From Methyloversatilis discipulorum (GTDB taxonomy: Bacteria > Pseudomonadota > Gammaproteobacteria > Burkholderiales > Rhodocyclaceae): 64,000 nucleotides of DNA. Below are positions 1 through 64,000 of this stretch, in pieces (positions within the stretch are counted from its first letter, which is position 1; each line of letters begins with the position of its first letter). A program made the translations under genes and the position numbers. The notes under the pieces are model-generated. The model was given only the letters and a program-made list of their open reading frames with translations, was not told where the DNA came from and ran no database searches. The stretch spans positions 62,001-126,000 of the forward strand of contig NZ_JADMJL010000011.1 of assembly GCF_018780585.1 (NCBI RefSeq), given 5' to 3'.

Positions 1-1013
1 TCGAACGCTGACACGCCGCCCGAAGCAGTCACGTTGTCCTGTGTGCCGGCGTTTAGTGCAAGGTACTGCTCGTTGTTCCGGTTGCCGAGGTAGAACATCG
101 CGCGCAGCGAATCGCGTTCGGTCAGCTGCGCCTCGAACACGGCACCACCCTGGGTGTTCTCAAGCGTGCGGCGGGTGCCGTAGAAGGAAGCGGTTCCCGG
201 ATTGCCGGCCAGATTGCGGTTGGACGTGCCCTGCTGACGACGATTGTCGTTAAGTTGGGCGAAGGTCAGGCCGAGCGGGTCCTGGCCCTGCTGGTGCATG
301 TAGTTGCCCACCACGGTTAACGTCGCGTTGTCGCTCAGACGCCACTTCGCCTTGAAGTTCGCCTGGTCCTTGTCGGACTCGCTGTAGGCGCGGTAGCCGT
401 CGGTGCGGAAGTGCGACACGCTGGCGGTGTAGTTGAAAATGCCGATGGTGTCGCCGAATTTCAGTCCATAGCGGGCCGTGTCGTAGCTGCCGAACTGGAA
501 GCTGGGCGTCATCGTAAAGCGCTCCGGGCCGTCCTCGGTAAACACCTGCACCACGCCACCCGAGTGGTTGCCGTACAGCGCCGAGAAAGGGCCGCGCAGC
601 ACTTCGATGCGGTTGGCCGAGGCGAGGTCGAAAAGGCCGGTACCGCCCTGGCCGTCCGGCGTGCTGGCCGGAATGCCGTCGGCGAACAGCTTCACGCCGC
701 GCACACCGAAGGCTGAGCGCGCACCGAAGCCGCGGATGGTGAGCGACTGTTCCTGGGTGTAGTTCTCCTTGCCGGCAGCGGCCACGCCGGGTACGCGGTT
801 GATCACTTCGGACAGGTTCACCGTCGCGCGCTGCTCCTGGATGGTTGCTGCATCGATCGAATCGATGGCCATCGGCAGGTCGAAGGAATTCTGCTCGACC
901 CGGGTACCGGTGATGACCACCGTCGGGGCGAGGATGGGCGGAGCGGCCAGCGCGGTGTGACCCATCAGCGCAAGGGCGAGGGCAATCGGGGTGTGGCGGA
1001 GCACGGTTGTCAT
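1..1013 (-). CDS. TonB-dependent outer-membrane receptor (C-terminal part outside window)
   Basis: N-terminal ~337 residues of a TonB-gated outer-membrane receptor; the gene continues past the left edge. The start ATG (1011-1013) is followed by a Sec signal peptide (TALAAPP at its end), a TonB-box-like stretch (PTVVITG), and a plug domain with the usual signposts: LSEVINRVPGV, LTIRGFG, GVRGVKLFADGIP and RIEVLRGPFSALYGN. The barrel then begins. Plug wording (ADGIPASTPDGQG) resembles FecA/YncD-type receptors. The substrate cannot be read from the sequence. PQQ is an attractive guess, given the quinoprotein genes 7 kb away and the known role of YncD (PqqU) in PQQ uptake, but nothing here proves it. 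Confidence 0.9.
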   Translation of the reverse strand, partial: MTTVLRHTPIALALALMGHTALAAPPILAPTVVITGTRVEQNSFDLPMAIDSIDAATIQEQRATVNLSEVINRVPGVAAAGKENYTQEQSLTIRGFGARSAFGVRGVKLFADGIPASTPDGQGGTGLFDLASANRIEVLRGPFSALYGNHSGGVVQVFTEDGPERFTMTPSFQFGSYDTARYGLKFGDTIGIFNYTASVSHFRTDGYRAYSESDKDQANFKAKWRLSDNATLTVVGNYMHQQGQDPLGLTFAQLNDNRRQQGTSNRNLAGNPGTASFYGTRRTLENTQGGAVFEAQLTERDSLRAMFYLGNRNNEQYLALNAGTQDNVTASGGVSAF

Positions 1014-1183
1014 TGGAGGTCTCTCTCTGGGTGTCTACGGCCGGGCGCAATTGCGCGGGCCTGCTGTCTCGGATGCGCGGCGCGTCTGTGCGCGCCTGAT
1101 CGAACGGGCGCGAGTATAGGCAGCCGCTGCTTACAAAGCCTCACGAAAAACTTGAACCGGCTGGCCGGGTGCCGACGCCAGGT

Positions 1184-1627
1184 TCAGCGCGCCAGCAGGA
1201 CGGCGAGCGCGGGCGGTGCCACCACCTTCAACGTCGACGGGCACAGCCGGTGCCGGCCAAGGCGCAGCACGGCGCGGTCGCGCGATACCAGCAGGTCGGC
1301 GCCACTGCGCACGGCGAGGTCGAAAAACTTCTGGTCCTCGCGATCCCGGCAGCGCGGCAGCGATGTATCGGGCTGCTCAGGCAGCGGATGCAGTTCGATC
1401 CGTGCGAGGTAGTCGGCGTACAGGCGGGCGGCGGCCTCGTCGTCGAGGCCGAACTTGTCGTAGCGCAGCACGGTGCGCAGTTCGCGCAGGCAGGCTTCGT
1501 CGCACGACAGCCGCGCGCGGCCGTCGGCCAGCGCCTGTGCCACGCAGTCCAGTTCGGCGTTGTGCCACAGCAGCAGGTCGAGTACCGCGTTGGTGTCGAG
1601 AACGATGTGCTTCACGATGTCCTTCAT
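1184..1627 (-). CDS. PIN-domain protein, putative toxin-antitoxin toxin (COG1569 type)
   Basis: A 147-residue single-domain PIN protein, a fold that usually forms a Mg-dependent RNase. The first acidic ligand is visible in VLDTN (Asp11). A central acidic residue follows in the CDEACLREL region, and the C-terminal acidic pair appears in DREDQKFFDLA followed by ADLLVSRD. This order matches the 'putative toxin-antitoxin system toxin component, PIN family' group. Upstream on the same strand there is only the oppositely oriented small metalloprotein-like gene, so no antitoxin partner is seen. It could be a solitary PIN RNase rather than part of a functional addiction pair. Confidence 0.8.
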   Translation of the reverse strand: MKDIVKHIVLDTNAVLDLLLWHNAELDCVAQALADGRARLSCDEACLRELRTVLRYDKFGLDDEAAARLYADYLARIELHPLPEQPDTSLPRCRDREDQKFFDLAVRSGADLLVSRDRAVLRLGRHRLCPSTLKVVAPPALAVLLAR

Positions 1628-1719
1628 GATCGGCGCGCAGTGTAGGGCTTCAGCGTCGCCGCGGCGAACGTTTCCGCCCGGCGCGCGGTCTGTTGCGCAT
1701 CGGCGGAAGGAGGTGCGTC

Positions 1720-2199
1720 ATGGTTTCGCAGGAACTGCTGGCCTTTCTGGTCGACCTCGCAGCCAAGCTGTCCGGCTATCCGCCCATTCCGGTCGACGCG
1801 CTGCCGCCGGTGCAGGTGCTGACGGAAGCCGAACTGGCGAAGGCGGTCTGTCCCGAGGCAGCGGCCGGCTGCACCAATATCGCGGCCACCTTCGAGACCG
1901 AGCACTACGTCATCTACCTGCGCGATACGCTCGACCTCGAGAACGCCGCCGACAATTCCTTCCTGCTGCATGAACTGGTGCATGTGCTGCAGCACAAGGC
2001 CCGCGGCGACGCCATCTTCGCTGACTGCCCGACCACGCTGAAGACCGAAACCGAGGCCTACCAGGCGCAGAACGCCTACCTGAAGCGCGAGGGGCAGTTC
2101 CTGCGCTTCGGCGAGGCGCTCGGCTTCATGAGCTGTGCGGGCGAGCAGAACACCTTCTTCACGCGCGACATCATGATCGATCCGCTGATCGTGAAGTAG
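1720..2199 (+). CDS. Small HExxH-containing protein (DUF6647-like)
   Basis: A 159-residue protein with the zincin-type motif HELVH (His84, Glu85, His88), preceded by a DNSFLL helix and followed by TETEAYQAQNAYL, which could supply the third metal ligand. No signal peptide or transmembrane segment is seen, so it is probably cytoplasmic. I start it at ATG 1720 because GGAAGGAGG lies a few bases upstream; an earlier in-frame start 27 bases upstream lacks such a site. The arrangement resembles the DUF6647 family, whose role is unknown to me. It is divergent from the PIN gene. Peptidase activity is inferred only from the motif. Confidence 0.75.
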   Translation: MVSQELLAFLVDLAAKLSGYPPIPVDALPPVQVLTEAELAKAVCPEAAAGCTNIAATFETEHYVIYLRDTLDLENAADNSFLLHELVHVLQHKARGDAIFADCPTTLKTETEAYQAQNAYLKREGQFLRFGEALGFMSCAGEQNTFFTRDIMIDPLIVK

Positions 2200-2298
2200 C
2201 GCGATCGGTACGGCTTCGATCGAGGTTGCAATCGCGAGCAAGCTCCCTCCCACCGAACCCTTGCTCACGCTCGGGTCTCGGCGCTAATGCGTTCCCCT

Positions 2299-2460
2299 TG
2301 TGGGAGAGGCCTTGGCCGCGACGCTGCTGCTGAGGTTCGCGGGCGTTGATACAGGCCGCTGTCGGGGTCAGAGGACCCCTTCCACAGAACCCTGACTCAG
2401 GCTCAGGTCGCGGAGCAGGCGCAGTTCCATTGTGGGAGCGGCCTTGGCCGCGACAGGGCC
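2299..2460. repeat. REP-like palindrome cluster (three units)
   Basis: The gap between the HExxH gene and the RND pump holds three short palindromic units. Two (2299-2322 and 2431-2460) have the form TGTGGGAG-N-GGCCTTGGCCGCGAC. One (2354-2386), in opposite orientation, carries the GGTC...GACC palindrome flanked by CTGTCGGGG. The same two unit types recur at 5.7, 9.3 and 16.4 kb, so this is a dispersed extragenic palindrome family resembling the REP/BIME elements of pseudomonads. No transposase is nearby. Confidence 0.7.
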
Positions 2461-2477
2461 GTGGCGACAGGAGTGGC

Positions 2478-5400
2478 CTACCGAGACTTCGCCTCGCTGC
2501 GGTCCTCGTCCTTGGGCTCGAAACGCCCATAGTGCAGCAGCAGCGTCGGCAGCACCAACAGGTTCAGGATGGTCGAGGTGGCCAGACCGCCGACGATGAT
2601 GGCGGCCATCGGGCCCTCGATCTCGCGGCCGGGCTCGCCCGAGCCGATCACCAGCGGCATCAGGCCGAGACCGGTCACCAGTGCCGTCATCAGGATGGAC
2701 GGCAGGCGCTCGGTGGCGCCGAGGATGGCGGTATCGACGTTCCAGCGGTGGCCTTCCTGCTCGACCAGATGCTGGTAGTGCGACGCCAGCATGATGGAGT
2801 TGCGCAACGTGATGCCGAACAGCGTGACGAAGCCGACCACCGAGCCAAGCGACAGCCAGCCGCCACCGGCCAGCGCGGCGAGGATGCCGCCGATCAGCGC
2901 GAACGGCAGGTTCACGAAGGTGATCATCAGGTTGCGCAGGCTGGTGAAGGCCAGCATCAGCAGCACGGCGATGGCGGCGGCGGCGAGCAGCGAGTGGGTG
3001 ACCAGCTCGCGCCGGGCCTGGGCCTGTGCCTCGGCCGCACCGGTCACCTTGTAATAGCTGCCCGGATTCAGCTTCACGTCCTCGCGCAGCGCCCGCTGCA
3101 CGTCGTCGCTGAAGCGGCCCAGATCGTGCCCGGCGGCGAGGTTGGCGGTGATGGTCTGCACGCGCTTGCCGCCGGAGTGCAGGATCTTGTAGCGCCCGTT
3201 CTCGATCGCGATGTCGGCCACGTCGCGCAGTTCGATCAGCCGACCGTCGGGCGTGCGCAGCGGCAGGCGGCCGACTTCGGTCGGCGAGCGGCGGTGGTCG
3301 GGATCCAATGTCACCACCAGCGGTGTCGCCAGCGTGCCGCGATAGACCTCGCTCACCCGGCGTCCGGCAAAGGCGGTCTGCGCCGCCGCCAGCACATCCT
3401 CCGGCGACAGGCGCCACACCGCGAGCTTGTCCAGCCGCGGCCGCACGACGATTTCCGGCGTACCCGGCGGCGCCAGCACCTGCACGTCGGTCGCGCCCTT
3501 GACCCGCGACAGCGCAGCCGCGACGGCGCTGGCATCGGCGTCCAGCCGGTCGAGATTGGTGCCGAACACCTGCACCACGAGCGTCGCCGGGAAACCGGAT
3601 TCGGTCTCGCCGATGCGTTCGGTCAGGAAGGTGTTCACCGAAAAGGCGAGGCCGGGGAAGCCGACGGTGTTCTGCGCTTCCTCGTCCGAGCGGTCCTCGT
3701 CGCCATCGTCGCCGGTGACGGTGCGCCGGATGTCGGCCAGGATGCGCTCCTGCTCCTTCGCCGGCAGCGGACCGATCTCGATCTCGACTTCGCTGTAGTG
3801 CGGACCGAAAGGATCGGCGCCGTTCTGTGCGCGGCCCACCCACTGCGCGACCGACTTCACGCCGTCGATCTCGAGAATCTTCTCGGTCACCCGCTGACCT
3901 ACGCGCAAAACCTCGCCCGGCGCAGTGCCCGGGATGGTCGACAGGTGCACGATGTAGTGACCTTCGCGCAGCGGCGGGATGAATTCGCCACCGAACAGCG
4001 GCAGCACGCCGATGCCGCCGGCCAGCATGAACATGACGCCCGCGACCAGGCCGTGCGGCCGGCGTTCGATCGCGCGCAGCGTGCGCTCGTAGCGCGGGCG
4101 CAGCCAGCGGATCAGCGGCGGGTCGTCGTCCGGCAGTTCGCGCTGACCGAGCATGAGCCAGCTCATCGCCGGCGTCACGGTCAGCGCCACCACCAGCGAG
4201 GCGAGGATGGCCAGGATGTAGGCGGTGCCCAGCGGTGCGAACAGCTTGCCCGCAACGCCCGACAGCGTGAGCAGCGGCACGAACACCAGCGCCACGATGA
4301 AGGTGGCGTAGACCACCGAGCTGCGCACCTCCATCGACGCGTCGAACACCACCTTCCAGGTCGGCACCGGCGAGCCCTTGTGCCGGTTCTCGCGCAGGCG
4401 GCGGTAAATGTTCTCGCAATCGATGATGGCGTCGTCCACCACCTCACCGAGCGCGATCGCCAGCCCGCCCAGCACCATGATGTTCAGACTGGCACCGGTT
4501 TCCAGCATCACCAGCACGGCCGCCAGCAGCGACAGCGGAATCGCCACCGCCGAGATGAAGGCGGTGCGCAGGTTGTAGAGGAAGAGGAAGAGTACGACGA
4601 TGACCAGCGAGGCGCCGATGATCACGTCCGCGCGCACGTTGCCGAGTGCGGTCTGAATGAAGTTGGCCGGCCGGAACAGCGCCGGGTGCAGTACCAGCTG
4701 TTCGCGTTCGAGCAGCGGCGCCAGATCGGCCAGTGCCTTCTCAAGTTCGAGCGTCACACCCAGCGTGTCGGCGCCGAGCTGACCCTGCACCATCATGAAC
4801 ACGCCCGGCGTGCCATTGATCTGCGCCGCACTGATGGCCGGACCGGGCGCCTCGCGCACGCGTCCGATGTCGCCCAGCGCCAGCGAACGGCCGTCGGGCA
4901 GCGTCACGGTCAGCTGTTCCAGGCTGCGCGCGGTCGAGGGGGTGGCGTCGATGGCGATCAGCAGGCGCTGATTGTCGTTCTCGACGAAGCCGGCACCGGC
5001 GACTGTCGCGGCGCTGCGCGCCGCCGTCTCGACGTCGGCCAGCGTGACGCCGAGCGCGCGCAGGCGGGCCGGGTCGAGCTGTATCTGCCATTGCCGTACA
5101 TCGCCGCCGAACACATTCACGTCGGCCACGCCCTGCACCGCCAGCAGGTGAGGGCGCACGACGGAATCGACCAGATAGCGCATGTCCATCAGGTTGCGCT
5201 TGTCCGACGTGAGGCCGACGCCGAGCAGTGTCGACGCCGACGAGGTCAGCGGCGTGATGACCGGTGTGACACCGGCGGGCAGCAGTGCGCCCAGCGTCCC
5301 CAGTCGTTCAGCGACCAGCTGGCGGTTGCGGAACAGGTCGGACTTCTCGTCGAAGATGACGGTCACCACCGACAGGCCGGGAATGGACTGCGAACGCAGT

Positions 5401-5642
5401 TCCTTCAGTCCGCGCGTGCCGGACACCGCCGCCTCGATCGGTGTGGTGACGCGGGTTTCGACCAGATCGGCCGGCAGTCCGGGCGCTTCGGTCTGGATCA
5501 CCACCTGCGCCGGCGCGAACTCCGGGAACACATCCAGCCGCGCGTCGACCATGCGGCTGACCGCGTAGATCGTCAGCACCAGCGCGAGCGCCAGCACGAT
5601 GCCCGGCCGACGGACGGAGAAGCGGACGATGGCTTCAATCAT
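2478..5642 (-). CDS. RND-family efflux permease, heavy-metal (CzcA/CusA) type
   Basis: A 1054-residue inner-membrane proton-driven pump subunit of full family length, with twelve predicted membrane helices in two repeats. It opens with the usual IVRFSVRRPGIVLALAL helix. The TM4 region reads GEVVDDAIIDCENIYRRLRE: one Glu and several Asp in the place where heavy-metal RND pumps carry proton-relay acids, although the exact pattern is not that of classical CzcA or CusA. The second half has LRNSIMLASHYQHL and GLATSTILNLLVLP. It is last in an operon of TolC-like protein, adaptor and permease. Substrate (divalent metal or other) is unresolved. Confidence 0.92.
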   Translation of the reverse strand: MIEAIVRFSVRRPGIVLALALVLTIYAVSRMVDARLDVFPEFAPAQVVIQTEAPGLPADLVETRVTTPIEAAVSGTRGLKELRSQSIPGLSVVTVIFDEKSDLFRNRQLVAERLGTLGALLPAGVTPVITPLTSSASTLLGVGLTSDKRNLMDMRYLVDSVVRPHLLAVQGVADVNVFGGDVRQWQIQLDPARLRALGVTLADVETAARSAATVAGAGFVENDNQRLLIAIDATPSTARSLEQLTVTLPDGRSLALGDIGRVREAPGPAISAAQINGTPGVFMMVQGQLGADTLGVTLELEKALADLAPLLEREQLVLHPALFRPANFIQTALGNVRADVIIGASLVIVVLFLFLYNLRTAFISAVAIPLSLLAAVLVMLETGASLNIMVLGGLAIALGEVVDDAIIDCENIYRRLRENRHKGSPVPTWKVVFDASMEVRSSVVYATFIVALVFVPLLTLSGVAGKLFAPLGTAYILAILASLVVALTVTPAMSWLMLGQRELPDDDPPLIRWLRPRYERTLRAIERRPHGLVAGVMFMLAGGIGVLPLFGGEFIPPLREGHYIVHLSTIPGTAPGEVLRVGQRVTEKILEIDGVKSVAQWVGRAQNGADPFGPHYSEVEIEIGPLPAKEQERILADIRRTVTGDDGDEDRSDEEAQNTVGFPGLAFSVNTFLTERIGETESGFPATLVVQVFGTNLDRLDADASAVAAALSRVKGATDVQVLAPPGTPEIVVRPRLDKLAVWRLSPEDVLAAAQTAFAGRRVSEVYRGTLATPLVVTLDPDHRRSPTEVGRLPLRTPDGRLIELRDVADIAIENGRYKILHSGGKRVQTITANLAAGHDLGRFSDDVQRALREDVKLNPGSYYKVTGAAEAQAQARRELVTHSLLAAAAIAVLLMLAFTSLRNLMITFVNLPFALIGGILAALAGGGWLSLGSVVGFVTLFGITLRNSIMLASHYQHLVEQEGHRWNVDTAILGATERLPSILMTALVTGLGLMPLVIGSGEPGREIEGPMAAIIVGGLATSTILNLLVLPTLLLHYGRFEPKDEDRSEAKSR

Positions 5643-5681
5643 CGCGCGCCCCTGCCGGTTGTGCTTCGCCTGAGCCGTGCT

Positions 5682-5772
5682 CCTGCAGGAGGGGTCGTCT
5701 GACCCCGACAGCGGCCCGAATCGACGCGTGCGGCATTCCGAGGCCGTGTCGCGGCCAAGGCCGTTCCCACAG
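5682..5772. repeat. REP-like palindrome pair
   Basis: Two units in inverted orientation lie between the adaptor stop and the permease start: a GGTCGTCTGACC-type unit (5682-5716) and a reversed GGCCAAGGCC-type unit (5742-5772). They belong to the family at 2.3 and 16.4 kb. Sitting inside an operon, the transcribed hairpins could influence stability of the downstream pump message; that is inference. Confidence 0.65.
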
Positions 5773-5815
5773 GCGCTGCGCCGGAGCGGGGATGTCCTCT
5801 GACCTGCTGCTGCGC

Positions 5816-6862
5816 TCAGTCATCGTTCTCGTCCGCCAGCGTGTGCTTCAGCTCTTCCGACAGCAGCAGCTGTGCACCGCGGGTGACGACACGTGCGTCG
5901 TCTTCCAGTGCCGGCGCGAGCCAGCCGTCCGGGCGCTGCGATTCGGCGGGCAGGGCCTGGCGGATGAATTCCTCCGGCTCGTCGTCGTCGCGCACATAGA
6001 TCCACGGCAGGCCGGCGTACCAGACCACGGCGCTGTTCGGCACCAGATGCAGCACCGCGGTGCCGGTCACGCCGCGGGCGGCGAGGCGGGTGCCGGTGGG
6101 CAGCACGCGCTCGGTCTTGTACAGCCAGGTTTCGCCGGCCGCGTGCGCCAGGCTGCGCGGCGCCAGACCGATGCGCCGCGCCTCGATCGATTCTTCGCCG
6201 TCGGGCAGGCGCAGCTGCATGGTCGGCGGCGCGTCGCCGGCGCCGCGCAAGGCGATCGCCACCAGCGAGGCGCGGCGGTCGGCCAGCTTGTCCAGTTCAC
6301 GCGGCGCTTCGCCGGAGGCGGTGCCGCCGAGTGCACCCCAGCCCTGCACCAGTCGCGCGTGCAGACCGTCGGCGCGGGCGCGCGCAGCGGCCAGTGCGCC
6401 ACGGTCCTGTTCGGCCTGGCTGCGTGCGGTCTGCAATGCGCGCTCCGACGCGTTACGGTCGTCGCTGTACAGCGCCTGGATGCGGTCGCGCTCCGCCTCC
6501 GAGCGGGCCAGTTGCGAAGCCAGGCGGGCGATGTCGGCACGCGCTTCCTGCAGTTGCGCGCGCAGCGCGAACAGCGGTTCGACATCGAGTACGGCTGCCT
6601 GCGCCTCGCGCTCGGTGCCGGCGCGCACGGTCAGCGGCTGGCCGACTTCGATGCCGCTCGCCTTCTGCGCCGCGGCCGTCAGCTTGACGCTGCTCATGCC
6701 GCTCTCGTCGCGTTCGACCAGCGAGGGCACGGCGATGTCGTCGTCGGCCGGCGCTTCGTAGAGCTTCCATTCGTCGCGTGCGTAATAGATGAGCGCCCAG
6801 ACCAGGGCAATGATGAGCAGACCCATCAGGAACATCGCGCGATGCGGTGTCAGTGCTTTCAT
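5816..6862 (-). CDS. Efflux RND periplasmic adaptor (membrane-fusion) subunit
   Basis: A 348-residue protein with an N-terminal membrane anchor (MFLMGLLIIALVWALIYYA, residues ~10-28) and a periplasmic region. A central Ala/Arg/Glu-rich coiled coil (residues ~100-170) suits the alpha-hairpin that contacts TolC. A beta-rich C-terminal part includes TAVLHLVPNSAVVW and LPWIYV, typical of the adaptor barrel and membrane-proximal domains. ATG 6862 overlaps the TGA of the TolC-like gene as ATGA, indicating translational coupling. It bridges the outer-membrane channel and the permease encoded on either side. The acidic C-terminus (DENDD) and the lack of an obvious His-rich metal site leave the substrate open. 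Confidence 0.85.
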   Translation of the reverse strand: MKALTPHRAMFLMGLLIIALVWALIYYARDEWKLYEAPADDDIAVPSLVERDESGMSSVKLTAAAQKASGIEVGQPLTVRAGTEREAQAAVLDVEPLFALRAQLQEARADIARLASQLARSEAERDRIQALYSDDRNASERALQTARSQAEQDRGALAAARARADGLHARLVQGWGALGGTASGEAPRELDKLADRRASLVAIALRGAGDAPPTMQLRLPDGEESIEARRIGLAPRSLAHAAGETWLYKTERVLPTGTRLAARGVTGTAVLHLVPNSAVVWYAGLPWIYVRDDDEPEEFIRQALPAESQRPDGWLAPALEDDARVVTRGAQLLLSEELKHTLADENDD

Positions 6863-8247
6863 GGCTGTCCTTCCGTGGCGGCGCCGGTGGCAAGCGGGCG
6901 CTGCATGGCGTCTTCGAGCGCGAGGCGCGAAGCCAGTGTGCGGGTGCGCGCCTGCAACAGCCGGATGTCGGCTTCGAGCAGGCGGGTGAGGGCGAGCACG
7001 CGGTCGAGCCGGTCGGCGTCGCCGCGGGTGAAGCGCTGTTCGGTACGGGTGAACTGCAGCCGCGCCTCGTCGTGTTCCGCTTCGGCGCCATCGGTATCGA
7101 GCGTGGCGGCCTTGACCCGGGCGCGCGCGAGGTCGAGCGCGGCGAGTGCCTGCGATTGCAGCAGCAGGAAGTCCTGGGCCGCGATTTCGCGACGTGCGAC
7201 GGCTTCGGCGATCGGGCCGGCCTGGCGCTGCGCGGCGAACAGCGGCAGCGAGGCGCCGAGTTTCCAGACGGTCGCGCCCTGGTCCCACAGCAGACCGGGC
7301 TGCAAACGGATCTCCGGGTATTGCGCGCGCAGTTCCACCTGCAGGCCGGCTTCGGCGGCGGCGTGGCGAGCCAGCGCGCGGCGCAGATCGATGCGGTCCA
7401 GCGTCACCGCGCTGCGCAGCGCGTCGTCGGCGGGCAACGGCGGCGGCTGTTCGAACTCGTCGAAATCGAGCGTCAAGGCGTCGATCGCCGACAGCGGCAA
7501 GGCGAGCGCCTGCGCCAGTTCGCCGCGGGCGCGGATCTGCCGCTGCTCGGTCAGCACGTAGCGCGACTCGGCCTGCGCGGCGGCGGTGCGCGTCGTCGTC
7601 AGGTCGAGCGCGTCGGCGGCGCCGAGCTCGTAGCGCTTCTGCATCGCCGCCTGCGCGTCCAGCCAGCTCACGACCAGGCGGTCCAGCAGTTTCAGTTCTT
7701 CGCTGGCAGACCACAGTTCGAGCAGTGCGCGGCGCGCGTTGCTGCGTATCGTCCACGCGGCATCGGCTTCGTCGAGCAGTGCGCTGTCGGCCAGCAGGCG
7801 GGCGCGTTCTATGCGCGCCTCGCGCACCGACTGCCCGGTGATGGCGAGGTCGAGCGCCAGCCCGACGCTCCAGGCTGACTGGCCGGGGTCGCGTTCGTTG
7901 GTGCGTTCGATGTCCGGCGCCAGCGACATGCGCGGCTTCAGGCCGGCGGTCTGCAGCTCGGCGCGGGCGAGCTGGGCGCGGGCACGTGCTTGCGCGGTGG
8001 CCGGGTGACGGTCGAGGGCGGCCAGCACCAGTTGCTCGGGCGCCCATTTCGCCGGCGGCCATTGCGCGACATCCATATTGCGCTGCGCCAGGAAGTCGCG
8101 CGTCTGCGCATCGGTCAGCTGGCGTTGGCGGAATGCCGATTGCGACGCTTCGGGCTGCAGCGGCGCCGGCTCCACGTGGTGCATGGCACAACCGGACAGG
8201 GCCAGAAGCGTCAGCAGCAGTGGAAGAGGTGAGGTGAGGCGCTGCAT
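6859..8247 (-). CDS. TolC-family outer-membrane efflux lipoprotein
   Basis: A 462-residue outer-membrane channel protein. The N-terminus is a lipoprotein signal with lipobox LSGC, so Cys19 or Cys20 should be acylated. The rest is long alpha-helical repeats rich in Ala, Arg, Glu and Leu (for example ARARAQLARAELQ and LDLTTTRTAAAQAE), typical of the TolC/CusC/NodT alpha-barrel. It is first in the tripartite operon and shares a 4-base ATGA overlap with the adaptor gene. It is divergent from the quinoprotein metallohydrolase, with a very short gap, so the two promoters must lie close together or within the 5' ends. Confidence 0.9.
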   Translation of the reverse strand: MQRLTSPLPLLLTLLALSGCAMHHVEPAPLQPEASQSAFRQRQLTDAQTRDFLAQRNMDVAQWPPAKWAPEQLVLAALDRHPATAQARARAQLARAELQTAGLKPRMSLAPDIERTNERDPGQSAWSVGLALDLAITGQSVREARIERARLLADSALLDEADAAWTIRSNARRALLELWSASEELKLLDRLVVSWLDAQAAMQKRYELGAADALDLTTTRTAAAQAESRYVLTEQRQIRARGELAQALALPLSAIDALTLDFDEFEQPPPLPADDALRSAVTLDRIDLRRALARHAAAEAGLQVELRAQYPEIRLQPGLLWDQGATVWKLGASLPLFAAQRQAGPIAEAVARREIAAQDFLLLQSQALAALDLARARVKAATLDTDGAEAEHDEARLQFTRTEQRFTRGDADRLDRVLALTRLLEADIRLLQARTRTLASRLALEDAMQRPLATGAATEGQP

Positions 8248-8283
8248 CCTGATTTGTTATTCTGGGCCGCGTATGGACGCCGA

Positions 8284-9255
8284 ATGCTAACGATGCTGAC
8301 AGTTGAGTGCAAATCCGCAAGCGCCGTTGCCGGGCGCCTGTGGCGGTCGATGATGGGTGGGCTAATCGCGCTGACGGTGAGCGCTTCGATGGCGGCGGAG
8401 ACGCTGCCGATGAAGGAGCTCGCGCCGGGCGTGTTCGTGTTCAATGGGGTTACCGCCGAGCAGGATGCTCACAACCGCGGTGCGATTTCGAACCTCGGTT
8501 TCGTCGTCGGCAGTCGCTGCGTCGCGGTGATCGACACCGGCGGATCGCCGGCGGTCGGTGCCGCGCTGCGCGAGACCGTGCGACAGAAGACGGCGCTGCC
8601 GGTGTGCTACGTCATCAACACGCACGTGCACCCGGATCACCTGCTGGGCAATCAGGCCTTCGTCGCCGACAAGCCGGAATTCGTCGGCCACGCCAAGCTG
8701 CCGGCGGCCCTGGCGGCGCGCGGTCGCAACTACATCGCTTCGGCCGAGCGGCTGATGGGCGAAGCCGGGCGCGGGCTGGAGCTGGTCGCCCCGACGCGCA
8801 CGGTCAGCGGCGAGGACACGCTGGACCTCGGCGGACGCGTGCTGCGTCTGCGCGCCTGGCCGACCGCGCACACCGACAACGACCTCACCGTGCTCGACGA
8901 AACGAGCGGCACGCTGTTCGCCGGCGACCTGCTGTTTGTCGGTCACATGCCGGTGGTCGACGGCAAGCTGCTGGGCTGGATCAAGGTGAACGCGCAACTC
9001 GCCGCACTCGACGTGAAGCGCGTCGTGTCCGGTCACGGTGACGCGGGCCCGGCGTGGCGGGATGCGTTTGCGAAACAGGGGAACTACCTGCAGGCCCTCG
9101 CCGATCAAACGAGAGCGGCAATCAAGGCCGGCCGCAAACTGGCGCAGGCGGCAGACGAGGTGGCGCGCGACCAGGTCGGCGATTGGGAGCTGGCCGACCT
9201 GTTCCACAAGCGCAACGTCACCGCGGCGTACGCCGAACTGGAGTGGGAAGATTGA
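8284..9255 (+). CDS. Quinoprotein relay system metallo-hydrolase, MBL fold (intact metal site)
   Basis: A secreted metallo-beta-lactamase-fold protein of ~323 residues related to SoxH and to the 'quinoprotein relay system zinc metallohydrolase' families found beside PQQ-dehydrogenase genes. The full metal site is visible: THVHPDH (His114, His116, Asp118, His119), AHTDND (third His), LFAGD (bridging Asp) and SGHGD (last His). An N-terminal hydrophobic stretch (GGLIALTVSASMAAE) suggests export to the periplasm. The start is uncertain: ATG at 8284, 8293 or 8350 are all in frame and none has a good ribosome site. The SoxYZ-like carrier follows 171 bases downstream. Exact substrate is unknown. Confidence 0.85.
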   Translation: MLTMLTVECKSASAVAGRLWRSMMGGLIALTVSASMAAETLPMKELAPGVFVFNGVTAEQDAHNRGAISNLGFVVGSRCVAVIDTGGSPAVGAALRETVRQKTALPVCYVINTHVHPDHLLGNQAFVADKPEFVGHAKLPAALAARGRNYIASAERLMGEAGRGLELVAPTRTVSGEDTLDLGGRVLRLRAWPTAHTDNDLTVLDETSGTLFAGDLLFVGHMPVVDGKLLGWIKVNAQLAALDVKRVVSGHGDAGPAWRDAFAKQGNYLQALADQTRAAIKAGRKLAQAADEVARDQVGDWELADLFHKRNVTAAYAELEWED

Positions 9256-9292
9256 GGCAGGTGGAGCGCTGTGCGCCTGCGCAGGATCGAAG

Positions 9293-9326
9293 CTGTAGGA
9301 GCGGTCTTCTGACCGCGACTGCGGCG
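9293..9326. repeat. REP-like palindrome, single unit
   Basis: A single unit with the palindrome GCGGTCTTCTGACCGC lies between the metallohydrolase and the SoxYZ-like gene. It is the same type as the units at 2354, 5682 and 16444. Confidence 0.6.
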
Positions 9327-9426
9327 TGTGTCGGTGCACGGCGGCCAGGCGACCTGGGTTACAGAACAATCGAGCGATCGGCGTCAGACTGATCGTCGCA
9401 GAGCAGTCCATCTGGAGGAGAAGAAC

Positions 9427-10251
9427 ATGAGTATTTCGCGCAGGCTTGCCTTTCTGCTGGCCGGCTTTCTGTGGGTCGCCGGTGTCCAGGCGGCCGACGA
9501 CGGGTCCGACACGGCGATCTGGGGCAAGGTGAAGACGCTGCTGGTCGGTGATCGCCCGGTGATCGACGACACGGCCGGCAGCGTGATCGAACTGGAGGCA
9601 CCAGTCCGCGCCGAGGACGCAGCGGTGGTGCCGCTGGCGGTACGCACGAAGCAGCAGCCGGGCGGCGTACATGTCAGCAAGGTGCACCTCGTGATCGACG
9701 AGAACCCGTCGCCGATCGGTGGCACCTTCACCTTTTCGCCCATTGCAGGGCGCGCCGACATCGAGACGCGGGTGCGCATCGAGGCTTACAGCTGGGTGCG
9801 CGCGCTGGCCGAAACCAGTGACGGCAAGGTCTATATGGCGCGCCGCTACGTGAAGGCGTCGGGCGGCTGTTCGGCGCCGGCCGGCAAGGATCAGGAAGAG
9901 GCGATGGCGCGCCTGGGCAAGATGAAGCTCAAGCTCGACGACGACGCCGTCGCCGGTCAGCCGAGCGCGGCACAGCTGATGATCAGTCACCCGAACAGTT
10001 CCGGTCTGGCGATGGACCAGCTGACGCGCCTCTACGTGCCGCCGCACTTCGTGCGCCGGGTCGAGGTGAGCTACGCCGGTGAGCCGGTGATGACCGCCGA
10101 CGTCGATTTCTCGATCAGCGAAAACCCCAACTTCCGCTTCTGGTTCGTGCCCAAGGGCGAGGGCGAACTGAAGGCGGTCATCGTCGATTCGAAGGACCTG
10201 AAGTTCGAGAGCGCGGTGGCCATCCGGCCAGGCATGAAGGGCGGCAGCTGA
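9427..10251 (+). CDS. Quinoprotein dehydrogenase-associated SoxYZ-like carrier protein
   Basis: A 274-residue exported protein that fuses a SoxY-like half and a SoxZ-like half. The signal peptide ends near GVQAADD. The SoxY-like part ends in KASGGCSAPAG, where Cys148 is placed like the swinging-arm cysteine of SoxY, which carries sulfur intermediates. The SoxZ-like part spans about 165-274 (ISHPNSSG, VSYAGEPVMTADVDFSISENP). GGAGGAG sits just before ATG 9427. This fusion is known next to PQQ-dependent dehydrogenase genes (TIGR04557-type). Together with the neighbouring metallohydrolases it probably forms a periplasmic thiol-linked relay; its chemistry is not established. Confidence 0.9.
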   Translation: MSISRRLAFLLAGFLWVAGVQAADDGSDTAIWGKVKTLLVGDRPVIDDTAGSVIELEAPVRAEDAAVVPLAVRTKQQPGGVHVSKVHLVIDENPSPIGGTFTFSPIAGRADIETRVRIEAYSWVRALAETSDGKVYMARRYVKASGGCSAPAGKDQEEAMARLGKMKLKLDDDAVAGQPSAAQLMISHPNSSGLAMDQLTRLYVPPHFVRRVEVSYAGEPVMTADVDFSISENPNFRFWFVPKGEGELKAVIVDSKDLKFESAVAIRPGMKGGS

Positions 10252-10300
10252 GCGCCGCGGACAGGCAGTGTACGGCCGGCGACGCCGGCCGCAACGGGCA

Positions 10301-10654
10301 TTACTTGATGAAGCAGCGCTTCTTTGACTCGGACACGATGCCCATGTATTTCTTGACCGCATCCTTGGTCTGGTCGGTGCCGCGGAACATGCCGCCGCGC
10401 TCACCGCTCATGCCCGACGAGCGGCTGAAGCTCGACAGTTCGACGTATTCGTCGTAGTTCAGCTTTTCGGCGATCTCGTCGATAAGGCACGAACACTTGT
10501 AGATGTATTCGTGGTTGTTGCCATAGGTCTGCAGGCATTCGAGCGCGAATTCGACGCGCGACGACGTCGGGTAGTCGTTCGCTGCAGAAGCCAGCCCCGG
10601 CGCGAGCAGGGCGGCGAGCGTGGCGACAGTGATCTGGAAACGATGGACGTTCAA
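10301..10654 (-). CDS. Small exported cysteine-containing protein of the quinoprotein cluster
   Basis: A 117-residue protein with a signal peptide (LAALLAPGLASAAND) and a mature part with cysteines in ALECLQTYG, YKCSCLIDEIAEKL and a C-terminal KKRCFIK: four in all, suggesting disulfides or metal binding in the periplasm. I choose the TTG at 10652-10654 as start because GAGGAG lies seven bases upstream; an earlier TTG would overlap that site. It is encoded opposite to and between the SoxYZ-like and second metallohydrolase genes, and diverges from the latter. I do not recognise a named family; its location suggests a role in the same relay. Confidence 0.7.
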   Translation of the reverse strand: MNVHRFQITVATLAALLAPGLASAANDYPTSSRVEFALECLQTYGNNHEYIYKCSCLIDEIAEKLNYDEYVELSSFSRSSGMSGERGGMFRGTDQTKDAVKKYMGIVSESKKRCFIK

Positions 10655-10762
10655 ACCGGTTCTCCTCAATTGTTATCGACGGACTTGTTATCTGCGAACC
10701 TCGGTGGCTCGGCCTCGTCGGGTGCAGAAAAGGCTAGCACAGCGCTGAAGACCACCGTCGGT

Positions 10763-11764
10763 ATGCCCAAGTTTCGCGGGATTCTTTCCTTGTTGCGCGG
10801 CGCGGTCATCGCGATTTTCTGGTTCCTGCCCGCGGCGGTGCTGCAGGCGCAGACCTTGCCAGCGCTGACCGTGCGCACGCTGGCCGACGGCGTGCACGTG
10901 CTGCCGGCGCCGTCCTTCGAAGTGACGGCCGAAAACGCCGGCTTCGTCACCAATATCGGCGTGATCGAGGACGCGCGCGGTCTGGTGCTGATCGGCACCG
11001 GCACTAGCCACCGCTTCGCGCAGCACCTGAAGACCTTTGTCGAATCGCGATTCGGCAAACCGGTGATCGCTGCGGTCAATCTGTACGGCGGCGGCGACCA
11101 CGTGCTGGGCAACGGTTTTTTTGTGTCACGGGGTGTGCCGGTTGCGGCGCAGATTGAAACAGACCGCTTCATCCGGGCCAGTTGCCACACCTGTGTCGAG
11201 CGCCTGACCGCGGCACTGGGCGAAAATATGATGTCGAGTACCGAACCGACACCGGCGACGGTAGTGTTTGAAAGCACGGGCCATCTGCCCGGCGTTTCGC
11301 GCAGGCTGAAGCTGCTTCATTTCGGCCACACCTTCCAGCCCGGTGCGACGGCGCTGCTCGACGAGGCGACGGGAACGCTTTTTGCCGGCGAGCTGGGCGC
11401 CGCGCGCTATCTGCCCGATCTGTACAACGCGCAGGAGCGCGGCTGGCGCGACGCGCTGGCGCAGCTGGGCCGGATGGACGTGAAGCAGGTGGTGCCGGCG
11501 CACGGTGCACCGGGTGGCCGCGAGGTGCTGGAGGCGCCACGTCGCTACCTCGATACGCTGATCGCGCAGGTCGATACGCTGTTCGAGCAGGGCGTGTCGC
11601 TGCTTGAATCGCTGGAGAAGGTCGAGGCCGTCGGCTTCAATGACTGGTACGGGTACTCGGTGTGGCACCGGCGGAACGTGCATTTCGCCTACCTGCACCG
11701 GGAGCAGGGCGAGTTCGGCGCACTGACGGACAAGGGCGCAGGACCGGAAGAAGGACAGCACTGA
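10763..11764 (+). CDS. Quinoprotein relay metallohydrolase paralogue with altered metal site
   Basis: A 333-residue exported MBL-fold protein, paralogous to the one at 8.3 kb. The signal peptide lies within residues 8-30. The fold signposts remain (LIGTGTS, TGTLFAGE, VPAHG). Where the intact paralogue has THVHPDHLLGN, this one reads LYGGGDHVLGN: the first two His are replaced by Tyr108 and Gly110, while Asp112 and His113 stay. The bridging Asp of AGD is Glu. Zn binding must therefore be reduced or different, so it may be a non-catalytic partner. I start at ATG 10763, directly before the signal peptide. It is followed by the formate dehydrogenase genes. Confidence 0.8.
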   Translation: MPKFRGILSLLRGAVIAIFWFLPAAVLQAQTLPALTVRTLADGVHVLPAPSFEVTAENAGFVTNIGVIEDARGLVLIGTGTSHRFAQHLKTFVESRFGKPVIAAVNLYGGGDHVLGNGFFVSRGVPVAAQIETDRFIRASCHTCVERLTAALGENMMSSTEPTPATVVFESTGHLPGVSRRLKLLHFGHTFQPGATALLDEATGTLFAGELGAARYLPDLYNAQERGWRDALAQLGRMDVKQVVPAHGAPGGREVLEAPRRYLDTLIAQVDTLFEQGVSLLESLEKVEAVGFNDWYGYSVWHRRNVHFAYLHREQGEFGALTDKGAGPEEGQH

Positions 11765-11862
11765 ACAATGCGAGGGCGTCGGTACAGGCGCCCCGAAAAC
11801 TACATCGCGGACAAAAGCGAAGAAGTCACGCACAACGAACTGACTGAAGAGGATCACCGTAA

Positions 11863-13551
11863 ATGTCGGAACCGTTTTCCATCCCGCTGGAACAGATGCG
11901 CCGCATGGTCAAGCCGACGCCCAAGGGGCGCGCGCTTGATCAGCAGGCGGTGGACGAGGTCCGTGCGCTGCTCGGCAGGATGCCGCGCCGCCGCGACCTG
12001 CTGATCGAGTGCCTGCACCTGCTGCAGGACAATATCGGTGCCGTCCACGCCCGCCATCTGGCTGCCCTGGCGGCGGAGCTGAAGATGTCGCAGGCCGAGG
12101 TGTACGAGGTCGCGACCTTCTATCACCACTTCGACGTGGTCCGCGAAGGCGAAGCCGCGCCGCCGGAACTGACGGTGCGCGTCTGCGAAACGCTGTCGTG
12201 CGCGATGGCCGGTGCCGACGAACTGCTGCACAAGCTGCCGGGCATCCTCGGCACCAAGGTGCGCGTCATTCCGGCGCCCTGTGTCGGTCGCTGCGAACAG
12301 GCACCGGTGGTCGTGGTCGGCCAGAACGCGCTCGGTGGCGCCACCGAGGCGGCGGTCAAGGCGGCGGTGAAGGCGAAGGAAACGACCGCGCCGGCACCGA
12401 AGTACATCGGCTACAAGGCCTATCTGAAGGCGGGCGGCTACCAGCTGTTCCGTGATCTGGTGGAAGGTCGTCGCGATCCGGAAACCGTGATCACCGCGAT
12501 GGAGCACTCCGGCCTGCGCGGTCTCGGCGGCGCTGGTTTCCCGGCCGGCCGCAAGTGGCGCATCGTGCGCAGCGAAGCCGCGCCGCGCCTGATGGCTGTG
12601 AATATCGACGAAGGCGAACCCGGCACCTTCAAGGACCGCTGGTACCTCGAACGCGACCCGCACCGCTTCCTCGAAGGCATGCTGATCGCCGCCTACTGCG
12701 TCGGCATCGGCGAGGTCTATATCTACCTGCGCGACGAGTACGCCCATGTGCGCGAACTGCTGCAGAAGGAACTGAAGAAGCTGCTGGCCGATCCGCCCTG
12801 TGCGCTGCCGCCCATCCACCTGCGCCGCGGCGCGGGCGCCTACATCTGCGGCGAAGAGTCGGCGATGATCGAGTCGATCGAAGGCAAGCGCGGCATGCCG
12901 CGCCTGCGTCCGCCGTACGTGGCCCAGGTCGGCCTCTTCAACTATCCGACCCTCGAACACAATATGGAAACCGTGTTCTGGGTGCGCGACATCGTCGAGA
13001 AGGGCCCGGAGTGGTTCTCCAGCCAGGGCCGCAACGGCCGCAAGGGCCTGCGCTCGTTCTCGGTGTCCGGCCGGGTGAAGAAGCCGGGCGTGCATCTGGC
13101 GCCGGCCGGCATCTCGGTCAAGGAGCTGATCGCCGAGTACTGCGGCGGCATGCTCGACGGCCACACCTTCTACGGCTACCTGCCGGGTGGCGCTTCGGGC
13201 GGCATCCTGCCGGCCTCGATGGGCGACATCCCGCTCGACTTCGACACGCTGCAGCCGCACGGCTGCTTCATCGGTTCGGCCGCGGTGATCATCCTGTCCG
13301 ACAAGGACACGGCGACCGACGCCGCGCGCAGCATGATGCACTTCTTCGAGCACGAGTCCTGCGGCCAGTGCACGCCCTGCCGCGTCGGCACCTCGAAGAT
13401 GAACACGCTGATCGACAAGCCGGTGTGGGACACCGCGCTGGTCGAGGAACTGTCGCAGACCATGGTCGATGCGTCGATCTGCGGTCTCGGGCAGGCGGCA
13501 CCGAACCCGGTGCGCTGCGTGATCAAGTATTTCCCTGACGAAATCAAGTGA
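11863..13551 (+). CDS. fdhB: NAD-linked formate dehydrogenase beta subunit (NuoE-NuoF fusion)
   Basis: A 562-residue cytoplasmic diaphorase subunit that passes electrons from the alpha subunit to NAD. Residues ~1-165 are NuoE-like with a [2Fe-2S] set (Cys108, Cys113, Cys140, Cys144). Residues ~175-560 are NuoF-like, with the FMN/NADH site (GGAGFPAGRKW, ICGEESAMIESIEG) and the [4Fe-4S] motif CGQCTPCR plus a later Cys in SICGLG. The fused layout and length match the beta subunit of the tungsten FDH1 of Methylobacterium (about 570 residues) rather than the split FdsG/FdsB of Ralstonia. The alpha gene follows after 16 bases. Confidence 0.93.
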   Translation: MSEPFSIPLEQMRRMVKPTPKGRALDQQAVDEVRALLGRMPRRRDLLIECLHLLQDNIGAVHARHLAALAAELKMSQAEVYEVATFYHHFDVVREGEAAPPELTVRVCETLSCAMAGADELLHKLPGILGTKVRVIPAPCVGRCEQAPVVVVGQNALGGATEAAVKAAVKAKETTAPAPKYIGYKAYLKAGGYQLFRDLVEGRRDPETVITAMEHSGLRGLGGAGFPAGRKWRIVRSEAAPRLMAVNIDEGEPGTFKDRWYLERDPHRFLEGMLIAAYCVGIGEVYIYLRDEYAHVRELLQKELKKLLADPPCALPPIHLRRGAGAYICGEESAMIESIEGKRGMPRLRPPYVAQVGLFNYPTLEHNMETVFWVRDIVEKGPEWFSSQGRNGRKGLRSFSVSGRVKKPGVHLAPAGISVKELIAEYCGGMLDGHTFYGYLPGGASGGILPASMGDIPLDFDTLQPHGCFIGSAAVIILSDKDTATDAARSMMHFFEHESCGQCTPCRVGTSKMNTLIDKPVWDTALVEELSQTMVDASICGLGQAAPNPVRCVIKYFPDEIK

Positions 13552-13567
13552 AGGGACGGCAACCCAT

Positions 13568-16372
13568 ATGAACGCACCTCTTGATCCCGCGGTCGCCGCG
13601 GAAAGTATTGAATTCACGCTCGACGGGCAGACGATGAAGGCCCGTGTGGGCGAAACCATCATCCAGGCGGCTGCCCGCCAGGGTGTGGACATCCCGCACC
13701 TCTGCTACAAGGACGGCTATCGCCCGGACGGCAACTGCCGCGCCTGCGTCGTCGAGATCGAAGGCGAGCGCGTGCTCGCCCCCAGCTGCTGCCGCGCGCC
13801 GACGCCCGGCATGAAGGTGAAGGCCGAATCCGAGCGCGCCGTGAAGGCGCAGAAGATGGTGGTCGAGCTGCTGCTGTCCGACATGCCCGAGAAGACCTAC
13901 AAGCCGGATTCGGAACTGGCCTACTGGGCCGGCAAGCTCGGCGTGACCGACTCGCGCTTCGAAGCGCGCGAACAGCCGCCCTGCGACGAATCGCACCCGG
14001 CGATGAGCGTGAACCTCGACGCCTGCATCCAGTGCAACCGCTGCGTGCGCGCCTGCCGCGAAGAGCAGGGCAACGACGTGATCGGCTATGCCTTCCGCGG
14101 TTCGGACTCGAAGATCGTGTTCGACCAGGACGACCCGATGGGCGCCTCGACCTGCGTCGCCTGCGGCGAATGCGTGCAGGCCTGCCCGACCGGCGCGCTG
14201 ATGCCAGCCGGCGGTGTCGGCATGGTGAAGGCCGACAAGAAGGTCGATTCGGTCTGCCCGTATTGCGGCATCGGCTGCCAGCTGACCTATCACGTCAAGG
14301 ACGACAAGATCCTGATGGTGACCGGCCGTGACGGCCCGGCCAACGAGGAACGCCTGTGCGTTAAAGGCCGTTTCGGCTTCGACTACGCGCGCCACCCGCA
14401 GCGTCTGACCAAGCCGCTGATCCGCCGCGCCGACGCGCCCAAGCACAAGGACTTCGTGGTCGATCCGGCCAATCCGCTGACCGCCTTCCGCGAAGCCACG
14501 TGGGAAGAGGCGCTGGCGCTGGCCTCGGGCAAGCTGCGCGAAATCCGCGACAGCAAGGGGCCGAACGCGCTGGCCGGCTTCGGCTCGGCCAAGGGATCGA
14601 ACGAAGAGGCCTACCTGTTCCAGAAGCTGGTGCGTACCGGCTTCGGCACCAACAACGTCGACCACTGCACCCGCCTGTGCCACGCCTCGTCGGTCGCCGC
14701 ACTGCTTGAAGCGGTCGGTTCCGGCGCAGTGTCCAACCCGGTGCGCGACGTGCTGCATTCGGAAGTGATCTTCCTGATCGGCTCGAACCCGCTGGTGAAT
14801 CACCCGGTCGGCGCGACCTGGATGAAGAACGCAGTGCGCAACGGCGCGAAGCTCATCGTGTGCGACCCGCGTCGCAACGACCTGCAGCGCTACGCAACCC
14901 ACTTCCTGCAGTTCAAGCCGGACACCGACGTGGCCATGCTGAACGCGATGATGCACACCATCATCGAAGAGGGCCTGGTCGACGAAGCCTTCGTCAATGA
15001 CCGCACCTCCGGCTTCGAGGAACTGAAGAAGAACGTGGCCGACTTCTCGCCCGAGAAGATGGCCAAGATCTGCGGCATCCCGGCGGAAACGCTGCGCGAG
15101 GTCGCGCGCATGTTCGCCACCTCCAAGGCCTCGATGATCCTTTGGGGCATGGGCGTGTCGCAGCACGTGCACGGCACCGACAACGCGCGCTGCCTGATTT
15201 CGCTGGTCATGATGACCGGCCAGATCGGTCGCCGCGGCACCGGCCTGCATCCGCTGCGCGGCCAGAACAACGTGCAGGGCGCGTCCGACGCCGGTCTGAT
15301 CCCGATGGTGTTCCCGGACTACCAGGCGGTCGGCAACCAGACCATCCGCCAGAAGTTCGAAGAACTGTGGGGCACGACGCTGGACCCGAATCCGGGCCTG
15401 ACCGTGGTCGAGATCATGGACGCCATCCACGCCGGCAAGCTGCACGGCTGCTACATCATGGGCGAGAACCCGGCGATGTCCGACCCGGACGTCGACCACG
15501 CCCGCGACGCGCTGGCCAAGCTCGACTGGCTGGTCGTGCAGGACATCTTCCTGACCGAAACCGCCTACTTCGCCGACGTGGTGCTGCCGGCCTCGGCCTT
15601 CCCCGAGAAGACCGCGACCTTCACCAACACCGACCGCCAGGTGCAGCTGGGCCGCGCCGCCATCAACCCGCCGGGCGACGCCCGTCAGGATCTGTGGATC
15701 ATCCAGGAAATGGCCCGTGGCCTGGGTCTGGACTGGAACTACGGCGGTTCGAAGGACGTGTTCAACGAAATGCGCAAGGCGATGCATTCGATCGCCGGCA
15801 TCACCTGGGAACGTCTGGAGGCCGAGCATTCGGTCACCTACCCGTGCGAGAACGAGGGCGACCCGGGCGACGAAGTGGTGTTCATCGACAAGTTCCCGAC
15901 GCCCAACGGCCGCGCCAAGCTGGTACCGGCCAAGCTCATCACCGCCAACGAGAAGCCGGACGCCGAGTACCCGATGGTGCTCATCACCGGCCGTCAGCTG
16001 GAGCACTGGCACACCGGCTCGATGACCCGTCGCGCGTCGGTGCTCGACAGCATCGAGCCGATCGCTACCGTCACCGTGCATCCGGACGACGTCGCGAAGC
16101 TGAAGGTGAAGGCAGGCGATGTGGTCACCGTCGAATCCCGCCGCGGCAAGATCGCACTGTACGTGCGCATCGATCCGCACGTGCCGGTCGGTTCCGTGTT
16201 CATTCCGTTCGCGTACTACGAAGCGGCAGCGAACATGCTGACCAACCCGGCACTCGACCCGTTCGGCAAGATTCCGGAGTTCAAGTACTGCGCCGTGCGT
16301 CTGAAGAAGGGCGGCACGCCGACCCAGCTGTCGACTTACGGCGGTGGACAGGCGAAGCCGGTGACGGCGTAA
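13568..16372 (+). CDS. fdhA: NAD-linked formate dehydrogenase alpha subunit (Mo/W-bis-MGD)
   Basis: A 934-residue catalytic subunit that oxidises formate to CO2. Domain order: N-terminal [2Fe-2S] ferredoxin (CYKDGYRPDGNCRAC), NuoG-like and two-cluster ferredoxin region (CIQCNRCVRAC, CVACGECVQAC), a [4Fe-4S] motif starting at Cys230 (CPYCGIGCQ), then the molybdopterin domains. Cys371 in TRLCHASS is the likely metal ligand, followed by the conserved catalytic His, so this is the Cys rather than the selenocysteine type. The C-terminal pterin-binding domain has TGRQLEHWHTGSMTRR. No fdhD or delta-subunit gene is adjacent, as in Methylobacterium FDH1. Mo versus W cannot be read from sequence. Confidence 0.95.
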   Translation: MNAPLDPAVAAESIEFTLDGQTMKARVGETIIQAAARQGVDIPHLCYKDGYRPDGNCRACVVEIEGERVLAPSCCRAPTPGMKVKAESERAVKAQKMVVELLLSDMPEKTYKPDSELAYWAGKLGVTDSRFEAREQPPCDESHPAMSVNLDACIQCNRCVRACREEQGNDVIGYAFRGSDSKIVFDQDDPMGASTCVACGECVQACPTGALMPAGGVGMVKADKKVDSVCPYCGIGCQLTYHVKDDKILMVTGRDGPANEERLCVKGRFGFDYARHPQRLTKPLIRRADAPKHKDFVVDPANPLTAFREATWEEALALASGKLREIRDSKGPNALAGFGSAKGSNEEAYLFQKLVRTGFGTNNVDHCTRLCHASSVAALLEAVGSGAVSNPVRDVLHSEVIFLIGSNPLVNHPVGATWMKNAVRNGAKLIVCDPRRNDLQRYATHFLQFKPDTDVAMLNAMMHTIIEEGLVDEAFVNDRTSGFEELKKNVADFSPEKMAKICGIPAETLREVARMFATSKASMILWGMGVSQHVHGTDNARCLISLVMMTGQIGRRGTGLHPLRGQNNVQGASDAGLIPMVFPDYQAVGNQTIRQKFEELWGTTLDPNPGLTVVEIMDAIHAGKLHGCYIMGENPAMSDPDVDHARDALAKLDWLVVQDIFLTETAYFADVVLPASAFPEKTATFTNTDRQVQLGRAAINPPGDARQDLWIIQEMARGLGLDWNYGGSKDVFNEMRKAMHSIAGITWERLEAEHSVTYPCENEGDPGDEVVFIDKFPTPNGRAKLVPAKLITANEKPDAEYPMVLITGRQLEHWHTGSMTRRASVLDSIEPIATVTVHPDDVAKLKVKAGDVVTVESRRGKIALYVRIDPHVPVGSVFIPFAYYEAAANMLTNPALDPFGKIPEFKYCAVRLKKGGTPTQLSTYGGGQAKPVTA

Positions 16373-16393
16373 GCGCAAGCTGCAGCAGTGAAG

Positions 16394-16421
16394 ACCGGGG
16401 CCTTGAGCCCCGGTTTTTTTT
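16394..16421 (+). terminator. Rho-independent terminator after fdhA
   Basis: The stem ACCGGGGC/GCCCCGGT with a short CTTGA loop is followed directly by eight T. It lies 20 bases after the fdhA stop. Confidence 0.9.
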
Positions 16422-16443
16422 GGTCATGCGTCGGCGAGCGCTC

Positions 16444-16866
16444 CTGTAGGAGGGGTCTTCTGACCCCGACAGCGGCCAGTATCGAAGGCTGTGCAACCGG
16501 CATCGGCCCTGTCGCGGCCAAGGCCGCTCCCACGGAAGCTGCGCTCGACCCACGGCCGGAGCTTGGCTGGGGTTCTGTGGGAGGAGTCTTCTGACCCCGA
16601 CAGCGGCCGGGATCGAAGGCTGTGCGGCCGGCATCGGCCCTGTCGCGGCCAAGGCCGCTCCCACGGAAGCTGCGCTCGACCCACGGCCGGAGCTTGGCTG
16701 GGGTTCTGTGGGAGGAGTCTTCTGACCCCGACAGCGGCCGGGATCGAAGGCTGTGCGGCCGGCATCGGCCCTGTCGCGGCCAAGGCCGCTCCCACGGAAG
16801 CTGCGCTCGACCCACGGCCGGAGCTTGGCTGGGGTTCTGTGGGAGGGGTCTTCTGACCCCGACCGC
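16444..16866. repeat. 131-bp tandem array of paired REP-like palindromes
   Basis: Three nearly identical units with a period of exactly 131 bases start at 16444, 16575 and 16706, and a partial fourth starts at 16837. Each unit holds a GTCTTCTGACC-type palindrome, a ~25-base linker, an inverted GGCCAAGGCC-type palindrome ending CTCCCAC, and a ~45-base spacer. The first copy is the most diverged (GTAGGAGGGG and two spacer changes), while copies two and three look identical. The array fills the gap between the fdhA terminator and the riboswitch promoter. No protein is encoded: apparent open frames simply repeat with the array. Confidence 0.9.
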
Positions 16867-16888
16867 GGCGCTGGCGTCCTCGCCTGCC

Positions 16889-16916
16889 TTGACCCGCGCT
16901 CCGCATTTCGCATACC
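16889..16916 (+). promoter_or_regulatory. Candidate sigma-70 promoter for the cobalamin operon
   Basis: TTGACC (16889-16894) and CATACC (16911-16916) are separated by 16 bases and end about eight bases before the riboswitch begins. The -35 box is good and the -10 box is weak. Confidence 0.4.
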
Positions 16917-16923
16917 CTGCGCT

Positions 16924-17124
16924 CGCCTCAGGTGCCCCGCACAGCGTCCGCTGCAAGGGGTGAAACGGGAAGTCCGGTGCGCAGCCGCATTCGCGGTCTG
17001 CTATTCCGGCGCTGCCCCCGCAACGGTAAGCGAGTCGTAGCGATCCATTCAGCCACTGTGCCTTCGGCACGGGAAGGCGGATCGCACATATCCCCTCGTG
17101 AGCCCGGAGACCGGCCTGGCGCAA
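16924..17124 (+). promoter_or_regulatory. Cobalamin (B12) riboswitch
   Basis: The conserved blocks of the AdoCbl-type riboswitch appear in order: GGTGCC near the 5' end, GGGTGAAACGGGAAGTCCGG, GCTGCCCCCGCAACGGTAA, GGGAAGGCG and the B12 box AGCCCGGAGACCGGCC (17101-17116). It precedes a run of three same-strand genes ending in a TonB receptor, so high cobalamin should lower their expression. The ~180 bases from its end to the first start codon are GC-rich and could hold the expression platform; the ribosome site GGAGG lies at about 17291. Confidence 0.93.
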
Positions 17125-17301
17125 TGGGTCTTTCGACCCGACGACCGATGGCTGCGGTGGGCGGCCTGGGGCGCATGCGTTCGCTCGGCCGTGTTGCGGC
17201 CGTCCTATCCGTTCCTGTGCGTTTCTCGCGCGGCCTGCCGTGCGCCATCGGATTTTCTGCACTTCGCCGGCGGGTGATGCCGGCACTGCACGGAGGTCTG
17301 C

Positions 17302-18120
17302 ATGCGCACCACACTTTCCACCCTCATCGCCCTGTCCGGCTTCGCGCTGGCGGGTTCCGCACACGCCGGGCCGTTCGCGCCGGCGGCCGGCAGCGCCGGC
17401 TCCATCGCCATCCACAAGGACAGCGCTGCCTTCGTCCAGTGGGCCACCGGCTACTCGGACTACCAGCCCGGCCCGAACGTCGACGCCGCCTGGAAGAACC
17501 CGGCCGAAGGCCTGGGCAAGGCCGAAGGCACCTCGACTGACGTCGTCGTGCTGGGCGACGGCGGCCGCATCACGCTGACGTTCGACGGCTACATCACGAA
17601 TGGCGCCGGCGCCGATTTCGCGGTGTTCGAGAACAGCTTCAGCAATACCTTCCTCGAACTGGCCTTCGTCGAGGTGTCGTCCAACGGCACCGACTTCTTC
17701 CGCTTCCCGAACTACTCCTTCACACCCAGCCCCGTATCCGGCTTCGGCACCATCGACCCGACCAATATCGACGGCCTGGCCGGCAAGTACCGCGCCGGCT
17801 ACGGCACGCCGTTCGATCTCGACCTGCTGAGCGGCATCGCCGGCCTGGACGTGAACAAGGTGCAGTACGTGCGCCTGATCGACGTGGTCGGCAATGGCTC
17901 GACTTTCGACAGCTACCCGGCGGCCTACGGCGGCCCGCACCCGATCTACGACCCGTACCCGACCAGCGGCAGCAGCGGCTTCGACCTCGACGCGGTGGGC
18001 GTCATCCACTACGCCGCTTTCGACGCGCAGACACCGCCGGTGCCGGAGCCTTCGCAGTGGGCGATGTATGCCGCCGCGCTCGGCCTGCTGTCCGTCATCG
18101 TCCGTCGCAACCGCGCCTGA
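17302..18120 (+). CDS. PEP-CTERM surface protein, first gene of the B12-controlled operon
   Basis: A 272-residue exported protein. Residues 1-24 form a signal peptide (ending SAHAGPF). The C-terminus is a PEP-CTERM sorting signal: VPEPSQW, a hydrophobic helix, then RRNRA. The mature domain is Gly/Asp/Tyr-rich with GADFAVFENSFSNTFLELAFVE, GFGTIDPTNIDGLAGKY and a closing SGFDLDAVGVIH. This is a recurrent beta-rich extracellular domain of unknown function. Exosortase would cut and anchor it at the envelope surface; no exosortase is in this window. GGAGG precedes the ATG. The riboswitch directly upstream points to a role in cobalamin or corrinoid capture (inference). Confidence 0.85.
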   Translation: MRTTLSTLIALSGFALAGSAHAGPFAPAAGSAGSIAIHKDSAAFVQWATGYSDYQPGPNVDAAWKNPAEGLGKAEGTSTDVVVLGDGGRITLTFDGYITNGAGADFAVFENSFSNTFLELAFVEVSSNGTDFFRFPNYSFTPSPVSGFGTIDPTNIDGLAGKYRAGYGTPFDLDLLSGIAGLDVNKVQYVRLIDVVGNGSTFDSYPAAYGGPHPIYDPYPTSGSSGFDLDAVGVIHYAAFDAQTPPVPEPSQWAMYAAALGLLSVIVRRNRA

Positions 18121-18146
18121 ACGGCGCCGCACCAGGAACACCACAC

Positions 18147-18932
18147 ATGAATATCCGCACGCTTGCACTCTCGCTCTGCGCACTCGCCCTGAGCCAACCG
18201 GCCGCCGCGGTCAGCGTATCGACCTTCGACGACTTGACGCTGACCCCCGACAGCGTCTTCTTCCCGAAGACCAGCACCACCTTCACCAGTGGTGCCGCCA
18301 CCTTCAACCACAGCTTCAACGACTGGGGTGGCGACTGCTGCCACACCGACTGGGTCTATTCCAACCAGACCGACACCACCACCGAGGGCTATCTGAACCA
18401 GCACAGCGCCATCGCCGGCGGCGGCGCCGAAGGCTCGGCCAACTACGCGGTGGCCAATATCGGCGCGCCAGTGGCGAGCTTCGCCGCGCCGGTGAATGTG
18501 CTGGGCGCATGGTTCACCAACAGCACCTATGCCGCGCTGTCGATGCTCAACGGCGACGGCTTCGCCAAGCAGTTCGGCGGGGCGGCCGGCAGTGATGCCG
18601 ACTGGTTCATGCTCACCGTCACCGGCCTCGACAGCTTCGGCCAGAGCACCGGCAGCGTGGACTTCATGCTTGCCGACTACCGCTTTGCCGACAGCGCCGA
18701 CGACTACATCGTCACCGACTGGCGCTGGGTCGACCTGAGCGCGCTGGGCACGGTGAGCAGTCTGCAGTTCGCGCTCGCATCCAGCGACAACGGCGCCTTC
18801 GGCATGAACACGCCGGCCTATTTCGCGATGGATAACCTCGCGGTCGCCGCCGTGCCGGAACCCGAACAGGCGGCGCTGCTGCTTGCCGGCCTGGCGCTGG
18901 TCGGTGCCGTCGCCCGCCGCCGCATGGCCTGA
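18147..18932 (+). CDS. DUF4465-family PEP-CTERM protein, candidate corrinoid-binding
   Basis: A 261-residue exported protein: signal peptide (ending PAAAVSV), a DUF4465-like domain, and a C-terminal PEP-CTERM signal (VPEPEQ, hydrophobic helix, ARRRMA). Diagnostic stretches include GGDCCHTDWVYSNQTDTTT, SANYAVANIG, WFTNSTYAALSMLNGDGFAKQF, FMLADYR and GMNTPAYFAMDNL. DUF4465 is, as I recall, the domain of BtuH-type surface proteins that bind B12 in gut Bacteroidetes, where they are lipoproteins. Here the anchor would be PEP-CTERM. It sits 26 bases after the previous gene, under the same riboswitch and ahead of a BtuB-like receptor. B12 binding is inferred. Confidence 0.85.
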   Translation: MNIRTLALSLCALALSQPAAAVSVSTFDDLTLTPDSVFFPKTSTTFTSGAATFNHSFNDWGGDCCHTDWVYSNQTDTTTEGYLNQHSAIAGGGAEGSANYAVANIGAPVASFAAPVNVLGAWFTNSTYAALSMLNGDGFAKQFGGAAGSDADWFMLTVTGLDSFGQSTGSVDFMLADYRFADSADDYIVTDWRWVDLSALGTVSSLQFALASSDNGAFGMNTPAYFAMDNLAVAAVPEPEQAALLLAGLALVGAVARRRMA

Positions 18933-18951
18933 GTCATACCTTGAGTCATGC

Positions 18952-18978
18952 CCGGCTTCGCCCTGTGGGCGAAGCCGG
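18952..18978 (+). other. Perfect 12-bp intergenic hairpin inside the B12 operon
   Basis: CCGGCTTCGCCC-TGT-GGGCGAAGCCGG sits between the DUF4465 gene and the receptor start. No T-run follows directly, so it is more likely an mRNA-stability or processing element than a full terminator. Confidence 0.7.
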
Positions 18979-18994
18979 TGCTGAGGCCATTTTC

Positions 18995-21043
18995 ATGAAC
19001 ATCTTCTTCCGGCAAGCGCTGGCGGCCCTCGCGTGTCTACCCGCCATGCAGGCTCACGCCGACGAGCCCTTCCGGCTCGACGAAATCGTCATCAGCGCGC
19101 CGTCGGCCGATGACACGCTGCGCGCGGTGCCGCACGGCGTGTCGGTCATCACCGCGGACGACATCGAGCGTGCCGGTGCGCAGGGCATGGGCGAACTGCT
19201 CAGCCGTGAAGCCGGCCTCAACCTGCAGAGCTATTTCGGCCGCGACAAGGGCGCCACCGTCGACATGCGCGGCCTGGGCGCGACCGCGGTGAGCAATGTG
19301 CTGGTGCTGGTCGACGGCGTGCGCCTTAATGCCGACGATCTGTCGGGCGCGGACCTGTCTTCGGTTTCGCTGTCGCAGGTCGAGCGCATCGAAGTGCTGC
19401 GCGGCGCCGGGGCGGTGCGCCATGGCGACGGTGCGGTCGGCGGCATCGTGCACATCCAGACCCGGCGCCCGCGGCCCGGGCCGCTCACCGGTCAGCTCGA
19501 TCTGCGCGCTGGCGCCTGGGGCACCCGCGAAGCGCGGCTGCGCGCAGCCGGCGGCACTGGGCCGCTGGCAGCCAGTGTCACATTGAGCCGGCAGGACAGC
19601 GACGGCTACCGTGACAACGATCGCTACGCCGCGCGCGACAGCGCGGTCGAGCTAAGTCTGCTGCCTGAGGGCGCGTGGTCCTTCATCGACCTCAGCCTGC
19701 GCGCGGCGCGCCACATCGACGAGTACGGCCTGCCGGGGCCAGTCAGCGCCGAAGCCTTCCGCGGTAGCAGTGCGCGAAGACGGGGCAGCAGCGCCTCACC
19801 GCTCGATGGCGGCAGCACCGACGACCGCACGCTGGGCGCCCGGCTGCGTGCCGATTTCGGCGACGCCGGGCTGTTCACCGTGCAGTTCGACCACCGCGAC
19901 CGCGAGAACCCTTACTTCATCGGTGCGCAAGGCGGCACCTCGCTGGCCGACCAGCGCAACGTGATCGACGCCACCCGGCGCGATCTGCGCCTGACGCACG
20001 AACTGGGCATCGACGCCTTCGGTCAGCGGCACGACCTGGCATTCGGCTACGTCAGCCAGTCGTCCGACTACCTGCGGCGCGAGAACGGCGACTTCGTGGT
20101 CGGAAACTCGACCCGGCGCAGCGGTGAACTGAATGGCCACGCGGGCTGGGCCGAAGGTGTGTTCAGGCTGGGGCAGGGCGTCAGCGTCAACGCCGGCCTG
20201 CGCCACGACCGCGCCGAGAGTCGCACCGCGGGCAGCCGCTACACGCGCGAGTGCCAGTACATCTTCATTCCGTTTCCGGTCGAAGTGCCCGGCAGCTGCG
20301 TGAACGCATTCCGCGCCACCGACGCCACCGCATCGGACTGGCGCAACCGGGCGAGCGAACTGGGGGCGAGCTGGCAGCTGTCGCCGGCACTGACCGTGTT
20401 CGCCGCGGACAGCCGTCACTTCCGCAACCCGAACGTCGATGAACTCGCACTCGCGGCGGCCGACCTGCGCCCGCAGAGCGGCCGCACGCGCGAAGCGGGT
20501 TTGCGCGTGCGTGGGAAAACGGTCGAGTTCGGCGCCACGGTCTATCGCATGCGAATCGAGGACGAAATCTACTTTGACAGCGCCAGCGGCCTGAGCGTGA
20601 ATCGCAACTACGAACTGCCCACGGTGCGCACCGGCGTCGAGATCGATCTGCGCTGGCGCATCCGGCCCGGTGTGCTGTTTGCCACCAACGCCGGCTACGT
20701 GCAGCCGCGCTTCGAAGGCAGCGACGCCGACGTGCCGCTGGTGCCGCGCCGCACCGCCAACGCCCGCGTCGAATGGACGCCGGCCGATGCGCAGCGCTTC
20801 ACCCTGAGCGCCCGCCACGCCGGCCGCCGCTTCGACGGCAACGACCTCGACAACCGCAGCTTCGCTCCGCTGCCGTCCTACACCGTGTTCGACCTCGCAT
20901 TCAGCACCCGCGCCGGCGCCGCGACCTGGTCGGCCGGCATCAACAACCTGTTCGACAAGGTGTATTCGACGCTTGCCTACAGCAATACCTACTACCCCAT
21001 GCCCGAGCGAGCGGCCTGGGTGGCGGTGAGCTGGAAGATGTAG
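18995..21043 (+). CDS. btuB: TonB-dependent receptor, BtuB-like (cobalamin/corrinoid uptake)
   Basis: A 682-residue outer-membrane receptor. ATG 18995 begins a signal peptide ending AMQAHADEP. A TonB box (DEIVISA) follows, then a plug with VPHGVSVITADDIER, VDMRGLGA, VLVLVDGVRLN and RIEVLRGAGAVRHGDGAVGG. The 22-strand barrel ends in Met after WVAVSWKM. The order matches BtuB, with a vitamin-like compact plug. It is third in the riboswitch-controlled operon, so cobalamin or related corrinoids are the likely cargo. The inner-membrane BtuCDF transporter is not in this window. The symbol is assigned by context plus family; another corrinoid or cobalt-linked ligand is possible. Confidence 0.85.
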   Translation: MNIFFRQALAALACLPAMQAHADEPFRLDEIVISAPSADDTLRAVPHGVSVITADDIERAGAQGMGELLSREAGLNLQSYFGRDKGATVDMRGLGATAVSNVLVLVDGVRLNADDLSGADLSSVSLSQVERIEVLRGAGAVRHGDGAVGGIVHIQTRRPRPGPLTGQLDLRAGAWGTREARLRAAGGTGPLAASVTLSRQDSDGYRDNDRYAARDSAVELSLLPEGAWSFIDLSLRAARHIDEYGLPGPVSAEAFRGSSARRRGSSASPLDGGSTDDRTLGARLRADFGDAGLFTVQFDHRDRENPYFIGAQGGTSLADQRNVIDATRRDLRLTHELGIDAFGQRHDLAFGYVSQSSDYLRRENGDFVVGNSTRRSGELNGHAGWAEGVFRLGQGVSVNAGLRHDRAESRTAGSRYTRECQYIFIPFPVEVPGSCVNAFRATDATASDWRNRASELGASWQLSPALTVFAADSRHFRNPNVDELALAAADLRPQSGRTREAGLRVRGKTVEFGATVYRMRIEDEIYFDSASGLSVNRNYELPTVRTGVEIDLRWRIRPGVLFATNAGYVQPRFEGSDADVPLVPRRTANARVEWTPADAQRFTLSARHAGRRFDGNDLDNRSFAPLPSYTVFDLAFSTRAGAATWSAGINNLFDKVYSTLAYSNTYYPMPERAAWVAVSWKM

Positions 21044-21156
21044 GTTTTCGGCACGCTGTCGATCTGAGCAGATACAAGCGGTTCTCGGACTGCGGCTGCG
21101 ACCGTGTATCGGGCTGACAGTAGCTGATCCTGTTGCGGCGCGGGACCACGCTCGCG

Positions 21157-22128
21157 TCAGCCGTGCAGGACGCGCTCGCTGCGCTGGGCGAAATAGAACC
21201 ACTCGTTGCCCGGTGTGGCGCCCGGATTCGGGAAGACGATGAAGCCGTCGCGTCGGGCGCGCACTTCGCTGCCGTCCTCTCGCGTGCCGATCAGGTCACC
21301 GGCCGACACCGGATCGAAGCTGGCCCAGGGGCGCGCGAAGGTGTCGCCGGCGTGCAGCCGGTCGATCACTTCGACCAGCTTCAGCAGTTCGCAGTCGGAG
21401 CGCGCGGGCGGCGGTGTGTCGTCGGTGAGGCCGAGGTGGGCGAGCGTGTTGCGGATCGCACGCCAGGCGAAATCGGGCGCGGACGGGTCTTCGTGCTGGC
21501 CGCATTCGAGCGTGATCGCGTAACCGCCCATGCGGCGCATGTATTCGGTGGTGCCGACGCCGTAGTCGGGGTCCGTGCTGAGCAGTTGCGCGCGCTCGGT
21601 CGGCGCGGTGCGCGCGAGCCGGGTGCGCACGCCGGTTGCATAGGTGTCCAGCCAGCCCTCGACCAGGCGACGCGCACCGAGGCGCAGCGCCACCGCCTCT
21701 TCGGCTGCGGCGTGGGCGAAGGGTTCGAGCGGGCCGGTGTTGTCCTGCGGGCCCAGCATGGCGAAGGGCTCGCCGCCGGTGTGGAAGGAATGCAGGTCGA
21801 GCAGCACCTCGTGCGCCGCCAGCAGCGGACACAGTGCGTTGGCGATGCGGTCCTCGTAGTCCTGCGGAGCCTCCTTCGGGCCGAGATTGCGGTTCAGGTT
21901 GCGGTCGCCCGCCCGCTGACCGCGCAGATAGGCGAGCGGGTTGGTGACCGGCACGAAGGTGACCGAGCCGCGCAGGATGCGCAGCTCGCCGCGGTCGAGT
22001 TCGCCAAGGACGCGGGCGATGCCCTGGGTGCCGCAGGTTTCGTTGCCGTGCACGGCGCCGAGCACGATCAGTTTCGGGCCGGCTTCGAGGCCGTGGTAGC
22101 AGTGGGTGCGCAGGCTGGTCAGGTTCAT
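21157..22128 (-). CDS. Succinylglutamate desuccinylase/aspartoacylase family Zn hydrolase
   Basis: A 323-residue M14-like amidohydrolase. Zn-site elements are visible: GAVHGNETCG (His and Glu ligands), DLHSFHTGG (later His), the substrate Arg/Asn region GDRNLNRNLG, and a catalytic Glu in ITLECGQHEDP. ATG 22128 is chosen because it overlaps the selO stop as ATGA; the upstream extension would lie inside selO. Members remove acyl groups from amino acids or similar amides; the substrate here is unknown. It is translationally coupled to SelO, an association I cannot explain functionally. Confidence 0.85.
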   Translation of the reverse strand: MNLTSLRTHCYHGLEAGPKLIVLGAVHGNETCGTQGIARVLGELDRGELRILRGSVTFVPVTNPLAYLRGQRAGDRNLNRNLGPKEAPQDYEDRIANALCPLLAAHEVLLDLHSFHTGGEPFAMLGPQDNTGPLEPFAHAAAEEAVALRLGARRLVEGWLDTYATGVRTRLARTAPTERAQLLSTDPDYGVGTTEYMRRMGGYAITLECGQHEDPSAPDFAWRAIRNTLAHLGLTDDTPPPARSDCELLKLVEVIDRLHAGDTFARPWASFDPVSAGDLIGTREDGSEVRARRDGFIVFPNPGATPGNEWFYFAQRSERVLHG

Positions 22129-23717
22129 GAGCTGCAGGACAGTGCGGAACAGCCGGGCTTGTTGCGCGCCCATTCCGGGCGGCGGCCGGCGAGGTCGTCG
22201 AATTCCGGCTGTTCGTCGTAGGGGCGCTGCATCATCTTCAGCAGGCGCTCGATCATGCCGGTGTCACCGGCGGTGGCATCGTCGATCGCACGCTGGGCGA
22301 GCCAGTTGCGGACGATGTACTTCGGATTGGTCGCGTTCATGCGGGCGATGCGTGCGGCATCCGGCTCGCCGCCCGCGGTGACGCGTTGCGCCCACTGCTG
22401 CAGCCAGCCGAGCAGCTCGCGGCCATGCTCGGGCGACGGCCCTTCGCCACTGTAGAAGGCTTCGTGCAGCGGAGCGAGCGCTGCCGCGTCGCCCGCCGCC
22501 GCGGCAGCGAGCGGCACGTCGGCGAGGCGACGGAAGAAGATCGTGAAGTCGCACTCTTCGTGCTGCAGCAGCTGGAACAGACGGCTGCGCATGTCCTGCT
22601 CGGCGTCGTCACCGGGTGCCGGCAGCGGCAGGCCGAGCTTGTTGGCCAGCATCGCGGTCCAGCCGTCGGCGAAGGTCTGTTCGTAGCGTTCGAGCGCGGC
22701 GTCGATGGCGTCGCGGTCGTCGATCAGCGGCGCCAGCGCGGCGGCCAGGCGGGTGAGGTTCCAGTAGCCGATCTGCGGCTGGCGGCCGTAGCAGTAGCGA
22801 CGACCCTGGGCGTCGGTGGTGTTCGGCGTCCACATCATGTCCACGCCTTCGAGCCAGCCGTAGGGGCCGTAGTCGATGGTCAGGCCGAGGATGGACATGT
22901 TGTCGGTGTTCATGACGCCATGCACGAAGCCGACGCGCATCCAATCCACCATCAGCGTCGCGGTGCGGCGGCAGATTTCCGAGAACCACTCGGCGTATGA
23001 GCCGATGCCCGGGTAGTGATGCGTCATCACCCAGTCGGCGAGCTGGCGCAGCAGCGGCAGTTCCTGCTCCGAGGTCAGGATTTCGAAGTGGCCGAAGCGC
23101 ACGAAGCTCGGCGCGACGCGGCAGACGATGGCGCCGGGCTCGTACTCCGGACGCCCGTCGTAGAACATGTCCCGCACCACCTGGTCGCCGGTGGCGACCA
23201 GACTCAGCGCGCGCGTGGTCGGAATGCCGAGGTGGAACATCTCTTCGCTGCACAGGAATTCGCGCACCGACGAACGCAGTACTGCGCGGCCATCGGCGCG
23301 GCGCGAGTAGGGGGTCGGTCCGGCGCCCTTCAGTTGCAGTTCCTGCCGCTGACCGTGGATGTCGAACATTTCGCCCAGCGTGATGGCGCGGCCGTCGCCG
23401 AGCTGGCCGGCCCAGTTGCCGAACTGGTGGCCGCCGTAGCGCGCGGAGTAGGGCTGCATGCCGGGCAGCACGCGGTTGCCGGCCAGTGCCTCGACCGCCG
23501 CGTCGACCCGCGCCGGGCGGGCGAGGCCGAGCTGGGCGCCGAGCACGTCGGACCAGGCCAGCAGTGCGGGCGCGGCCACCGGCGTCGGCGGCGTGAAGGT
23601 ATACGACGCGTTGCGCACCTGGCGGGAGCGGATGAGGTCCGATGGATCCGCCGGCAGGCTGCGTACGAACAGGTTGTCGAACTCGATCTCGTCGAGTCGT
23701 TTGTGTGCGGCTGACAT
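22125..23717 (-). CDS. selO: SelO-family protein adenylyltransferase (YdiU)
   Basis: A 530-residue pseudokinase-fold enzyme that transfers AMP to protein hydroxyl groups. Typical stretches: FDNLFVRSLPADP at the N-terminus, RYGGHQFGNWAGQLGDGRA, LQLKGAGPTPYSRRADGRAVLRSS, HGVMNTDNMSILGLTIDYGPYG and a C-terminal LSCSS in the position where eukaryotic SelO has selenocysteine. Length agrees with bacterial SelO (~480-520). I choose ATG 23717 (MSAAHKR); two upstream in-frame starts would add residues unlike the family. Role is redox and oxidative-stress regulation by AMPylation. Confidence 0.93.
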   Translation of the reverse strand: MSAAHKRLDEIEFDNLFVRSLPADPSDLIRSRQVRNASYTFTPPTPVAAPALLAWSDVLGAQLGLARPARVDAAVEALAGNRVLPGMQPYSARYGGHQFGNWAGQLGDGRAITLGEMFDIHGQRQELQLKGAGPTPYSRRADGRAVLRSSVREFLCSEEMFHLGIPTTRALSLVATGDQVVRDMFYDGRPEYEPGAIVCRVAPSFVRFGHFEILTSEQELPLLRQLADWVMTHHYPGIGSYAEWFSEICRRTATLMVDWMRVGFVHGVMNTDNMSILGLTIDYGPYGWLEGVDMMWTPNTTDAQGRRYCYGRQPQIGYWNLTRLAAALAPLIDDRDAIDAALERYEQTFADGWTAMLANKLGLPLPAPGDDAEQDMRSRLFQLLQHEECDFTIFFRRLADVPLAAAAAGDAAALAPLHEAFYSGEGPSPEHGRELLGWLQQWAQRVTAGGEPDAARIARMNATNPKYIVRNWLAQRAIDDATAGDTGMIERLLKMMQRPYDEQPEFDDLAGRRPEWARNKPGCSALSCSS

Positions 23718-23773
23718 GGATGCGCTGGTACGTGCGGAAGACTGCATTGTGAGCGAAGCGACGGCGCGCGGGT

Positions 23774-24730
23774 TCAATCGTGATGAAGCGCGGACAGCCA
23801 GACCTGCAGACGGGTGTCGGCTATGCCCTGGGTGATGCACACCACGGTCGAGCCGCGCGCGGCGTCGGGCCAGGCGGGCAGGAGTGTCGGCGGGTAGAGC
23901 GCATGCTGTACGCCCTGCACGACCAGCGGGCGCGACTCGCCGGCGACGTCGAACAGTGCCTTCATGCGCAACAGGCCGGGGCCGGCGATGTCTGGCCAGG
24001 CGGCGAGCCAGGCGTCGATCTGCGCGCGCTGCAGCGGTTGCTCGATCAGGGTGCTGTCTGCCCGCACGGCATGCGGCGCGGCGATGGTCGGCGGTGCGGC
24101 GCGGTAGCGCATGACGGCTGGCGGGTCGAACAGTGCCGGCCCGAGGCTCGCGGTCTGCAGGTCGAGCTGAGGCGCGAACGGGTTCAGCGCGGCCAGCGTC
24201 TGCCGCAGCGTGACGACCGCGGCGGCGTCGGCGAGATCGGTCTTGCTAATCAGCAGGCGGTCGGCGGCGGCGACCTGGCGCACCGCTTCCGGGCGCATGG
24301 CCAGCGTCGCCGCCGCGTGCGTGGCATCGACCACGGTGAGCGTGCAGCTCAGCCGGTAGCGTTCGACCACGCGCGCATCGGCGGCCAGCGTGCGCAACAC
24401 CGGTGCCGGATCGGCCAGGCCGGTGGTTTCGATCACGATGCGTTCGAACTGGCGGCGGCCGGCGCGTGCGAAGCGCCAGTGCGCGTCGCGCAAGGTCTGC
24501 GCGAGGTCGCCACGCAGCGTGCAGCAGACGCAGCCGCTGGCCAGTTCGACCACGGTCTGGTCGGCGGTGTGCGTGACCAGCCGGTGATCGAGCGAGGCCT
24601 CGCCGAACTCGTTCACGATGACCAGCGTGTCGGCCATGTCGGCACGCGCAAGCAGGCGGTTCAACAGCGTGGTCTTGCCGGCGCCGAGAAAGCCGGTCAG
24701 CAGCACCACCGGCAGGCGTTGCGCGCTCAT
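23774..24730 (-). CDS. COG0523 (CobW/ZNG1-like) GTP-binding metallochaperone
   Basis: A 318-residue GTPase: Walker A GFLGAGKTTLL, the metal-binding CXCC motif in SGCVCCTLRGDL, switch region ETTGLADPAP, and ISKTDL as the guanine specificity motif. The C-terminal domain (GLLRMKALFDVAG...VVQGVQHAL) is typical of the CobW_C fold. Members deliver Zn or serve cobalt/B12 or other metalloenzyme systems. ATG 24730 overlaps the LysR stop as ATGA, so the regulator and GTPase are translated together. The lack of a His-rich loop argues against a bulk metal store. Client is unknown. Confidence 0.88.
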   Translation of the reverse strand: MSAQRLPVVLLTGFLGAGKTTLLNRLLARADMADTLVIVNEFGEASLDHRLVTHTADQTVVELASGCVCCTLRGDLAQTLRDAHWRFARAGRRQFERIVIETTGLADPAPVLRTLAADARVVERYRLSCTLTVVDATHAAATLAMRPEAVRQVAAADRLLISKTDLADAAAVVTLRQTLAALNPFAPQLDLQTASLGPALFDPPAVMRYRAAPPTIAAPHAVRADSTLIEQPLQRAQIDAWLAAWPDIAGPGLLRMKALFDVAGESRPLVVQGVQHALYPPTLLPAWPDAARGSTVVCITQGIADTRLQVWLSALHHD

Positions 24731-25698
24731 GCCGGCACGCCTTCGAGCAGAGCCCGGCGGGTGCGCGGGCTGGCCAGTTGCTGCAGCCACCAGTCGAGTG
24801 CGCGGCCGCGCTGGCCGGCGCTGCGCCAGGCGATGGCGAAGCGGGCGACCTTGTCCTCGCCAGTCGCTTTCGCCACCAGTCGTCCCGCTTCGATGTGGGC
24901 GCGCACGCGCGCCTCGGGCAGGAAACCGCAGCCGAGGCCGCGCAGCTGCGCGTCGATCTTCATGTCCAGCGTCGGCACCGTGAGGACGTCCTGTCCGGGC
25001 AGCAGATTGCGCGACACCGGCGACAGTTTCATTGCGCTGTCGGCGATGGCGACCGCGCGGTGCATGCGGATCATCGCCGGGTCCAGCGGTTCGGCGACGC
25101 GCGCCAGCGGGTGATGCGGCGCCACGACGAATACGAAGGGGATGTCACCGAGCGCCTCGACCTGCACGCCGCTGACCCGCGTGTCGTCGGCGTCGACGCC
25201 GATGGCGAGGTCGGCCGCGCCCGACAGCAAGGCTTCCCAGGTGCCGGACAGCACCTCCTGGCGCAGGCGTATGCGCGTCGGCGGCGGCAGGCGCGCGGTG
25301 TCGCGCTGGGCGTAGAAGGCGTCGACCAGATCGAGCAGCGTGTGCGGGCACATCAGCGCGTTGGCGGCGATGGCCAGCTGACCCTCCCAGCCGCTGGCGA
25401 CGCGCTTGACGCGGCTCGCGACGGCGTCCATCTCCAGCAGCAGGCGTCGGCCTTCGACCAGCAGTTCGCGGCCGGCCGGCGTCAGCACGGCGGTGCGGCT
25501 GGCGCGGTCGAACAGCAGCACGTCGAGCGCATCTTCGAGCTGGCGCACGCTGTAGCTGAGAGCCGACGGCACCTTGCCGAGCACGCGCGCGGCGGCGGCG
25601 AAGCTGCCGGCTTCGTCGATGGTGGCGATCAGACGGATCGCTTCGGGCGTCAGCGGATGGTCGCGTTCGGACACGGTGGTGGAGATGTAGTCGTTCAA
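24727..25698 (-). CDS. LysR-family transcriptional regulator
   Basis: About 323 residues: an N-terminal winged helix-turn-helix (GSFAAAARVLGKVPSALSYSVRQLE, so a serine-tyrosine recognition helix) and a periplasmic-binding-like effector domain. No ATG is available; the longest frame starts at TTG 25698 with a possible GTG start at 25674, and an in-frame stop lies just upstream. It diverges from the pirin/flavodoxin pair, the usual target arrangement for LysR proteins, and is coupled to the COG0523 gene downstream. A palindrome overlaps its start. LysR members near pirin and quinone-reductase-like genes often respond to electrophiles or quinones (inference). Confidence 0.9.
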   Translation of the reverse strand: MNDYISTTVSERDHPLTPEAIRLIATIDEAGSFAAAARVLGKVPSALSYSVRQLEDALDVLLFDRASRTAVLTPAGRELLVEGRRLLLEMDAVASRVKRVASGWEGQLAIAANALMCPHTLLDLVDAFYAQRDTARLPPPTRIRLRQEVLSGTWEALLSGAADLAIGVDADDTRVSGVQVEALGDIPFVFVVAPHHPLARVAEPLDPAMIRMHRAVAIADSAMKLSPVSRNLLPGQDVLTVPTLDMKIDAQLRGLGCGFLPEARVRAHIEAGRLVAKATGEDKVARFAIAWRSAGQRGRALDWWLQQLASPRTRRALLEGVPA

Positions 25699-25708
25699 AT
25701 AATTTGAA
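25694..25708. promoter_or_regulatory. Perfect palindrome, candidate LysR operator
   Basis: TTCAAAT-A-ATTTGAA is a perfect 7-1-7 inverted repeat overlapping the LysR start codon and 85 bases ahead of the pirin gene. Its T...A symmetry and AT-richness fit a LysR-type box in an otherwise GC-rich region. Confidence 0.6.
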
Positions 25709-25792
25709 TGATGATATCAGCGACATGCCGACATCGTCGATCGACCCGTCGCCACAATTCACCCATCAACCAACACATCAAGGAGATGGGCA

Positions 25793-26524
25793 ATGATCAG
25801 TCTGCGCAAATCTTCCGAACGCGGCTTCGACGACCACGGCTGGGGCCAGTCGCATTTCAGCTTCTCCTTCGCCGACTACTACGACCCGGCACAGATGGGT
25901 TTTGGCACGCTGCGCGCGCTGATGGAAGACACGATAGAGCCGTCAGGCGGCTTCGGCACCCATCCGCACCGCGACATGGAAATCGTCACCGTGGTGCTGG
26001 CGGGCGAACTGACGCACCGCGATTCACTCGGCAATACCGGCGTGCTGCGCGCTGGCGACGTGCAGCGCATGAGTGCGGGCACTGGCGTCAAGCACAGCGA
26101 GTTCAACCACGCCGCGACGACACCGGTGCGCATGCTGCAGATCTGGCTGCTGCCGGAATCGCGCGGCATCGCCCCCGGCTACGCACAGCAGCACTTTGCC
26201 GACAGCGCGCGGCGAGGTCGTCTGCTGCCGCTGGTGAATGCAGAGGGGCGCGACGGCGCACTCACCATCCACGCCGACGTTGCGCTGTACGCGAGCCGCC
26301 TCGACAGCGGTCACGCGCCGCTCACCCACCATCTCGCCGCCGGCCGCAAGGCCTATGTGCACCTGATCGACGGCGAACTGACGGTGAACGGGCAGCGCCT
26401 CGAAACCGGCGATGCGCTGCGCATCGAGCACGAGGACGAAGTTGTACTTGAACAGGGGCGTGCCGCACATGCGCTGCTGTTCGATCTGGGCAGTCATTCC
26501 ACTACTGAAGGGAGATCAGCATGA
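25793..26524 (+). CDS. Pirin-family protein (YhhW-like)
   Basis: A 243-residue bicupin. The metal site is in the N-terminal cupin: THPHRDMEIV (two His) and the later KHSEFN. The GGFGTHPHRDMEIVT and GDVQRMSAGTG wording is typical of pirins, some of which show quercetin 2,3-dioxygenase activity or act as redox sensors. AAGGAGA precedes ATG 25793. The next gene starts inside its stop (ATGA). Being divergent from a LysR gene, with a palindrome between, it is probably controlled by that regulator. Confidence 0.93.
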   Translation: MISLRKSSERGFDDHGWGQSHFSFSFADYYDPAQMGFGTLRALMEDTIEPSGGFGTHPHRDMEIVTVVLAGELTHRDSLGNTGVLRAGDVQRMSAGTGVKHSEFNHAATTPVRMLQIWLLPESRGIAPGYAQQHFADSARRGRLLPLVNAEGRDGALTIHADVALYASRLDSGHAPLTHHLAAGRKAYVHLIDGELTVNGQRLETGDALRIEHEDEVVLEQGRAAHALLFDLGSHSTTEGRSA

Positions 26525-27090
26525 CGCAAGTTGCCATCGTTTATCACAGCGGCTACGGCCACACCCGCCGCATGGCGCAAGCCGTTGCCGACGGCGCAGC
26601 AGAGGGCGCGCAGGTGCAGCAGATCGAAATCGACGCCGAGGGCAATGTGCCGGAGTCGGCTTGGGCGACGCTGCTGGCGGCAGACGCCATCGTGTTCGGC
26701 AGCCCGACCTATATGGGCAGCGTGTCGTGGCAGTTCAAGAAATTCGCCGACGCGACCTCGAAGCCGTGGTTCACGCAGCAGTGGAAGGACAAGCTGGCTG
26801 CCGGCTTCACCAACTCGGCGTCGATGAACGGCGACAAGCACTCGACGCTGCATTACTTCATGACGCTGGCGATGCAGCACAGCATGCTGTGGGTCGGCAC
26901 CGGCCTGATGCCGAGCAACAGCAAGGCGGCGACGCGCGAAGATATCAACTACGTGGCGTCCTTCGCCGGTGCGATGGCGGCTACGCCGTCGGATGCGTCG
27001 GTCGATGAAATGGTCGAAGGCGATCTGAAGACCGCACGACTGTTCGGCGCACGCGTTGCGCAGCAAGCGGCGCGACTGGCCGCACGCTGA
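26521..27090 (+). CDS. Flavodoxin-fold NAD(P)H:quinone oxidoreductase-like protein (WrbA-related)
   Basis: A 189-residue flavodoxin-like protein. The FMN phosphate loop is in YHSGYGHTRRMA, the second loop is FGSPTYMGSVSWQFKKF, and the third is in TNSASMNGDKHSTL. It is close in length and motif to WrbA-type quinone reductases, which reduce quinones by two electrons and so avoid semiquinone stress. It is translationally coupled to pirin through a 4-base overlap and probably belongs to the same LysR-controlled unit. Quinone or other redox substrate not resolved. Confidence 0.88.
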   Translation: MTQVAIVYHSGYGHTRRMAQAVADGAAEGAQVQQIEIDAEGNVPESAWATLLAADAIVFGSPTYMGSVSWQFKKFADATSKPWFTQQWKDKLAAGFTNSASMNGDKHSTLHYFMTLAMQHSMLWVGTGLMPSNSKAATREDINYVASFAGAMAATPSDASVDEMVEGDLKTARLFGARVAQQAARLAAR

Positions 27091-27129
27091 GCGGGCGGGG
27101 CCCGGGAAGGCAGGGCGTTTCCCCGAAGG

Positions 27130-27492
27130 TCAGTACAGCTCGGGGAAGCGCTCCAGCCAGGTCCACGCCACGGCGAGAACGATGGCGACGATGCCGGTCC
27201 AGGTGCCGGTGACGAAGCAGCAGGCGGCTGGAATCACCAGACCGGCAAACTCGTCGAACATCATGCCGAAGGCGAACCAGAAGGCGGTGAACAGCAGCCA
27301 CTTCACGATGAAGCCGGGCAGGTGGCGCCGCATCGAGCGGTTGTGACGGTAGCTCTGCACGCGCTCCATCCAGGAACCGCGCGTGCAATCGCGGAAGTAG
27401 AGGAAGGGCCAGATGTAGCGCCACCACAGGCGCAGCATCGACTCCGGCTCGTGCGCCGGTTCCAGGCCCTGCTCGGTTGCGTGCTGTCCCAT
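27130..27492 (-). CDS. Small two-helix membrane protein of unknown function
   Basis: A 120-residue protein with a basic cytoplasmic N-terminal half (RDCTRGSW, RVQSYRHNRSMRRHLPG) and two predicted membrane helices (residues ~62-80 and ~88-110). No cleavable signal peptide or known domain is recognised. It sits alone between the flavodoxin gene (convergent) and the parvulin gene. The start ATG at 27492 gives an acidic leading stretch. Function unknown. Confidence 0.65.
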   Translation of the reverse strand: MGQHATEQGLEPAHEPESMLRLWWRYIWPFLYFRDCTRGSWMERVQSYRHNRSMRRHLPGFIVKWLLFTAFWFAFGMMFDEFAGLVIPAACCFVTGTWTGIVAIVLAVAWTWLERFPELY

Positions 27493-27588
27493 GTCGCGTC
27501 CTTCCTTCCTCGGTCCATCCGACCGGATTTACGGCCGGGTGGACGCGGGGTTGAGGCGACGCGCCGTGAGGCGGGCGGCGCCGGGTGA

Positions 27589-28413
27589 TTACTTGATCGC
27601 GGCCTTCTGACGCAGTTCGTTCACGTGGGCGGCGATGGTCTGCTGCTCCAGACGCTGGGCGATCTGCGGCTTTGCTTCATCATAGGACGGCAGCTTCAGG
27701 TCGCGCACGTCTTCCAGCTTGATGATGTGGTAGCCGAAGTCGCTGCGCACCGGTTGCGGCGTGAACTTGCCCTTCTCGAGCTTGACCAGCGCTTCCGAGA
27801 AGGGCTTCACGTACTGCGCCGGCGCGCTCCAGCCGAGGTCGCCGCCGCGGTCCTTCGAGCCCGGATCTTCCGAATCCTTGGCCAGGTCCTCGAACTTCTC
27901 GCCGGCCTGCAGCTTGCCGATGATTTCCTTCGCCTTGTCCTCGGTCTTCACCAGGATGTGGCGCGCCTTGTATTCCTTGTTGCCCAGACCGGTCTTGATC
28001 TTCTCGTACTCGGCCTTGATCGTGTCTTCGGTGACCGGGTGGCTGCGCACGTAATCCTGCAGATAGGCCTGGATCAGCACCGCCTGCTTGGCCAGTTCGG
28101 CCTGGTGCATCAGCGCGGCGTTCTTGTCCATGCCCTTGGCGGCAGCGGCCTGGGTCAGCACTTCGCGGCGGATCAGTTCCTCGCGCACGGCGTTGCGCAG
28201 CTGGTCGCCGTCCTGCTGGCCCTGGGCCACCTGGTTGCGGATCATGATGTCGGCGCGGCCCTGCGGGATCGCCTTGCCATTGACCGTAGCGAGCACGCCT
28301 TCGGCCGGCGCGGCGGCGGGCGCTGCAGCCTTCTCCTTGGCCTTCTGCGCCATGGCGGGTGCGGCGAATGCGGTCATCACGGCGAGGGTCAGGACGGAAA
28401 GCGTGTGTTTCAT
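27589..28413 (-). CDS. Periplasmic parvulin-type peptidyl-prolyl isomerase
   Basis: A 274-residue exported foldase. Signal peptide ends AAPAMAQ. Residues ~30-130 form a SurA/PrsA-like helical chaperone region, and residues ~150-240 a parvulin domain (YKARHILVKTEDKAK, SEDPGSKDRGGDLGW, FGYHIIKLEDVR). It helps fold exported proteins. It is last in a yciB-yciI-bolA-ppiC series, a common betaproteobacterial order, with a 51-base gap after bolA that could hold its own promoter. Confidence 0.92.
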   Translation of the reverse strand: MKHTLSVLTLAVMTAFAAPAMAQKAKEKAAAPAAAPAEGVLATVNGKAIPQGRADIMIRNQVAQGQQDGDQLRNAVREELIRREVLTQAAAAKGMDKNAALMHQAELAKQAVLIQAYLQDYVRSHPVTEDTIKAEYEKIKTGLGNKEYKARHILVKTEDKAKEIIGKLQAGEKFEDLAKDSEDPGSKDRGGDLGWSAPAQYVKPFSEALVKLEKGKFTPQPVRSDFGYHIIKLEDVRDLKLPSYDEAKPQIAQRLEQQTIAAHVNELRQKAAIK

Positions 28414-28464
28414 CGATTTACCTTTCGGGTGGAATCCGGTTGCGGATTGCGTTGTGCCTGTCCG

Positions 28465-28749
28465 TCACGGCGCGGCGTTTTCGCCGGGTGCGCGTGCGAC
28501 GATGGACAGGGCGTGGATGTCGCGCTGCATCAGGTCGCCCAGTGCAGCGTAGATGATGCGGTGACGTTCCATCGTGCGCCGACCGTCGAACTGCTCGGAC
28601 ACGATGGACAGACGATAGTGCCGGCCGCCCGAACGCGCGCCGGCGTGACCGGCGTGCAGGTGCGACTCGTCGATCAGTTCGAGCGCCGATGGCGCGAGCG
28701 TTGCGAGGCGCTCGCGTATCGTCGCTTCGAGTGCAGCGGCGTCGCTCAC
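28465..28749 (-). CDS. bolA: BolA-family protein
   Basis: A 94-residue protein of the BolA family. Family traits: a helix ATIRERL at the N-terminus, [38 protein letters not shown], and the conserved C-terminal His in IHALSIVA. BolA proteins pair with monothiol glutaredoxins to handle Fe-S clusters and also affect cell shape. The start is GTG 28749, overlapping the yciI stop as GTGA; upstream in-frame options lie inside yciI. It is part of the yciB-yciI-bolA-ppiC series. Confidence 0.9.
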
Positions 28750-29048
28750 GCCGGGAACACCTTGCGGAAGGGCTTCACGGTCATGCGGGCGAACACGCCC
28801 TCGACCGTGTAGGGGTCTTCTTCCGCCCACTCCTGCGCCGCTTCCAGCGATTCGAACTCGGCGACGATGAGGCTGCCGGTGTAACCAGCAGCACCCGGAT
28901 CGACGGCGTCCACGGCAGGCAGCGGACCGGCGATCAGCAGCCGGCCTTCGTCCTGCAGTGCCTGCAGCCGGGCCAGGTGACCGGGTCGGGCCGCCATCCG
29001 CTTATCGAGACTGTTGGGGACGTCTTCGCCCATCAATGCGTAGTACAT
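28746..29048 (-). CDS. yciI: YciI-family protein
   Basis: A 100-residue ferredoxin-like alpha/beta protein. The N-terminus MYYALMGED with a later RPGHLARLQ carries the conserved His and Asp pair of the family. GPLPAVD and [17 protein letters not shown] follow. The biochemical role is poorly known (some relatives are hydrolases or dioxygenase-like). It overlaps bolA by four bases and follows yciB by 16, so these are one transcription unit. Confidence 0.9.
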
Positions 29049-29064
29049 GCAGTCCTCTATTGGA

Positions 29065-29673
29065 TCAGGAATTCTTTTCTTCGATGTGACGCGACAGCAT
29101 GAAACCTTGCGCGAGCACGAACAGGAACATCAGACCCATGCCGCCGTAAAGCTTGAAGTTCACCCACGCTTCCTCGCTGTAGCTGTAGGCCACATAGAGG
29201 TTGAGTACACCCATCACCGTGAAGAAGGCGATCCACGACGCGTTGAGCCGCGACCATACGGGTTCGGGCAGTTCCACCTGTTCCTGCATCAGTGCGCGAA
29301 TCAGATTGCGCTTGAGGAAGAGAACAGACACCGTCAGCGTCAGCGCGAACAGCCAGTAGAGCACGGTCGGCTTCCACTTGATGAAGGTCGCGTCGTGGAA
29401 GAACAGCGTGGCGCCGCCGAACACGACGATGATGGCCAGGCTCACCCACAGCATGGTGTCGACCTTGCGGCCACGTGCCATCAGCCACAGCACCTGACCG
29501 ATGGTCGCGACGATGGCCACCCCGGTGGCGATCAGTATGGGGGCCTGGCTGGCGACGATGCCCTGACCCAGCAGCTGGGTCGCCAGCGCATGCGAGGCCT
29601 CGGGCGACGCGCCGGCGAACTTGTAGGCTGCGAAGAAAAGCAGGACCGGCAGCAGGTCGAACAGGAATTTCAT
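29065..29673 (-). CDS. yciB: Inner-membrane protein YciB (septation protein A/IspZ)
   Basis: A 202-residue polytopic membrane protein with about five helices. Family signposts: [19 protein letters not shown] at the start, [19 protein letters not shown], and [17 protein letters not shown] near the C-terminus. YciB homologues take part in envelope synthesis and cell division. It is first in the yciB-yciI-bolA-ppiC operon; the promoter should lie in the 220-base gap shared with the divergent HU gene. Confidence 0.92.
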
Positions 29674-29813
29674 GGTCGCGGATTATGCCCGGTCGTTCGC
29701 AACAGTGTCCAACACACACATCCGGTAACACCGAAATCCGGCATGGAACTGGCTTGGCGATGAAAATGTTGCGGGAGGGCGCGAGAATTCATGAAGAAAG
29801 TCCGCATACCCGC

Positions 29814-29842
29814 TTGTGAAGCGCGCCCGGCCTCACTATCAT
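29814..29842 (+). promoter_or_regulatory. Candidate sigma-70 promoter of the HU gene
   Basis: TTGTGA (29814-29819) and TATCAT (29837-29842) are spaced by 17 bases, about 50 bases before the HU start codon. Confidence 0.55.
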
Positions 29843-29893
29843 CCCGTCAGGTTTTCCCGCGCGCCCTTGCGTACAACCAAGTAGGAGACTTAG

Positions 29894-30172
29894 ATGAACA
29901 AAGCAGAACTGATCGAAGCACTCGCCAAGAAAGCCGATGTTTCCAAGGCCGCCGCCGGCCGCATGCTCGATGGTTTCCTCGAGTCCGTCACCACCGAACT
30001 GAAGAAGGGCGGCAAGGTCACGCTCGTGGGCTTCGGTACCTTCGCAACCGGCAAGCGCGCTGCCCGTACCGGCCGCAATCCGCGCACCGGCGCAACGATC
30101 AAGATCCCGGCCGCCAAGACTGCCAAGTTCACTGCAGGCGCAGCGCTGAAGAAGTCGATCAACAAGAAGTAA
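29894..30172 (+). CDS. hup: HU-family DNA-binding protein
   Basis: A 92-residue nucleoid protein. It starts [11 protein letters not shown], has the beta-arm region [21 protein letters not shown], and ends KPxxx-like in basic residues (KKSINKK). Arm sequence [13 protein letters not shown] is typical of HU rather than IHF. GTAGGAGA lies just before the ATG. It has its own promoter candidate and a strong terminator, so it is probably expressed alone at a high level. Confidence 0.96.
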
Positions 30173-30256
30173 GCAACGGATTCGTTCCGCAGGTGTCCTC
30201 ACAGGGCCTGCGGATGGCGTACCGGCGGTCCATGCCGACGGTGCGGCCAGGGAAAG

Positions 30257-30293
30257 CGGGAGTGTCGAGTGACGACACTCCCGTTTTCTTTTT
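30257..30293 (+). terminator. Rho-independent terminator after the HU gene
   Basis: CGGGAGTGTCG-AGTGA-CGACACTCCCG, a perfect 11-bp stem, followed by TTTTCTTTTT. Confidence 0.92.
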
Positions 30294-30376
30294 GTGCGTC
30301 CGCAAGCTGCTGCGCAGCGCCGTCGGCTCACGTTACCATCCGCGCACCACGTCTCATCGCTCGCCAAGCCAGCCCC

Positions 30377-31150
30377 ATGATCATCGTCCTGTCGCCCGCC
30401 AAGTCACTCGACTACGAATCGCCGCTTGCCACGAAAAAGTCCACCCGCCCGGATTTCCTCGACCATTCCGCCGAACTGATAGACATCCTGCGCCGCAAGA
30501 GCCCGGCGGACATCGCGTCGCTGATGTCGATCTCCGATCCGCTGGCGGCGCTCAATGTCGCCCGCTACGCCGACTGGACGCGCGACTACACGGCGCCGCA
30601 GGGACGTCAGGCGGTGCTCGCCTTCAACGGCGATGTCTACGAGGGCCTCGATGCACCGACTCTGCCGCCCGCTGCACTGGACTGGCTGCAGCAGCACGTG
30701 CGCATCCTGTCCGGCCTGTACGGCGTGCTGCGACCGCTCGACCTGATGCTGCCCTACCGGCTCGAAATGGGCACCCGGCTGCCGAACGCGCGCGGCAAGG
30801 ATCTGTATGCGTTCTGGGGTGACCTGCCCGCGCAGGCGCTCAATGCACTGTTCGAGAACGATGCGCACCCGGTGCTGGTCAACCTCGCCAGCGATGAGTA
30901 CTTCAAGTCCGTGCGACGCAAGGTACTGAAGGCGCAGGTGATCCAGCCCGTGTTCCAGGACTGGAAGGGCGGCAACTACAAGGTGATCAGTTTCTTTGCC
31001 AAACGCGCACGCGGCCTGATGGCACGCTATGCGGCGGAGAAGCGGATCGACGATGCCGACGCGCTGCGCGATTTCGCGGTCGAGGGCTATGCGCTCGACG
31101 CCGCGGCGTCGACGGCCACCGAATGGATATTCAGAAGACGTCTCGACTGA
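30377..31150 (+). CDS. yaaA: Peroxide stress protein YaaA
   Basis: A 257-residue protein of the UPF0246/YaaA family. It starts [15 protein letters not shown] and carries [47 protein letters not shown] and [17 protein letters not shown], all family signatures. YaaA lowers intracellular free iron and limits oxidative DNA damage under peroxide stress and binds DNA through a helix-hairpin-helix-like fold. ATG 30377 gives the canonical N-terminus. It stands alone after the HU terminator. Confidence 0.95.
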
Positions 31151-31181
31151 GACACATAACTACACCGAGGAGAAGCAAGCC

Positions 31182-31769
31182 ATGAAGCAGTTCCGCATCG
31201 TCCGTGGCGCGCTTGCGCTGGCCGTCGCACTGGCCTGTGCAGGAGGCGCGCAGGCACAGGAGAACGCGTCGGATCGACTGTTCCGCGAATGCCTGGCCGC
31301 CAGGGCCGACAACAATATCGGCCTCGCCGACGAGCTGTGCTACAAGGCGCTGGTCCATCCGGATTTCAAGAACGTGCCGGCCGAGGCGCGCTCGCAGCGC
31401 ATATATAACTACGCGCAGCTCAAGCGCATGCTGGGCAACTGGGAAGGCGCCGAGGAACTGCTGCGCGAGACGCTGGCGCTCGAAGAACAGCGCGCAGGCA
31501 GTACGCCGGACCTGCCGCTGGCGCGCCGTCTGGCCGAGCTGTCGATCGCGCTGGCCGCGCAGGGCAAGTGGCCGGAGGGGCTGCAGGCGATCGAGCGGCT
31601 GATGCCGATGGCCGACAAGTTCCAGGGTGGGGAGCGCGCCGCCGTGGCGGAGCTGTTCCGCAATTACGTGCCGCAGGCGGCCGCTGCCGGACGCGTCGAA
31701 CTGGCGCGCCAGCTCGACGCCTATGCACACGCGGCGCCGGCACCCGAACCGCGCTTCATCGAACGCTGA
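31182..31769 (+). CDS. Exported TPR-like protein of unknown function
   Basis: A 195-residue protein with a signal peptide (ending AGGAQAQEN) and an all-helical mature part. The helices pair as in tetratricopeptide repeats: RLFRECLAARADNNIGLADELCYKAL, NYAQLKRMLGNWEGAEELLRETLALEE and LAELSIALAAQGKWPEGLQAIERL. It should act in the periplasm as a protein-binding scaffold. AGGAGA precedes ATG 31182. It is 31 bases after yaaA and 46 bases before the dienelactone hydrolase, so may be co-transcribed. No specific role can be assigned. Confidence 0.75.
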   Translation: MKQFRIVRGALALAVALACAGGAQAQENASDRLFRECLAARADNNIGLADELCYKALVHPDFKNVPAEARSQRIYNYAQLKRMLGNWEGAEELLRETLALEEQRAGSTPDLPLARRLAELSIALAAQGKWPEGLQAIERLMPMADKFQGGERAAVAELFRNYVPQAAAAGRVELARQLDAYAHAAPAPEPRFIER

Positions 31770-31815
31770 ACCCTCGAAAGCTGAACCCTTTCCGAACCGC
31801 AAGAGGAGTGCCGAC

Positions 31816-32670
31816 GTGACCCAGCCCGACAATCCCCACCGGCGTGATTTCCTGCTCGGAGCCGGCGCAGCCGGCTTTGCCATCGCGGTGCAACCGGTCA
31901 TCGCGCAGCAGGTGATCACGACGCCGGACAGCGGTCTGGTGACCGGCATGTCGTCGACGCGCGCCAGCGACGGCCGCGCGCTGCCGCTTTACAGCGCGCG
32001 GCCGGACAAGCCGGGCAAGCCGCCGGTGGTGCTGGTGGTGTCGGAAATCTTCGGTGTGCATGAGCACATCCGCGACGTCTGCCGTCGCTTCGCGCACGAA
32101 GGCTATCTGGCCGTCGCGCCGGAAATGTTCTTCCGTCACGGCGATCCGGCGGCGATCGGCAGCGTGCAGGAAATCATCGAGCGCGTCGTGTCGAAGGTGG
32201 CTGACGCTCAGGTGATGGCCGACCTGGATGCCTGCGTCGACTGGGCCCGCGAGCAGGGCGGCGACGTGAAGCGCCTGCACGCGACCGGCTTCTGCTGGGG
32301 CGGACGCGTGACCTGGCTGTATGCCTCGCATCAGCCCGCGCTGCGTTCCGGCGTCGCCTGGTACGGACGCCTCGACGGGGTGCCGAGCGAACTGACACCG
32401 CTGCATCCGCTCGACGTGGTCGACAGCATTCACGCGCCGGTGCTCGGGCTCTACGGCGGTCAGGACCAGGGCATTCCGAACAGCGATGTCGACGCCATGC
32501 GCGCGGCGCTGAAGAAGTCGACGTCGGCGGCGGCGCGCAAGTCGGACATCGTGCTTTACCCGGACGCGCCGCACGCTTTTCACGCCGACTACCGCCCGAG
32601 TTACCGCGCCGGCGACGCGGCCGACGCCTGGAAGCGCTGTCTCGCCTGGATGGCGGCCAACGGCCAGTAA
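31816..32670 (+). CDS. Dienelactone hydrolase family protein with Tat signal
   Basis: A 284-residue alpha/beta hydrolase. The triad of the family is visible: Cys160 in TGFCWGG (nucleophile), Asp217 in GGQDQGIP and His253 or His256 in PHAFHAD. The N-terminus has a twin-arginine signal (RRDFLLGAGAAGFA), so it is exported folded. The start is GTG 31816, with AAGAGGAG upstream. Family members open dienelactones in chloroaromatic breakdown, but most Tat-exported relatives have no proven substrate. Confidence 0.9.
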   Translation: MTQPDNPHRRDFLLGAGAAGFAIAVQPVIAQQVITTPDSGLVTGMSSTRASDGRALPLYSARPDKPGKPPVVLVVSEIFGVHEHIRDVCRRFAHEGYLAVAPEMFFRHGDPAAIGSVQEIIERVVSKVADAQVMADLDACVDWAREQGGDVKRLHATGFCWGGRVTWLYASHQPALRSGVAWYGRLDGVPSELTPLHPLDVVDSIHAPVLGLYGGQDQGIPNSDVDAMRAALKKSTSAAARKSDIVLYPDAPHAFHADYRPSYRAGDAADAWKRCLAWMAANGQ

Positions 32671-32714
32671 GCGTTCGCGCCCGCGCAGGGCGCGTGCGTC
32701 CGGTCGTGCAGGCC

Positions 32715-33704
32715 TCAGTGTGCGGTGTGTGCGAGGCCGAGCGACACGGTGGCCTTGGCGTGCGTGAGGTCGCGCGCCGCGCCACTGCCGAACAGGCAGG
32801 CGGCAAGCTGGTTCAGCAGCGGCTGCGGAATCGCGCGATGACCTTCGAGCATGTCCCGTATGCAGTCGGCGGTGCCATCGATGTCCTCGCCCGGCGGCAG
32901 TGGATTGGTCAGCGGCAGCGCGCCGCTTTCCGCCTCGAACAGCATGCGCGCGCTGCCGCGCTCGAACAGTTCGATGCGCGGCCGGCGCAGCGGGTCGGCG
33001 AACGAGTCGTCGTCCGGCGCCCGCATCAGCAGCGCTCTTTCGGGCGTACGCAGGAACATGTCGTGCAGGCGTGACAGCAACTGCGCGTCGGCGACGCAGA
33101 TGACGCGCAGGCTGTGCAGCGGCGCCGGATCGAGCAGCTTTGCCACGACGTGCGCGGTATTGCGATGGCCCATGCGCTCGCGCAGCCGGATCAGGCTGTC
33201 CAGCGACGGGTTCAGCACTTCGGTCGGCAGGATGGCGCAGTGGCCGGCGTGCAGCGTGTTCAGCGCCTCGGTCACGGTGCTGCACGGCAGGTGGCCGAGC
33301 CGCTCCAGCACGTCGAGACTGCCGGGCCGCGCGTTGCCGCCGCTCAGGCCATGCACCAGCACCGGCACGTCCAGCCGCGCCAGCATCAGCGCCAGCAGCG
33401 GCATCAGATTGGGCGCGCGGCCGGCCCGGGCGTAGCTCGGAATGACCACCATGCGCGGCAGATGCGGCGGCAGTTCCAGCGTCGGCACGCGCTCGTTCAG
33501 TGCGCGTGCAAAGCCGGCGAGCTCGTCGGCCGACTCGTGCTTCCAGCGCAGACTGGCCAGCACCGCACCCAGTTCGAGCGCCGGTATGCGGCCGTCCAGC
33601 ATGTCGGCGAACAGGCCGTGCGCCTCGGTCTCGGCGAGGTCACGCGCGTCGTCGCCGCGTCCGATCGCGGACAGCATTTCAGTCAGGCTCTGTGGGCTCA
33701 GCAT
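32715..33704 (-). CDS. ybiB: YbiB-like DNA-binding protein (TrpD2 family), first copy
   Basis: A 329-residue protein with the anthranilate phosphoribosyltransferase fold. It shows LFADMLDGRIPALELGAVLASLRWK at the N-terminus, then VVIPSYARAGRAPNLMPLLALML, VLVHGL and GHRNTAHVVAKLLDP. In YbiB the phosphoribosyl site has been lost and the protein binds nucleic acids. Here it is the last gene of the nitrate-assimilation series, 33 bases after nitrate reductase. A second copy lies at 45 kb. Confidence 0.88.
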   Translation of the reverse strand: MLSPQSLTEMLSAIGRGDDARDLAETEAHGLFADMLDGRIPALELGAVLASLRWKHESADELAGFARALNERVPTLELPPHLPRMVVIPSYARAGRAPNLMPLLALMLARLDVPVLVHGLSGGNARPGSLDVLERLGHLPCSTVTEALNTLHAGHCAILPTEVLNPSLDSLIRLRERMGHRNTAHVVAKLLDPAPLHSLRVICVADAQLLSRLHDMFLRTPERALLMRAPDDDSFADPLRRPRIELFERGSARMLFEAESGALPLTNPLPPGEDIDGTADCIRDMLEGHRAIPQPLLNQLAACLFGSGAARDLTHAKATVSLGLAHTAH

Positions 33705-33737
33705 CGCGTACGGCGCTCCATCCAGTTCAGTTTCTTG

Positions 33738-36467
33738 TCATGCCGCCTGCCGTCGGGCGTCGAGCATGCCTTTCAGTTCGGGTACGCAGGAACCGCAGGA
33801 GGTGCCGCAACGCAGCGTCGCCTGCAGGGTGTCGAGGTCCGCTCCGCCTGCGATCGCTTCGACGATGTCGGGTTCCGCAACATCGAGGCAGTTGCAGACG
33901 ATGCGGCCGCGGCTCTTCGCGGCGACCGGTGGCGTCGCCAGCGGTGCGAACAGCCAGCGCCGCAGTTCCGCAGTCGGCTGGCGCTCGACCATCACCTCGC
34001 GCAGCCAGGCGGCGGCGGCGGTTTCGCCGGTCAGGCGGATGCCGGTCAGCAGCCCGTCCTCGATCAGCGCGCGTTTGGTGATGTCGCGTCGTGCGTCTCG
34101 GTAGGCCAGACAGGCCGGGTTGTCGAGGCCGCACAGGCGGTCGAGTTCGGCCAGCCAGTCTTCGGGAATCGGCTGGTCGTGCGCGATGCGCAGCACCAGC
34201 GCCGGGCGGTCGCGTCCGGCCATCGACAGCGAGGCGTAGGCGAAGCGGGCGAGCAAGGGGGCGAGCGCTTCCATCCGCGTCAGCGTGTTGCGCTGTGCCG
34301 ACTCGTCGCTCGTTTCCGTGCGCAGCAGCAACGCCTGGAAGGGCAGGTCGGCGCGGCTCATCTGTACCGCTGCATGCTTCAGTTCGGGCTGTTTCGAGTA
34401 GGGGTCGACGCGGCCGGCGGTGAGCGCATTGGCGCCACTGTTCGACAGCGCGTTGCGGCCCCAGTGCATGGCGACGAAGGTGCTGCCCGGGCGCTGGGCG
34501 TTGCTCGCGTACGCACGCAGCACGATTTCGCCTCGACGGCTCTTGATGCGCACCAGATCGCCGTCCTTCAGTCCGCGCCGGGCCAGGTCGTCGGCATGCA
34601 CCTCGACTCGCGGCTCGTCGACGTGGCTGTACAGGCGCGCCACCTGGCCGGTGCGGCTCATGCAGTGCCACTGATCGCGCAGACGGCCGGTATTCAGGTG
34701 CAGCGGGTAGCGGGCGTCGATCTTCTCCGCGGTGGTTGCGGCCGACGGCACGACGAAGCGGGCGCGACCGTTTGCCGTGGCGAAGCGGCGATCGGTGTAA
34801 AGGGTGGCGGTACCGCCTTCGGCGCCGGCCGGGAAGGGCCATTGCTGCGGACCCAGTCGGTCGAGCACCGCGTAGGACAGGCCCGTGATGTCGAGGTCGC
34901 GGCCGCGCGTGCTCTCGACATGTTCGGCAAACACCTGCTCGGCTGTTTCGTAGGGGAAGAGTGCCTCCGCGTCGCGACCCAGGCGGGCGCCGAGCGCGCG
35001 TGCGAAGTCGCGCGCGATCACCCAGTCGGCGCGCGCTTCGCCGGCGGCAGGCAGCGCGGCATTGACGTGCGTGATGCGCCGCTCGGAATTGGTGACCGTG
35101 CCTTCCTTCTCGCCCCAGGTGGTGGCCGGCAGCAGCAGGTCGGCGAAGGCGGCGCTTTCGGTGCCGCGGTAGGCGTCCTGCACGACGACGAATTCGGCCG
35201 CCTTCAGCGCTTCGACGATGCGCGTCTGATCGGGCATCGAGTGCGCCGGGTTGGTACAGGCGATCCACACCGCCTTCACCTTGCCGTCGCGCACCGCATC
35301 GAACAGCTCGACCGCGGTCAGCCCGGGCTGCGACGGCACGTCCGGCAGGCCCCACAGCGCGGCCACTTCGGCGCGGTGTTCGGCGTTGGCCATGTCGCGG
35401 TGGGCCGACAGCAGGTTGGCCATGCCGCCCACTTCGCGACCGCCCATCGCATTGGGCTGGCCGGTCAGCGAGAACGGGCCGGCGCCGGGGCGACCGATCT
35501 GGCCGGTGGCCAGGTGCAGCGCGATCAGCGCCGTGCCGTTGTGCGTGCCGTGATGCGACTGGTTCAGGCCCTGACACCACATCGACATTGCAGCCTTCGA
35601 TTCGCCGAACCACTTGGCGGCGGTGACGATGTCCTCGGCGCGCAGGCCGCACACCTCGGCGGCGACCGCCGGCGTGATGTCGCGCACGTGCTTGCGCAAC
35701 TCGGCGAAGCCTTCGGTGTGCGCGGCGATGAACGTGTCGTCGACGTGACCTTCCCACAGCAGCACGTGCAGCATCGCGTTGTACAGCCAGATGTCGGTGC
35801 CCGGTAGCAGCGGCAGGTGCAGGTCGGCGTCGGAGGCGGTATCGGTGCGTCGCGGGTCGACCACGATCATCTTCATCGCCGGATTGGCACGGCGCGCGTC
35901 CTCGATGCGGCGATAGACGATGGGGTGAGCGTAGGCCGGGTTGCCGCCGGCGATCAGCAGGCAGTCGGTGTGGTCGATGTCTTCGTAGCTGCAGGGCGGG
36001 GCGTCGGCACCCAGCGTCTGCTTGTAGGCGGACACCGCCGAACTCATGCAGAGCCGCGAATTGGTGTCGACGTTATTGGTGCCGATCAGTCCTTTGGCAA
36101 GCTTGTTGAAGACGTAGTAGTCCTCGGTCAGCAGCTGGCCGGAAATGTAGAAGGCGACCGCGTCCGGACCGTGCTCGTCGATGATGGCGGCGAAGCGGTC
36201 GGCGGCGTGCGCCAGTGCGGCGTCCCAGCTCACGCGGCTGCGTGGCATGTCGCGCGCGGTGCGCAGCTCGGGGTGGAGCGCGCGCGTGTCCGGGCGGGCG
36301 CTCAGGTGCAGGGTCGCTCCCTTGGTGCACAGACGGCCGAAGTTGGCCGGGTGGTCCGGGTCGCCCTTCACGCCGGTGATGCGGCTGCCGTCGTGTTCGA
36401 TGATCACGCCGCACCCGACACCGCAGTAGCAGCAGGTCGAGCGGGTTTCGTGTTGGCTCTGGGTCAT
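33738..36467 (-). CDS. nasA: Assimilatory nitrate reductase, Mo-bis-MGD, with C-terminal [2Fe-2S] domain
   Basis: A 909-residue cytoplasmic enzyme that reduces nitrate to nitrite. Residues 1-60 hold the [4Fe-4S] motif (Cys12, Cys15, Cys19, Cys47). The molybdopterin domains follow, with Cys140 (SRLCMSS) as probable Mo ligand. The dinucleotide-binding C-terminal domain has HLNTGRLRDQWHCMSRTG. The last ~60 residues form a BFD-like [2Fe-2S] domain (CNCLDV...CGTSCGSC), as in Klebsiella-type NasA. No dedicated NADH-reductase subunit (NasC-type) is adjacent. It is downstream of nirBD and the transporter. Confidence 0.93.
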   Translation of the reverse strand: MTQSQHETRSTCCYCGVGCGVIIEHDGSRITGVKGDPDHPANFGRLCTKGATLHLSARPDTRALHPELRTARDMPRSRVSWDAALAHAADRFAAIIDEHGPDAVAFYISGQLLTEDYYVFNKLAKGLIGTNNVDTNSRLCMSSAVSAYKQTLGADAPPCSYEDIDHTDCLLIAGGNPAYAHPIVYRRIEDARRANPAMKMIVVDPRRTDTASDADLHLPLLPGTDIWLYNAMLHVLLWEGHVDDTFIAAHTEGFAELRKHVRDITPAVAAEVCGLRAEDIVTAAKWFGESKAAMSMWCQGLNQSHHGTHNGTALIALHLATGQIGRPGAGPFSLTGQPNAMGGREVGGMANLLSAHRDMANAEHRAEVAALWGLPDVPSQPGLTAVELFDAVRDGKVKAVWIACTNPAHSMPDQTRIVEALKAAEFVVVQDAYRGTESAAFADLLLPATTWGEKEGTVTNSERRITHVNAALPAAGEARADWVIARDFARALGARLGRDAEALFPYETAEQVFAEHVESTRGRDLDITGLSYAVLDRLGPQQWPFPAGAEGGTATLYTDRRFATANGRARFVVPSAATTAEKIDARYPLHLNTGRLRDQWHCMSRTGQVARLYSHVDEPRVEVHADDLARRGLKDGDLVRIKSRRGEIVLRAYASNAQRPGSTFVAMHWGRNALSNSGANALTAGRVDPYSKQPELKHAAVQMSRADLPFQALLLRTETSDESAQRNTLTRMEALAPLLARFAYASLSMAGRDRPALVLRIAHDQPIPEDWLAELDRLCGLDNPACLAYRDARRDITKRALIEDGLLTGIRLTGETAAAAWLREVMVERQPTAELRRWLFAPLATPPVAAKSRGRIVCNCLDVAEPDIVEAIAGGADLDTLQATLRCGTSCGSCVPELKGMLDARRQAA

Positions 36468-36624
36468 GTTCTTTGTCTCCGCGAGACTTTTAGCAAGGGG
36501 TATGCCACGTCACTGAGGGGCGATTCGCGTGCGAACCGGTGCGGTTCGGGCTTTCAGCGCTCCGCGCCGGGGCGCAATGACCTGTGAATGCATGCGACTG
36601 GTGCGCCATGCTTTCCGGGAAGGG

Positions 36625-38298
36625 CTAACGCAGCAGCACGCACAGCAGCAGGATGTTGATCAGCAGCGACACCACCAGCAGCACGCGCAGCAGGCGCACC
36701 GACATGCGCTCGACCAGCGGCGCGCGGCGAGGCAGCGCGAGCGGGCGGTGGGCACCGCGTTCGAGTGCGAGCAGGAATTCCTCGGCGGTTTCGAAGCGCG
36801 CTTCTGGCGCCCGGGCGATGGCCTTCAGCAGCACCGCCTCCAGCCACTCCGGCAGGTCCGGGCGATAGCGCGTGGGCGGCACCGGCTCGCCGAAACGCGG
36901 GCGCTGGAAGGGTTCGATCTCGCCCCACGGGTAGTGGCGGGTCAGCAATTGGTAGAGGGTGACACCGAGCGCGAACAGATCGCTGGATTCGCTGGCGCTC
37001 TGTCCGGCGAACAGCTCCGGCGCCATATAGCTGGGCGTGCCCGGGTTGTTGATCTCCTTGAAGTCCTCGCCGTCGGACGCCGCGACGCCCAGATCGAGCA
37101 CGCGCAGCGTGCCCTGGCTGTCGAGGTGCAGGTTGTCCGGCTTGATGTCGCGATGGACGATGCCCAGACGGTGCAGCGTGCCGAGCGCACGCAGCACGCT
37201 GCAGCCCAGCTTGACCACCTGTTCGCTGCCGAAGTGGTGGCCGGCATCGAGGCGCGCGCGCAGGCTGGCGCCTTCGTGCCAGCTCATCAGGTAATAGAGA
37301 CGGCTGCGCGGATGGCCGATCACCTGCGGGAACTGCGGCGACACGACGCGACGTGCCAGCCATTCCTCGTGCACCAGTGCGGCGACGGCGTCCGGATCGG
37401 CGTCCTCGCGCAGCGTTTTCAGTACGCGCGCCTCGCCACTGGCCAGATCGGTGACGCGGTAGAGCAGGGTGACGCGCGACTCGTGCAGCACCGCCTCGAC
37501 GCGCAGACCGTCCAGTTCTTCGCCGATTGCCAGCCGGGGTGGCAGCGACAGACCGGCCGCCTCGGCCAGCCGGTCACGCAGTGCGGCCTGCGGCAGCGCG
37601 TCGACGCGCGCGACCAGCGCGGTGCAGTTGTCGTTGGCGCCGCGCGCTTCGGCCTGCAGCACCAGCGTCGACGCCAGCGACTCGGCGTCGCCGCCACGCG
37701 CCAGCACGGCGGCGATGCCGTCGTCGCGCAGCGTGTTCCAGACGCCGTCGCTCATCAGCACGAAAGTGTCGCCAATCTCCAGCTCGCCGTCGGCATGGTC
37801 GACCGCCAGGCGCGCATCGAGGCCGACCGCACGGTGCAGCACGTTGGACAGCTCCGGGTGTGCCCAGGTGTGGTCCTCGGTCAGCTGGGTCAGCCTGCCG
37901 TCGCGATACAGGTAGATGCGTGAATCGCCGACGTGGGCGAGATGCCAGCGGGTGCCGCGCAGTACCAGCGCCGACAGCGTGGTAGCCATGCCGGCCGATT
38001 CGCGGGTACGCGCGGCATGCGCGACCAGCCAGCGGTTCAGCGCGCCCAGCACTTGGTCGATCGCCTGCGCGATGCGCCAGGTGTCGGGCGTCGCGTAATA
38101 GTCGTTGAGCAGGCCGCGCACGGTGAACTCGGCCGCTTCACGTCCCTTGGCGTGACCACCGACGCCGTCGGCGACCGCCAGCAGCACGCCTTTGGCGTCC
38201 AGTGTTTCGCCGGTCGGCGTGACCGCGCCGACGAAGTCCTCGTTGCGCGGTCGCGGCCCGGTGATCGAGCACTGGCCGATGGACACTGCGAGTGTCAT
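36625..38298 (-). CDS. Fused PP2C phosphatase-Ser/Thr kinase in nitrate operon
   Basis: A 557-residue bifunctional signalling protein. Residues ~1-235 are a PP2C phosphatase (RPRNEDF, ADGVGGHAKG, HVGDSRIYLYR, SDGVWNTL, GANDNCTAL). Residues ~265-525 are a Hanks-type kinase: VLKTLRE (Lys), GIVHRDIKPDN catalytic loop, DLGVA in place of DFG, and GTPSYMAPELF activation segment. The last ~25 residues form a membrane helix, giving a tail anchor. It lies 13 bases after the transporter and 157 bases before nitrate reductase. Similar fusions occur in other proteobacterial nitrate-assimilation operons; targets are unknown to me. Confidence 0.92.
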   Translation of the reverse strand: MTLAVSIGQCSITGPRPRNEDFVGAVTPTGETLDAKGVLLAVADGVGGHAKGREAAEFTVRGLLNDYYATPDTWRIAQAIDQVLGALNRWLVAHAARTRESAGMATTLSALVLRGTRWHLAHVGDSRIYLYRDGRLTQLTEDHTWAHPELSNVLHRAVGLDARLAVDHADGELEIGDTFVLMSDGVWNTLRDDGIAAVLARGGDAESLASTLVLQAEARGANDNCTALVARVDALPQAALRDRLAEAAGLSLPPRLAIGEELDGLRVEAVLHESRVTLLYRVTDLASGEARVLKTLREDADPDAVAALVHEEWLARRVVSPQFPQVIGHPRSRLYYLMSWHEGASLRARLDAGHHFGSEQVVKLGCSVLRALGTLHRLGIVHRDIKPDNLHLDSQGTLRVLDLGVAASDGEDFKEINNPGTPSYMAPELFAGQSASESSDLFALGVTLYQLLTRHYPWGEIEPFQRPRFGEPVPPTRYRPDLPEWLEAVLLKAIARAPEARFETAEEFLLALERGAHRPLALPRRAPLVERMSVRLLRVLLVVSLLINILLLCVLLR

Positions 38299-38311
38299 GA
38301 CGCCGGCCGGC

Positions 38312-39526
38312 TCAGATGCGGGCGGACGTCAGGTGTGCCGCACCCCAGGTGGTACGCCAGCGCGTCTTCACGCGGGTCAGGCCGACCAGCGCGGCGACCG
38401 CCAGCACGGCGAACACGACGAAACCGGTCTGGTAGCTGCCGGTGACTTCGCGCGAATAGCCGAGCGAGGAGGCAAGGTAGAAGCCGCCGATGCCGCCGGC
38501 CATGCCGACCAGACCGGTCATCACGCCGATCTCGCGGCGGAAGCGCTGCGGCACCAGCTGGAACACGGCGCCGTTGCCCATGCCCAGCGCCAGCATGGCA
38601 CCTACGAATACGACCACCGCCATCCACGCCTGCGGCAGGCCGAAGCTCACGCCGAACAGGAAGGCGGCGGCGATCACGTACATCATGCTCAGCGTGCGGA
38701 TGCCGCCGATGCGGTCGGCCAGGTTGCCGCCGATCGGCCGCACCAGCGAGCCGGCGAACACGCAGGCGGCGGTGAAGTAGCCGGCCATCTTCGCGTCCAG
38801 CCCGTACTGGGTGTTGAAGTAGATGGTGAGCGAGGAGGCGAGACCGACGAAGCCGCCGAAGGTGACGCTGTAGAAGAACATGAACCACCATGCGTCGCGG
38901 TCCTTCAGCACCTTCAGGTATTCGGCCAGCGTCTTCGGCGGCGGGCATTCGGGCGCGTCCTTCGCCACCAGCAGGTAGAAGATGAATACGGCCACCAGCG
39001 GAATCAGCGCCAGGCCGAACACGTTGATCCAGCCGAAGGCCGCGGCCAGACCCGGTGCGAACAGCGCGGCCAGTGCGGTGCCCGAGTTGCCGGCGCCGGC
39101 AATGCCCAGCGCCGTGCCCTGGTGTTCCGGCGGATACCAGCGCGAGGCCAGCGGCAGCGCAACCGCGAAGGCGGCGCCGGCGAAGCCGAGGAAGCAGCCG
39201 AGCAGCAGCGCCTGTTCGTAGCTGTGGATGCCGAACTGCCAGGCGACGAACATCGCCGCGATGACGATGACCTGACCGATGGCGCCGGCCTTCTTCGGCT
39301 GCAGATGGTCCACCAGCACGCCCATCAGCATGCGCAGCAGCGCGCCGGCCAGCACCGGCACCGCCACCATGAAGCCCTTCTGTGCGTGCGTGAGCTGCAG
39401 GTCCTGGGCGATCTGCACGCCGAGCGGGCCGAGCAGCACCCACACCATGAAGGCGAGATCGAAGTAGAGAAAGGCGGCAAACAGCGTGGGCGTGTGGCCG
39501 GCCTTGAGAAATGCTTTCCTGTCCAT
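38312..39526 (-). CDS. narK: Nitrate/nitrite transporter, MFS (NarK/NasA type)
   Basis: A 404-residue twelve-helix transporter. Nitrate signature regions are present: FAGAAFAVALPLASRWYPPEHQGTALGIAGAGNSGTALAA (first signature) and GMGNGAVFQLVPQRFRREIGVMTGLVGMAGGIGG (second), which hold the Arg and Gly residues that bind nitrate. It imports nitrate for the reductases encoded beside it. It follows nirD by 123 bases and precedes the phosphatase-kinase by 13. Import rather than nitrite export is inferred from the assimilatory context. Confidence 0.94.
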   Translation of the reverse strand: MDRKAFLKAGHTPTLFAAFLYFDLAFMVWVLLGPLGVQIAQDLQLTHAQKGFMVAVPVLAGALLRMLMGVLVDHLQPKKAGAIGQVIVIAAMFVAWQFGIHSYEQALLLGCFLGFAGAAFAVALPLASRWYPPEHQGTALGIAGAGNSGTALAALFAPGLAAAFGWINVFGLALIPLVAVFIFYLLVAKDAPECPPPKTLAEYLKVLKDRDAWWFMFFYSVTFGGFVGLASSLTIYFNTQYGLDAKMAGYFTAACVFAGSLVRPIGGNLADRIGGIRTLSMMYVIAAAFLFGVSFGLPQAWMAVVVFVGAMLALGMGNGAVFQLVPQRFRREIGVMTGLVGMAGGIGGFYLASSLGYSREVTGSYQTGFVVFAVLAVAALVGLTRVKTRWRTTWGAAHLTSARI

Positions 39527-39649
39527 CGGCGGATGACCTCCCCGTTATCAGTCCGGCCTGCGCGCAGCGTTGCGCACAGCCGTTCTTCGGGATCTGTGTT
39601 GAACGAAGTTGCGGCGGCCGGTGGGTGCCGTGTCCGCCGCGCGAAGGCT

Positions 39650-39970
39650 TCAGGCCTTCAGCAGTACCTGGCCGTTTTCGACCTTCACGTCGAAGCCGCG
39701 CGTGCAGCCGACATCGGGTGCCACCGCCTCGCCCGATTCGAGCTTGATCTTCCAGCTGTGCAGCGGACAGGTGACCGTGTCGCCATGCACGATGCCCTGC
39801 GACAGCGGGCCGCCCTTGTGCGGGCACTTGTCATGCACAGCGAACACGCGGTCGCCGTCGGTGCGGAAGATGGCAATGTCGCCGGCATCGGCGCTCACCA
39901 CGCGCGAGCCGAGCAGGGGGATGTCTTCGAGTGCGCAGACGTGCGCCCAGGTGGAGGTTTCGGTGCTCAT
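39650..39970 (-). CDS. nirD: NADH nitrite reductase small subunit, Rieske type
   Basis: A 106-residue Rieske ferredoxin-like protein. Cys49 and His51 (CPHKGG) and Cys68 and His71 (CPLHSW) form the complete [2Fe-2S] ligand set, so this copy should bind a cluster, unlike enterobacterial NirD which lacks it. With NirB it reduces nitrite to ammonium in the cytoplasm. It is 126 bases downstream of nirB, separated by a large hairpin. Confidence 0.94.
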   Translation of the reverse strand: MSTETSTWAHVCALEDIPLLGSRVVSADAGDIAIFRTDGDRVFAVHDKCPHKGGPLSQGIVHGDTVTCPLHSWKIKLESGEAVAPDVGCTRGFDVKVENGQVLLKA

Positions 39971-40006
39971 GAGGATTCCTGTATGTGTGTCTGGAGGGGC
40001 TGGAGG

Positions 40007-40088
40007 TGAGGGGCTAGGGGCTAGGGAACAGGCGCGGCTGTGCCGCGCGAAGTGGGCTTGTCGCTAGCCCCTGACCCCTAGTCCCTCA
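40007..40088. repeat. Long inverted repeat between nirB and nirD
   Basis: TGAGGGGCTAGGGG (40007-40020) faces CCCCTAGTCCCTCA (40075-40088), a 14-bp stem with one mismatch; the left arm also repeats GGGGCTAGGG in tandem. A transcript on either strand would form a long hairpin that could set the nirB:nirD ratio or be a small repeat element. Confidence 0.65.
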
Positions 40089-40096
40089 TCCCAAGA

Positions 40097-42565
40097 TCAG
40101 GCCTTCATCGCCTGCTTGATGGCGATGGTGCGGAACTCACGGCCGAGCTCGGATTTCGCGTCGGCTTCGGCGCGCTCCAGCCACGGGTCCTTGTAGTCCT
40201 GCAGCGCGAACAGCAGGCGTTCGTACAGCGCCTTGCGGTTCTCGGCGTCATCGACCACCTTGCCCTTCACATAGTCGAGACCGACGCGCTCGATGTAGTG
40301 CACCGTACGTTCGAGGTACCAGCCCTCTTCGCGGTAGAGCTGCAGGAAGGCGCCGGAGTACTCCATCACCTCGTCGTCGCTGGCCACCTTGCAGAAGAAC
40401 TGCGCCACCTCGGTCTTGATGCCGCCGTTGCCGGCGACATAGATTTCGTAGCCGGATTCGACGCCGATCACGCCCACGTCCTTGATGCCGGCTTCGGCGC
40501 AGTTTCGCGGGCAGCCGGACACGGCGAGCTTTACCTTGTGCGGGCTGTACATGCCGAACAGCATCTTTTCCAGCTTCACGCCCATACCCATGGACAGCTG
40601 GGTGCCGAAGCGGCAGTGCTCGGCGCCGACGCAGGTCTTCACCGTGCGCAGGCTCTTGCCGTAGGCGTGGCCGGACACCATGCCGGCCTTGGCGAAGTCG
40701 GCCCACATCGCCGGCAGATCGTCCTTCTTCACGCCCAGCAGGTCGATGCGCTGGCCGCCGGTCACCTTGACGGTGGGCACCTTGTACTTCTCGGCGGCGT
40801 CGGCGATGGCGCGCAGTTCGCCCGGCGTGGTCAGGCCGCCCCACATGCGCGGCACCACCGAATAGGTGCCGTCCTTCTGGATGTTGGCGTGCGCGCGCTC
40901 GTTGATGAAGCGGCTCTGCGCGTCGTCCTTCGCCTCGTGCGGCCAGGTCGAGATCAGGTAGTAGTTCAGCGCGGGGCGGCAGGAGGCGCAGCCGTTGGGC
41001 GTCTTCCACTTCAGCTCGCGCATCACGGTCGGGATGTCGATCATGTGGCGGTCGCGGATCGCCGCACGCACGTCACCGTGGTTCATGTCGGTGCAGCCGC
41101 ACATCGGCTTCGAACTCGAATCGGCCGGCGTGTAGGCGCCGCCGACGCAGGAGGCGAGGATCTGTTCGACCAGGCCGGTGCAGGAGCCGCAGGAGCTGGA
41201 GGCCTTGGTGTGCTTGCGCACGTCGTCCAGCGAGAACAGCCCTTTCTCCTTGATCGCCTTGACGATGGTGCCCTTGCACACGCCGTTGCAGCCGCAGACC
41301 TCTGCGCTGTCAGGCATCGAGGCGGCCTGGGTCTGGCCCTTGTGGCCGACGTCGCCGAGGTGGTTCTGGCCGAACATCAGATGGTCGCGCACGGCGTGGA
41401 TGTCCTGGCCGTCCTTGATCAGCTGGAAGTACCAGCTGCCGTCGGCGGTGTCGCCATACAGACAGGCGCCGACCAGGCGCTCGCCTTCCAGCACCAGACG
41501 CTTATAGACGCCGCCCGCCGGGTCGTGCAGCACGATGTCGTCGCAGCCTGGGCCGCCCATGAAGTTGCCGGCGGAGAACACGTCGATGCCGGTCACCTTC
41601 AGCTTGGTCGAGGTGACGGAGCCCTTGTAGGTGCCGATGCCGTACTGGGCAAGGTGGTTGGCGCACACCTTGGCCTGTTCGAACAGCGGCGCGACCAGAC
41701 CGTAGGCGATGCCGCGGTGGTTCACGCATTCGCCGACCGCGTAGATCTTCGGGTCGTAGGTCTGCAGCGTGTCATTGACGACGATGCCGCGGTTGCAGTG
41801 GATGCCCGCCGATTCGGCCAGCGTGGTGTTGGGGCGGATGCCGGCGGCCATCACGACGAGGTCGGCCGGAATGGTTTCGCCGCTCTTGAAACGCACTGCG
41901 GACACCCGGCCATCGGCGCCGGCGATCAGCGATTCGGTCTGCTTCTCCAGCAGGAAGGCGAGGCCCTTCTTTTCCAGCGAGGCCTGCAGCATGTCGGCCG
42001 AGGGCTTGTCGAGCTGGCGTTCCATGATCCACGGCGCCAGATGCACCACGGTCACCTGCATGCCGCGCAGCGCCAGGCCGTTGGCCGCTTCCAGTCCGAG
42101 CAGACCGGCGCCGATGACCACCGCGTGCTTGCGCGTGGCGGCGGCTTCGATCATCGCGTCGGTGTCGGCGATGTCGCGGTAGGCGATCACGCCCGGCAGG
42201 TCCTTGCCCGGCACCGGCAGGATGAAGGGGTTGGAACCGGTGGCGAGCAGCAGGCGGTCGTATTCCGCTTCGGTGCCGTCATCGGCGAATACCTTGCGCG
42301 CCTTGCGGTCGATCTTGACGATCTTCTTGCCGGTGTGCAGCGTGATGTTGTTGTCGCGGTACCAGTCCCAGTCGTTCAGGATGATGTCCTGCACCGTCAT
42401 TTCGCCGGCCAGCACCGGCGACAGCAGGATGCGGTTGTAATTCGGATGCGGCTCCGCACCGAACACGGTGATGTCGTACATCTCCGGTGCGATCTTGAGC
42501 AGCTCTTCCAGCGTGCGACAGCCCGCCATCCCGTTGCCGACCATGACCAGACGCTTCTTTTCCAT
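40097..42565 (-). CDS. nirB: NADH nitrite reductase large subunit (siroheme)
   Basis: An 822-residue enzyme that reduces nitrite to ammonium with NADH. Order: FAD/NAD pyridine-nucleotide reductase fold (GNGMAGCRTLEELL, GAGLLGLEAANGLA), a BFD-like [2Fe-2S] module (CGCNGVCKG...SCGSCTGLVEQIL), a second cysteine-rich module (CGCTDMNHGD...GCASCRPALNYYL), then the sulfite/nitrite reductase repeats. The [4Fe-4S]-siroheme ligands are in CVGAEHCRFG and SGCPRNCAEAG (~640-690). It is first in the nitrate operon; a ~900-base gap lies upstream. AGAGGGAA lies near ATG 42565. Confidence 0.95.
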   Translation of the reverse strand: MEKKRLVMVGNGMAGCRTLEELLKIAPEMYDITVFGAEPHPNYNRILLSPVLAGEMTVQDIILNDWDWYRDNNITLHTGKKIVKIDRKARKVFADDGTEAEYDRLLLATGSNPFILPVPGKDLPGVIAYRDIADTDAMIEAAATRKHAVVIGAGLLGLEAANGLALRGMQVTVVHLAPWIMERQLDKPSADMLQASLEKKGLAFLLEKQTESLIAGADGRVSAVRFKSGETIPADLVVMAAGIRPNTTLAESAGIHCNRGIVVNDTLQTYDPKIYAVGECVNHRGIAYGLVAPLFEQAKVCANHLAQYGIGTYKGSVTSTKLKVTGIDVFSAGNFMGGPGCDDIVLHDPAGGVYKRLVLEGERLVGACLYGDTADGSWYFQLIKDGQDIHAVRDHLMFGQNHLGDVGHKGQTQAASMPDSAEVCGCNGVCKGTIVKAIKEKGLFSLDDVRKHTKASSSCGSCTGLVEQILASCVGGAYTPADSSSKPMCGCTDMNHGDVRAAIRDRHMIDIPTVMRELKWKTPNGCASCRPALNYYLISTWPHEAKDDAQSRFINERAHANIQKDGTYSVVPRMWGGLTTPGELRAIADAAEKYKVPTVKVTGGQRIDLLGVKKDDLPAMWADFAKAGMVSGHAYGKSLRTVKTCVGAEHCRFGTQLSMGMGVKLEKMLFGMYSPHKVKLAVSGCPRNCAEAGIKDVGVIGVESGYEIYVAGNGGIKTEVAQFFCKVASDDEVMEYSGAFLQLYREEGWYLERTVHYIERVGLDYVKGKVVDDAENRKALYERLLFALQDYKDPWLERAEADAKSELGREFRTIAIKQAMKA

Positions 42566-43302
42566 GACCCGTTCCCTCTACCGATTGCTGCAATAACAGG
42601 CCGCAGCGGGTGCGGCCGACATCCCTTACCCGGCTGTGCTGTCGCGGACCGGTGACGGTTCGCAGGGACGAGCACGGACCTGCGCCTGCAGCATCGCTGG
42701 CGCCTGTAGGGCAAAACCTTTCGTGACCGGATCGTGCCGGTCGGCAAATGACGCGCTTGGTCGGTCGTGTCCCGCCATTGGGAGACGAAGCCGATAAAAC
42801 CGGGCTGCGCGGCGCAGTCGATGCGTCCCGCAGCGTTGACGACAGCCGATCCATCCTGGACGCGGTGCCGGTGTGTCGCAGGCTTGCGCCCGCTTTGTGT
42901 CGTCGACCTGCTTCAGTGACCGGGCGACCAGCCGGGGCACGACGCATCGTTGCGTCGTGTGTGCCCGGGCTTTTCTATCCAAGTCCGCCGTGCCGGCTGT
43001 GCCGTGAGGCGAACTTCGATGGTGCCGATGTGAACCAAGCCTGGTGCAGAGATGCCCGCACGCGCGGCCAACCCTCTCACGGGTGTCGACAAAGCAAAAG
43101 TTTTGCCAGGTCCGTTTCACCCGTTCGGAGCCATCGCTCAGAAGGGATCAACCTGCTGATTCATATGAGTTGTTGCCTGGATTTCGAGGTCTGTTTGGAG
43201 TGCTTGGCCGTCGCCGGTCGGGCCGTCTTCGCACGGATGTGGTGCAGCCGCTCTTCACGCCGGTGCGCTCCAGTAAGTCCTGGCGGGGCCGTTAAACACG
43301 TC
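42566..43302. other. Gene-poor interval upstream of nirB
   Basis: About 740 bases with no gene I can support on either strand. Open frames here lack ribosome sites, have irregular codon use and match no family. The nirB promoter and leader must lie at its left end. The only clear structure is the hairpin at 42931-42975. Reads as regulatory and leader DNA, possibly with a small RNA. Confidence 0.6.
42931..42975 (+). terminator. Hairpin with T-tract, candidate terminator on the plus strand
   Basis: GCCGGGGCACGACGCA-TCGT-TGCGTCGTGTGTGCCCGGGC is followed by TTTTCT. The stem has one small bulge. No plus-strand gene precedes it, so it could end an unannotated small RNA or a leader transcript. Confidence 0.5.
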
Positions 43303-43461
43303 ATGAACGATCGAGGTCCTGACCACTCCAAGCGCCGCACCGGAACAGGCCGCACCGCGCTCGCCTGGTGCCTGCTCGCAAGCTGGCTCGTCGCCAGCGG
43401 TGGCGTGCTGCTTGCGCACATGAAAAACAATCCGGTCGGTGTCTGCGTGACCCGCGACTGA
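43303..43461 (+). CDS. Possible 52-residue single-helix membrane protein
   Basis: A short frame ahead of the chemoreceptor encodes a charged N-terminus ([11 protein letters not shown]) and one hydrophobic helix ([21 protein letters not shown]), ending CVTRD. ATG 43303 has no good ribosome site, so translation is doubtful; the hydrophobic segment is the only argument for it. Confidence 0.25.
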
Positions 43462-43493
43462 CCGGACAAGAACATCCTCTGGAGACCTTCACG

Positions 43494-44981
43494 ATGAACG
43501 ACCACGCGCTTCACGCCTATTACGTCAGCGCAGACCGGGTCATGCTCGGCACCGCGACCGTTCTGTCCGCGGTGTGCATCGTCCTTGCAGCCATTTCAGG
43601 CGGTCTGACCACCGCCCTGCTGGTCGGCGTGCCGGCCTGTCTGGTGCCTTACGCGCTGTTCCGGATGGCACCGGGCTCGCTGGTGTCGCGCACCGGCTTC
43701 GCCAGTGCCTTCATGGTGCTGGCCGCGCTGCTGATCCAGCTGACCGGTGGCCTGATCGAGGCGCACTTCAGCATCTTCGTGCTGCTCGCCTTCCTGCTCT
43801 ATTACCGTGACTGGCGGCCGGTGCTGGTGGCCGCCGGCTTGATCGCCGTGCACCACCTGGCGTTCAACTTCATGCAGGCAGCCGGCCTTGGCGTGTTCAT
43901 CTTCAATGGCGGCGCCAACTTCAACATGGTTCTGGTGCACGCAGCATTCGTCGTGGCCGAGGCCGGGCTGCTGTGCTACATGGCGCTGGGCCTGTCGCGC
44001 GAGGCGCTGCAGGCGGCGCGCGTCGGCGAAGCGGCCGAGCGCATCGGTGCCGGCGATCTCGCGTCGGCGATTCCGCAGCAGGCGGGCATGTCGCTGCTCG
44101 CCGCGATGGAGCAGATGCGGGCGCGGCTGTCGCGCACCGTGAGCTTGCTGGTGGCCGAGTCCGCCAGCGCGCAGCGCGTGGCCGACACGATGGTGGCCAA
44201 TGCCGAGCAGGTGACCGCCTCGACCGGTCAGCAGAGCGAAGCAACCCAGCGCATGGCCTCGGCCGTGCAGCAACTGACGGCGTCCATCCAGCAGATTGCG
44301 CAGAACGCAGAGGAGGCCAGCCTCCGCGTGCGCCGCGGCGGCGTGTCGGCGGACGAAGGGGTGGCGGTGATGCACACGCTGGCCGACGAGATCCGCCATA
44401 CCGGCGCGTCCATCCATGAGGTCGAGAACGGCATGCAGCGGATCGGCGCGCAGTTCGAAAGCGTGAAATCCATCGTCGCGCTGATCAAGGAGATCGCCGA
44501 CCAGACCAATCTGCTGGCCCTGAACGCGGCCATCGAAGCGGCACGTGCGGGCGAGCAGGGGCGCGGCTTTGCGGTCGTGGCGGACGAGGTGCGCAAGCTT
44601 GCCGAACGCACCCGCAACGCGACCGAGGACATCGCCCGAACCGTTGAAGCCATGCAGGCGAGCAAGGACGAGGCGCTGCACAGCGTCGCCAGCACGGTCG
44701 CCACCGCGCAGCGCGGCGTCGATCGCGTCGGTGAAGTCAGTCAGTCGATCGCCGCGGTGTCCGCGGACATCGCGGCGATGATGACCATCATCGTCGGTAT
44801 ATCGGATTCGATGAAGGAACAGTCGCAGGCGGCGACCGAGATCGCAACCGGGGTCGAGCAGGTCGCGGCGCTGGCCGACAGCACGGCCGCGATGGCGGCC
44901 GAGGACCGCGCGACGGCGGCGCAGCTGAATGCGATGGCGCAGTCGCTGGTCGACGCAGGCAGCCAGTTCAGGGTGAGCTGA
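43494..44981 (+). CDS. Methyl-accepting chemotaxis protein with polytopic membrane sensor
   Basis: A 495-residue chemoreceptor. The N-terminal ~170 residues form about six membrane helices rather than a periplasmic ligand domain. Conserved His positions are seen in [13 protein letters not shown] and [12 protein letters not shown]. The cytoplasmic part has a signalling hairpin tip [31 protein letters not shown] and methylation helices with Glu/Gln pairs. No clear HAMP domain joins the two. CTGGAG precedes ATG 43494. It is solitary, with no che genes nearby. The membrane sensor might detect a membrane-soluble or metal/heme-linked signal (inference). Confidence 0.9.
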
Positions 44982-45008
44982 AGCGGTCGACCTGCTGCCG
45001 CACCGCGC

Positions 45009-45920
45009 TCAGATACAGGCGAGCTGCCGGCAGGCGTCGAGGTGGGCGAGCAGCGGCGCGGGCACCGCGCTGCGTCCTTCCAGCATGTCGCGTATCAGGC
45101 GCGCGTTCGCCTCCGCCTCGATGCCGGGTTCGGGCTGCGTCAGCGCGCTGCCTTCTTCCGCTTCGCACAGCACCGATTCGACGCCATCGACGAAGCCGAT
45201 GATCTGCGGTCGGCGCGCGGGATTGGCATAGGCCTCGCCCTCGGTGCCGCGCATCAGCATCGAGCGGCCACCGTCCAGACGCAGGAACTGCGTCATCTTC
45301 TCCAGGTATTCCGGATGCGTCACCGGTACCACGCGTACGCTGCGTCCGGGCATCGGATCGATCATCTTGGTCATTGAATGGCCCGAGTTGCGCACGCCCA
45401 GTTGCGGGCGCAGCGACAGCAGGGCATCCAGGCCAGGCAGCAGCCTGTCGACGCCGATGCAGGCGATGCGCTGCGCCGCCAGCAGCTCGCCGGCGTGTGC
45501 CGGACTGTCCGCCATCGGCAGATCGAGCGCACGCAGCAGCGCGAACGGGTCGGCGCGGGTGTCGAAATCGAAGCGGCCGTGGATCAGCACCGGAATGCCC
45601 TCACGTACCAGCAGCATCGCCAGCAAGGGCATCAGATTCGGGCGGCGACGGGCGCCGTTGTAGGTCGGCAGCACCACCGTGCGCGGGCCGGCCGGAGCGA
45701 CGATGTGGGCGATGCGCGCATCGATCGCCGCCTTGAAGCCGAGCAGTTCGTCCAGCGACTCGCTCTTGATACGCATCGCCAGCACGATGGCGCCCAGCTG
45801 CAGCGGCGGCACGCGCCCGTCCAGCATGTCGGCAAACAGTGCCTGCGCGTCGTCGCGCGACAACGAGCGTGAGCCCTTGGCGCCGCGGCCGATTTCCTTG
45901 ATCTGTTTCGTGTAGTTCAT
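45009..45920 (-). CDS. YbiB-like DNA-binding protein (TrpD2 family), second copy
   Basis: A 303-residue paralogue of the protein at 33 kb, with the same architecture: LFADMLDGRVPPLQLGAIVLAMRIK, VVLPTYNGARRRPNLMPLLAMLL, PVLIHGRFDFDTR and GVRNSGHSMTKMIDP. It ends LDACRQLACI. It is convergent with the chemoreceptor gene and stands alone, unlike the copy in the nitrate operon. The paralogues may bind different nucleic acids or be expressed under different conditions. Confidence 0.85.
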   Translation of the reverse strand: MNYTKQIKEIGRGAKGSRSLSRDDAQALFADMLDGRVPPLQLGAIVLAMRIKSESLDELLGFKAAIDARIAHIVAPAGPRTVVLPTYNGARRRPNLMPLLAMLLVREGIPVLIHGRFDFDTRADPFALLRALDLPMADSPAHAGELLAAQRIACIGVDRLLPGLDALLSLRPQLGVRNSGHSMTKMIDPMPGRSVRVVPVTHPEYLEKMTQFLRLDGGRSMLMRGTEGEAYANPARRPQIIGFVDGVESVLCEAEEGSALTQPEPGIEAEANARLIRDMLEGRSAVPAPLLAHLDACRQLACI

Positions 45921-46057
45921 GGGTACAGGATTATGCCCGCGCCGGAACCCTGTGCCGGCCTGCGTTATATTCGGATTCGTCGCGCCGGAACACCGGCGCC
46001 TGCCGCGGGGTCAGAGCCGCTCCGCGCACAGCGACGCATACATATAAGGAGACGGAC

Positions 46058-46942
46058 ATGAAAGTAGGTTTCATCGGACTCGGATTGATGGGCCGCCCGA
46101 TGGCGGGTCATCTGGCCAAGGGCGGTCACAGTCTTCACCTGTGGGCCCGTCGCCCCGAATCGCTCGAACCCTTCCGCGACAGCGGTGCGACCTTTCACTC
46201 GACCATTGCCGACGTCGCGCGCGAAGCCGATGTCGTGTTCTCGATGGTGGCCGACGCGCCGGACGTCGAACAGGTGGCACTCGGCCCGCAGGGCATTGCC
46301 GAAGGCGCGGCCGGTCGCACCGACCTGATCTTCGTCGATATGAGCACCATCGCGCCGGATTCGGCACGCACCATCGCCGCCCAGTTGGCTGCCAAGGGTG
46401 TGTCAATGATCGATGCGCCGGTATCCGGTGGTGAGGTTGGCGCCATCAACGCCGCACTGACCATCATGGCCGGTGGCACGCAGGAGGCGTTCGACCGCGT
46501 GCTGCCGCTGTTCCAGCTGATGGGCAAGAACGTCACCCGCGTCGGCGACAGCGGCGCCGGCCAGGTGGCCAAGGCCTGCAACCAGATACTGACCGGCGTC
46601 GGCGTGCTGGCGCTGGCCGAGGCCTTCGCCTTCGCCGAGAAGAGCGGCGTCGATTCGGCGCGCGTGCGCGAGGCGCTGCTCGGCGGTTTCGCCTACAGCC
46701 GCATCCTGGAGAACCACGGTCAGCGCATGCTGGATCGCAATTTCAAGCCGGGCTTCAAGTCGTGGATGCACCAGAAGGATCTGCGCATCGTCATGAACGA
46801 GGCGCACCGCATGGGCCTGGCGCTGCCGTCGGCCGCCGCCGCGGCGCAGATGCTGAACGCGATGGTCGGGCAGGGGCTGGGCGAGGAGGATTCGATCGCC
46901 GTGCTGAAGGTGCTCGAAGGTCTTGGCGGCGTCGAGCGCTGA
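46058..46942 (+). CDS. NAD(P)-dependent beta-hydroxyacid dehydrogenase (tartronate semialdehyde reductase-like)
   Basis: A 294-residue 6-phosphogluconate/3-hydroxyisobutyrate dehydrogenase-family enzyme. The Rossmann motif is GFIGLGLMGRPMA, the substrate loop is DAPVSGGEVGA and the catalytic Lys is in GAGQVAKACNQIL. The closest family style is GarR/GlxR (2-hydroxy-3-oxopropionate reductase), which would reduce tartronate semialdehyde to glycerate in C2 and glyoxylate metabolism, plausible for a methylotroph. TAAGGAGA precedes the ATG. A second paralogue follows 10 bases later. Confidence 0.87.
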   Translation: MKVGFIGLGLMGRPMAGHLAKGGHSLHLWARRPESLEPFRDSGATFHSTIADVAREADVVFSMVADAPDVEQVALGPQGIAEGAAGRTDLIFVDMSTIAPDSARTIAAQLAAKGVSMIDAPVSGGEVGAINAALTIMAGGTQEAFDRVLPLFQLMGKNVTRVGDSGAGQVAKACNQILTGVGVLALAEAFAFAEKSGVDSARVREALLGGFAYSRILENHGQRMLDRNFKPGFKSWMHQKDLRIVMNEAHRMGLALPSAAAAAQMLNAMVGQGLGEEDSIAVLKVLEGLGGVER

Positions 46943-46952
46943 GGGGCTCGCG

Positions 46953-47825
46953 ATGAAGATCGGCTTCATCGGTCTGGGCGCGATGGGCCGCGCGATGGCG
47001 GCCAATCTGCTGCGCGCCGGGCACGACGTGACCGTGTGGGCGCGTCGCGCCGAATCGATGCAGCCCTTGCTCGACCAGGGCGCACGACCGTCGGCGTCGC
47101 CGGCGGATTGCGCACGCGGCATGGACGCGGTGTGCTGCATCGTCACCACCGGCGCCGACGTGCGCGAGGTGGCGCTGGGGCCGCAAGGCGTCATCGAAGG
47201 GGCGGCGCCAGGCTGCGTCTTCATCGACCACAGCACCATTCCGCCGTCGGTGGCGCGTGACATCGCCACGGCACTCAGGGCGCGCGGCATCGACATGCTG
47301 GACGCGCCGGTGTCGGGCGGCGAGCGCGGCGCCATCGACGCGACGCTGGCCATCATGGTTGGCGGCGAGGCGGCGGTGTTCGAGCGCATGAAGCCGCTGC
47401 TGGCGGCGGTCGGCCGCACCCAGGTGCATGTCGGGCCGAACGGTGCGGGGCAGGTCACCAAGGCCTGCAACCAGCTCGTCCTGTGCGCCTTCATCGAGGC
47501 AGCGGCCGAGGCGGCACGACTGGCTGCGGCCAGTGGCGTCGATTTCGGCAAGGTGCGCGAGGCGATGCTGCACGGCTCGGCTTCGTCGCGTGCACTCGAA
47601 CTGTTCGGCGGCAAGATGGCGACGCGCGATTTTTCGGCCGGCGTGCAGTCGCGCCTGCATCACAAGGACATGGGCATCGTGCTCGGCGAGGCGGTCGAAC
47701 TGGGGCTGGCGATGCCGCTGTCGGCTGCGGTGTGGCAGCAACTCAATGCCCTGATGGCGCAGGGCGGCGGTACGCTGGATACCTCGGCCCTGCTCACCGT
47801 GCTCGAGGGGCCGGGCAGCGCCTGA
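46953..47825 (+). CDS. Tandem paralogue: beta-hydroxyacid dehydrogenase family
   Basis: A 290-residue enzyme of the same family as its upstream neighbour. Motifs: GFIGLGAMGRAMAANLL, DAPVSGGERGA and GAGQVTKACNQLV with the catalytic Lys. Differences in the C-terminal substrate helix (SSRALELFGGKMATRDFSAG) suggest another beta-hydroxyacid, such as 3-hydroxyisobutyrate-like. ATG 46953 follows the upstream stop by eight bases, so the two are co-transcribed. Its stop touches the dadA stop from the other strand with no gap (TGATCA). Confidence 0.87.
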   Translation: MKIGFIGLGAMGRAMAANLLRAGHDVTVWARRAESMQPLLDQGARPSASPADCARGMDAVCCIVTTGADVREVALGPQGVIEGAAPGCVFIDHSTIPPSVARDIATALRARGIDMLDAPVSGGERGAIDATLAIMVGGEAAVFERMKPLLAAVGRTQVHVGPNGAGQVTKACNQLVLCAFIEAAAEAARLAAASGVDFGKVREAMLHGSASSRALELFGGKMATRDFSAGVQSRLHHKDMGIVLGEAVELGLAMPLSAAVWQQLNALMAQGGGTLDTSALLTVLEGPGSA

Positions 47826-49085
47826 TCAGTGTCGCCGGCCGGTCAGGCAGGGGAAGTCGAAGGCCGGGCTCTGACCGTCCATCAGCCTTGAAAGCAGCCT
47901 GGCCGAACCGCAGGCCAGGGTCCAGCCGAGTGAGCCGTGGCCGGTGTTGTACCAGAGGCCATCGATCCGGCTGCGGCCGATCAGCGGCACATTGCCCGGC
48001 GTACAGGGACGCAGGCCGGCCCAGGCCTCGGCCGCGTCGAAATCGCCGGCGTCCGGGCACAGTTCGCGCGCCAGCCGGGTCAGCAACTGCACGCGCTCCG
48101 GTTCTATCGTCACCGTCAGTCCGCCCAGTTCCGCCATGCCGGCGACGCGCACGCGGTCGCCGAGGCGCGACAGCACGATGCGGTGTTCCTCGTCGGTCAG
48201 GCTGGTGCGCGGCGCATTCGGTCCGGCCGGGAAGGTGATCGAGTAGCCCTTGATCGGGTACAGCGCCGGTCGCGGGCCGTGCTGCTCGACCAGCTGGCGG
48301 GTGTGCGTGCCGAGCGCGCACACCACCTGTTCGCCGCGCAGCAGGCCGCGCACGCCGCGCGCGTCGCGCACGGCGACGCCGCGTACCGTGTTCTCGTGGA
48401 TGTCCAGCGCCTCGACCGTGATTTCGTAGTGGAAGGTCACACCGGCGTCGACGCAGGCGGCGGCCAGCGCCCGCGTGAAGCGGTGCGCGTCGCCGGTCTC
48501 GTCGTTCGGTGCGTGCAGGCCACCTACCAGCGTGCGCTGACTGTTCGCCAGCGCCGGTTCGATGTCGATGCAGCGCGCGGCGTCGCAGCTGTCGATGCGT
48601 ATGCCGTGCGGCGCCAGCCATTCCGCGCGCGCACGGGCGCGCTCGAATTCGCGACGCTCGGAAAACACGTGCAGGATGCCGCTTGCCGACTGCTCATACT
48701 CCAGCTTCAGCGCGTGACGCAGCGACTGCAGCTCGGCCTGACTGCTGACGGCCAGTCGCGCCAGTGCATCGGTGTTGCGACGCATGCGGCCGGGCAGGCA
48801 CTCGTACAGGAAGGCGCCCATCCAGCGCCACTGACGGTGGTTGGCGGTCGGCGAAAAGCGCACCGGGGCATTCGAATCGAGCAGTCCGCGCAGCCCGATC
48901 ATCGGTGCCTGCGGTGAGGCCCAGGGCGCGGCGTGGCTGACCGAAATCTGGCCGCCGTTGGCGAAACTGGTTTCCATTGCGGGATCAGCCTGCCGGTCGA
49001 TGACCGACACGGTGTGACCGGCCTGGCGCAGGTACCAGGCGGTGGTGATGCCGACGACGCCGGCACCCAGAACGAGGATGTGCAT
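47826..49085 (-). CDS. dadA: D-amino acid dehydrogenase, FAD-linked (DadA-like)
   Basis: A 419-residue membrane-associated flavoprotein that oxidises D-amino acids to keto acids and passes electrons to quinone. It has the FAD motif LGAGVVGITTAWYLRQAG, the ATG-like segment ETSFANGGQISVSHAAPWASP, YPIKGYSITFP, and the C-terminal GLRPCTPGNVPLIG ... YNTGHGSLGWTLACGSARLL. The order and length fit DadA. No alanine racemase gene is adjacent, so the D-Ala role is inferred from the family. It converges with the tandem dehydrogenases. Confidence 0.9.
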   Translation of the reverse strand: MHILVLGAGVVGITTAWYLRQAGHTVSVIDRQADPAMETSFANGGQISVSHAAPWASPQAPMIGLRGLLDSNAPVRFSPTANHRQWRWMGAFLYECLPGRMRRNTDALARLAVSSQAELQSLRHALKLEYEQSASGILHVFSERREFERARARAEWLAPHGIRIDSCDAARCIDIEPALANSQRTLVGGLHAPNDETGDAHRFTRALAAACVDAGVTFHYEITVEALDIHENTVRGVAVRDARGVRGLLRGEQVVCALGTHTRQLVEQHGPRPALYPIKGYSITFPAGPNAPRTSLTDEEHRIVLSRLGDRVRVAGMAELGGLTVTIEPERVQLLTRLARELCPDAGDFDAAEAWAGLRPCTPGNVPLIGRSRIDGLWYNTGHGSLGWTLACGSARLLSRLMDGQSPAFDFPCLTGRRH

Positions 49086-49252
49086 GCGGTTCTAGTTATG
49101 GACGACGCTGTGGATGACCGGGTGCGACCGCTGCCGGTTCCGTGCGCTGGGCGCGCTGCCGGCTTTCAAATCGGTCGGACGTGAAATCGTGCGACCCGGA
49201 TCATGGTGCTGTGCACGATAATGCATTTCCTGCCATTCCGGAGTCGCGACAC

Positions 49253-50263
49253 ATGTCCCGCATCACCCTGAGCCAGTTCCTGATCCAGCAACAGCGCGAC
49301 GGCGAGCGCATCTGCGCCGAGCTGCGCTTCCTGGTCGAAGTCGTCGCCCGCGCGGTCAAGGCGATCGGCAACGCAGTCGGCAAGGGCGGCCTGACCAATT
49401 CGCTCGGCGAGGCCGGTGGCGAGAACGTGCAGGGCGAGGTGCAGAAGAAGCTGGACGTGATCGCCAACGAAATCCTGCTCGAAGCGAACGAGTGGGGCGG
49501 CCATCTTGCGGCGATGGCGTCGGAAGAAATGGATCTTCCGCACCAGATTCCGAACCGTTACCCGAAGGGCGAATTCCTGCTGCTGTTCGATCCGCTGGAC
49601 GGCTCGTCCAACATCGACGTGAACATTTCGGTCGGGACCATCTTTTCGGTGCTGCGCTGCCCTGAGCTGAATGGCAGCGTCGAGCCGGTCGACGAGAAGG
49701 CCTTCCTGCAGCCCGGCACCCAGCAACTGGTAGCCGGCTACGCGGTGTATGGCGCGGCCACCCAGCTGGTGCTGACCGTGGGCAACGGCGTGCACGCGTT
49801 CACGCTGGACCGAGAGACCGGCAGTTTCGTCATGACCACCGAAAACATGCGCGTGCCGGAAGACACCAAGGAATATGCGATCAACGCGTCGAACGCGCGC
49901 TGGTGGGAAGCGCCGGTCAAGCGCTATATCGACGAGCTACTGGCGGGCAAGAGCGGTCCGCGCGGCAAGGATTTCAACATGCGCTGGGTCGGTTCAATGG
50001 TGGCGGATGTGCACCGCATCCTGACCCGCGGCGGCATCTTCATGTATCCGAAGGACACCAAAGACCCGACCAAGCCGGGCAAGCTGCGCCTGATGTACGA
50101 GGCCAATCCGATGGCGATGCTGATCGAGCAGGCGGGCGGCGCGGCGACCACGGGTTACCAGCGCATCCTGGACGTCCAGCCTGAAAAGCTGCACCAGCGT
50201 GTGCCGGTCATCCTCGGGTCGAAGAACGAAGTGGAGCGCGTGACCGGCTATCACGCCGTCTGA
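49253..50263 (+). CDS. fbp: Class 1 fructose-1,6-bisphosphatase
   Basis: A 336-residue gluconeogenic enzyme that removes the C1 phosphate of fructose 1,6-bisphosphate. The catalytic metal site is in [13 protein letters not shown], and the substrate region has [18 protein letters not shown] and LYE-type [19 protein letters not shown] 49253 (MSRITL) gives the canonical N-terminus; the upstream 37 codons would be atypical. It is needed when growing on C1 or organic acids, and for any Calvin cycle. Its stop overlaps the convergent flavoprotein stop by 13 bases. Confidence 0.95.
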
Positions 50264-51492
50264 AGGAAGCGCGCGATGCCAGCGGCCGCGACGCGGCCAC
50301 TGGCCATGCTGGCGGTGAGCAGGTAGCCACCGGTCGGCGCCTCCCAGTCCAGCATCTCGCCAGCGCAGAACACGCCGGGCAGCGCCTTCAGCATCAGTCC
50401 GTCGTCCAGCGCCTCCAGCCGCACGCCACCCGCCGTGCTGATGGCCTCAGCCACCGGCCGTGTGCGCTGCAGGCGCAGCGGCAGCGCCTTTAGCGTCGCC
50501 GCCAGGCGTGACGGGTCGGCCATCGCAGCCTTGTCCAGCACCTCGTGCACCAGCCCCAGCTTGACGCCGCCCAAGCCGAGCCGGCTGGCGAGATGCGAGC
50601 TGAGCGAACGCGAGCCGCGCGGGCGGCGGATTTCGTCGAGCACGCGTGTCGCGTCGTGCGCCGGCAGCAGGTCGAGCGCGATGTCGCAGTGGCCGTCGCG
50701 TTCGAGCCGTTCGCGCAGCGCGGCGGACAGCGCATAGATCAGGCTGCCTTCGAGGCCGTGCGCGCTGACCAGGCACTCGCCGCGTCGTTCGATCGGCGTC
50801 CCGTCCATTCCGTCGAAGCGGATGGCGACGTTCTTCAGCGGTGCGCCGGCGTGGCGCTCGGCGAAGTGCGTGCTCCAGTCGATGTCGAAGCCACAGTTGG
50901 CGGCACGCAGTGGCGCGAGCGCGACGCCGCGCGCGTCGAGCAGCGGCATCCAGGCCCCGTCGGAGCCAAGCTGCGGCCAGCTGGCGCCGCCGAGGGCGAG
51001 CAGCGTCGCGCGCGCGCCGACCAGCCGCTCGCCGTCCGGCGTGTCGAAGGTGAGCGCGCCGGCGACGTTCCATCCGGTCCAGCGCTGGCGCATGTGAAAG
51101 CGCACGCCGGCCGCACGCAGCCGCGCCAGCCATGCGCGCAGCAGTGGCGCCGCCTTCATGTCGGTCGGAAATACCCGCCCGGAACTGCCGACGAAGGTGT
51201 CGATGCCGAGACCCGCGCACCAGTCACGCAGCGCGGCCGCATCAAATTCGGCCAGCCAGTGGCCGACTTCGGCGCGGCGTTCGCGGTAACGCGTAACGAA
51301 CTGATCGGCGGCTTCGGCGTGCGTCAGATTGAGGCCGCCCTTGCCGGCGAGCAGGAACTTGCGGCCGACCGACGCTTTGGCGTCGTACAGATCGACCGCG
51401 AGGCCGCGCGCCGACAGCACTTCGGCCGCCATCAGCCCGGCCGGTCCGCCGCCGACGATGGCGACCTGAACGGCGGTGTGAGGCAGGGGCAT
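50251..51492 (-). CDS. HI0933/YhiN-like FAD-dependent oxidoreductase (TIGR03862 family)
   Basis: A 413-residue flavoprotein. It has [21 protein letters not shown] for [39 protein letters not shown], and the C-terminal [20 protein letters not shown]. The family has no firmly known substrate. ATG 51492 overlaps the transglycosylase stop as TGATG, so it is the last gene of the wcaJ-vanZ-slt unit by position. Function in that unit is unclear. Confidence 0.9.
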
Positions 51493-52139
51493 CAGTCCGG
51501 CGTCTGCACCAGCCGCAGCGCGCTGTCGTCGCTGCGCAGGCGGTAGGGGCTCGGTGGAAGCAGCGGTTCGGGTACTTCTGCGCGCTTCTTCAGCGCCTCG
51601 TAGCGGCCGGCAACCTTGGGCACATAGGCGCGTGTTTCCGCGTAGGGCGGCACACCGCCGTACTTTCTGACCGCGCCGGCGCCTGCGTTGTAGGCGGACA
51701 GCACCAGTTCGATGTCGCCGAAATCGTCCAGCAGGTCGCGCAGGTGGCGTGCGCTGGCGCGCAGATTGTCAGCGGGCTTCAACGCGTCGGACACGCCGTA
51801 CATGCGGGCGGTGGACGGCATCAGCTGGGCCAGACCGAGCGCCCCCTTGGGCGACACGGCGCGCGGGTTGTAGGCCGACTCGGCGTGGACGACGGCGTGC
51901 AGCAGTTCGGGTTCGATGCCGCCGGCCTCGGCCGCCGCCTCGATCTGTGCGGAGAACGGCAGCTTGCCCAGCGCTTCGCGGCGTGCCTGCTTGCGTTCGG
52001 CCTCGGAAATGCGCGGCGATTCGGGTTGATGGAGGCGGTAGTCGGCGCCGCCCGGCAGCCGCAATTGATAGTCCGCGGAATCGCCGGCGTGGGCAACGGG
52101 CATCAGCAGTGTCGCGAGCAGCATGACGGGCGTACGCAT
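51492..52139 (-). CDS. Lytic transglycosylase (SLT domain)
   Basis: A 215-residue exported murein hydrolase. Signal peptide ends PVAHAGDS. The SLT domain starts about residue 80 with LLHAVVHAESAYNPRAVSPKGALGLAQLMPSTARMYGV, where Glu of HAES is the catalytic acid; VLSAYNAGAGAVRKYGGVPPYAETRAYV follows. It cleaves glycan strands without hydrolysis. ATG 52139 shares one base with the vanZ stop. It may make room in the wall for polysaccharide export complexes encoded nearby (inference). Confidence 0.9.
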   Translation of the reverse strand: MRTPVMLLATLLMPVAHAGDSADYQLRLPGGADYRLHQPESPRISEAERKQARREALGKLPFSAQIEAAAEAGGIEPELLHAVVHAESAYNPRAVSPKGALGLAQLMPSTARMYGVSDALKPADNLRASARHLRDLLDDFGDIELVLSAYNAGAGAVRKYGGVPPYAETRAYVPKVAGRYEALKKRAEVPEPLLPPSPYRLRSDDSALRLVQTPD

Positions 52140-52492
52140 CAGCCTTCCTTCGGAGTCAGTCGGGTGGCGAACCAGACCGCCAGCGCGATGCCGACGGTGT
52201 TGGCGAGCAGATCGTAAAGATCGGCTTCGCGCCCCGGCAACATGAGCTGCCGCCACTCGTCATAGCAAGCCAGCGCCAGCGCCAGTCCTGCGCACGCGTA
52301 CAGCCAGCGCCGGCCGGCCGCCAGCCACAGCGACAGCGCGATCGCGCCGAAGGTGCCGGCGTGGGCGAGCTTGTCCCAGGGCGACGGAATCAGGCCGACC
52401 GCCAGCGAGGTTTCGCCGAGGCGGATCAGGCTGGCGATCATCGTCAGCGCGAACAGCCCGGCCGCCCACTGCAGATAAGGTTCCAGACGCAT
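52139..52492 (-). CDS. VanZ-family membrane protein
   Basis: A 117-residue protein with about four hydrophobic helices and the VanZ pattern: SPWDKLAHAGTFGAIALSLW (conserved DKxxHxxxF), YDEWRQLMLPGREADLYDLLANTVGIALA (conserved E.Q...R..D..D...N..G). VanZ-like proteins occur near exopolysaccharide genes, with unknown biochemical role. The gene starts four bases after the wcaJ stop and overlaps the transglycosylase start. Confidence 0.88.
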   Translation of the reverse strand: MRLEPYLQWAAGLFALTMIASLIRLGETSLAVGLIPSPWDKLAHAGTFGAIALSLWLAAGRRWLYACAGLALALACYDEWRQLMLPGREADLYDLLANTVGIALAVWFATRLTPKEG

Positions 52493-52496
52493 GACC

Positions 52497-53915
52497 TCAG
52501 TAGGCATTGCGGTCGCTGAACACGACGGCAACCGTCTTGACGATGATCCAGAGGTCCAGTCCGAGCGACCAGGTGCGAAGGTACTCGAGGTCGTATTCGA
52601 TGCGCTTCTGCATCTTGTCCACAGTTTCGGTTTCGCCGCGATAGCCATTCACCTGCGCCCAGCCGGTGATGCCCGGCTTGACCTTGTGACGCACCATGTA
52701 GCCCTTGATCAGCTTGCGGTAGGTTTCGTTGTGCGACACCGCGTGCGGCCGCGGGCCGACGATGCTCATGCGCCCCTGCAGCACGTTGATGAACTGCGGC
52801 AGTTCGTCGAGCGAGGTGCGACGCAGGAATCCGCCGAAGCGGGTGATGCGCTGATCGTTGCGGGTGGCCTGCTTCACCACGCCGCCGTCCTCCTGCACGG
52901 TCATCGAGCGGAACTTGTAGACGACGATTTCCTTGCCGTCGAGGCCGTAGCGGCGCTGGCGGAACAGTGCCGGACCGGGCGAACTCATCTTCACGCCTAT
53001 CGCGATCGCCAGCAGCAGCGGCGATATCAGCAGCAGGATGATGATGGACAGCACGATGTCGCTCGCGCGCTTGACCAGACCGTTGATGCCGGTGAACGGC
53101 GTGTCGCAGACGGCCACCACCGGTACGCCGGCCACGTAGTCCATGCGCCCCTGGATCAGGTCGGTCAGGAAAATGTCCGGTGCGAAGAAGATGCTCACCG
53201 TCGTATCTTTGAGATCGTCCAGCAGCGACAGGATGCGCGGCTGGCTGGCCATCGGCAGCGCCAGGTAGATCTGGTCGATGCGGTTCGCCTTCACGTAGGC
53301 GGCGAGATCGCGCAGACGACCGAGCAGCGGAAGGCCGTTGAGCTGGGTGATGCGCTCGGGGGCGCGGTCGTCGAAGTAGCCGACGCAGCGCACACCCAGG
53401 TAAGGATTGGTTTCGAACTGTTCGGCGAGCGACACACCGATATCGTTGCAGCCGACGATGATGACGCGGGTCTGGTTCGCTTCCTGCGCGGCGGCGCGCT
53501 GCAGATAGCCGCGGGCAACGAAGTGGGCGACCAGCTGTGTCAGCGGTGCCGCAACCAGCCAGGACACCACGACCTCGTAGGGGAAGTTCTCGATGTACTG
53601 GCTGGCGTAACCGAAGAACAGCAGGATGAAGGCGATCAGCAGCCAGCTGATGACGGTCTGCCGGATCACCCGACGCGGCCGCATGCTGAGCAGCGACGAG
53701 CCAGGGAAGGACAGGGAAAAGACGACGAGCGACAGCACGACATAGCGCGCGTCGACGGTATCGCCGTAATAGAGCGCGCAGGCGATCAGGGACAGGATGA
53801 GCGACAGCGGGTCGAGGAACATTTCGACCATGCCGGATAGGCTCAACGGTGCCCGCAATACGGAAGTGTTACGCTCAAACTTGGCGAGCATCGGGAATGA
53901 AACCGGTGAATTCAA
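52497..53915 (-). CDS. wcaJ: Undecaprenyl-phosphate sugar phosphotransferase (WcaJ/EpsB type)
   Basis: A 472-residue polytopic enzyme that starts exopolysaccharide repeat-unit synthesis by moving a hexose-1-phosphate to undecaprenyl phosphate. Four N-terminal helices, a CoA-binding-like domain (VIIVGCNDIGVSLAEQF), a fifth helix, and a C-terminal catalytic domain: SSPGPALFRQRRYGLDGK, VYKFRSMTV, RRTSLDELPQFINVLQGRMSIVGPRPH and KPGITGWAQVNG. This is the undecaprenyl-phosphate glucose phosphotransferase layout. It heads a minus-strand unit and is divergent from the epsL-like gene. Confidence 0.94.
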   Translation of the reverse strand: MNSPVSFPMLAKFERNTSVLRAPLSLSGMVEMFLDPLSLILSLIACALYYGDTVDARYVVLSLVVFSLSFPGSSLLSMRPRRVIRQTVISWLLIAFILLFFGYASQYIENFPYEVVVSWLVAAPLTQLVAHFVARGYLQRAAAQEANQTRVIIVGCNDIGVSLAEQFETNPYLGVRCVGYFDDRAPERITQLNGLPLLGRLRDLAAYVKANRIDQIYLALPMASQPRILSLLDDLKDTTVSIFFAPDIFLTDLIQGRMDYVAGVPVVAVCDTPFTGINGLVKRASDIVLSIIILLLISPLLLAIAIGVKMSSPGPALFRQRRYGLDGKEIVVYKFRSMTVQEDGGVVKQATRNDQRITRFGGFLRRTSLDELPQFINVLQGRMSIVGPRPHAVSHNETYRKLIKGYMVRHKVKPGITGWAQVNGYRGETETVDKMQKRIEYDLEYLRTWSLGLDLWIIVKTVAVVFSDRNAY

Positions 53916-54032
53916 TGGATCTGGAGACCTGCAGACGACGTGCCGGCTAGAATACCGGAAGCGTTTTTGCGTATTTTCACGATTTGCGTGCTGGAAAGAA
54001 AAGCGTCACGGCCCGCATTCATACTCTCTTCA

Positions 54033-55280
54033 ATGAACAATAACATTTCAAAATGTTTGCCCGTTGTGCTGTTGTTACTGACCCTGCCGATTGCGGACAG
54101 CGCCCGCGCGGACGAGGACGATGTGTTCAGCTTGGTCACCTCGGCGAACTGGCAATATGTCGACAACGTGTTCTATCTGCCCGATGGCAGTGAACCGACG
54201 TCCTTTGGGCCGAACGCACCTCGCGGTGACCACAGCACAATACTCAGCGCCGGCATCGTTGGCGAGAAGCGTCTGGGTCGGCAGGTGCTTACCGCGAACA
54301 CCACATTCAACCGTACGCGGTACAACGACCTCAGCCTGCTCGATAACGATGGTTATAACCTCGCTGCTGGCTGGCGCTGGACCGTCGGCAGCGACCTGAG
54401 CGGCAACTTGAGCTACACCAAGCGACGCTACATGCTCGGTTTCGGCGATTTTCGGCCGGCGGAGCCGACTAAAAATCTTGTCGATGCGGAAACCTGGCGC
54501 TTCGATGGAAGCTATATGCTTGACGCTTATTGGGCGCTGTTTGGCAGCCTGAACCGAGATACTCAACGCAATGATGCGGCGATACGTCGTCCGAGTGATT
54601 ACGACATCGATCGCCTCGAGGCGGGAGCACGCTACACGACGCGAGGTGGTACCGCATTCGAGCTGCTGGGACGCGAGAGCCGAGGGGACTTTCCAAACCG
54701 CGCTGCAAGCGTCCTTCGCGACAATGCTTACAAGCAGAAGGACGCGGAATTTCGGGTGCGCTGGCAGCCATTCGGGCATTCGAAACTGTCGGCCTCGGTC
54801 GGGGTGTCCAAACGCGAGCACGAGCGGGCACCGACGCGCAATTACGACGACGTGTACGGGAGGTTTTCGTGGGAATGGCGACCGACCGGCCATTTGGGCC
54901 TGACCTTCGACGCACAGCGCCAGATCAGCGGGCTGGACGACAACTTCACCACCTATTTCGAGACCGAAACTTATAGCCTGACCCCGGTCTGGTATGTCAC
55001 CGGAAAGCTGCGGGTCGATGGACTCGTGCAGTATCGCGCCCGCGATGGGCAGGGTCGTGGTAACAGCGATTTTATCGATCCGGCGGTGTTGGCATTGTTG
55101 GGTGATCGCGCGGCTCAGCGTACCGAGGACCTCTACACTTACAGTGTCGGCGCCACGTGGTCCATCCAACGCAACCTGAGCGCCAACGCGCAGTGGCGCC
55201 ATGATCGTCGCGATTCCAACGTCAATTTCTTTCAGTACCGCACCGACAGTGTATCGATGTCGCTGCAGTACCTGTTCTGA
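54033..55280 (+). CDS. EpsL-like outer-membrane beta-barrel of the exopolysaccharide locus
   Basis: A 415-residue exported barrel. Signal peptide ends DSARADEDD. The mature part is alternating beta-strand with Tyr/Arg/Asp turns (VTSANWQYVDNVFYLPDGSEPTS, ANTTFNRTRYNDLSLLDNDGYNLAAGWRW, RYMLGFGDFRPAEPTKN) and ends SMSLQYLF with a C-terminal Phe. The style matches the XrtB/PEP-CTERM-associated EpsL family (TIGR03014). I start it at ATG 54033. Base composition is less GC-biased than neighbours. It is divergent from wcaJ. Confidence 0.85.
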   Translation: MNNNISKCLPVVLLLLTLPIADSARADEDDVFSLVTSANWQYVDNVFYLPDGSEPTSFGPNAPRGDHSTILSAGIVGEKRLGRQVLTANTTFNRTRYNDLSLLDNDGYNLAAGWRWTVGSDLSGNLSYTKRRYMLGFGDFRPAEPTKNLVDAETWRFDGSYMLDAYWALFGSLNRDTQRNDAAIRRPSDYDIDRLEAGARYTTRGGTAFELLGRESRGDFPNRAASVLRDNAYKQKDAEFRVRWQPFGHSKLSASVGVSKREHERAPTRNYDDVYGRFSWEWRPTGHLGLTFDAQRQISGLDDNFTTYFETETYSLTPVWYVTGKLRVDGLVQYRARDGQGRGNSDFIDPAVLALLGDRAAQRTEDLYTYSVGATWSIQRNLSANAQWRHDRRDSNVNFFQYRTDSVSMSLQYLF

Positions 55281-55281
55281 G

Positions 55282-55821
55282 TCAGTACTGCAGCAGCGCG
55301 TGGCTGTTCCAGCCGCGCGCAGCCAGCAGGGCCGAACCGCCGAGTGCCGGCAGGTCGATCAGGAAGCGGAAACCGACGAGCCGGCCGCCGGCGCGTTCGA
55401 CCAGTTCGCCGCAGGCCACGGCGGTGCCGCCGGTGGCGATCAGGTCATCGAGCACCAGCACCCGTGCTCCGCTGGCGAAAGCGCCGACGTGCATTTCCAG
55501 CCGGTCGCTGCCGTACTCGAGCGCGTAGTCGACGCCCAGCGTCGGGCCCGGCAGCTTGCCGGGCTTGCGAACCGGCACCAGACCAGCGCCCAGTCGCTGC
55601 GCCAGCGCACCTGCGAGCAGGAAGCCGCGTGCCTCGATGGCAGCGACGATGTCGACGCTGGCGGGCTCGATGCTGCGTTCGAGTGCGTCCAGTGCCTGCG
55701 TCAGGCCGCGCGCGTCGGCCAGCAGCGGCGTGATGTCGCGGAACTGTATGCCCGGCTCGGGAAAATCGGGAATGGTGCGGATCAGCGAGCGCAGCGGCGC
55801 AAGGTCGGCCGGATGTGTCAT
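55282..55821 (-). CDS. apt: Adenine phosphoribosyltransferase
   Basis: A 179-residue purine-salvage enzyme: adenine + PRPP to AMP. It has IRTIPDFPEPGIQFRDITPLL at the N-terminus, EARGFLLAGALA, VRKPGKLPG, and the PRPP loop VLVLDDLIATGGTA. ATG 55821 overlaps the aminopeptidase stop as ATGA. Its stop lies next to that of the epsL-like gene, from the opposite strand, with a one-base gap. Confidence 0.95.
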   Translation of the reverse strand: MTHPADLAPLRSLIRTIPDFPEPGIQFRDITPLLADARGLTQALDALERSIEPASVDIVAAIEARGFLLAGALAQRLGAGLVPVRKPGKLPGPTLGVDYALEYGSDRLEMHVGAFASGARVLVLDDLIATGGTAVACGELVERAGGRLVGFRFLIDLPALGGSALLAARGWNSHALLQY

Positions 55822-56909
55822 GGCGTTTCCTGGAAGGCGGGCAGGCCGAGCCGGGCGCGTCGTTCGTCGCGCGGCAGTGCAGCCAGCTCGCGCATGGTCG
55901 CCCATACGGCGGGCATGTCGGGCGAGGCGGCTATCAGTCGCGTGAAGGCCGGTCTGGCTGCAGTGTAGAGGCCGATCGACGCCAGCGTCGCGTTGTTGAT
56001 GTCCTGCGCGAACCAGCGATCGTAGCCGCGGAAGCCGGCCCAGCGCGTGTCGCGCAGAGCGCGATAATCCGTGCCCAGTTCTTCGAGCAGGCGCGCTTTG
56101 TCGGCGTGTTTTTCGGAATCTGCCAGATCGCTGCGGTAGAGCGCATCCAGTGCGTCGCGATAGCGGATCACCAGCGCGGAGAAATCGCTGCGCAGCCGCT
56201 GCGCCCGCTCGAACCCGTCGCGCAGTCTTTCCTTGCCGGGGCGCGCCAGCCAGCGGCGCACGCCTTCCTCTTCCACCGCGCTGGCGAAGGACTCATTGAA
56301 TTCGGTGTCGTCGCGCACATAGACGATCTGGTGCGCCAGTTCATGCACGATGAGACGCACCAGCTCGGTTTCCGGGTAGTGGATGAAGGTGTTCAGCAGC
56401 GGGTCGTCGAACCAGCCCAGTGTCGAATAGGCCGGCACGCCGCTCACATGCACGTCCAGCCCCTCGCCCGCCAGTGCGTCGGCGTGCCTGCGGGCATCGA
56501 CCTCGGCGAAGAAGCCGCGATAGCTGACGCAGCCAGCGATCGGGAAGCAGGACTGGCGCGGCTTGATAGACAGCGGCTCGGTCGCGAACACGTTCCAGAC
56601 GACGAAAGGGCGCCCGAGGTCGGCGTAGCGGCGATAGCTGCCATTGTCCGGCAGCGCCATCTCGCTGCTGGCCCAGTCGCGGATCTCTGCCGCCAGCGCG
56701 AGCTTGTGGCGCAGCGTCTGCGTGCTCGACGGGTCGGCATCGACTGCGGCCAGCGGACGCGCCAGCCGCCAGAGCTCGAACTGGCCGTGTGCCGCCTGCC
56801 AGTAGTAGCGTGGCGAGAAGCTGCCGTTGCAGCCGCCGAGCAGCAGCGCCAGACCGACGACGAGGCCGCGGTGCCGGCGCCGCTCAGCCCGCGTCGCGGT
56901 GTCCGGCAT
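55818..56909 (-). CDS. Putative aminopeptidase lipoprotein (PF10023/COG4324 type)
   Basis: A 363-residue protein. N-terminal lipobox LGGC (LVVGLALLLGGCNG) indicates an outer-membrane lipoprotein. The gluzincin metal site is VHELAHQIVY with the third ligand in NESFASAVEEEG. Strings such as YYWQAAHGQFELW and GYDRWF are typical of the COG4324 predicted aminopeptidase group. ATG 56909 lies 26 bases inside the 3' end of pabB, an unusually long overlap. It is coupled to apt at its other end. Confidence 0.88.
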   Translation of the reverse strand: MPDTATRAERRRHRGLVVGLALLLGGCNGSFSPRYYWQAAHGQFELWRLARPLAAVDADPSSTQTLRHKLALAAEIRDWASSEMALPDNGSYRRYADLGRPFVVWNVFATEPLSIKPRQSCFPIAGCVSYRGFFAEVDARRHADALAGEGLDVHVSGVPAYSTLGWFDDPLLNTFIHYPETELVRLIVHELAHQIVYVRDDTEFNESFASAVEEEGVRRWLARPGKERLRDGFERAQRLRSDFSALVIRYRDALDALYRSDLADSEKHADKARLLEELGTDYRALRDTRWAGFRGYDRWFAQDINNATLASIGLYTAARPAFTRLIAASPDMPAVWATMRELAALPRDERRARLGLPAFQETP

Positions 56910-58686
56910 AGGGGTCGGCGTAGGCGGGAACGACGGCGGGGGCCGTGTCCAGCGGCGCGTTGTCGATGGTGACCGGTATCCAGCCGCGTACACTGTTGAT
57001 GAACCAGACGGACTGGGCGCGGCCGAGGTCCTCTCGGGTGAGGACGCGTTCCATCAGTTCGCCGCGCTCCACCAGTTCGCGCCTGAGCGTGCCATCGAGC
57101 AGGCCACTGGATACCGGTGGCGTGTAAAGGCTGCCGTCGATGTCCAGCACAAGATTGCCGCGCGTGAATTCGGTCAGTTCGCCGGCGTCGTTCCACAGCA
57201 GCACGTCGAAGGCGCTGCCGGCGACCTGCGACAGGTGGGCGTCGTAGATGCCCCGGCGTGTGGTCTTGTGGTAGAGCAGCGGTTCGGCGCGGGACACCGG
57301 TGCCGACGCCAGCCTGACCTTGCGCGGGCTGTTGTCGGGCTCGCCAGCGGCGCCGCTCTCGACGCGCAGGTGGCCGTCGGCGGCGCACAGCAGGCGCACG
57401 CGCAGACGACCCTGTGGATGTGCCGCCGCATGCGCCGCCAGCACCGCCGCCGCGTCCTGCGGGGTGGCGAAGCCGAAATGACGCGCCGACGCGGTCAGCC
57501 TGGCGAGGTGGCGGTCGAGCAGTTCGTAGCGGCCATCGACCAGCAACAGCGTCTCGAACAGTTCGAAGCCGTTGCCGGCGCGCGTCAGGAAGCGGCTCTT
57601 GGTCTGCACTTCGGCGTACTCGTCGGCGGCGACCGAATCCCAGGTGATGCCGCCACCCAGGCCGCACTCCATCCGTCCGCTCGCTGCGTCGAGCGTGACC
57701 GTGCGGATGGCGACGTTGAAGCGCGCCGCACCGCCCGGTGCCACATGGCCGATCGCGCCACAGTAGACCGCGCGCGGCGATTTCTCGAGGTCGGCGATGA
57801 TGTCCATCGACTTCAGCTTGGGGGCGCCGGTGATCGAGCCGCACGGGAACAGCGCGGCAAACACGTCGTCCAGCGTCACTTCGGGGCGGGTGCGCGCGGT
57901 GATGGTCGAGGTCATCTGCAGCACGGTCGGGTAGTTCTCGATCGAGAACAGGTGCGGCACCTGCACGCCACCCGGCATGGACAGCCGCGACAGGTCATTG
58001 CGCAGCAGGTCGACGATCATCAGGTTCTCGGCACGGTTCTTTTCCGAATCACGCAGCCAGCGCGCGAGTTCGGCGTCCTCTTCCGGCAGCTGGCCGCGAC
58101 GTGCGGTGCCTTTCATCGGTCGCGTCGTCAATACGCCGTCCTGCCACGCGAAGAACAGCTCCGGCGACGCCGACAGGATGCGGTGGGTGCCGATGTCCGC
58201 ATAGGCGCAGAACTCGGCCTGCTGCGCCTGTCGCAATTGCTCGTAGTAGGACTGAGCGTCGCCGGAGAAGTGTGCGTGGGCGCGCACCGTGTAGTTCATC
58301 TGGTAGGCGTCGCCGCGACGGATGGCGGCGTGGATCGCGTCGATCGCCTGTCCGTATTCGTCCCGCCCGGTGTCCAGTTCCCACGCCGGCACCTCGAACG
58401 GGGCCGGTGCGTCGGGGCCGCAGTCGACCGGCGCGTGGTGCAGGCCGAACCACACCAGCGGCACGCTGCATCCGCTGCGCACGCGCGCCGCGCGATCGAA
58501 GGCGGGCGCCGCCTCGTAGGCGACGTAGCCGACCGCATGCAGACCGCGCTGCGTGGCCTCGGCCACGCGACGCAGGGCAGGGCGGACGGCATCCACGCTG
58601 TCGGCGCGAACCACTTCAAGCGGTTCGCCGAACACGAGGCGGCGTGGCAGTCTGTCCGGGGTCGAGAAATCGAGTATGAATTTCAT
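56884..58686 (-). CDS. pabB: Fused aminodeoxychorismate synthase I and lyase (PabB-PabC)
   Basis: A 600-residue two-domain enzyme of p-aminobenzoate and folate synthesis. Residues ~115-385 are the chorismate-using PabB domain (YQMNYTVRAH, TRPMKGTARRG, NRAENLMIVDLLRNDLSR, PCGSITGAPKLKSMDII). Residues ~400-600 are the PLP-dependent lyase (FELFETLLLVDGRYELLDRHLARL, with Lys in YHKTTRRG as PLP anchor, LTEFTRGNLVL). It needs glutamine amidotransferase PabA from elsewhere. It is first in a pabB-aminopeptidase-apt unit. Confidence 0.93.
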   Translation of the reverse strand: MKFILDFSTPDRLPRRLVFGEPLEVVRADSVDAVRPALRRVAEATQRGLHAVGYVAYEAAPAFDRAARVRSGCSVPLVWFGLHHAPVDCGPDAPAPFEVPAWELDTGRDEYGQAIDAIHAAIRRGDAYQMNYTVRAHAHFSGDAQSYYEQLRQAQQAEFCAYADIGTHRILSASPELFFAWQDGVLTTRPMKGTARRGQLPEEDAELARWLRDSEKNRAENLMIVDLLRNDLSRLSMPGGVQVPHLFSIENYPTVLQMTSTITARTRPEVTLDDVFAALFPCGSITGAPKLKSMDIIADLEKSPRAVYCGAIGHVAPGGAARFNVAIRTVTLDAASGRMECGLGGGITWDSVAADEYAEVQTKSRFLTRAGNGFELFETLLLVDGRYELLDRHLARLTASARHFGFATPQDAAAVLAAHAAAHPQGRLRVRLLCAADGHLRVESGAAGEPDNSPRKVRLASAPVSRAEPLLYHKTTRRGIYDAHLSQVAGSAFDVLLWNDAGELTEFTRGNLVLDIDGSLYTPPVSSGLLDGTLRRELVERGELMERVLTREDLGRAQSVWFINSVRGWIPVTIDNAPLDTAPAVVPAYADPYAGHRDAG

Positions 58687-58726
58687 GGTGTTGCCGGCAG
58701 CGGGCCGGTGCTGGCGTGAGCAGTGT

Positions 58727-59038
58727 TCAGACGACGTGCGGTGCGATGTAGAGCGCGATCACGCGTCGGCCGAGCAACGTGACAGAGCCGTGGCGGCGGT
58801 TGTTCCCGGTGTCGCTGTATTCGAAGGCATAGGTCCGCTTGATGCGCATCTGACCTCCTTCGTCGCGGGCGAGCGAGGTCGAGCGGATGGCTACGGTATC
58901 ATCGAGCAGCTGGGTGCCTTCCGCATTGCAGGCGGCACGGCTGGCTTCCATGCCCGCTTCACGCGCATTCAGGCTGTCGAGCCAGAACCAGATCAGGCCG
59001 GCGATCAGCAGCAGCGACACGAGTTCGAAGGTCGGCAT
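58727..59038 (-). CDS. DUF3301 small membrane protein
   Basis: A 103-residue protein with one N-terminal helix (LVSLLLIAGLIWFWLDSL) followed by REAGMEASRAACNAEGTQLLDDTVAIRS and RIKRTYAFEYSDTGNNRRHGSVTLLG. This is the DUF3301 pattern, of unknown role; an AxxxC-like conserved segment near residue 35 is typical. ATG 59038 follows the MazG-like stop by one base, so the two are co-transcribed. Confidence 0.85.
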   Translation of the reverse strand: MPTFELVSLLLIAGLIWFWLDSLNAREAGMEASRAACNAEGTQLLDDTVAIRSTSLARDEGGQMRIKRTYAFEYSDTGNNRRHGSVTLLGRRVIALYIAPHVV

Positions 59039-59039
59039 G

Positions 59040-59375
59040 TCAGCGCTCCGGTTGCGCCATCGGCTGGCGCGCGACATAACGTCCCAGCTTGCCGTCGATG
59101 CGCTCGGCCAGCTGCGCCGCCAGCTGCGCAGGGCTGCGCTCAGGATACAGGCGGGACAGCACCAGCAGCAGGCACAGCAACACGTCGGCGGCTTCGTCGA
59201 TCGACGCGTCGGCGGGCAGCGTCTTGTGCGGTTTGTAGCCGCGCTGGACCAGTACGGCCTCGGCCAGTTCGCCGGATTCCTCGGTCAGCTTGCACAGCAG
59301 CATCAGCGGATCCATCCGTTCGTGGGTCGCGAAGACGGACAAGGCCTCGGCAAAGGCGTCGGGAGAGAAAGACAT
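59040..59375 (-). CDS. MazG-like nucleotide pyrophosphohydrolase
   Basis: A 111-residue all-alpha NTP pyrophosphatase-like protein. The Mg-binding set is visible in KLTEESGELAEAV (EExxE) and ASIDEAADVLLCLLLV (ExxD). Such small MazG proteins hydrolyse non-standard or excess (d)NTPs, a house-cleaning role. It has a single domain rather than the tandem one of E. coli MazG. It is one base upstream of the DUF3301 gene and divergent from the eps operon. Confidence 0.85.
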   Translation of the reverse strand: MSFSPDAFAEALSVFATHERMDPLMLLCKLTEESGELAEAVLVQRGYKPHKTLPADASIDEAADVLLCLLLVLSRLYPERSPAQLAAQLAERIDGKLGRYVARQPMAQPER

Positions 59376-59648
59376 ATGTAAGACGATATGAACCGGGAAG
59401 CGTGCCCGATTCTATCGTGTGCAAGAGGGTTGGTCGGGGGTTGGACGGCGCGGCCCGCTTTGTCTGCCGCCGGCCGCGGAGCAAGGCATGGCAAGCTGCC
59501 ATCGCCGCGTGGCAGGCATGCTGCATTACGGAAACATTTCACGCAACGGCGCTGTAACACGCGCCCGATACTGTTCAGCCTTGGTCAGTTGGGCTATCTT
59601 GGCCGACGGCCTCATGTCACAAATCAGCAATAATCATTCGGGGAAAAC

Positions 59649-60593
59649 ATGCCACATCACGCACGCCGTTCCATCGCCTTGACCGTCATCGCTGCAGCCA
59701 TCCTGACTGCCTGCGGCGGCGAGGGCGGCGAAAAGAAGACGGCAACTCAGGTTGCCGCAAAGGTTAACGGCGGTGAAGTTTCGGTGCATCAGATCAATCA
59801 GGTCATGCAGCGTACCAATGTGGCGAATCCCGAGCAGGCCAAGGCGGCCAGCCGCCAGGTTCTCGAGCGCCTGATCGACCAGGAGCTGCTGGTGCAGCAG
59901 GCGGTCGAGAAGAAGCTGGACCGCGATCCGAAGACGCTGCAGGCGATCGAGGCTGCGCGTCGCGAGGTGCTTGCCCGCGCCTACCTCGAGCAGGTGTCCA
60001 GCGCTGCGGTCAAGCCGACCGACAGCGAAATCAAGGAATACTACAGCCAGCATCCGGAGCTGTTCTCCGAGCGCCGCATCTTCAATCTGCGCGAGCTGGC
60101 GATCGCGGCCGGCCCCGACTTCACGCCCAAGCTCGAACAGTTCATGTCGCAACCGCGCAATCTGCAGCAGATCGCAGAATGGCTGCGCAGCGAGAACGTG
60201 CGCTTCACCGCCAATGCGGTGACCAAACCCGCCGAGCAGTTGCCGCTCGAAATGGTGAAGCGAGTGCACCAGATCAAGGACGGCCAGATCGGCGTGCTCG
60301 GCACCTCGAACGGCATTCTGGTGATCGAGGTGGCTGCTTCGCGCAGCGTGCCGGTTGACGAGAACGCCGCACGGCCGGTGATCGAACAGTTCCTGCTGAA
60401 CCAGCGCAAGGGTGAGCTGGCACAGTCGGAAGTGAAGAAGCTGCGTGAAAGCGGCAAGATCGAGTACATGGGCGAATTCACTGCACCTGCGTCGGCCGCT
60501 GCTGAACCGGCTGCTGCAACTGCCGCGCCGGCCGCAGCGCCTGCCGCCGGTGCTGAATCGCCGGTGGACAAGGGACTTTCGGGGCTCAAGTAA
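59649..60593 (+). CDS. epsD: EpsD-family peptidyl-prolyl cis-trans isomerase lipoprotein
   Basis: A 314-residue exported foldase of the exopolysaccharide operon. The lipobox LTAC (Cys22 region, AAAILTACGG) indicates a lipoprotein. Residues ~35-110 are a SurA-like helical part (EVSVHQINQVMQ, LERLIDQELLVQQAVE) and a weakly conserved parvulin part follows (KEYYSQHPELFSERRIFNLREL). The tail is Ala/Pro-rich (~275-305). This is the EpsD PPIase family of methanolan-type loci. GGGGAAA precedes the ATG. It heads the epsD-E-F-G series. Confidence 0.92.
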   Translation: MPHHARRSIALTVIAAAILTACGGEGGEKKTATQVAAKVNGGEVSVHQINQVMQRTNVANPEQAKAASRQVLERLIDQELLVQQAVEKKLDRDPKTLQAIEAARREVLARAYLEQVSSAAVKPTDSEIKEYYSQHPELFSERRIFNLRELAIAAGPDFTPKLEQFMSQPRNLQQIAEWLRSENVRFTANAVTKPAEQLPLEMVKRVHQIKDGQIGVLGTSNGILVIEVAASRSVPVDENAARPVIEQFLLNQRKGELAQSEVKKLRESGKIEYMGEFTAPASAAAEPAAATAAPAAAPAAGAESPVDKGLSGLK

Positions 60594-60666
60594 GCCTCTC
60601 TCGGGGCGGCGCCGCGCCAGCGCACGGCACCGTCCTATCGGACTGATCAACTGGAAACCCCTCGAT

Positions 60667-61470
60667 ATGACGAAGTTCGTACGTCTGCTGCTAGGCCTTT
60701 GTTTCGGGATGCTGCTGCTGCCGGCCGCCAGTGCCGCCGATGCGCGTGAGTACGTGCTCGGTTCCGGCGACGTCATCCGCGTCACCGTGTTCCAGAACCC
60801 GGATCTGACCGTCGAGACGCGGGTGACCGAAAACGGCAGCATCACCTATCCGCTGATCGGCGGCGTGGCGGTCGGCGGTCTGACGCTGCCGGCAACCGAG
60901 AAGCTGATCGCCGACAAGCTGCGCGACGGCGGCTTCGTGCTGAAGCCGCAGGTGAACGTGCTGCTGTTGCAGATCCGCGGCAACCAGGTTTCGGTGCTGG
61001 GCATGGTGAATCGCCCGGGCCGCTATCCGATCGAGATCGCCAACACCCGGGTCACCGACATGCTGGCCACTGCCGGCGGTGCGTCAGTGACCGGTGCCGA
61101 CATCGTGACGCTGGTGGGTACCCGCAACGACAAGCCCTTCCGCGCCGAGATCGACATTCCGGCCCTGTTCCAGCCGGAAGGGATCAATGCGGACATACCC
61201 GTCATGGGGGGCGACATCCTCTACATCCACCGCGCGCCGGTGTTCTACATCTACGGGGAAGTGAATCGTCCGGGGTCCTACCGCCTCGAACGCGGCATGA
61301 CCGTGATGCAGGCGCTCGCCCAGGGGGGCGGCATCACGCTGCGCGGCACCGACAAGCGCCTCAAGCTGCATCGCCGCAATGCGGCCGGTGCGGTGGAGGC
61401 GATCGAGCCCGACATGTCGATGACGCTGCAGAGCGACGATGTCGTTTACGTGCGCGAAAGCCTTTTCTGA
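60667..61470 (+). CDS. epsE: EpsE polysaccharide export protein (Wza-like OPX)
   Basis: A 267-residue outer-membrane polysaccharide export protein. Signal peptide ends PAASAADA. It has the Poly_export motif YVLGSGDVIRVTVFQNPDLTVETRV and two SLBB domains (QVSVLGMVNRPGRYPI, FYIYGEVNRPGSYRL), ending VVYVRESLF. There is no Wza-type lipobox Cys. It forms the outer-membrane outlet with the EpsF/EpsG co-polymerase below. Coupled to epsD by a 73-base gap and to epsF by 12 bases. Confidence 0.93.
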   Translation: MTKFVRLLLGLCFGMLLLPAASAADAREYVLGSGDVIRVTVFQNPDLTVETRVTENGSITYPLIGGVAVGGLTLPATEKLIADKLRDGGFVLKPQVNVLLLQIRGNQVSVLGMVNRPGRYPIEIANTRVTDMLATAGGASVTGADIVTLVGTRNDKPFRAEIDIPALFQPEGINADIPVMGGDILYIHRAPVFYIYGEVNRPGSYRLERGMTVMQALAQGGGITLRGTDKRLKLHRRNAAGAVEAIEPDMSMTLQSDDVVYVRESLF

Positions 61471-61482
61471 TCGGATGATTCC

Positions 61483-62871
61483 ATGACGTTTCAGCAATTC
61501 CTGCTCATTCTGCGTGCGCGCTGGCTGGTCGGTCTGGCCGTGCTTCTGGTCGTCGTCGCCACCACGGTGGTAGTCAGTCTGGTGCTGCCCAAGCAATACA
61601 CTTCGGCCACCTCGGTGCTGATCGACGTGAAGTCGCCCGATCCCATCCTTGGCGTCACGTTGCCGGCGCTGGTGACGCCAGGCTACATGGCCACCCAGGT
61701 GGACATCGTTACCTCGGATCGCGTCGCCCAGCGCGTGGTGCGGATGCTTGGTTTCGAAAAGAGCGCCCAGGCGGTCGAACAGTGGCGCGAAGCGACCGAC
61801 GGTCAGGGCTCGATGGACGCCTATTTTGCCGATCTGCTGAAGAAGAAGCTCGACGTCAAGCCGTCGCGCGACTCGAACGTGCTGTCTATCGCATTCAGCG
61901 GCCAGGATCCGGCGTTCTCCGCGGCCGTCGCGAACGCCTTCGCGCAGGCTTATATCGACACCAACCTTGAACTGAAGATCGAACCGGCCAAGCAGTACGC
62001 GAACTGGTTCGCTGGCCAGTCCAAGGCGTTGCGCGAAAACCTCGAGCAGGCGCAGAGCAAGCTGTCGGCCTTCCAGCAGGAAACCGGCATCGTAAACACC
62101 GACGAGCGTCTCGACATCGAGAGCGCGCGTCTGGCCGAGCTCTCCAGCCAGTACACCGCGATCCAGGCGCAGCGCAGCGACAGCTCGTCGCGCCAGGCGC
62201 AGGTCAGCCAGTCGCAGATCGAAACGCTGCCCGAAGTGCAGCAGAACTCGCTCATCATCGGCCTGAAGTCGGAACTGGCGCGCGGTGAGTCGAGGCTGAA
62301 CGAAATGAGCCAGCGCTTCGGTCGCAACCACCCGGAGTACCAGCGCGCCCAGGGCGAGGTCGATACCCTGCGCAGCAAGCTCGATGCCGAAATGAAGAAG
62401 GTGGCCAGCACGCTGAGCACCAGCAACCGCGTGAATGTGCAGCGCGAGGCCGAGGTGCGTGCAGCACTGGCGGCGCAGAAGAACCGCGTGCTCGAACTGA
62501 AGAAGCAGCGCGACGACCTGGCCGTCCTGCAGCGCGAGGTCGAGAGCGCGCAGCGCGCCTACGATGCCGTGGCCCAGCGTTTCACCCAGACCAGCCTCGA
62601 AAGCCAGACCACGCAGACCAATATCGTCGTGCTGACGCCGGCGATCGCACCGGTCGAGCACTCCAGTCCCAACCTGCTGCTGAACACGCTGGTCGCCGTC
62701 TTCCTCGGCGTGCTGCTGGCAGTCGGCACCGTGCTGCTGCTCGAACTGCTGGATCAGCGTGTGCGCGGTGACGACGATCTGCAGCAACTGCTCGGTGTGC
62801 CGGTGCTCGGCCTGATCTCGACCGTCAAGTTCAACAAGGGTGCAAAACGCGCCCGCGCGGCCACCGCCTGA
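61483..62871 (+). CDS. epsF: EpsF chain-length determinant, Wzz/PCP family
   Basis: A 462-residue polysaccharide co-polymerase. N-terminal helix ([21 protein letters not shown], residues ~14-34), a periplasmic Wzz domain with long coiled coils (residues ~175-390), and a second helix ([24 protein letters not shown], ~395-418) before a short basic tail. It sets the length of the exported polymer with EpsG. Matches the EpsF (TIGR03017) type. The next start lies 11 bases after its stop. Confidence 0.93.
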
Positions 62872-62882
62872 AGGACATCACC

Positions 62883-63746
62883 ATGAACGCACCCACTTCC
62901 ATCGACACCGGGTCCGGGCGGGCCATCGGCGCCATCCTGATCGACGCCGGCCGGTTGAGCCCGGACGGCGCCGAGCGCATCCTGCGTGCGCAGCGCGAGC
63001 GCGGCCTGCGCTTCGGCGACGCGGCGATCTCGCTCGGCCTGCTGAAGGAATCCGACATCCAGTTCGCGCTGTCGCGCCAGTTCGACTACCCATTCCTGCA
63101 GGCTGGCGAAAGCGCAGTCAGTGACGAGGTGATCGCGGCCTATCGTCCCTTCACCCACCAGGTCGAAGAACTGCGCGCGCTGCGCAGTCAGCTCATGCTG
63201 CGCTGGTTCGACGCCGAAGCCGAGCGCAAGACGCTGGCCATCGTCAGTCCGGAGCGTGGCGAGGGGCGCAGCTTCATCGCCGCCAATCTGGCCGTCGTGT
63301 TCTCCCAGCTGGGCGAGCGCACGCTGCTGATCGACGCCGACATGCGCAACCCGCGTCAGCACACGCTGTTCTCGGTCAGCAACCGGGTCGGTCTGTCGGA
63401 AACGCTGGCCGGGCGCGGTGGTCCGGATGCGGTGCAGCGCGTGCCGGCGCTGCTCGACCTGTGCGTGATGCCGGCCGGTGCAGTGCCGCCGAACCCGCAG
63501 GAACTGCTGTCGCGACCGGTGTTCAGCCAGTTGCTGGGGCAGTTGTCGAAGGACTTCGACGTCATCCTGATCGACACGCCTGCAGGCGCCGAGTACGCCG
63601 ACGCGCAGACCATTGCCGTACGCGCGAGCGGTGCGCTGATGGTTGCGCGCAAGAACGTGAGCCGCGCCTCGCGCCTGCGTCGCCTGGCCGACGAACTGAT
63701 CACCGCCAGCGCGACCGTCGTCGGCTCGGTGATGAACGAGCCCTGA
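62883..63746 (+). CDS. epsG: EpsG chain-length tyrosine kinase with MshEN-like N-terminus
   Basis: A 287-residue cytoplasmic BY-kinase-like partner of EpsF. Residues ~14-80 carry two tandem motifs of the GspE/MshE N-terminal type ([20 protein letters not shown] and [20 protein letters not shown]). Residues ~110-280 are a P-loop kinase: Walker A-like GEGRSF, Walker A' TLLIDADMR and Walker B VILIDTP. The Walker A Lys is Arg-Ser (GEGRS), and no Tyr cluster is seen at the C-terminus (ends GSVMNEP). This agrees with the EpsG (TIGR03029) type. It ends the eps series here; the usual exosortase neighbour is absent. Confidence 0.9.
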
Positions 63747-63748
63747 TC

Positions 63749-63843
63749 GTGTCGACTGCGTCCAGGGACACACTGCCCCGCGTCATCGTGCTGACACAGA
63801 TCTCTCACAGTGCCAGCGTGCGCAAGGCCGATGCAGCGGCCTG
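63749..63843 (+). other. Short unexplained open frame between epsG and tadA
   Basis: A GTG-initiated frame of 31 codons (LPRVIVLTQISHSASVRK) lies directly after epsG. It has no ribosome site and matches nothing I know. It is more likely a spacer or a decayed remnant than a gene. Confidence 0.2.
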
Positions 63844-63853
63844 AGGGCCGGTC

Positions 63854-64000
63854 ATGAGCAGCGACGCCGATCTGCTCTTCATGAACGAGGCGCTTGCGCT
63901 CGCCCGTGAGGCGGGATCGCTTGGCGAGGTGCCAGTGGGCGCCGTCGTGGTCAGCGACGGCGAGATCGTCGGCCGCGGCTTCAATCGTCCCATCATGGCC
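63854..64000 (+). CDS. tadA: tRNA-specific adenosine deaminase (N-terminal part only)
   Basis: The first 49 codons before the right edge read DLLFMNEALALAREA, then EVPVGAVVVSDGEIVGRGFNRP, the N-terminal strand-helix region of TadA, which converts A34 to inosine in tRNA-Arg. The catalytic HAE and PCxxC motifs would lie beyond the window. It begins 107 bases after epsG on the same strand and probably marks the end of the eps operon. Confidence 0.9.
   Translation, partial: MSSDADLLFMNEALALAREAGSLGEVPVGAVVVSDGEIVGRGFNRPIMA

Follow-up and report, generated by a model that had tools for sequence, protein, structure and literature searches.

A cobalamin riboswitch locus of Methyloversatilis discipulorum with a BtuJ-family protein and a remotely BtuH-like protein, predicted to capture cobamides at the cell surface

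The three genes that follow a cobalamin riboswitch in a 64-kb window from Methyloversatilis discipulorum (the window is the whole stretch of DNA analyzed, 64,000 nucleotides) very likely form an operon for accessory cobamide capture, in which two surface catchers and a BtuB-like receptor would be expressed under riboswitch control. Homology and context give this B12-capture reading good support, and it agrees with the earlier note on this DNA, which had proposed a riboswitch-controlled surface unit with sorted partners and a receptor. What is new concerns the first gene, most likely a member of an unnamed, cross-phylum family (here, G1) with distant kinship to the B12-binding domain of BtuH. 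The family of the second gene, DUF4465, is the BtuJ family, for which B12 binding is already published (PMC12751083 and PMC13398666, in the text available).

On the plus strand, the riboswitch is followed by gene 1 (G1), gene 2 (the DUF4465 PEP-CTERM gene), and gene 3 (the TonB receptor gene), and the gene downstream of gene 3 sits on the opposite strand (Table 1). The riboswitch covers positions 1 to 189 of the 189 in the RF00174 model, scores 106.8 bits (gathering score, 31.5), and is the sole match at gathering thresholds in the window. A riboswitch ahead of three same-strand genes was thus correctly recognized from the letters of the sequence; its start, placed there at 16924, moves to 16913 with cmscan. 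No promoter or terminator matching a consensus turned up in a scan of the locus, and the folding of the leader does not exceed that of shuffled sequences (z -0.44). We rejected the assignment of an expression platform because neither folding nor consensus scans gave anything exceeding shuffles.

Table 1. Features of the riboswitch locus, in coordinates of the window
Feature	Position	Strand	Basis
Cobalamin riboswitch aptamer RF00174, full length	16913..17133	+	cmscan 106.8 bits, E 9.3e-26
GGAGG, probable Shine-Dalgarno sequence ahead of gene 1	17292..17296	+	read from sequence
Gene 1 (G1): secreted PEP-CTERM-like protein, 272 aa	17302..18120	+	ORF, profile searches
Codon of gene 1 Asn111 (N89 of the mature domain)	17632..17634	+	alignment to BtuH2
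Gene 1 PEP-CTERM-like tail VPEPSQWAMYAAALGLLSVIVRRNRA	18040..18117	+	Pfam 20.6 bits, residues 246-269
Gene 2: DUF4465 (BtuJ-family) PEP-CTERM protein, 261 aa	18147..18932	+	PF14717 184.6 bits
Codon of gene 2 Trp60, aligned with BtuJ1 Trp78 (lower-ligand contact)	18324..18326	+	9fct alignment
Codon of gene 2 Tyr128, aligned with BtuJ1 Tyr146 (DE-loop helix, corrin side chain)	18528..18530	+	9fct alignment
NTPAY, gene 2 residues 221-225, B12-binding HI-loop motif	18807..18821	+	aligns with BtuJ1 Asn241, Thr242, Tyr245
Gene 2 PEP-CTERM sorting signal VPEPEQAALLLAGLALVGAVARRRMA	18852..18929	+	Pfam 25.1 bits, TIGR02595 18.8 bits, both above cut-off
Gene 3: TonB-dependent outer-membrane receptor, BtuB-like	18998..21043	+	Pfam, TIGR01779, PDB search

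Gene 2 was rightly placed in DUF4465 by the earlier note, since it matches PF14717 with 184.6 bits against a cut-off of 25; its relatives in the PDB are 9hmu, 9fct, and 9i2l. We compared it with BtuJ1 at contact residues named in the available parts of PMC12751083 and PMC13398666, the second of which reports experimental B12 binding for eight DUF4465 proteins. In an alignment to the B12-bound structure 9fct, all six checked contact positions are identical: Trp78, Tyr97, Tyr146, Asn241, Thr242, and Tyr245 of BtuJ1 correspond to Trp60, Tyr82, Tyr128, Asn221, Thr222, and Tyr225 of gene 2 (residue pairs counted by hand along the alignment). Like the known members BtuJ1 (BT_1491), BtuJ2 (BT_1957), and D5EK51, gene 2 is a full-length protein that keeps these contacts and lies in a riboswitch locus beside a TonB receptor; unlike them, it carries an exosortase-type PEP-CTERM tail in place of a lipid anchor, and its host is betaproteobacterial. 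The family is rare in the host's phylum, with matches in 2 of 398 sampled genomes, one of which is the M. discipulorum genome studied here.

Gene 1 has no match above a cut-off to any family in Pfam or NCBIfam, and PADLOC has no match for genes 1 and 2. When all 79 aligned members of the G1 family were compared with Pfam, no match was better than E 0.015 (three single-member matches, E 0.015 to 0.066). In NCBIfam, the LIC_13355 lipoprotein model matches 71 of the 79 members, far below its cut-off, alongside two weak single-member matches. We therefore rejected the idea that G1 is an already named family, Pfam, NCBIfam, and PADLOC all having given no match above a cut-off. The family is large, with at least 475 encoding stretches in the genome scan and relatives far outside Bacteroidota. 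Among 60 genomes of the host's kin, full-length relatives of gene 1 occur in 12 (11 of the same genus and 1 of another family; the remaining matches, short tails or weak partial hits, were left out of this count), and a riboswitch is present at all 12 of these loci (L004 to L015).

Judged by profile comparison, gene 1 is detectably, if remotely, homologous to the B12-binding domain of BtuH. The G1 and BtuH profiles align in hhalign at 96.6% over 52 columns, against 0.9% for the reversed control and 0.6% for DUF4465. In 15 gut loci chosen for their BtuH genes (560 ORFs), the 16 BtuH ORFs are the top 16 matches of the G1 profile, and every match under E 0.1 is a BtuH ORF. Gene 1 Asn111 aligns with BtuH2 Asn399 (numbering checked on the 7biz chain) and is invariant, with Asn in all 79 aligned members; the position of BtuH2 Phe401 is Phe in 61 of 79. 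In the available text of PMC8941943, which describes BtuH as a protein of gut Bacteroidetes, Asn399 contacts the B12 phosphate and Phe401 the lower ligand. The confident alignment is limited to 52 of about 210 G1 columns, and the BtuH2 corrin contacts Tyr510, Trp511, His476, and Trp577 fall beyond it. Searches of the PDB found nothing with an 11-sequence G1 profile; the 79-sequence profile reached 8blw at E 0.0087 and did not reach 7biz at E 10, and gene 1 alone drew an unrelated chain (SYG1) at E 0.009. Compared with BtuH (BtuH2, BT_1956, 7BIZ; the H-domain of BtuG1, 8BLW), gene 1 has part of the core, including the Asn399 position, and the same type of locus, whereas it is shorter (about 210 versus 270 residues), has no PKD or propeller domain, ends in a PEP-CTERM-like tail, and has relatives extending far beyond Bacteroidota. 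DUF4465 had originally been equated with BtuH, and gene 1 had been left unassigned. We rejected that equation, as DUF4465 is BtuJ and its profile comparison with G1 gives the 0.6% above; the BtuH-like protein of the locus is gene 1.

We surveyed the neighborhoods of both families. The G1 set comprises the best-scoring 80 of at least 475 loci and is not a random sample. Because several coordinate-only matches on short contigs proved to be coincidences, we counted a riboswitch only if it was overlapped by an in-locus match (E ≤1) to a nucleotide profile built from 45 riboswitches. By this measure, a B12 riboswitch is sequence-confirmed in 59 of the best 80 G1 loci; among the 21 others, the gene lies <2.3 kb from a contig edge in 11 and does not in 10. 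DUF4465 is present in 49 of the 80, a receptor in 50, and either in 65. The full combination that the earlier note had described from this single locus (riboswitch, G1, DUF4465, and receptor) recurs in 29 of these best 80 loci, which range from Beta- and Gammaproteobacteria to Bacteroidota, and in 10 of 10 betaproteobacterial G1 loci; no receptor like gene 3 was seen in the Planctomycetota G1 loci.

For the DUF4465-centered set, 50 genomes matched and 40 loci were fetched, leaving out genomes already reached via G1 (G468, G481, G485, G488, G516, and G518), matches near a contig edge (G612, G632, and G645), and one below the cut-off (G550). In these genomes outside the G1 set, 38 of the 40 loci have a B12 riboswitch, 28 a receptor, 23 G1, and 2 more BtuH, and 15 have neither G1 nor BtuH. 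Most of the 40 are not PEP-CTERM proteins; counting only DUF4465 loci that are PEP-CTERM-like, a motif class set by our analysis, a riboswitch is present in 5 of 6 outside the G1 set and in 19 of 25 within it. The expected tie between DUF4465 genes and B12-riboswitch loci is thus borne out. The convergence that had been suggested for the capture architecture does not hold: we rejected it because G1 and DUF4465, the same two families, recur together from Proteobacteria to Bacteroidota, and only the sorting signal differs.

This signal varies by lineage and is usually common to the G1 and DUF4465 proteins of a locus: lipid or T9SS anchors in Bacteroidota, a CFI-box in Desulfobacteraceae and their kin, and PEP-CTERM/exosortase in Beta- and Gammaproteobacteria and several Verrucomicrobiota. 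In the best G1 tree, Bacteroidota group in a single clade (98/94), with Verrucomicrobiota and Planctomycetota rows next to it. The distribution over Pseudomonadota needs four changes; we do not claim transfer of G1, because well-supported branches force only one of these. From these comparisons, we lean toward a broader reading in which gene 1 would represent a branch of the BtuH superfamily that spans phyla and lacks annotation and, together with BtuJ, an old and portable cobamide-capture cassette, sometimes fused into one protein, whose anchor is exchanged by lineage while its B12 control stays. If gene 1 does bind B12, the function of one set of capture domains could be compared cleanly under different anchors.

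In M. discipulorum, low adenosylcobalamin in the cell would permit expression of the three genes through the riboswitch. The proteins of genes 1 and 2 would then be secreted and their PEP-CTERM tails processed by exosortase, placing them at the cell surface or in the polysaccharide layer, where they may bind cobamides and hand them to the gene 3 receptor for import. Both proteins end with VPEP, a hydrophobic stretch, and an Arg-rich tail. Of the two PEP-CTERM assignments made at first, that of gene 2 stands (25.1 bits, Pfam cut-off 20.7), and that of gene 1 falls just short: its C-terminus (VPEP...RRNRA) scores 20.6 bits in Pfam and 11.2 bits with TIGR02595 (cut-off 16). A literature search found no link of PEP-CTERM to DUF4465, BtuB, or B12 uptake; among the matches listed, a paper naming PEP-CTERM, cobalamin, and riboswitch treats them, in its available text, as separate genes. 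Should gene 1 bind B12, exosortase substrates would acquire a concrete nutrient role.

Both proteins might instead be shed into, or bound within, exopolysaccharide as a matrix sponge for B12 and not act as partners of the outer-membrane receptor, a possibility that we regard as the lesser one, though a serious one. The genome encodes two exosortases (252.9 and 230.5 bits), PEP-CTERM/exosortase sorting is linked to exopolysaccharide in the available text of PMC1569441, and vesicle-borne BtuJ of B. theta works at a distance according to that of PMC12751083. Set against this, the capture genes lie on the same strand as the receptor in all 10 betaproteobacterial loci, which suggests close cooperation and is itself compatible with a matrix location.

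We consider it doubtful that only gene 2 and the receptor handle B12, with gene 1 as a structural or docking partner that retains an old BtuH core and binds no corrinoid. The 52-column extent of the confident BtuH alignment would allow it, as would the sub-threshold LIC_13355 matches in 71 of 79 members, a hint that proteins unrelated to B12 may have this core too; moreover, in the available text of PMC12751083, BtuK2, which B. theta encodes in an operon of this kind, looks like a binder yet shows no binding. Against it stand the invariant Asn at the B12-contacting Asn399 position and the occurrence of G1-DUF4465 fusions, each a single reading frame, in 10 of the best 80 G1 loci and 4 of the 40 DUF4465-centered loci. 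Nor did G1 and BtuH turn up at a common locus in any set to which both profiles were applied, as if the two replace each other. If gene 1 does bind B12, a function can be assigned to an environmental family with at least 475 encoding stretches, and what gut bacteria use to scavenge B12 would be one form of a capture system that reaches far more widely.

The description of gene 3 as BtuB-like is fair, although the BtuB equivalog model TIGR01779 scores 144.4 bits against a cut-off of 599.7. We took the ATG at 18998 as its start, for a length of 681 aa; the start from the ORF tool is a TTG at 18941. Both receptor domains are above their Pfam cut-offs (barrel, 126.6 bits; plug, 82.4 bits), and near the mature N-terminus is DEIVISA, which we take to be TonB-box-like. 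It is quite improbable that gene 3 imports another ligand, such as a metal chelate or a different corrinoid (e.g., cobinamide), with the operon tied only indirectly to B12. A siderophore-receptor model scores 156.5 bits, slightly above the B12 model and likewise below its own cut-off, and a separate riboswitch-controlled BtuB in the genome scores better on TIGR01779 (405.1 bits, also below 599.7). These points are countered by the riboswitch control, by a DUF4465 partner keeping its B12 contacts, and by the closest solved structure by sequence, which is BtuB (E 7.2e-18, plug region).

That second BtuB lies on another contig behind the genome's second B12 riboswitch and is followed by a BtuC-like permease, CobA, CobB, and BluB. 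Because of this unit, and because CbiC was not found in the genome, the organism looks like a corrinoid scavenger; CobB and BluB could alternatively serve a de novo pathway. The second unit resembles E. coli-type btuB, with a B12 riboswitch ahead of a TonB receptor, whereas in our locus two surface proteins precede a divergent receptor. The comparison with BtuG drawn in the earlier note extends to riboswitch-controlled surface capture with a TonB receptor, as in the BtuB-BtuG complex of gut Bacteroides, but not to BtuG itself, as its beta-propeller (PF16819) was not found in the M. discipulorum genome.

A chance neighborhood, in which the riboswitch controls something else and the surface proteins have no tie to B12, is hardly credible. 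Nothing emerged in its favor, and it is contradicted by B12 riboswitches at 38 of 40 DUF4465-centered and 59 of the best 80 G1 loci, when such riboswitches number just one or two per genome in 66 of the 79 genomes of the G1 set.

The cobalamin riboswitch and gene order of the window agree with the earlier note, which had placed the riboswitch ahead of three genes on its own strand. This full-length RF00174 element is the sole RNA family match in the window at gathering thresholds, and the gene next after gene 3 lies on the opposite strand. Full-length relatives of gene 1 were detected in 12 of the 60 kin genomes searched, including 11 of 12 from the same genus, and the riboswitch is present in all 12 kin loci with such a relative (L004-L015). 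These loci partly overlap the betaproteobacterial loci of the wider gene 1 set (L042 is identical to L015). On the tree of gene 1, Methyloversatilis is the closest relative with a name. Directly 5' of the riboswitch, a 131-bp tandem repeat occupies the expected promoter region of the operon.

Coordinates of features in the window and in the compared loci (L-numbers)
Feature	Position	Strand	Details
Cobalamin riboswitch RF00174, full length	16913-17133	+	106.8 bits, E 9.3e-26
Gene 1	17302-18120	+	downstream of riboswitch, same strand
Gene 2 (DUF4465)	18147-18932	+	downstream of riboswitch, same strand
Gene 3 (TonB-dependent receptor)	18998-21043	+	downstream of riboswitch, same strand
131-bp tandem repeat	16444-16869		3.3 copies head to tail, 97% matches
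GTPase-like reading frame	23774-24790	-	Cys-Val-Cys-Cys motif
Second riboswitch and BtuB unit, same genome	L232 330-6919
AdoCbl-class riboswitch RF01482	L187 7578-7714
Planctomycete G1-DUF4465 frame	L070 6794-12628
Planctomycete G1-DUF4465 frame	L072 6259-12309
Planctomycete G1-DUF4465 frame	L082 6893-12955
Planctomycete G1-DUF4465 frame	L087 1366-7428

Gene 2 matches DUF4465 at 184.6 bits, which bears out its proposed family. Two PEP-CTERM proteins had been proposed for the operon; the tail of gene 2 scores over the cut-off (25.1 bits), and gene 1, which approaches the PEP-CTERM model alone, falls just under it (20.6 vs 20.7 bits). The label "DUF4465-type (BtuH)" has to be dropped because it merges two families: passages of PMC12751083 and PMC13398666 link DUF4465 to BtuJ, and passages of PMC8941943 present BtuH as distinct from DUF4465. 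In the first of these, BtuJ1 and BtuJ2 of B. theta are DUF4465 proteins that bind cobalamin tightly; the second (2026) reports B12 binding by eight divergent DUF4465 proteins, a conserved core made up of NTPAY in the HI loop and a Tyr of the DE-loop helix, and Pseudomonadota among the family clades. When gene 2 was aligned to B12-bound BtuJ1 (9fct), all six contact positions checked were identical (BtuJ1/gene 2, counted along the printed alignment: Trp78/Trp60, Tyr97/Tyr82, Tyr146/Tyr128, Asn241/Asn221, Thr242/Thr222, and Tyr245/Tyr225). By family and contact residues, gene 2 encodes a BtuJ, not a BtuH.

The mature domain of gene 1 represents an unnamed family, here G1, with at least 475 encoding stretches in many phyla among 84,980 species genomes scanned. 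We analyzed the best 80 of these (L035-L114), which are the closest relatives rather than a random sample. Across an alignment of 79 domains, identity to the window's domain is 49-86% and 16 columns are invariant; no Pfam family covers this 79-member set. Against the PDB, gene 1 alone matched one unrelated chain (E 0.009), an 11-sequence G1 profile matched nothing, and the 79-sequence profile hit residues 428-473 of 8blw chain B (E 0.0087) and, at E 0.72, a ribosomal protein. According to passages of PMC10404256, 8blw chain B is BtuG1, with a BtuH domain forming its C-terminal part. Because these searches are weak taken alone, we collected 29 BtuH domains from one gut Bacteroidetes family and compared profiles. 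A sample domain from this set matches 7biz (E 9.8e-48), and L151 encodes a BtuGH fusion that matches 8blw chain B as well as 7biz. The G1 and BtuH profiles aligned with 96.6% probability over 52 columns, and the controls gave 0.9% (reversed BtuH alignment) and 0.6% (DUF4465). Across 560 reading frames from 15 wider loci, picked for holding BtuH and absent from the building of the G1 profile, the G1 profile ranked 16 BtuH frames at the top (E 3.5e-8 to 0.044), and the best non-BtuH frame had an E of 0.91. Within the confidently aligned stretch, beyond which the corrin-contacting residues of BtuH2 fall, Asn111 of gene 1 (Asn in 79/79 members) aligns with Asn399 of BtuH2, and Phe113 (Phe in 61/79) aligns with Phe401; passages of PMC8941943 describe these BtuH2 residues as contacts to the B12 phosphate and the lower ligand, respectively. 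By profile comparison, gene 1 is a distant relative of BtuH. A LIC_13355 lipoprotein model is matched by 71 of the 79 members, far below its cut-off, and the LIC_13355 family may represent a further remote offshoot of the same fold.

Gene 3 encodes both a plug and a barrel domain. Its description as BtuB-like holds in that E. coli BtuB is the nearest solved structure by sequence, in the plug region, although it scores well under the BtuB equivalog cut-off (144 vs 599.7 bits).

Among the best 80 of at least 475 G1 loci, 59 have a riboswitch confirmed in their own sequence, 58 of them upstream of the gene and on its strand. DUF4465 occurs in 49 of the 80, a receptor like the window's in 50, and at least one of these two in 65. 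All four parts occur together in 29, and a single reading frame holds both G1 and DUF4465 in 10. The riboswitch search covered 79 of the 80 genomes (that of L053 was left out); where it was unconfirmed (21 loci), the gene lies ≤2.3 kb from a contig edge in 11 and farther away in 10. By record title, the four-part loci are 10 betaproteobacterial, 4 gammaproteobacterial, 5 from Desulfobacteraceae/'Deltaproteobacteria', 9 from Bacteroidota, and 1 verrucomicrobial, with rows titled only Deltaproteobacteria placed in Myxococcota by the tree. Within the same best 80, all 10 betaproteobacterial loci have the four parts, and Planctomycetota loci combine G1, DUF4465, and riboswitch with no receptor of the window's kind seen. 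Chance proximity cannot explain the riboswitch association, because 66 of 79 genomes in the G1 set contain only one or two B12 riboswitches in total. Four planctomycete frames of ~2000 residues with G1 and DUF4465 domains stand 3' of a B12 riboswitch; the frame in the L070 genome has three DUF4465 matches.

Searching from DUF4465 instead, we found the domain in 2 of 398 genomes from the phylum to which the window belongs (its own genome among them), in 37 of 149 from the class of a Bacteroidales bin and, for the phyla of Rhodopirellula and Verrucomicrobium, in 2 of 99 and 11 of 96 genomes, respectively. From the last three groups we examined 40 loci in genomes not reached via G1, with 10 left out. 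Of the 40, 38 carry a B12 riboswitch (RF00174 in 37, RF01482 in one). The two without one are L182 and L194, of which L194 lies at a contig edge. The RF01482 element, of the AdoCbl class, stands ahead of a DUF4465-receptor-G1 locus. A receptor of the window's kind occurs in 28 of the 40 loci; 23 contain G1 and a further 2 contain BtuH, which leaves 15 lacking both of these proteins. Loci whose DUF4465 has a PEP-CTERM-like tail carry the riboswitch in 5 of 6 cases here and in 19 of 25 cases in the G1 set (best 80 of at least 475). This is the survey that the earlier note had proposed, and it places such genes mostly with B12 riboswitches.

The G1 and DUF4465 proteins of one locus usually share a type of C-terminal sorting signal. 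Under our own simple motif classes, applied to 40 non-fused pairs including the window's, both tails are PEP-CTERM-like in 19, T9SS-like in 8, and CFI-like in 5, while 8 pairs differ or are unclassified (6 of them a PEP-like DUF4465 with an unclassified G1). A CFI-like motif ends both proteins in L060, L062, L064, L067, and L068 (Desulfobacteraceae/'Deltaproteobacteria'); L049 and L051, titled Deltaproteobacteria, have PEP-like tails, therefore CFI is not the rule across that group. Curated models were applied to ten proteins. TIGR04183 (T9SS) exceeded its cut-off on both L091 proteins, the PEP-CTERM model on DUF4465 of L052, and NF041763 (CFI-box, an NCBIfam putative sorting motif) on DUF4465 of L068, one of two proteins from CFI-like loci run against it. 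VPLPA-CTERM on DUF4465 of L044 and T9SS on G1 of L146 fell just under cut-off, and no curated sorting model passed on the G1 proteins of L044, L052, L067, and L073. Given these varied tails, the window's exosortase-type signal is one option among several (PEP-CTERM, T9SS, CFI) for sorting one and the same cargo, and the capture domains share a common ancestry, contrary to the convergent architecture first proposed.

Beyond the sequence elements, family assignments, and associations shown above, we infer that low B12 would relieve the riboswitch, that two secreted, PEP-CTERM-processed proteins would capture cobamides outside the cell and hand them over to the gene 3 receptor, and that this receptor would bring them in with TonB. 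The two proteins may be placed on the outer membrane or within the polysaccharide matrix. Already known are the riboswitch, B12 binding by DUF4465 proteins of many phyla, and the occurrence of BtuG, BtuH, and BtuJ in gut Bacteroidetes. Within open-licence PubMed Central literature, we did not find DUF4465 together with PEP-CTERM, PEP-CTERM together with BtuB, or BtuH together with Verrucomicrobia. What is new against this literature is an unannotated family of BtuH-like proteins that spans phyla and co-occurs with BtuJ.

The window's genome (4.56 Mb, 99.98% complete) has two exosortases. On another contig, a second cobalamin riboswitch precedes BtuB, then a BtuC-like permease, CobA, CobB, and BluB, a predicted corrinoid import and remodelling unit. 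CbiC, the one marker by which the corrin ring pathway was judged, had no match in this genome, and the same search was positive in 7 of 14 control genomes; no BtuG propeller was found in the genome either. The presence of CobB and BluB is also compatible with de novo synthesis. From its gene content, we read the host as a probable corrinoid scavenger that has one canonical import unit and one accessory unit. The GTPase-like reading frame 3' of the operon resembles, by eye, CobW/COG0523 metallochaperones.
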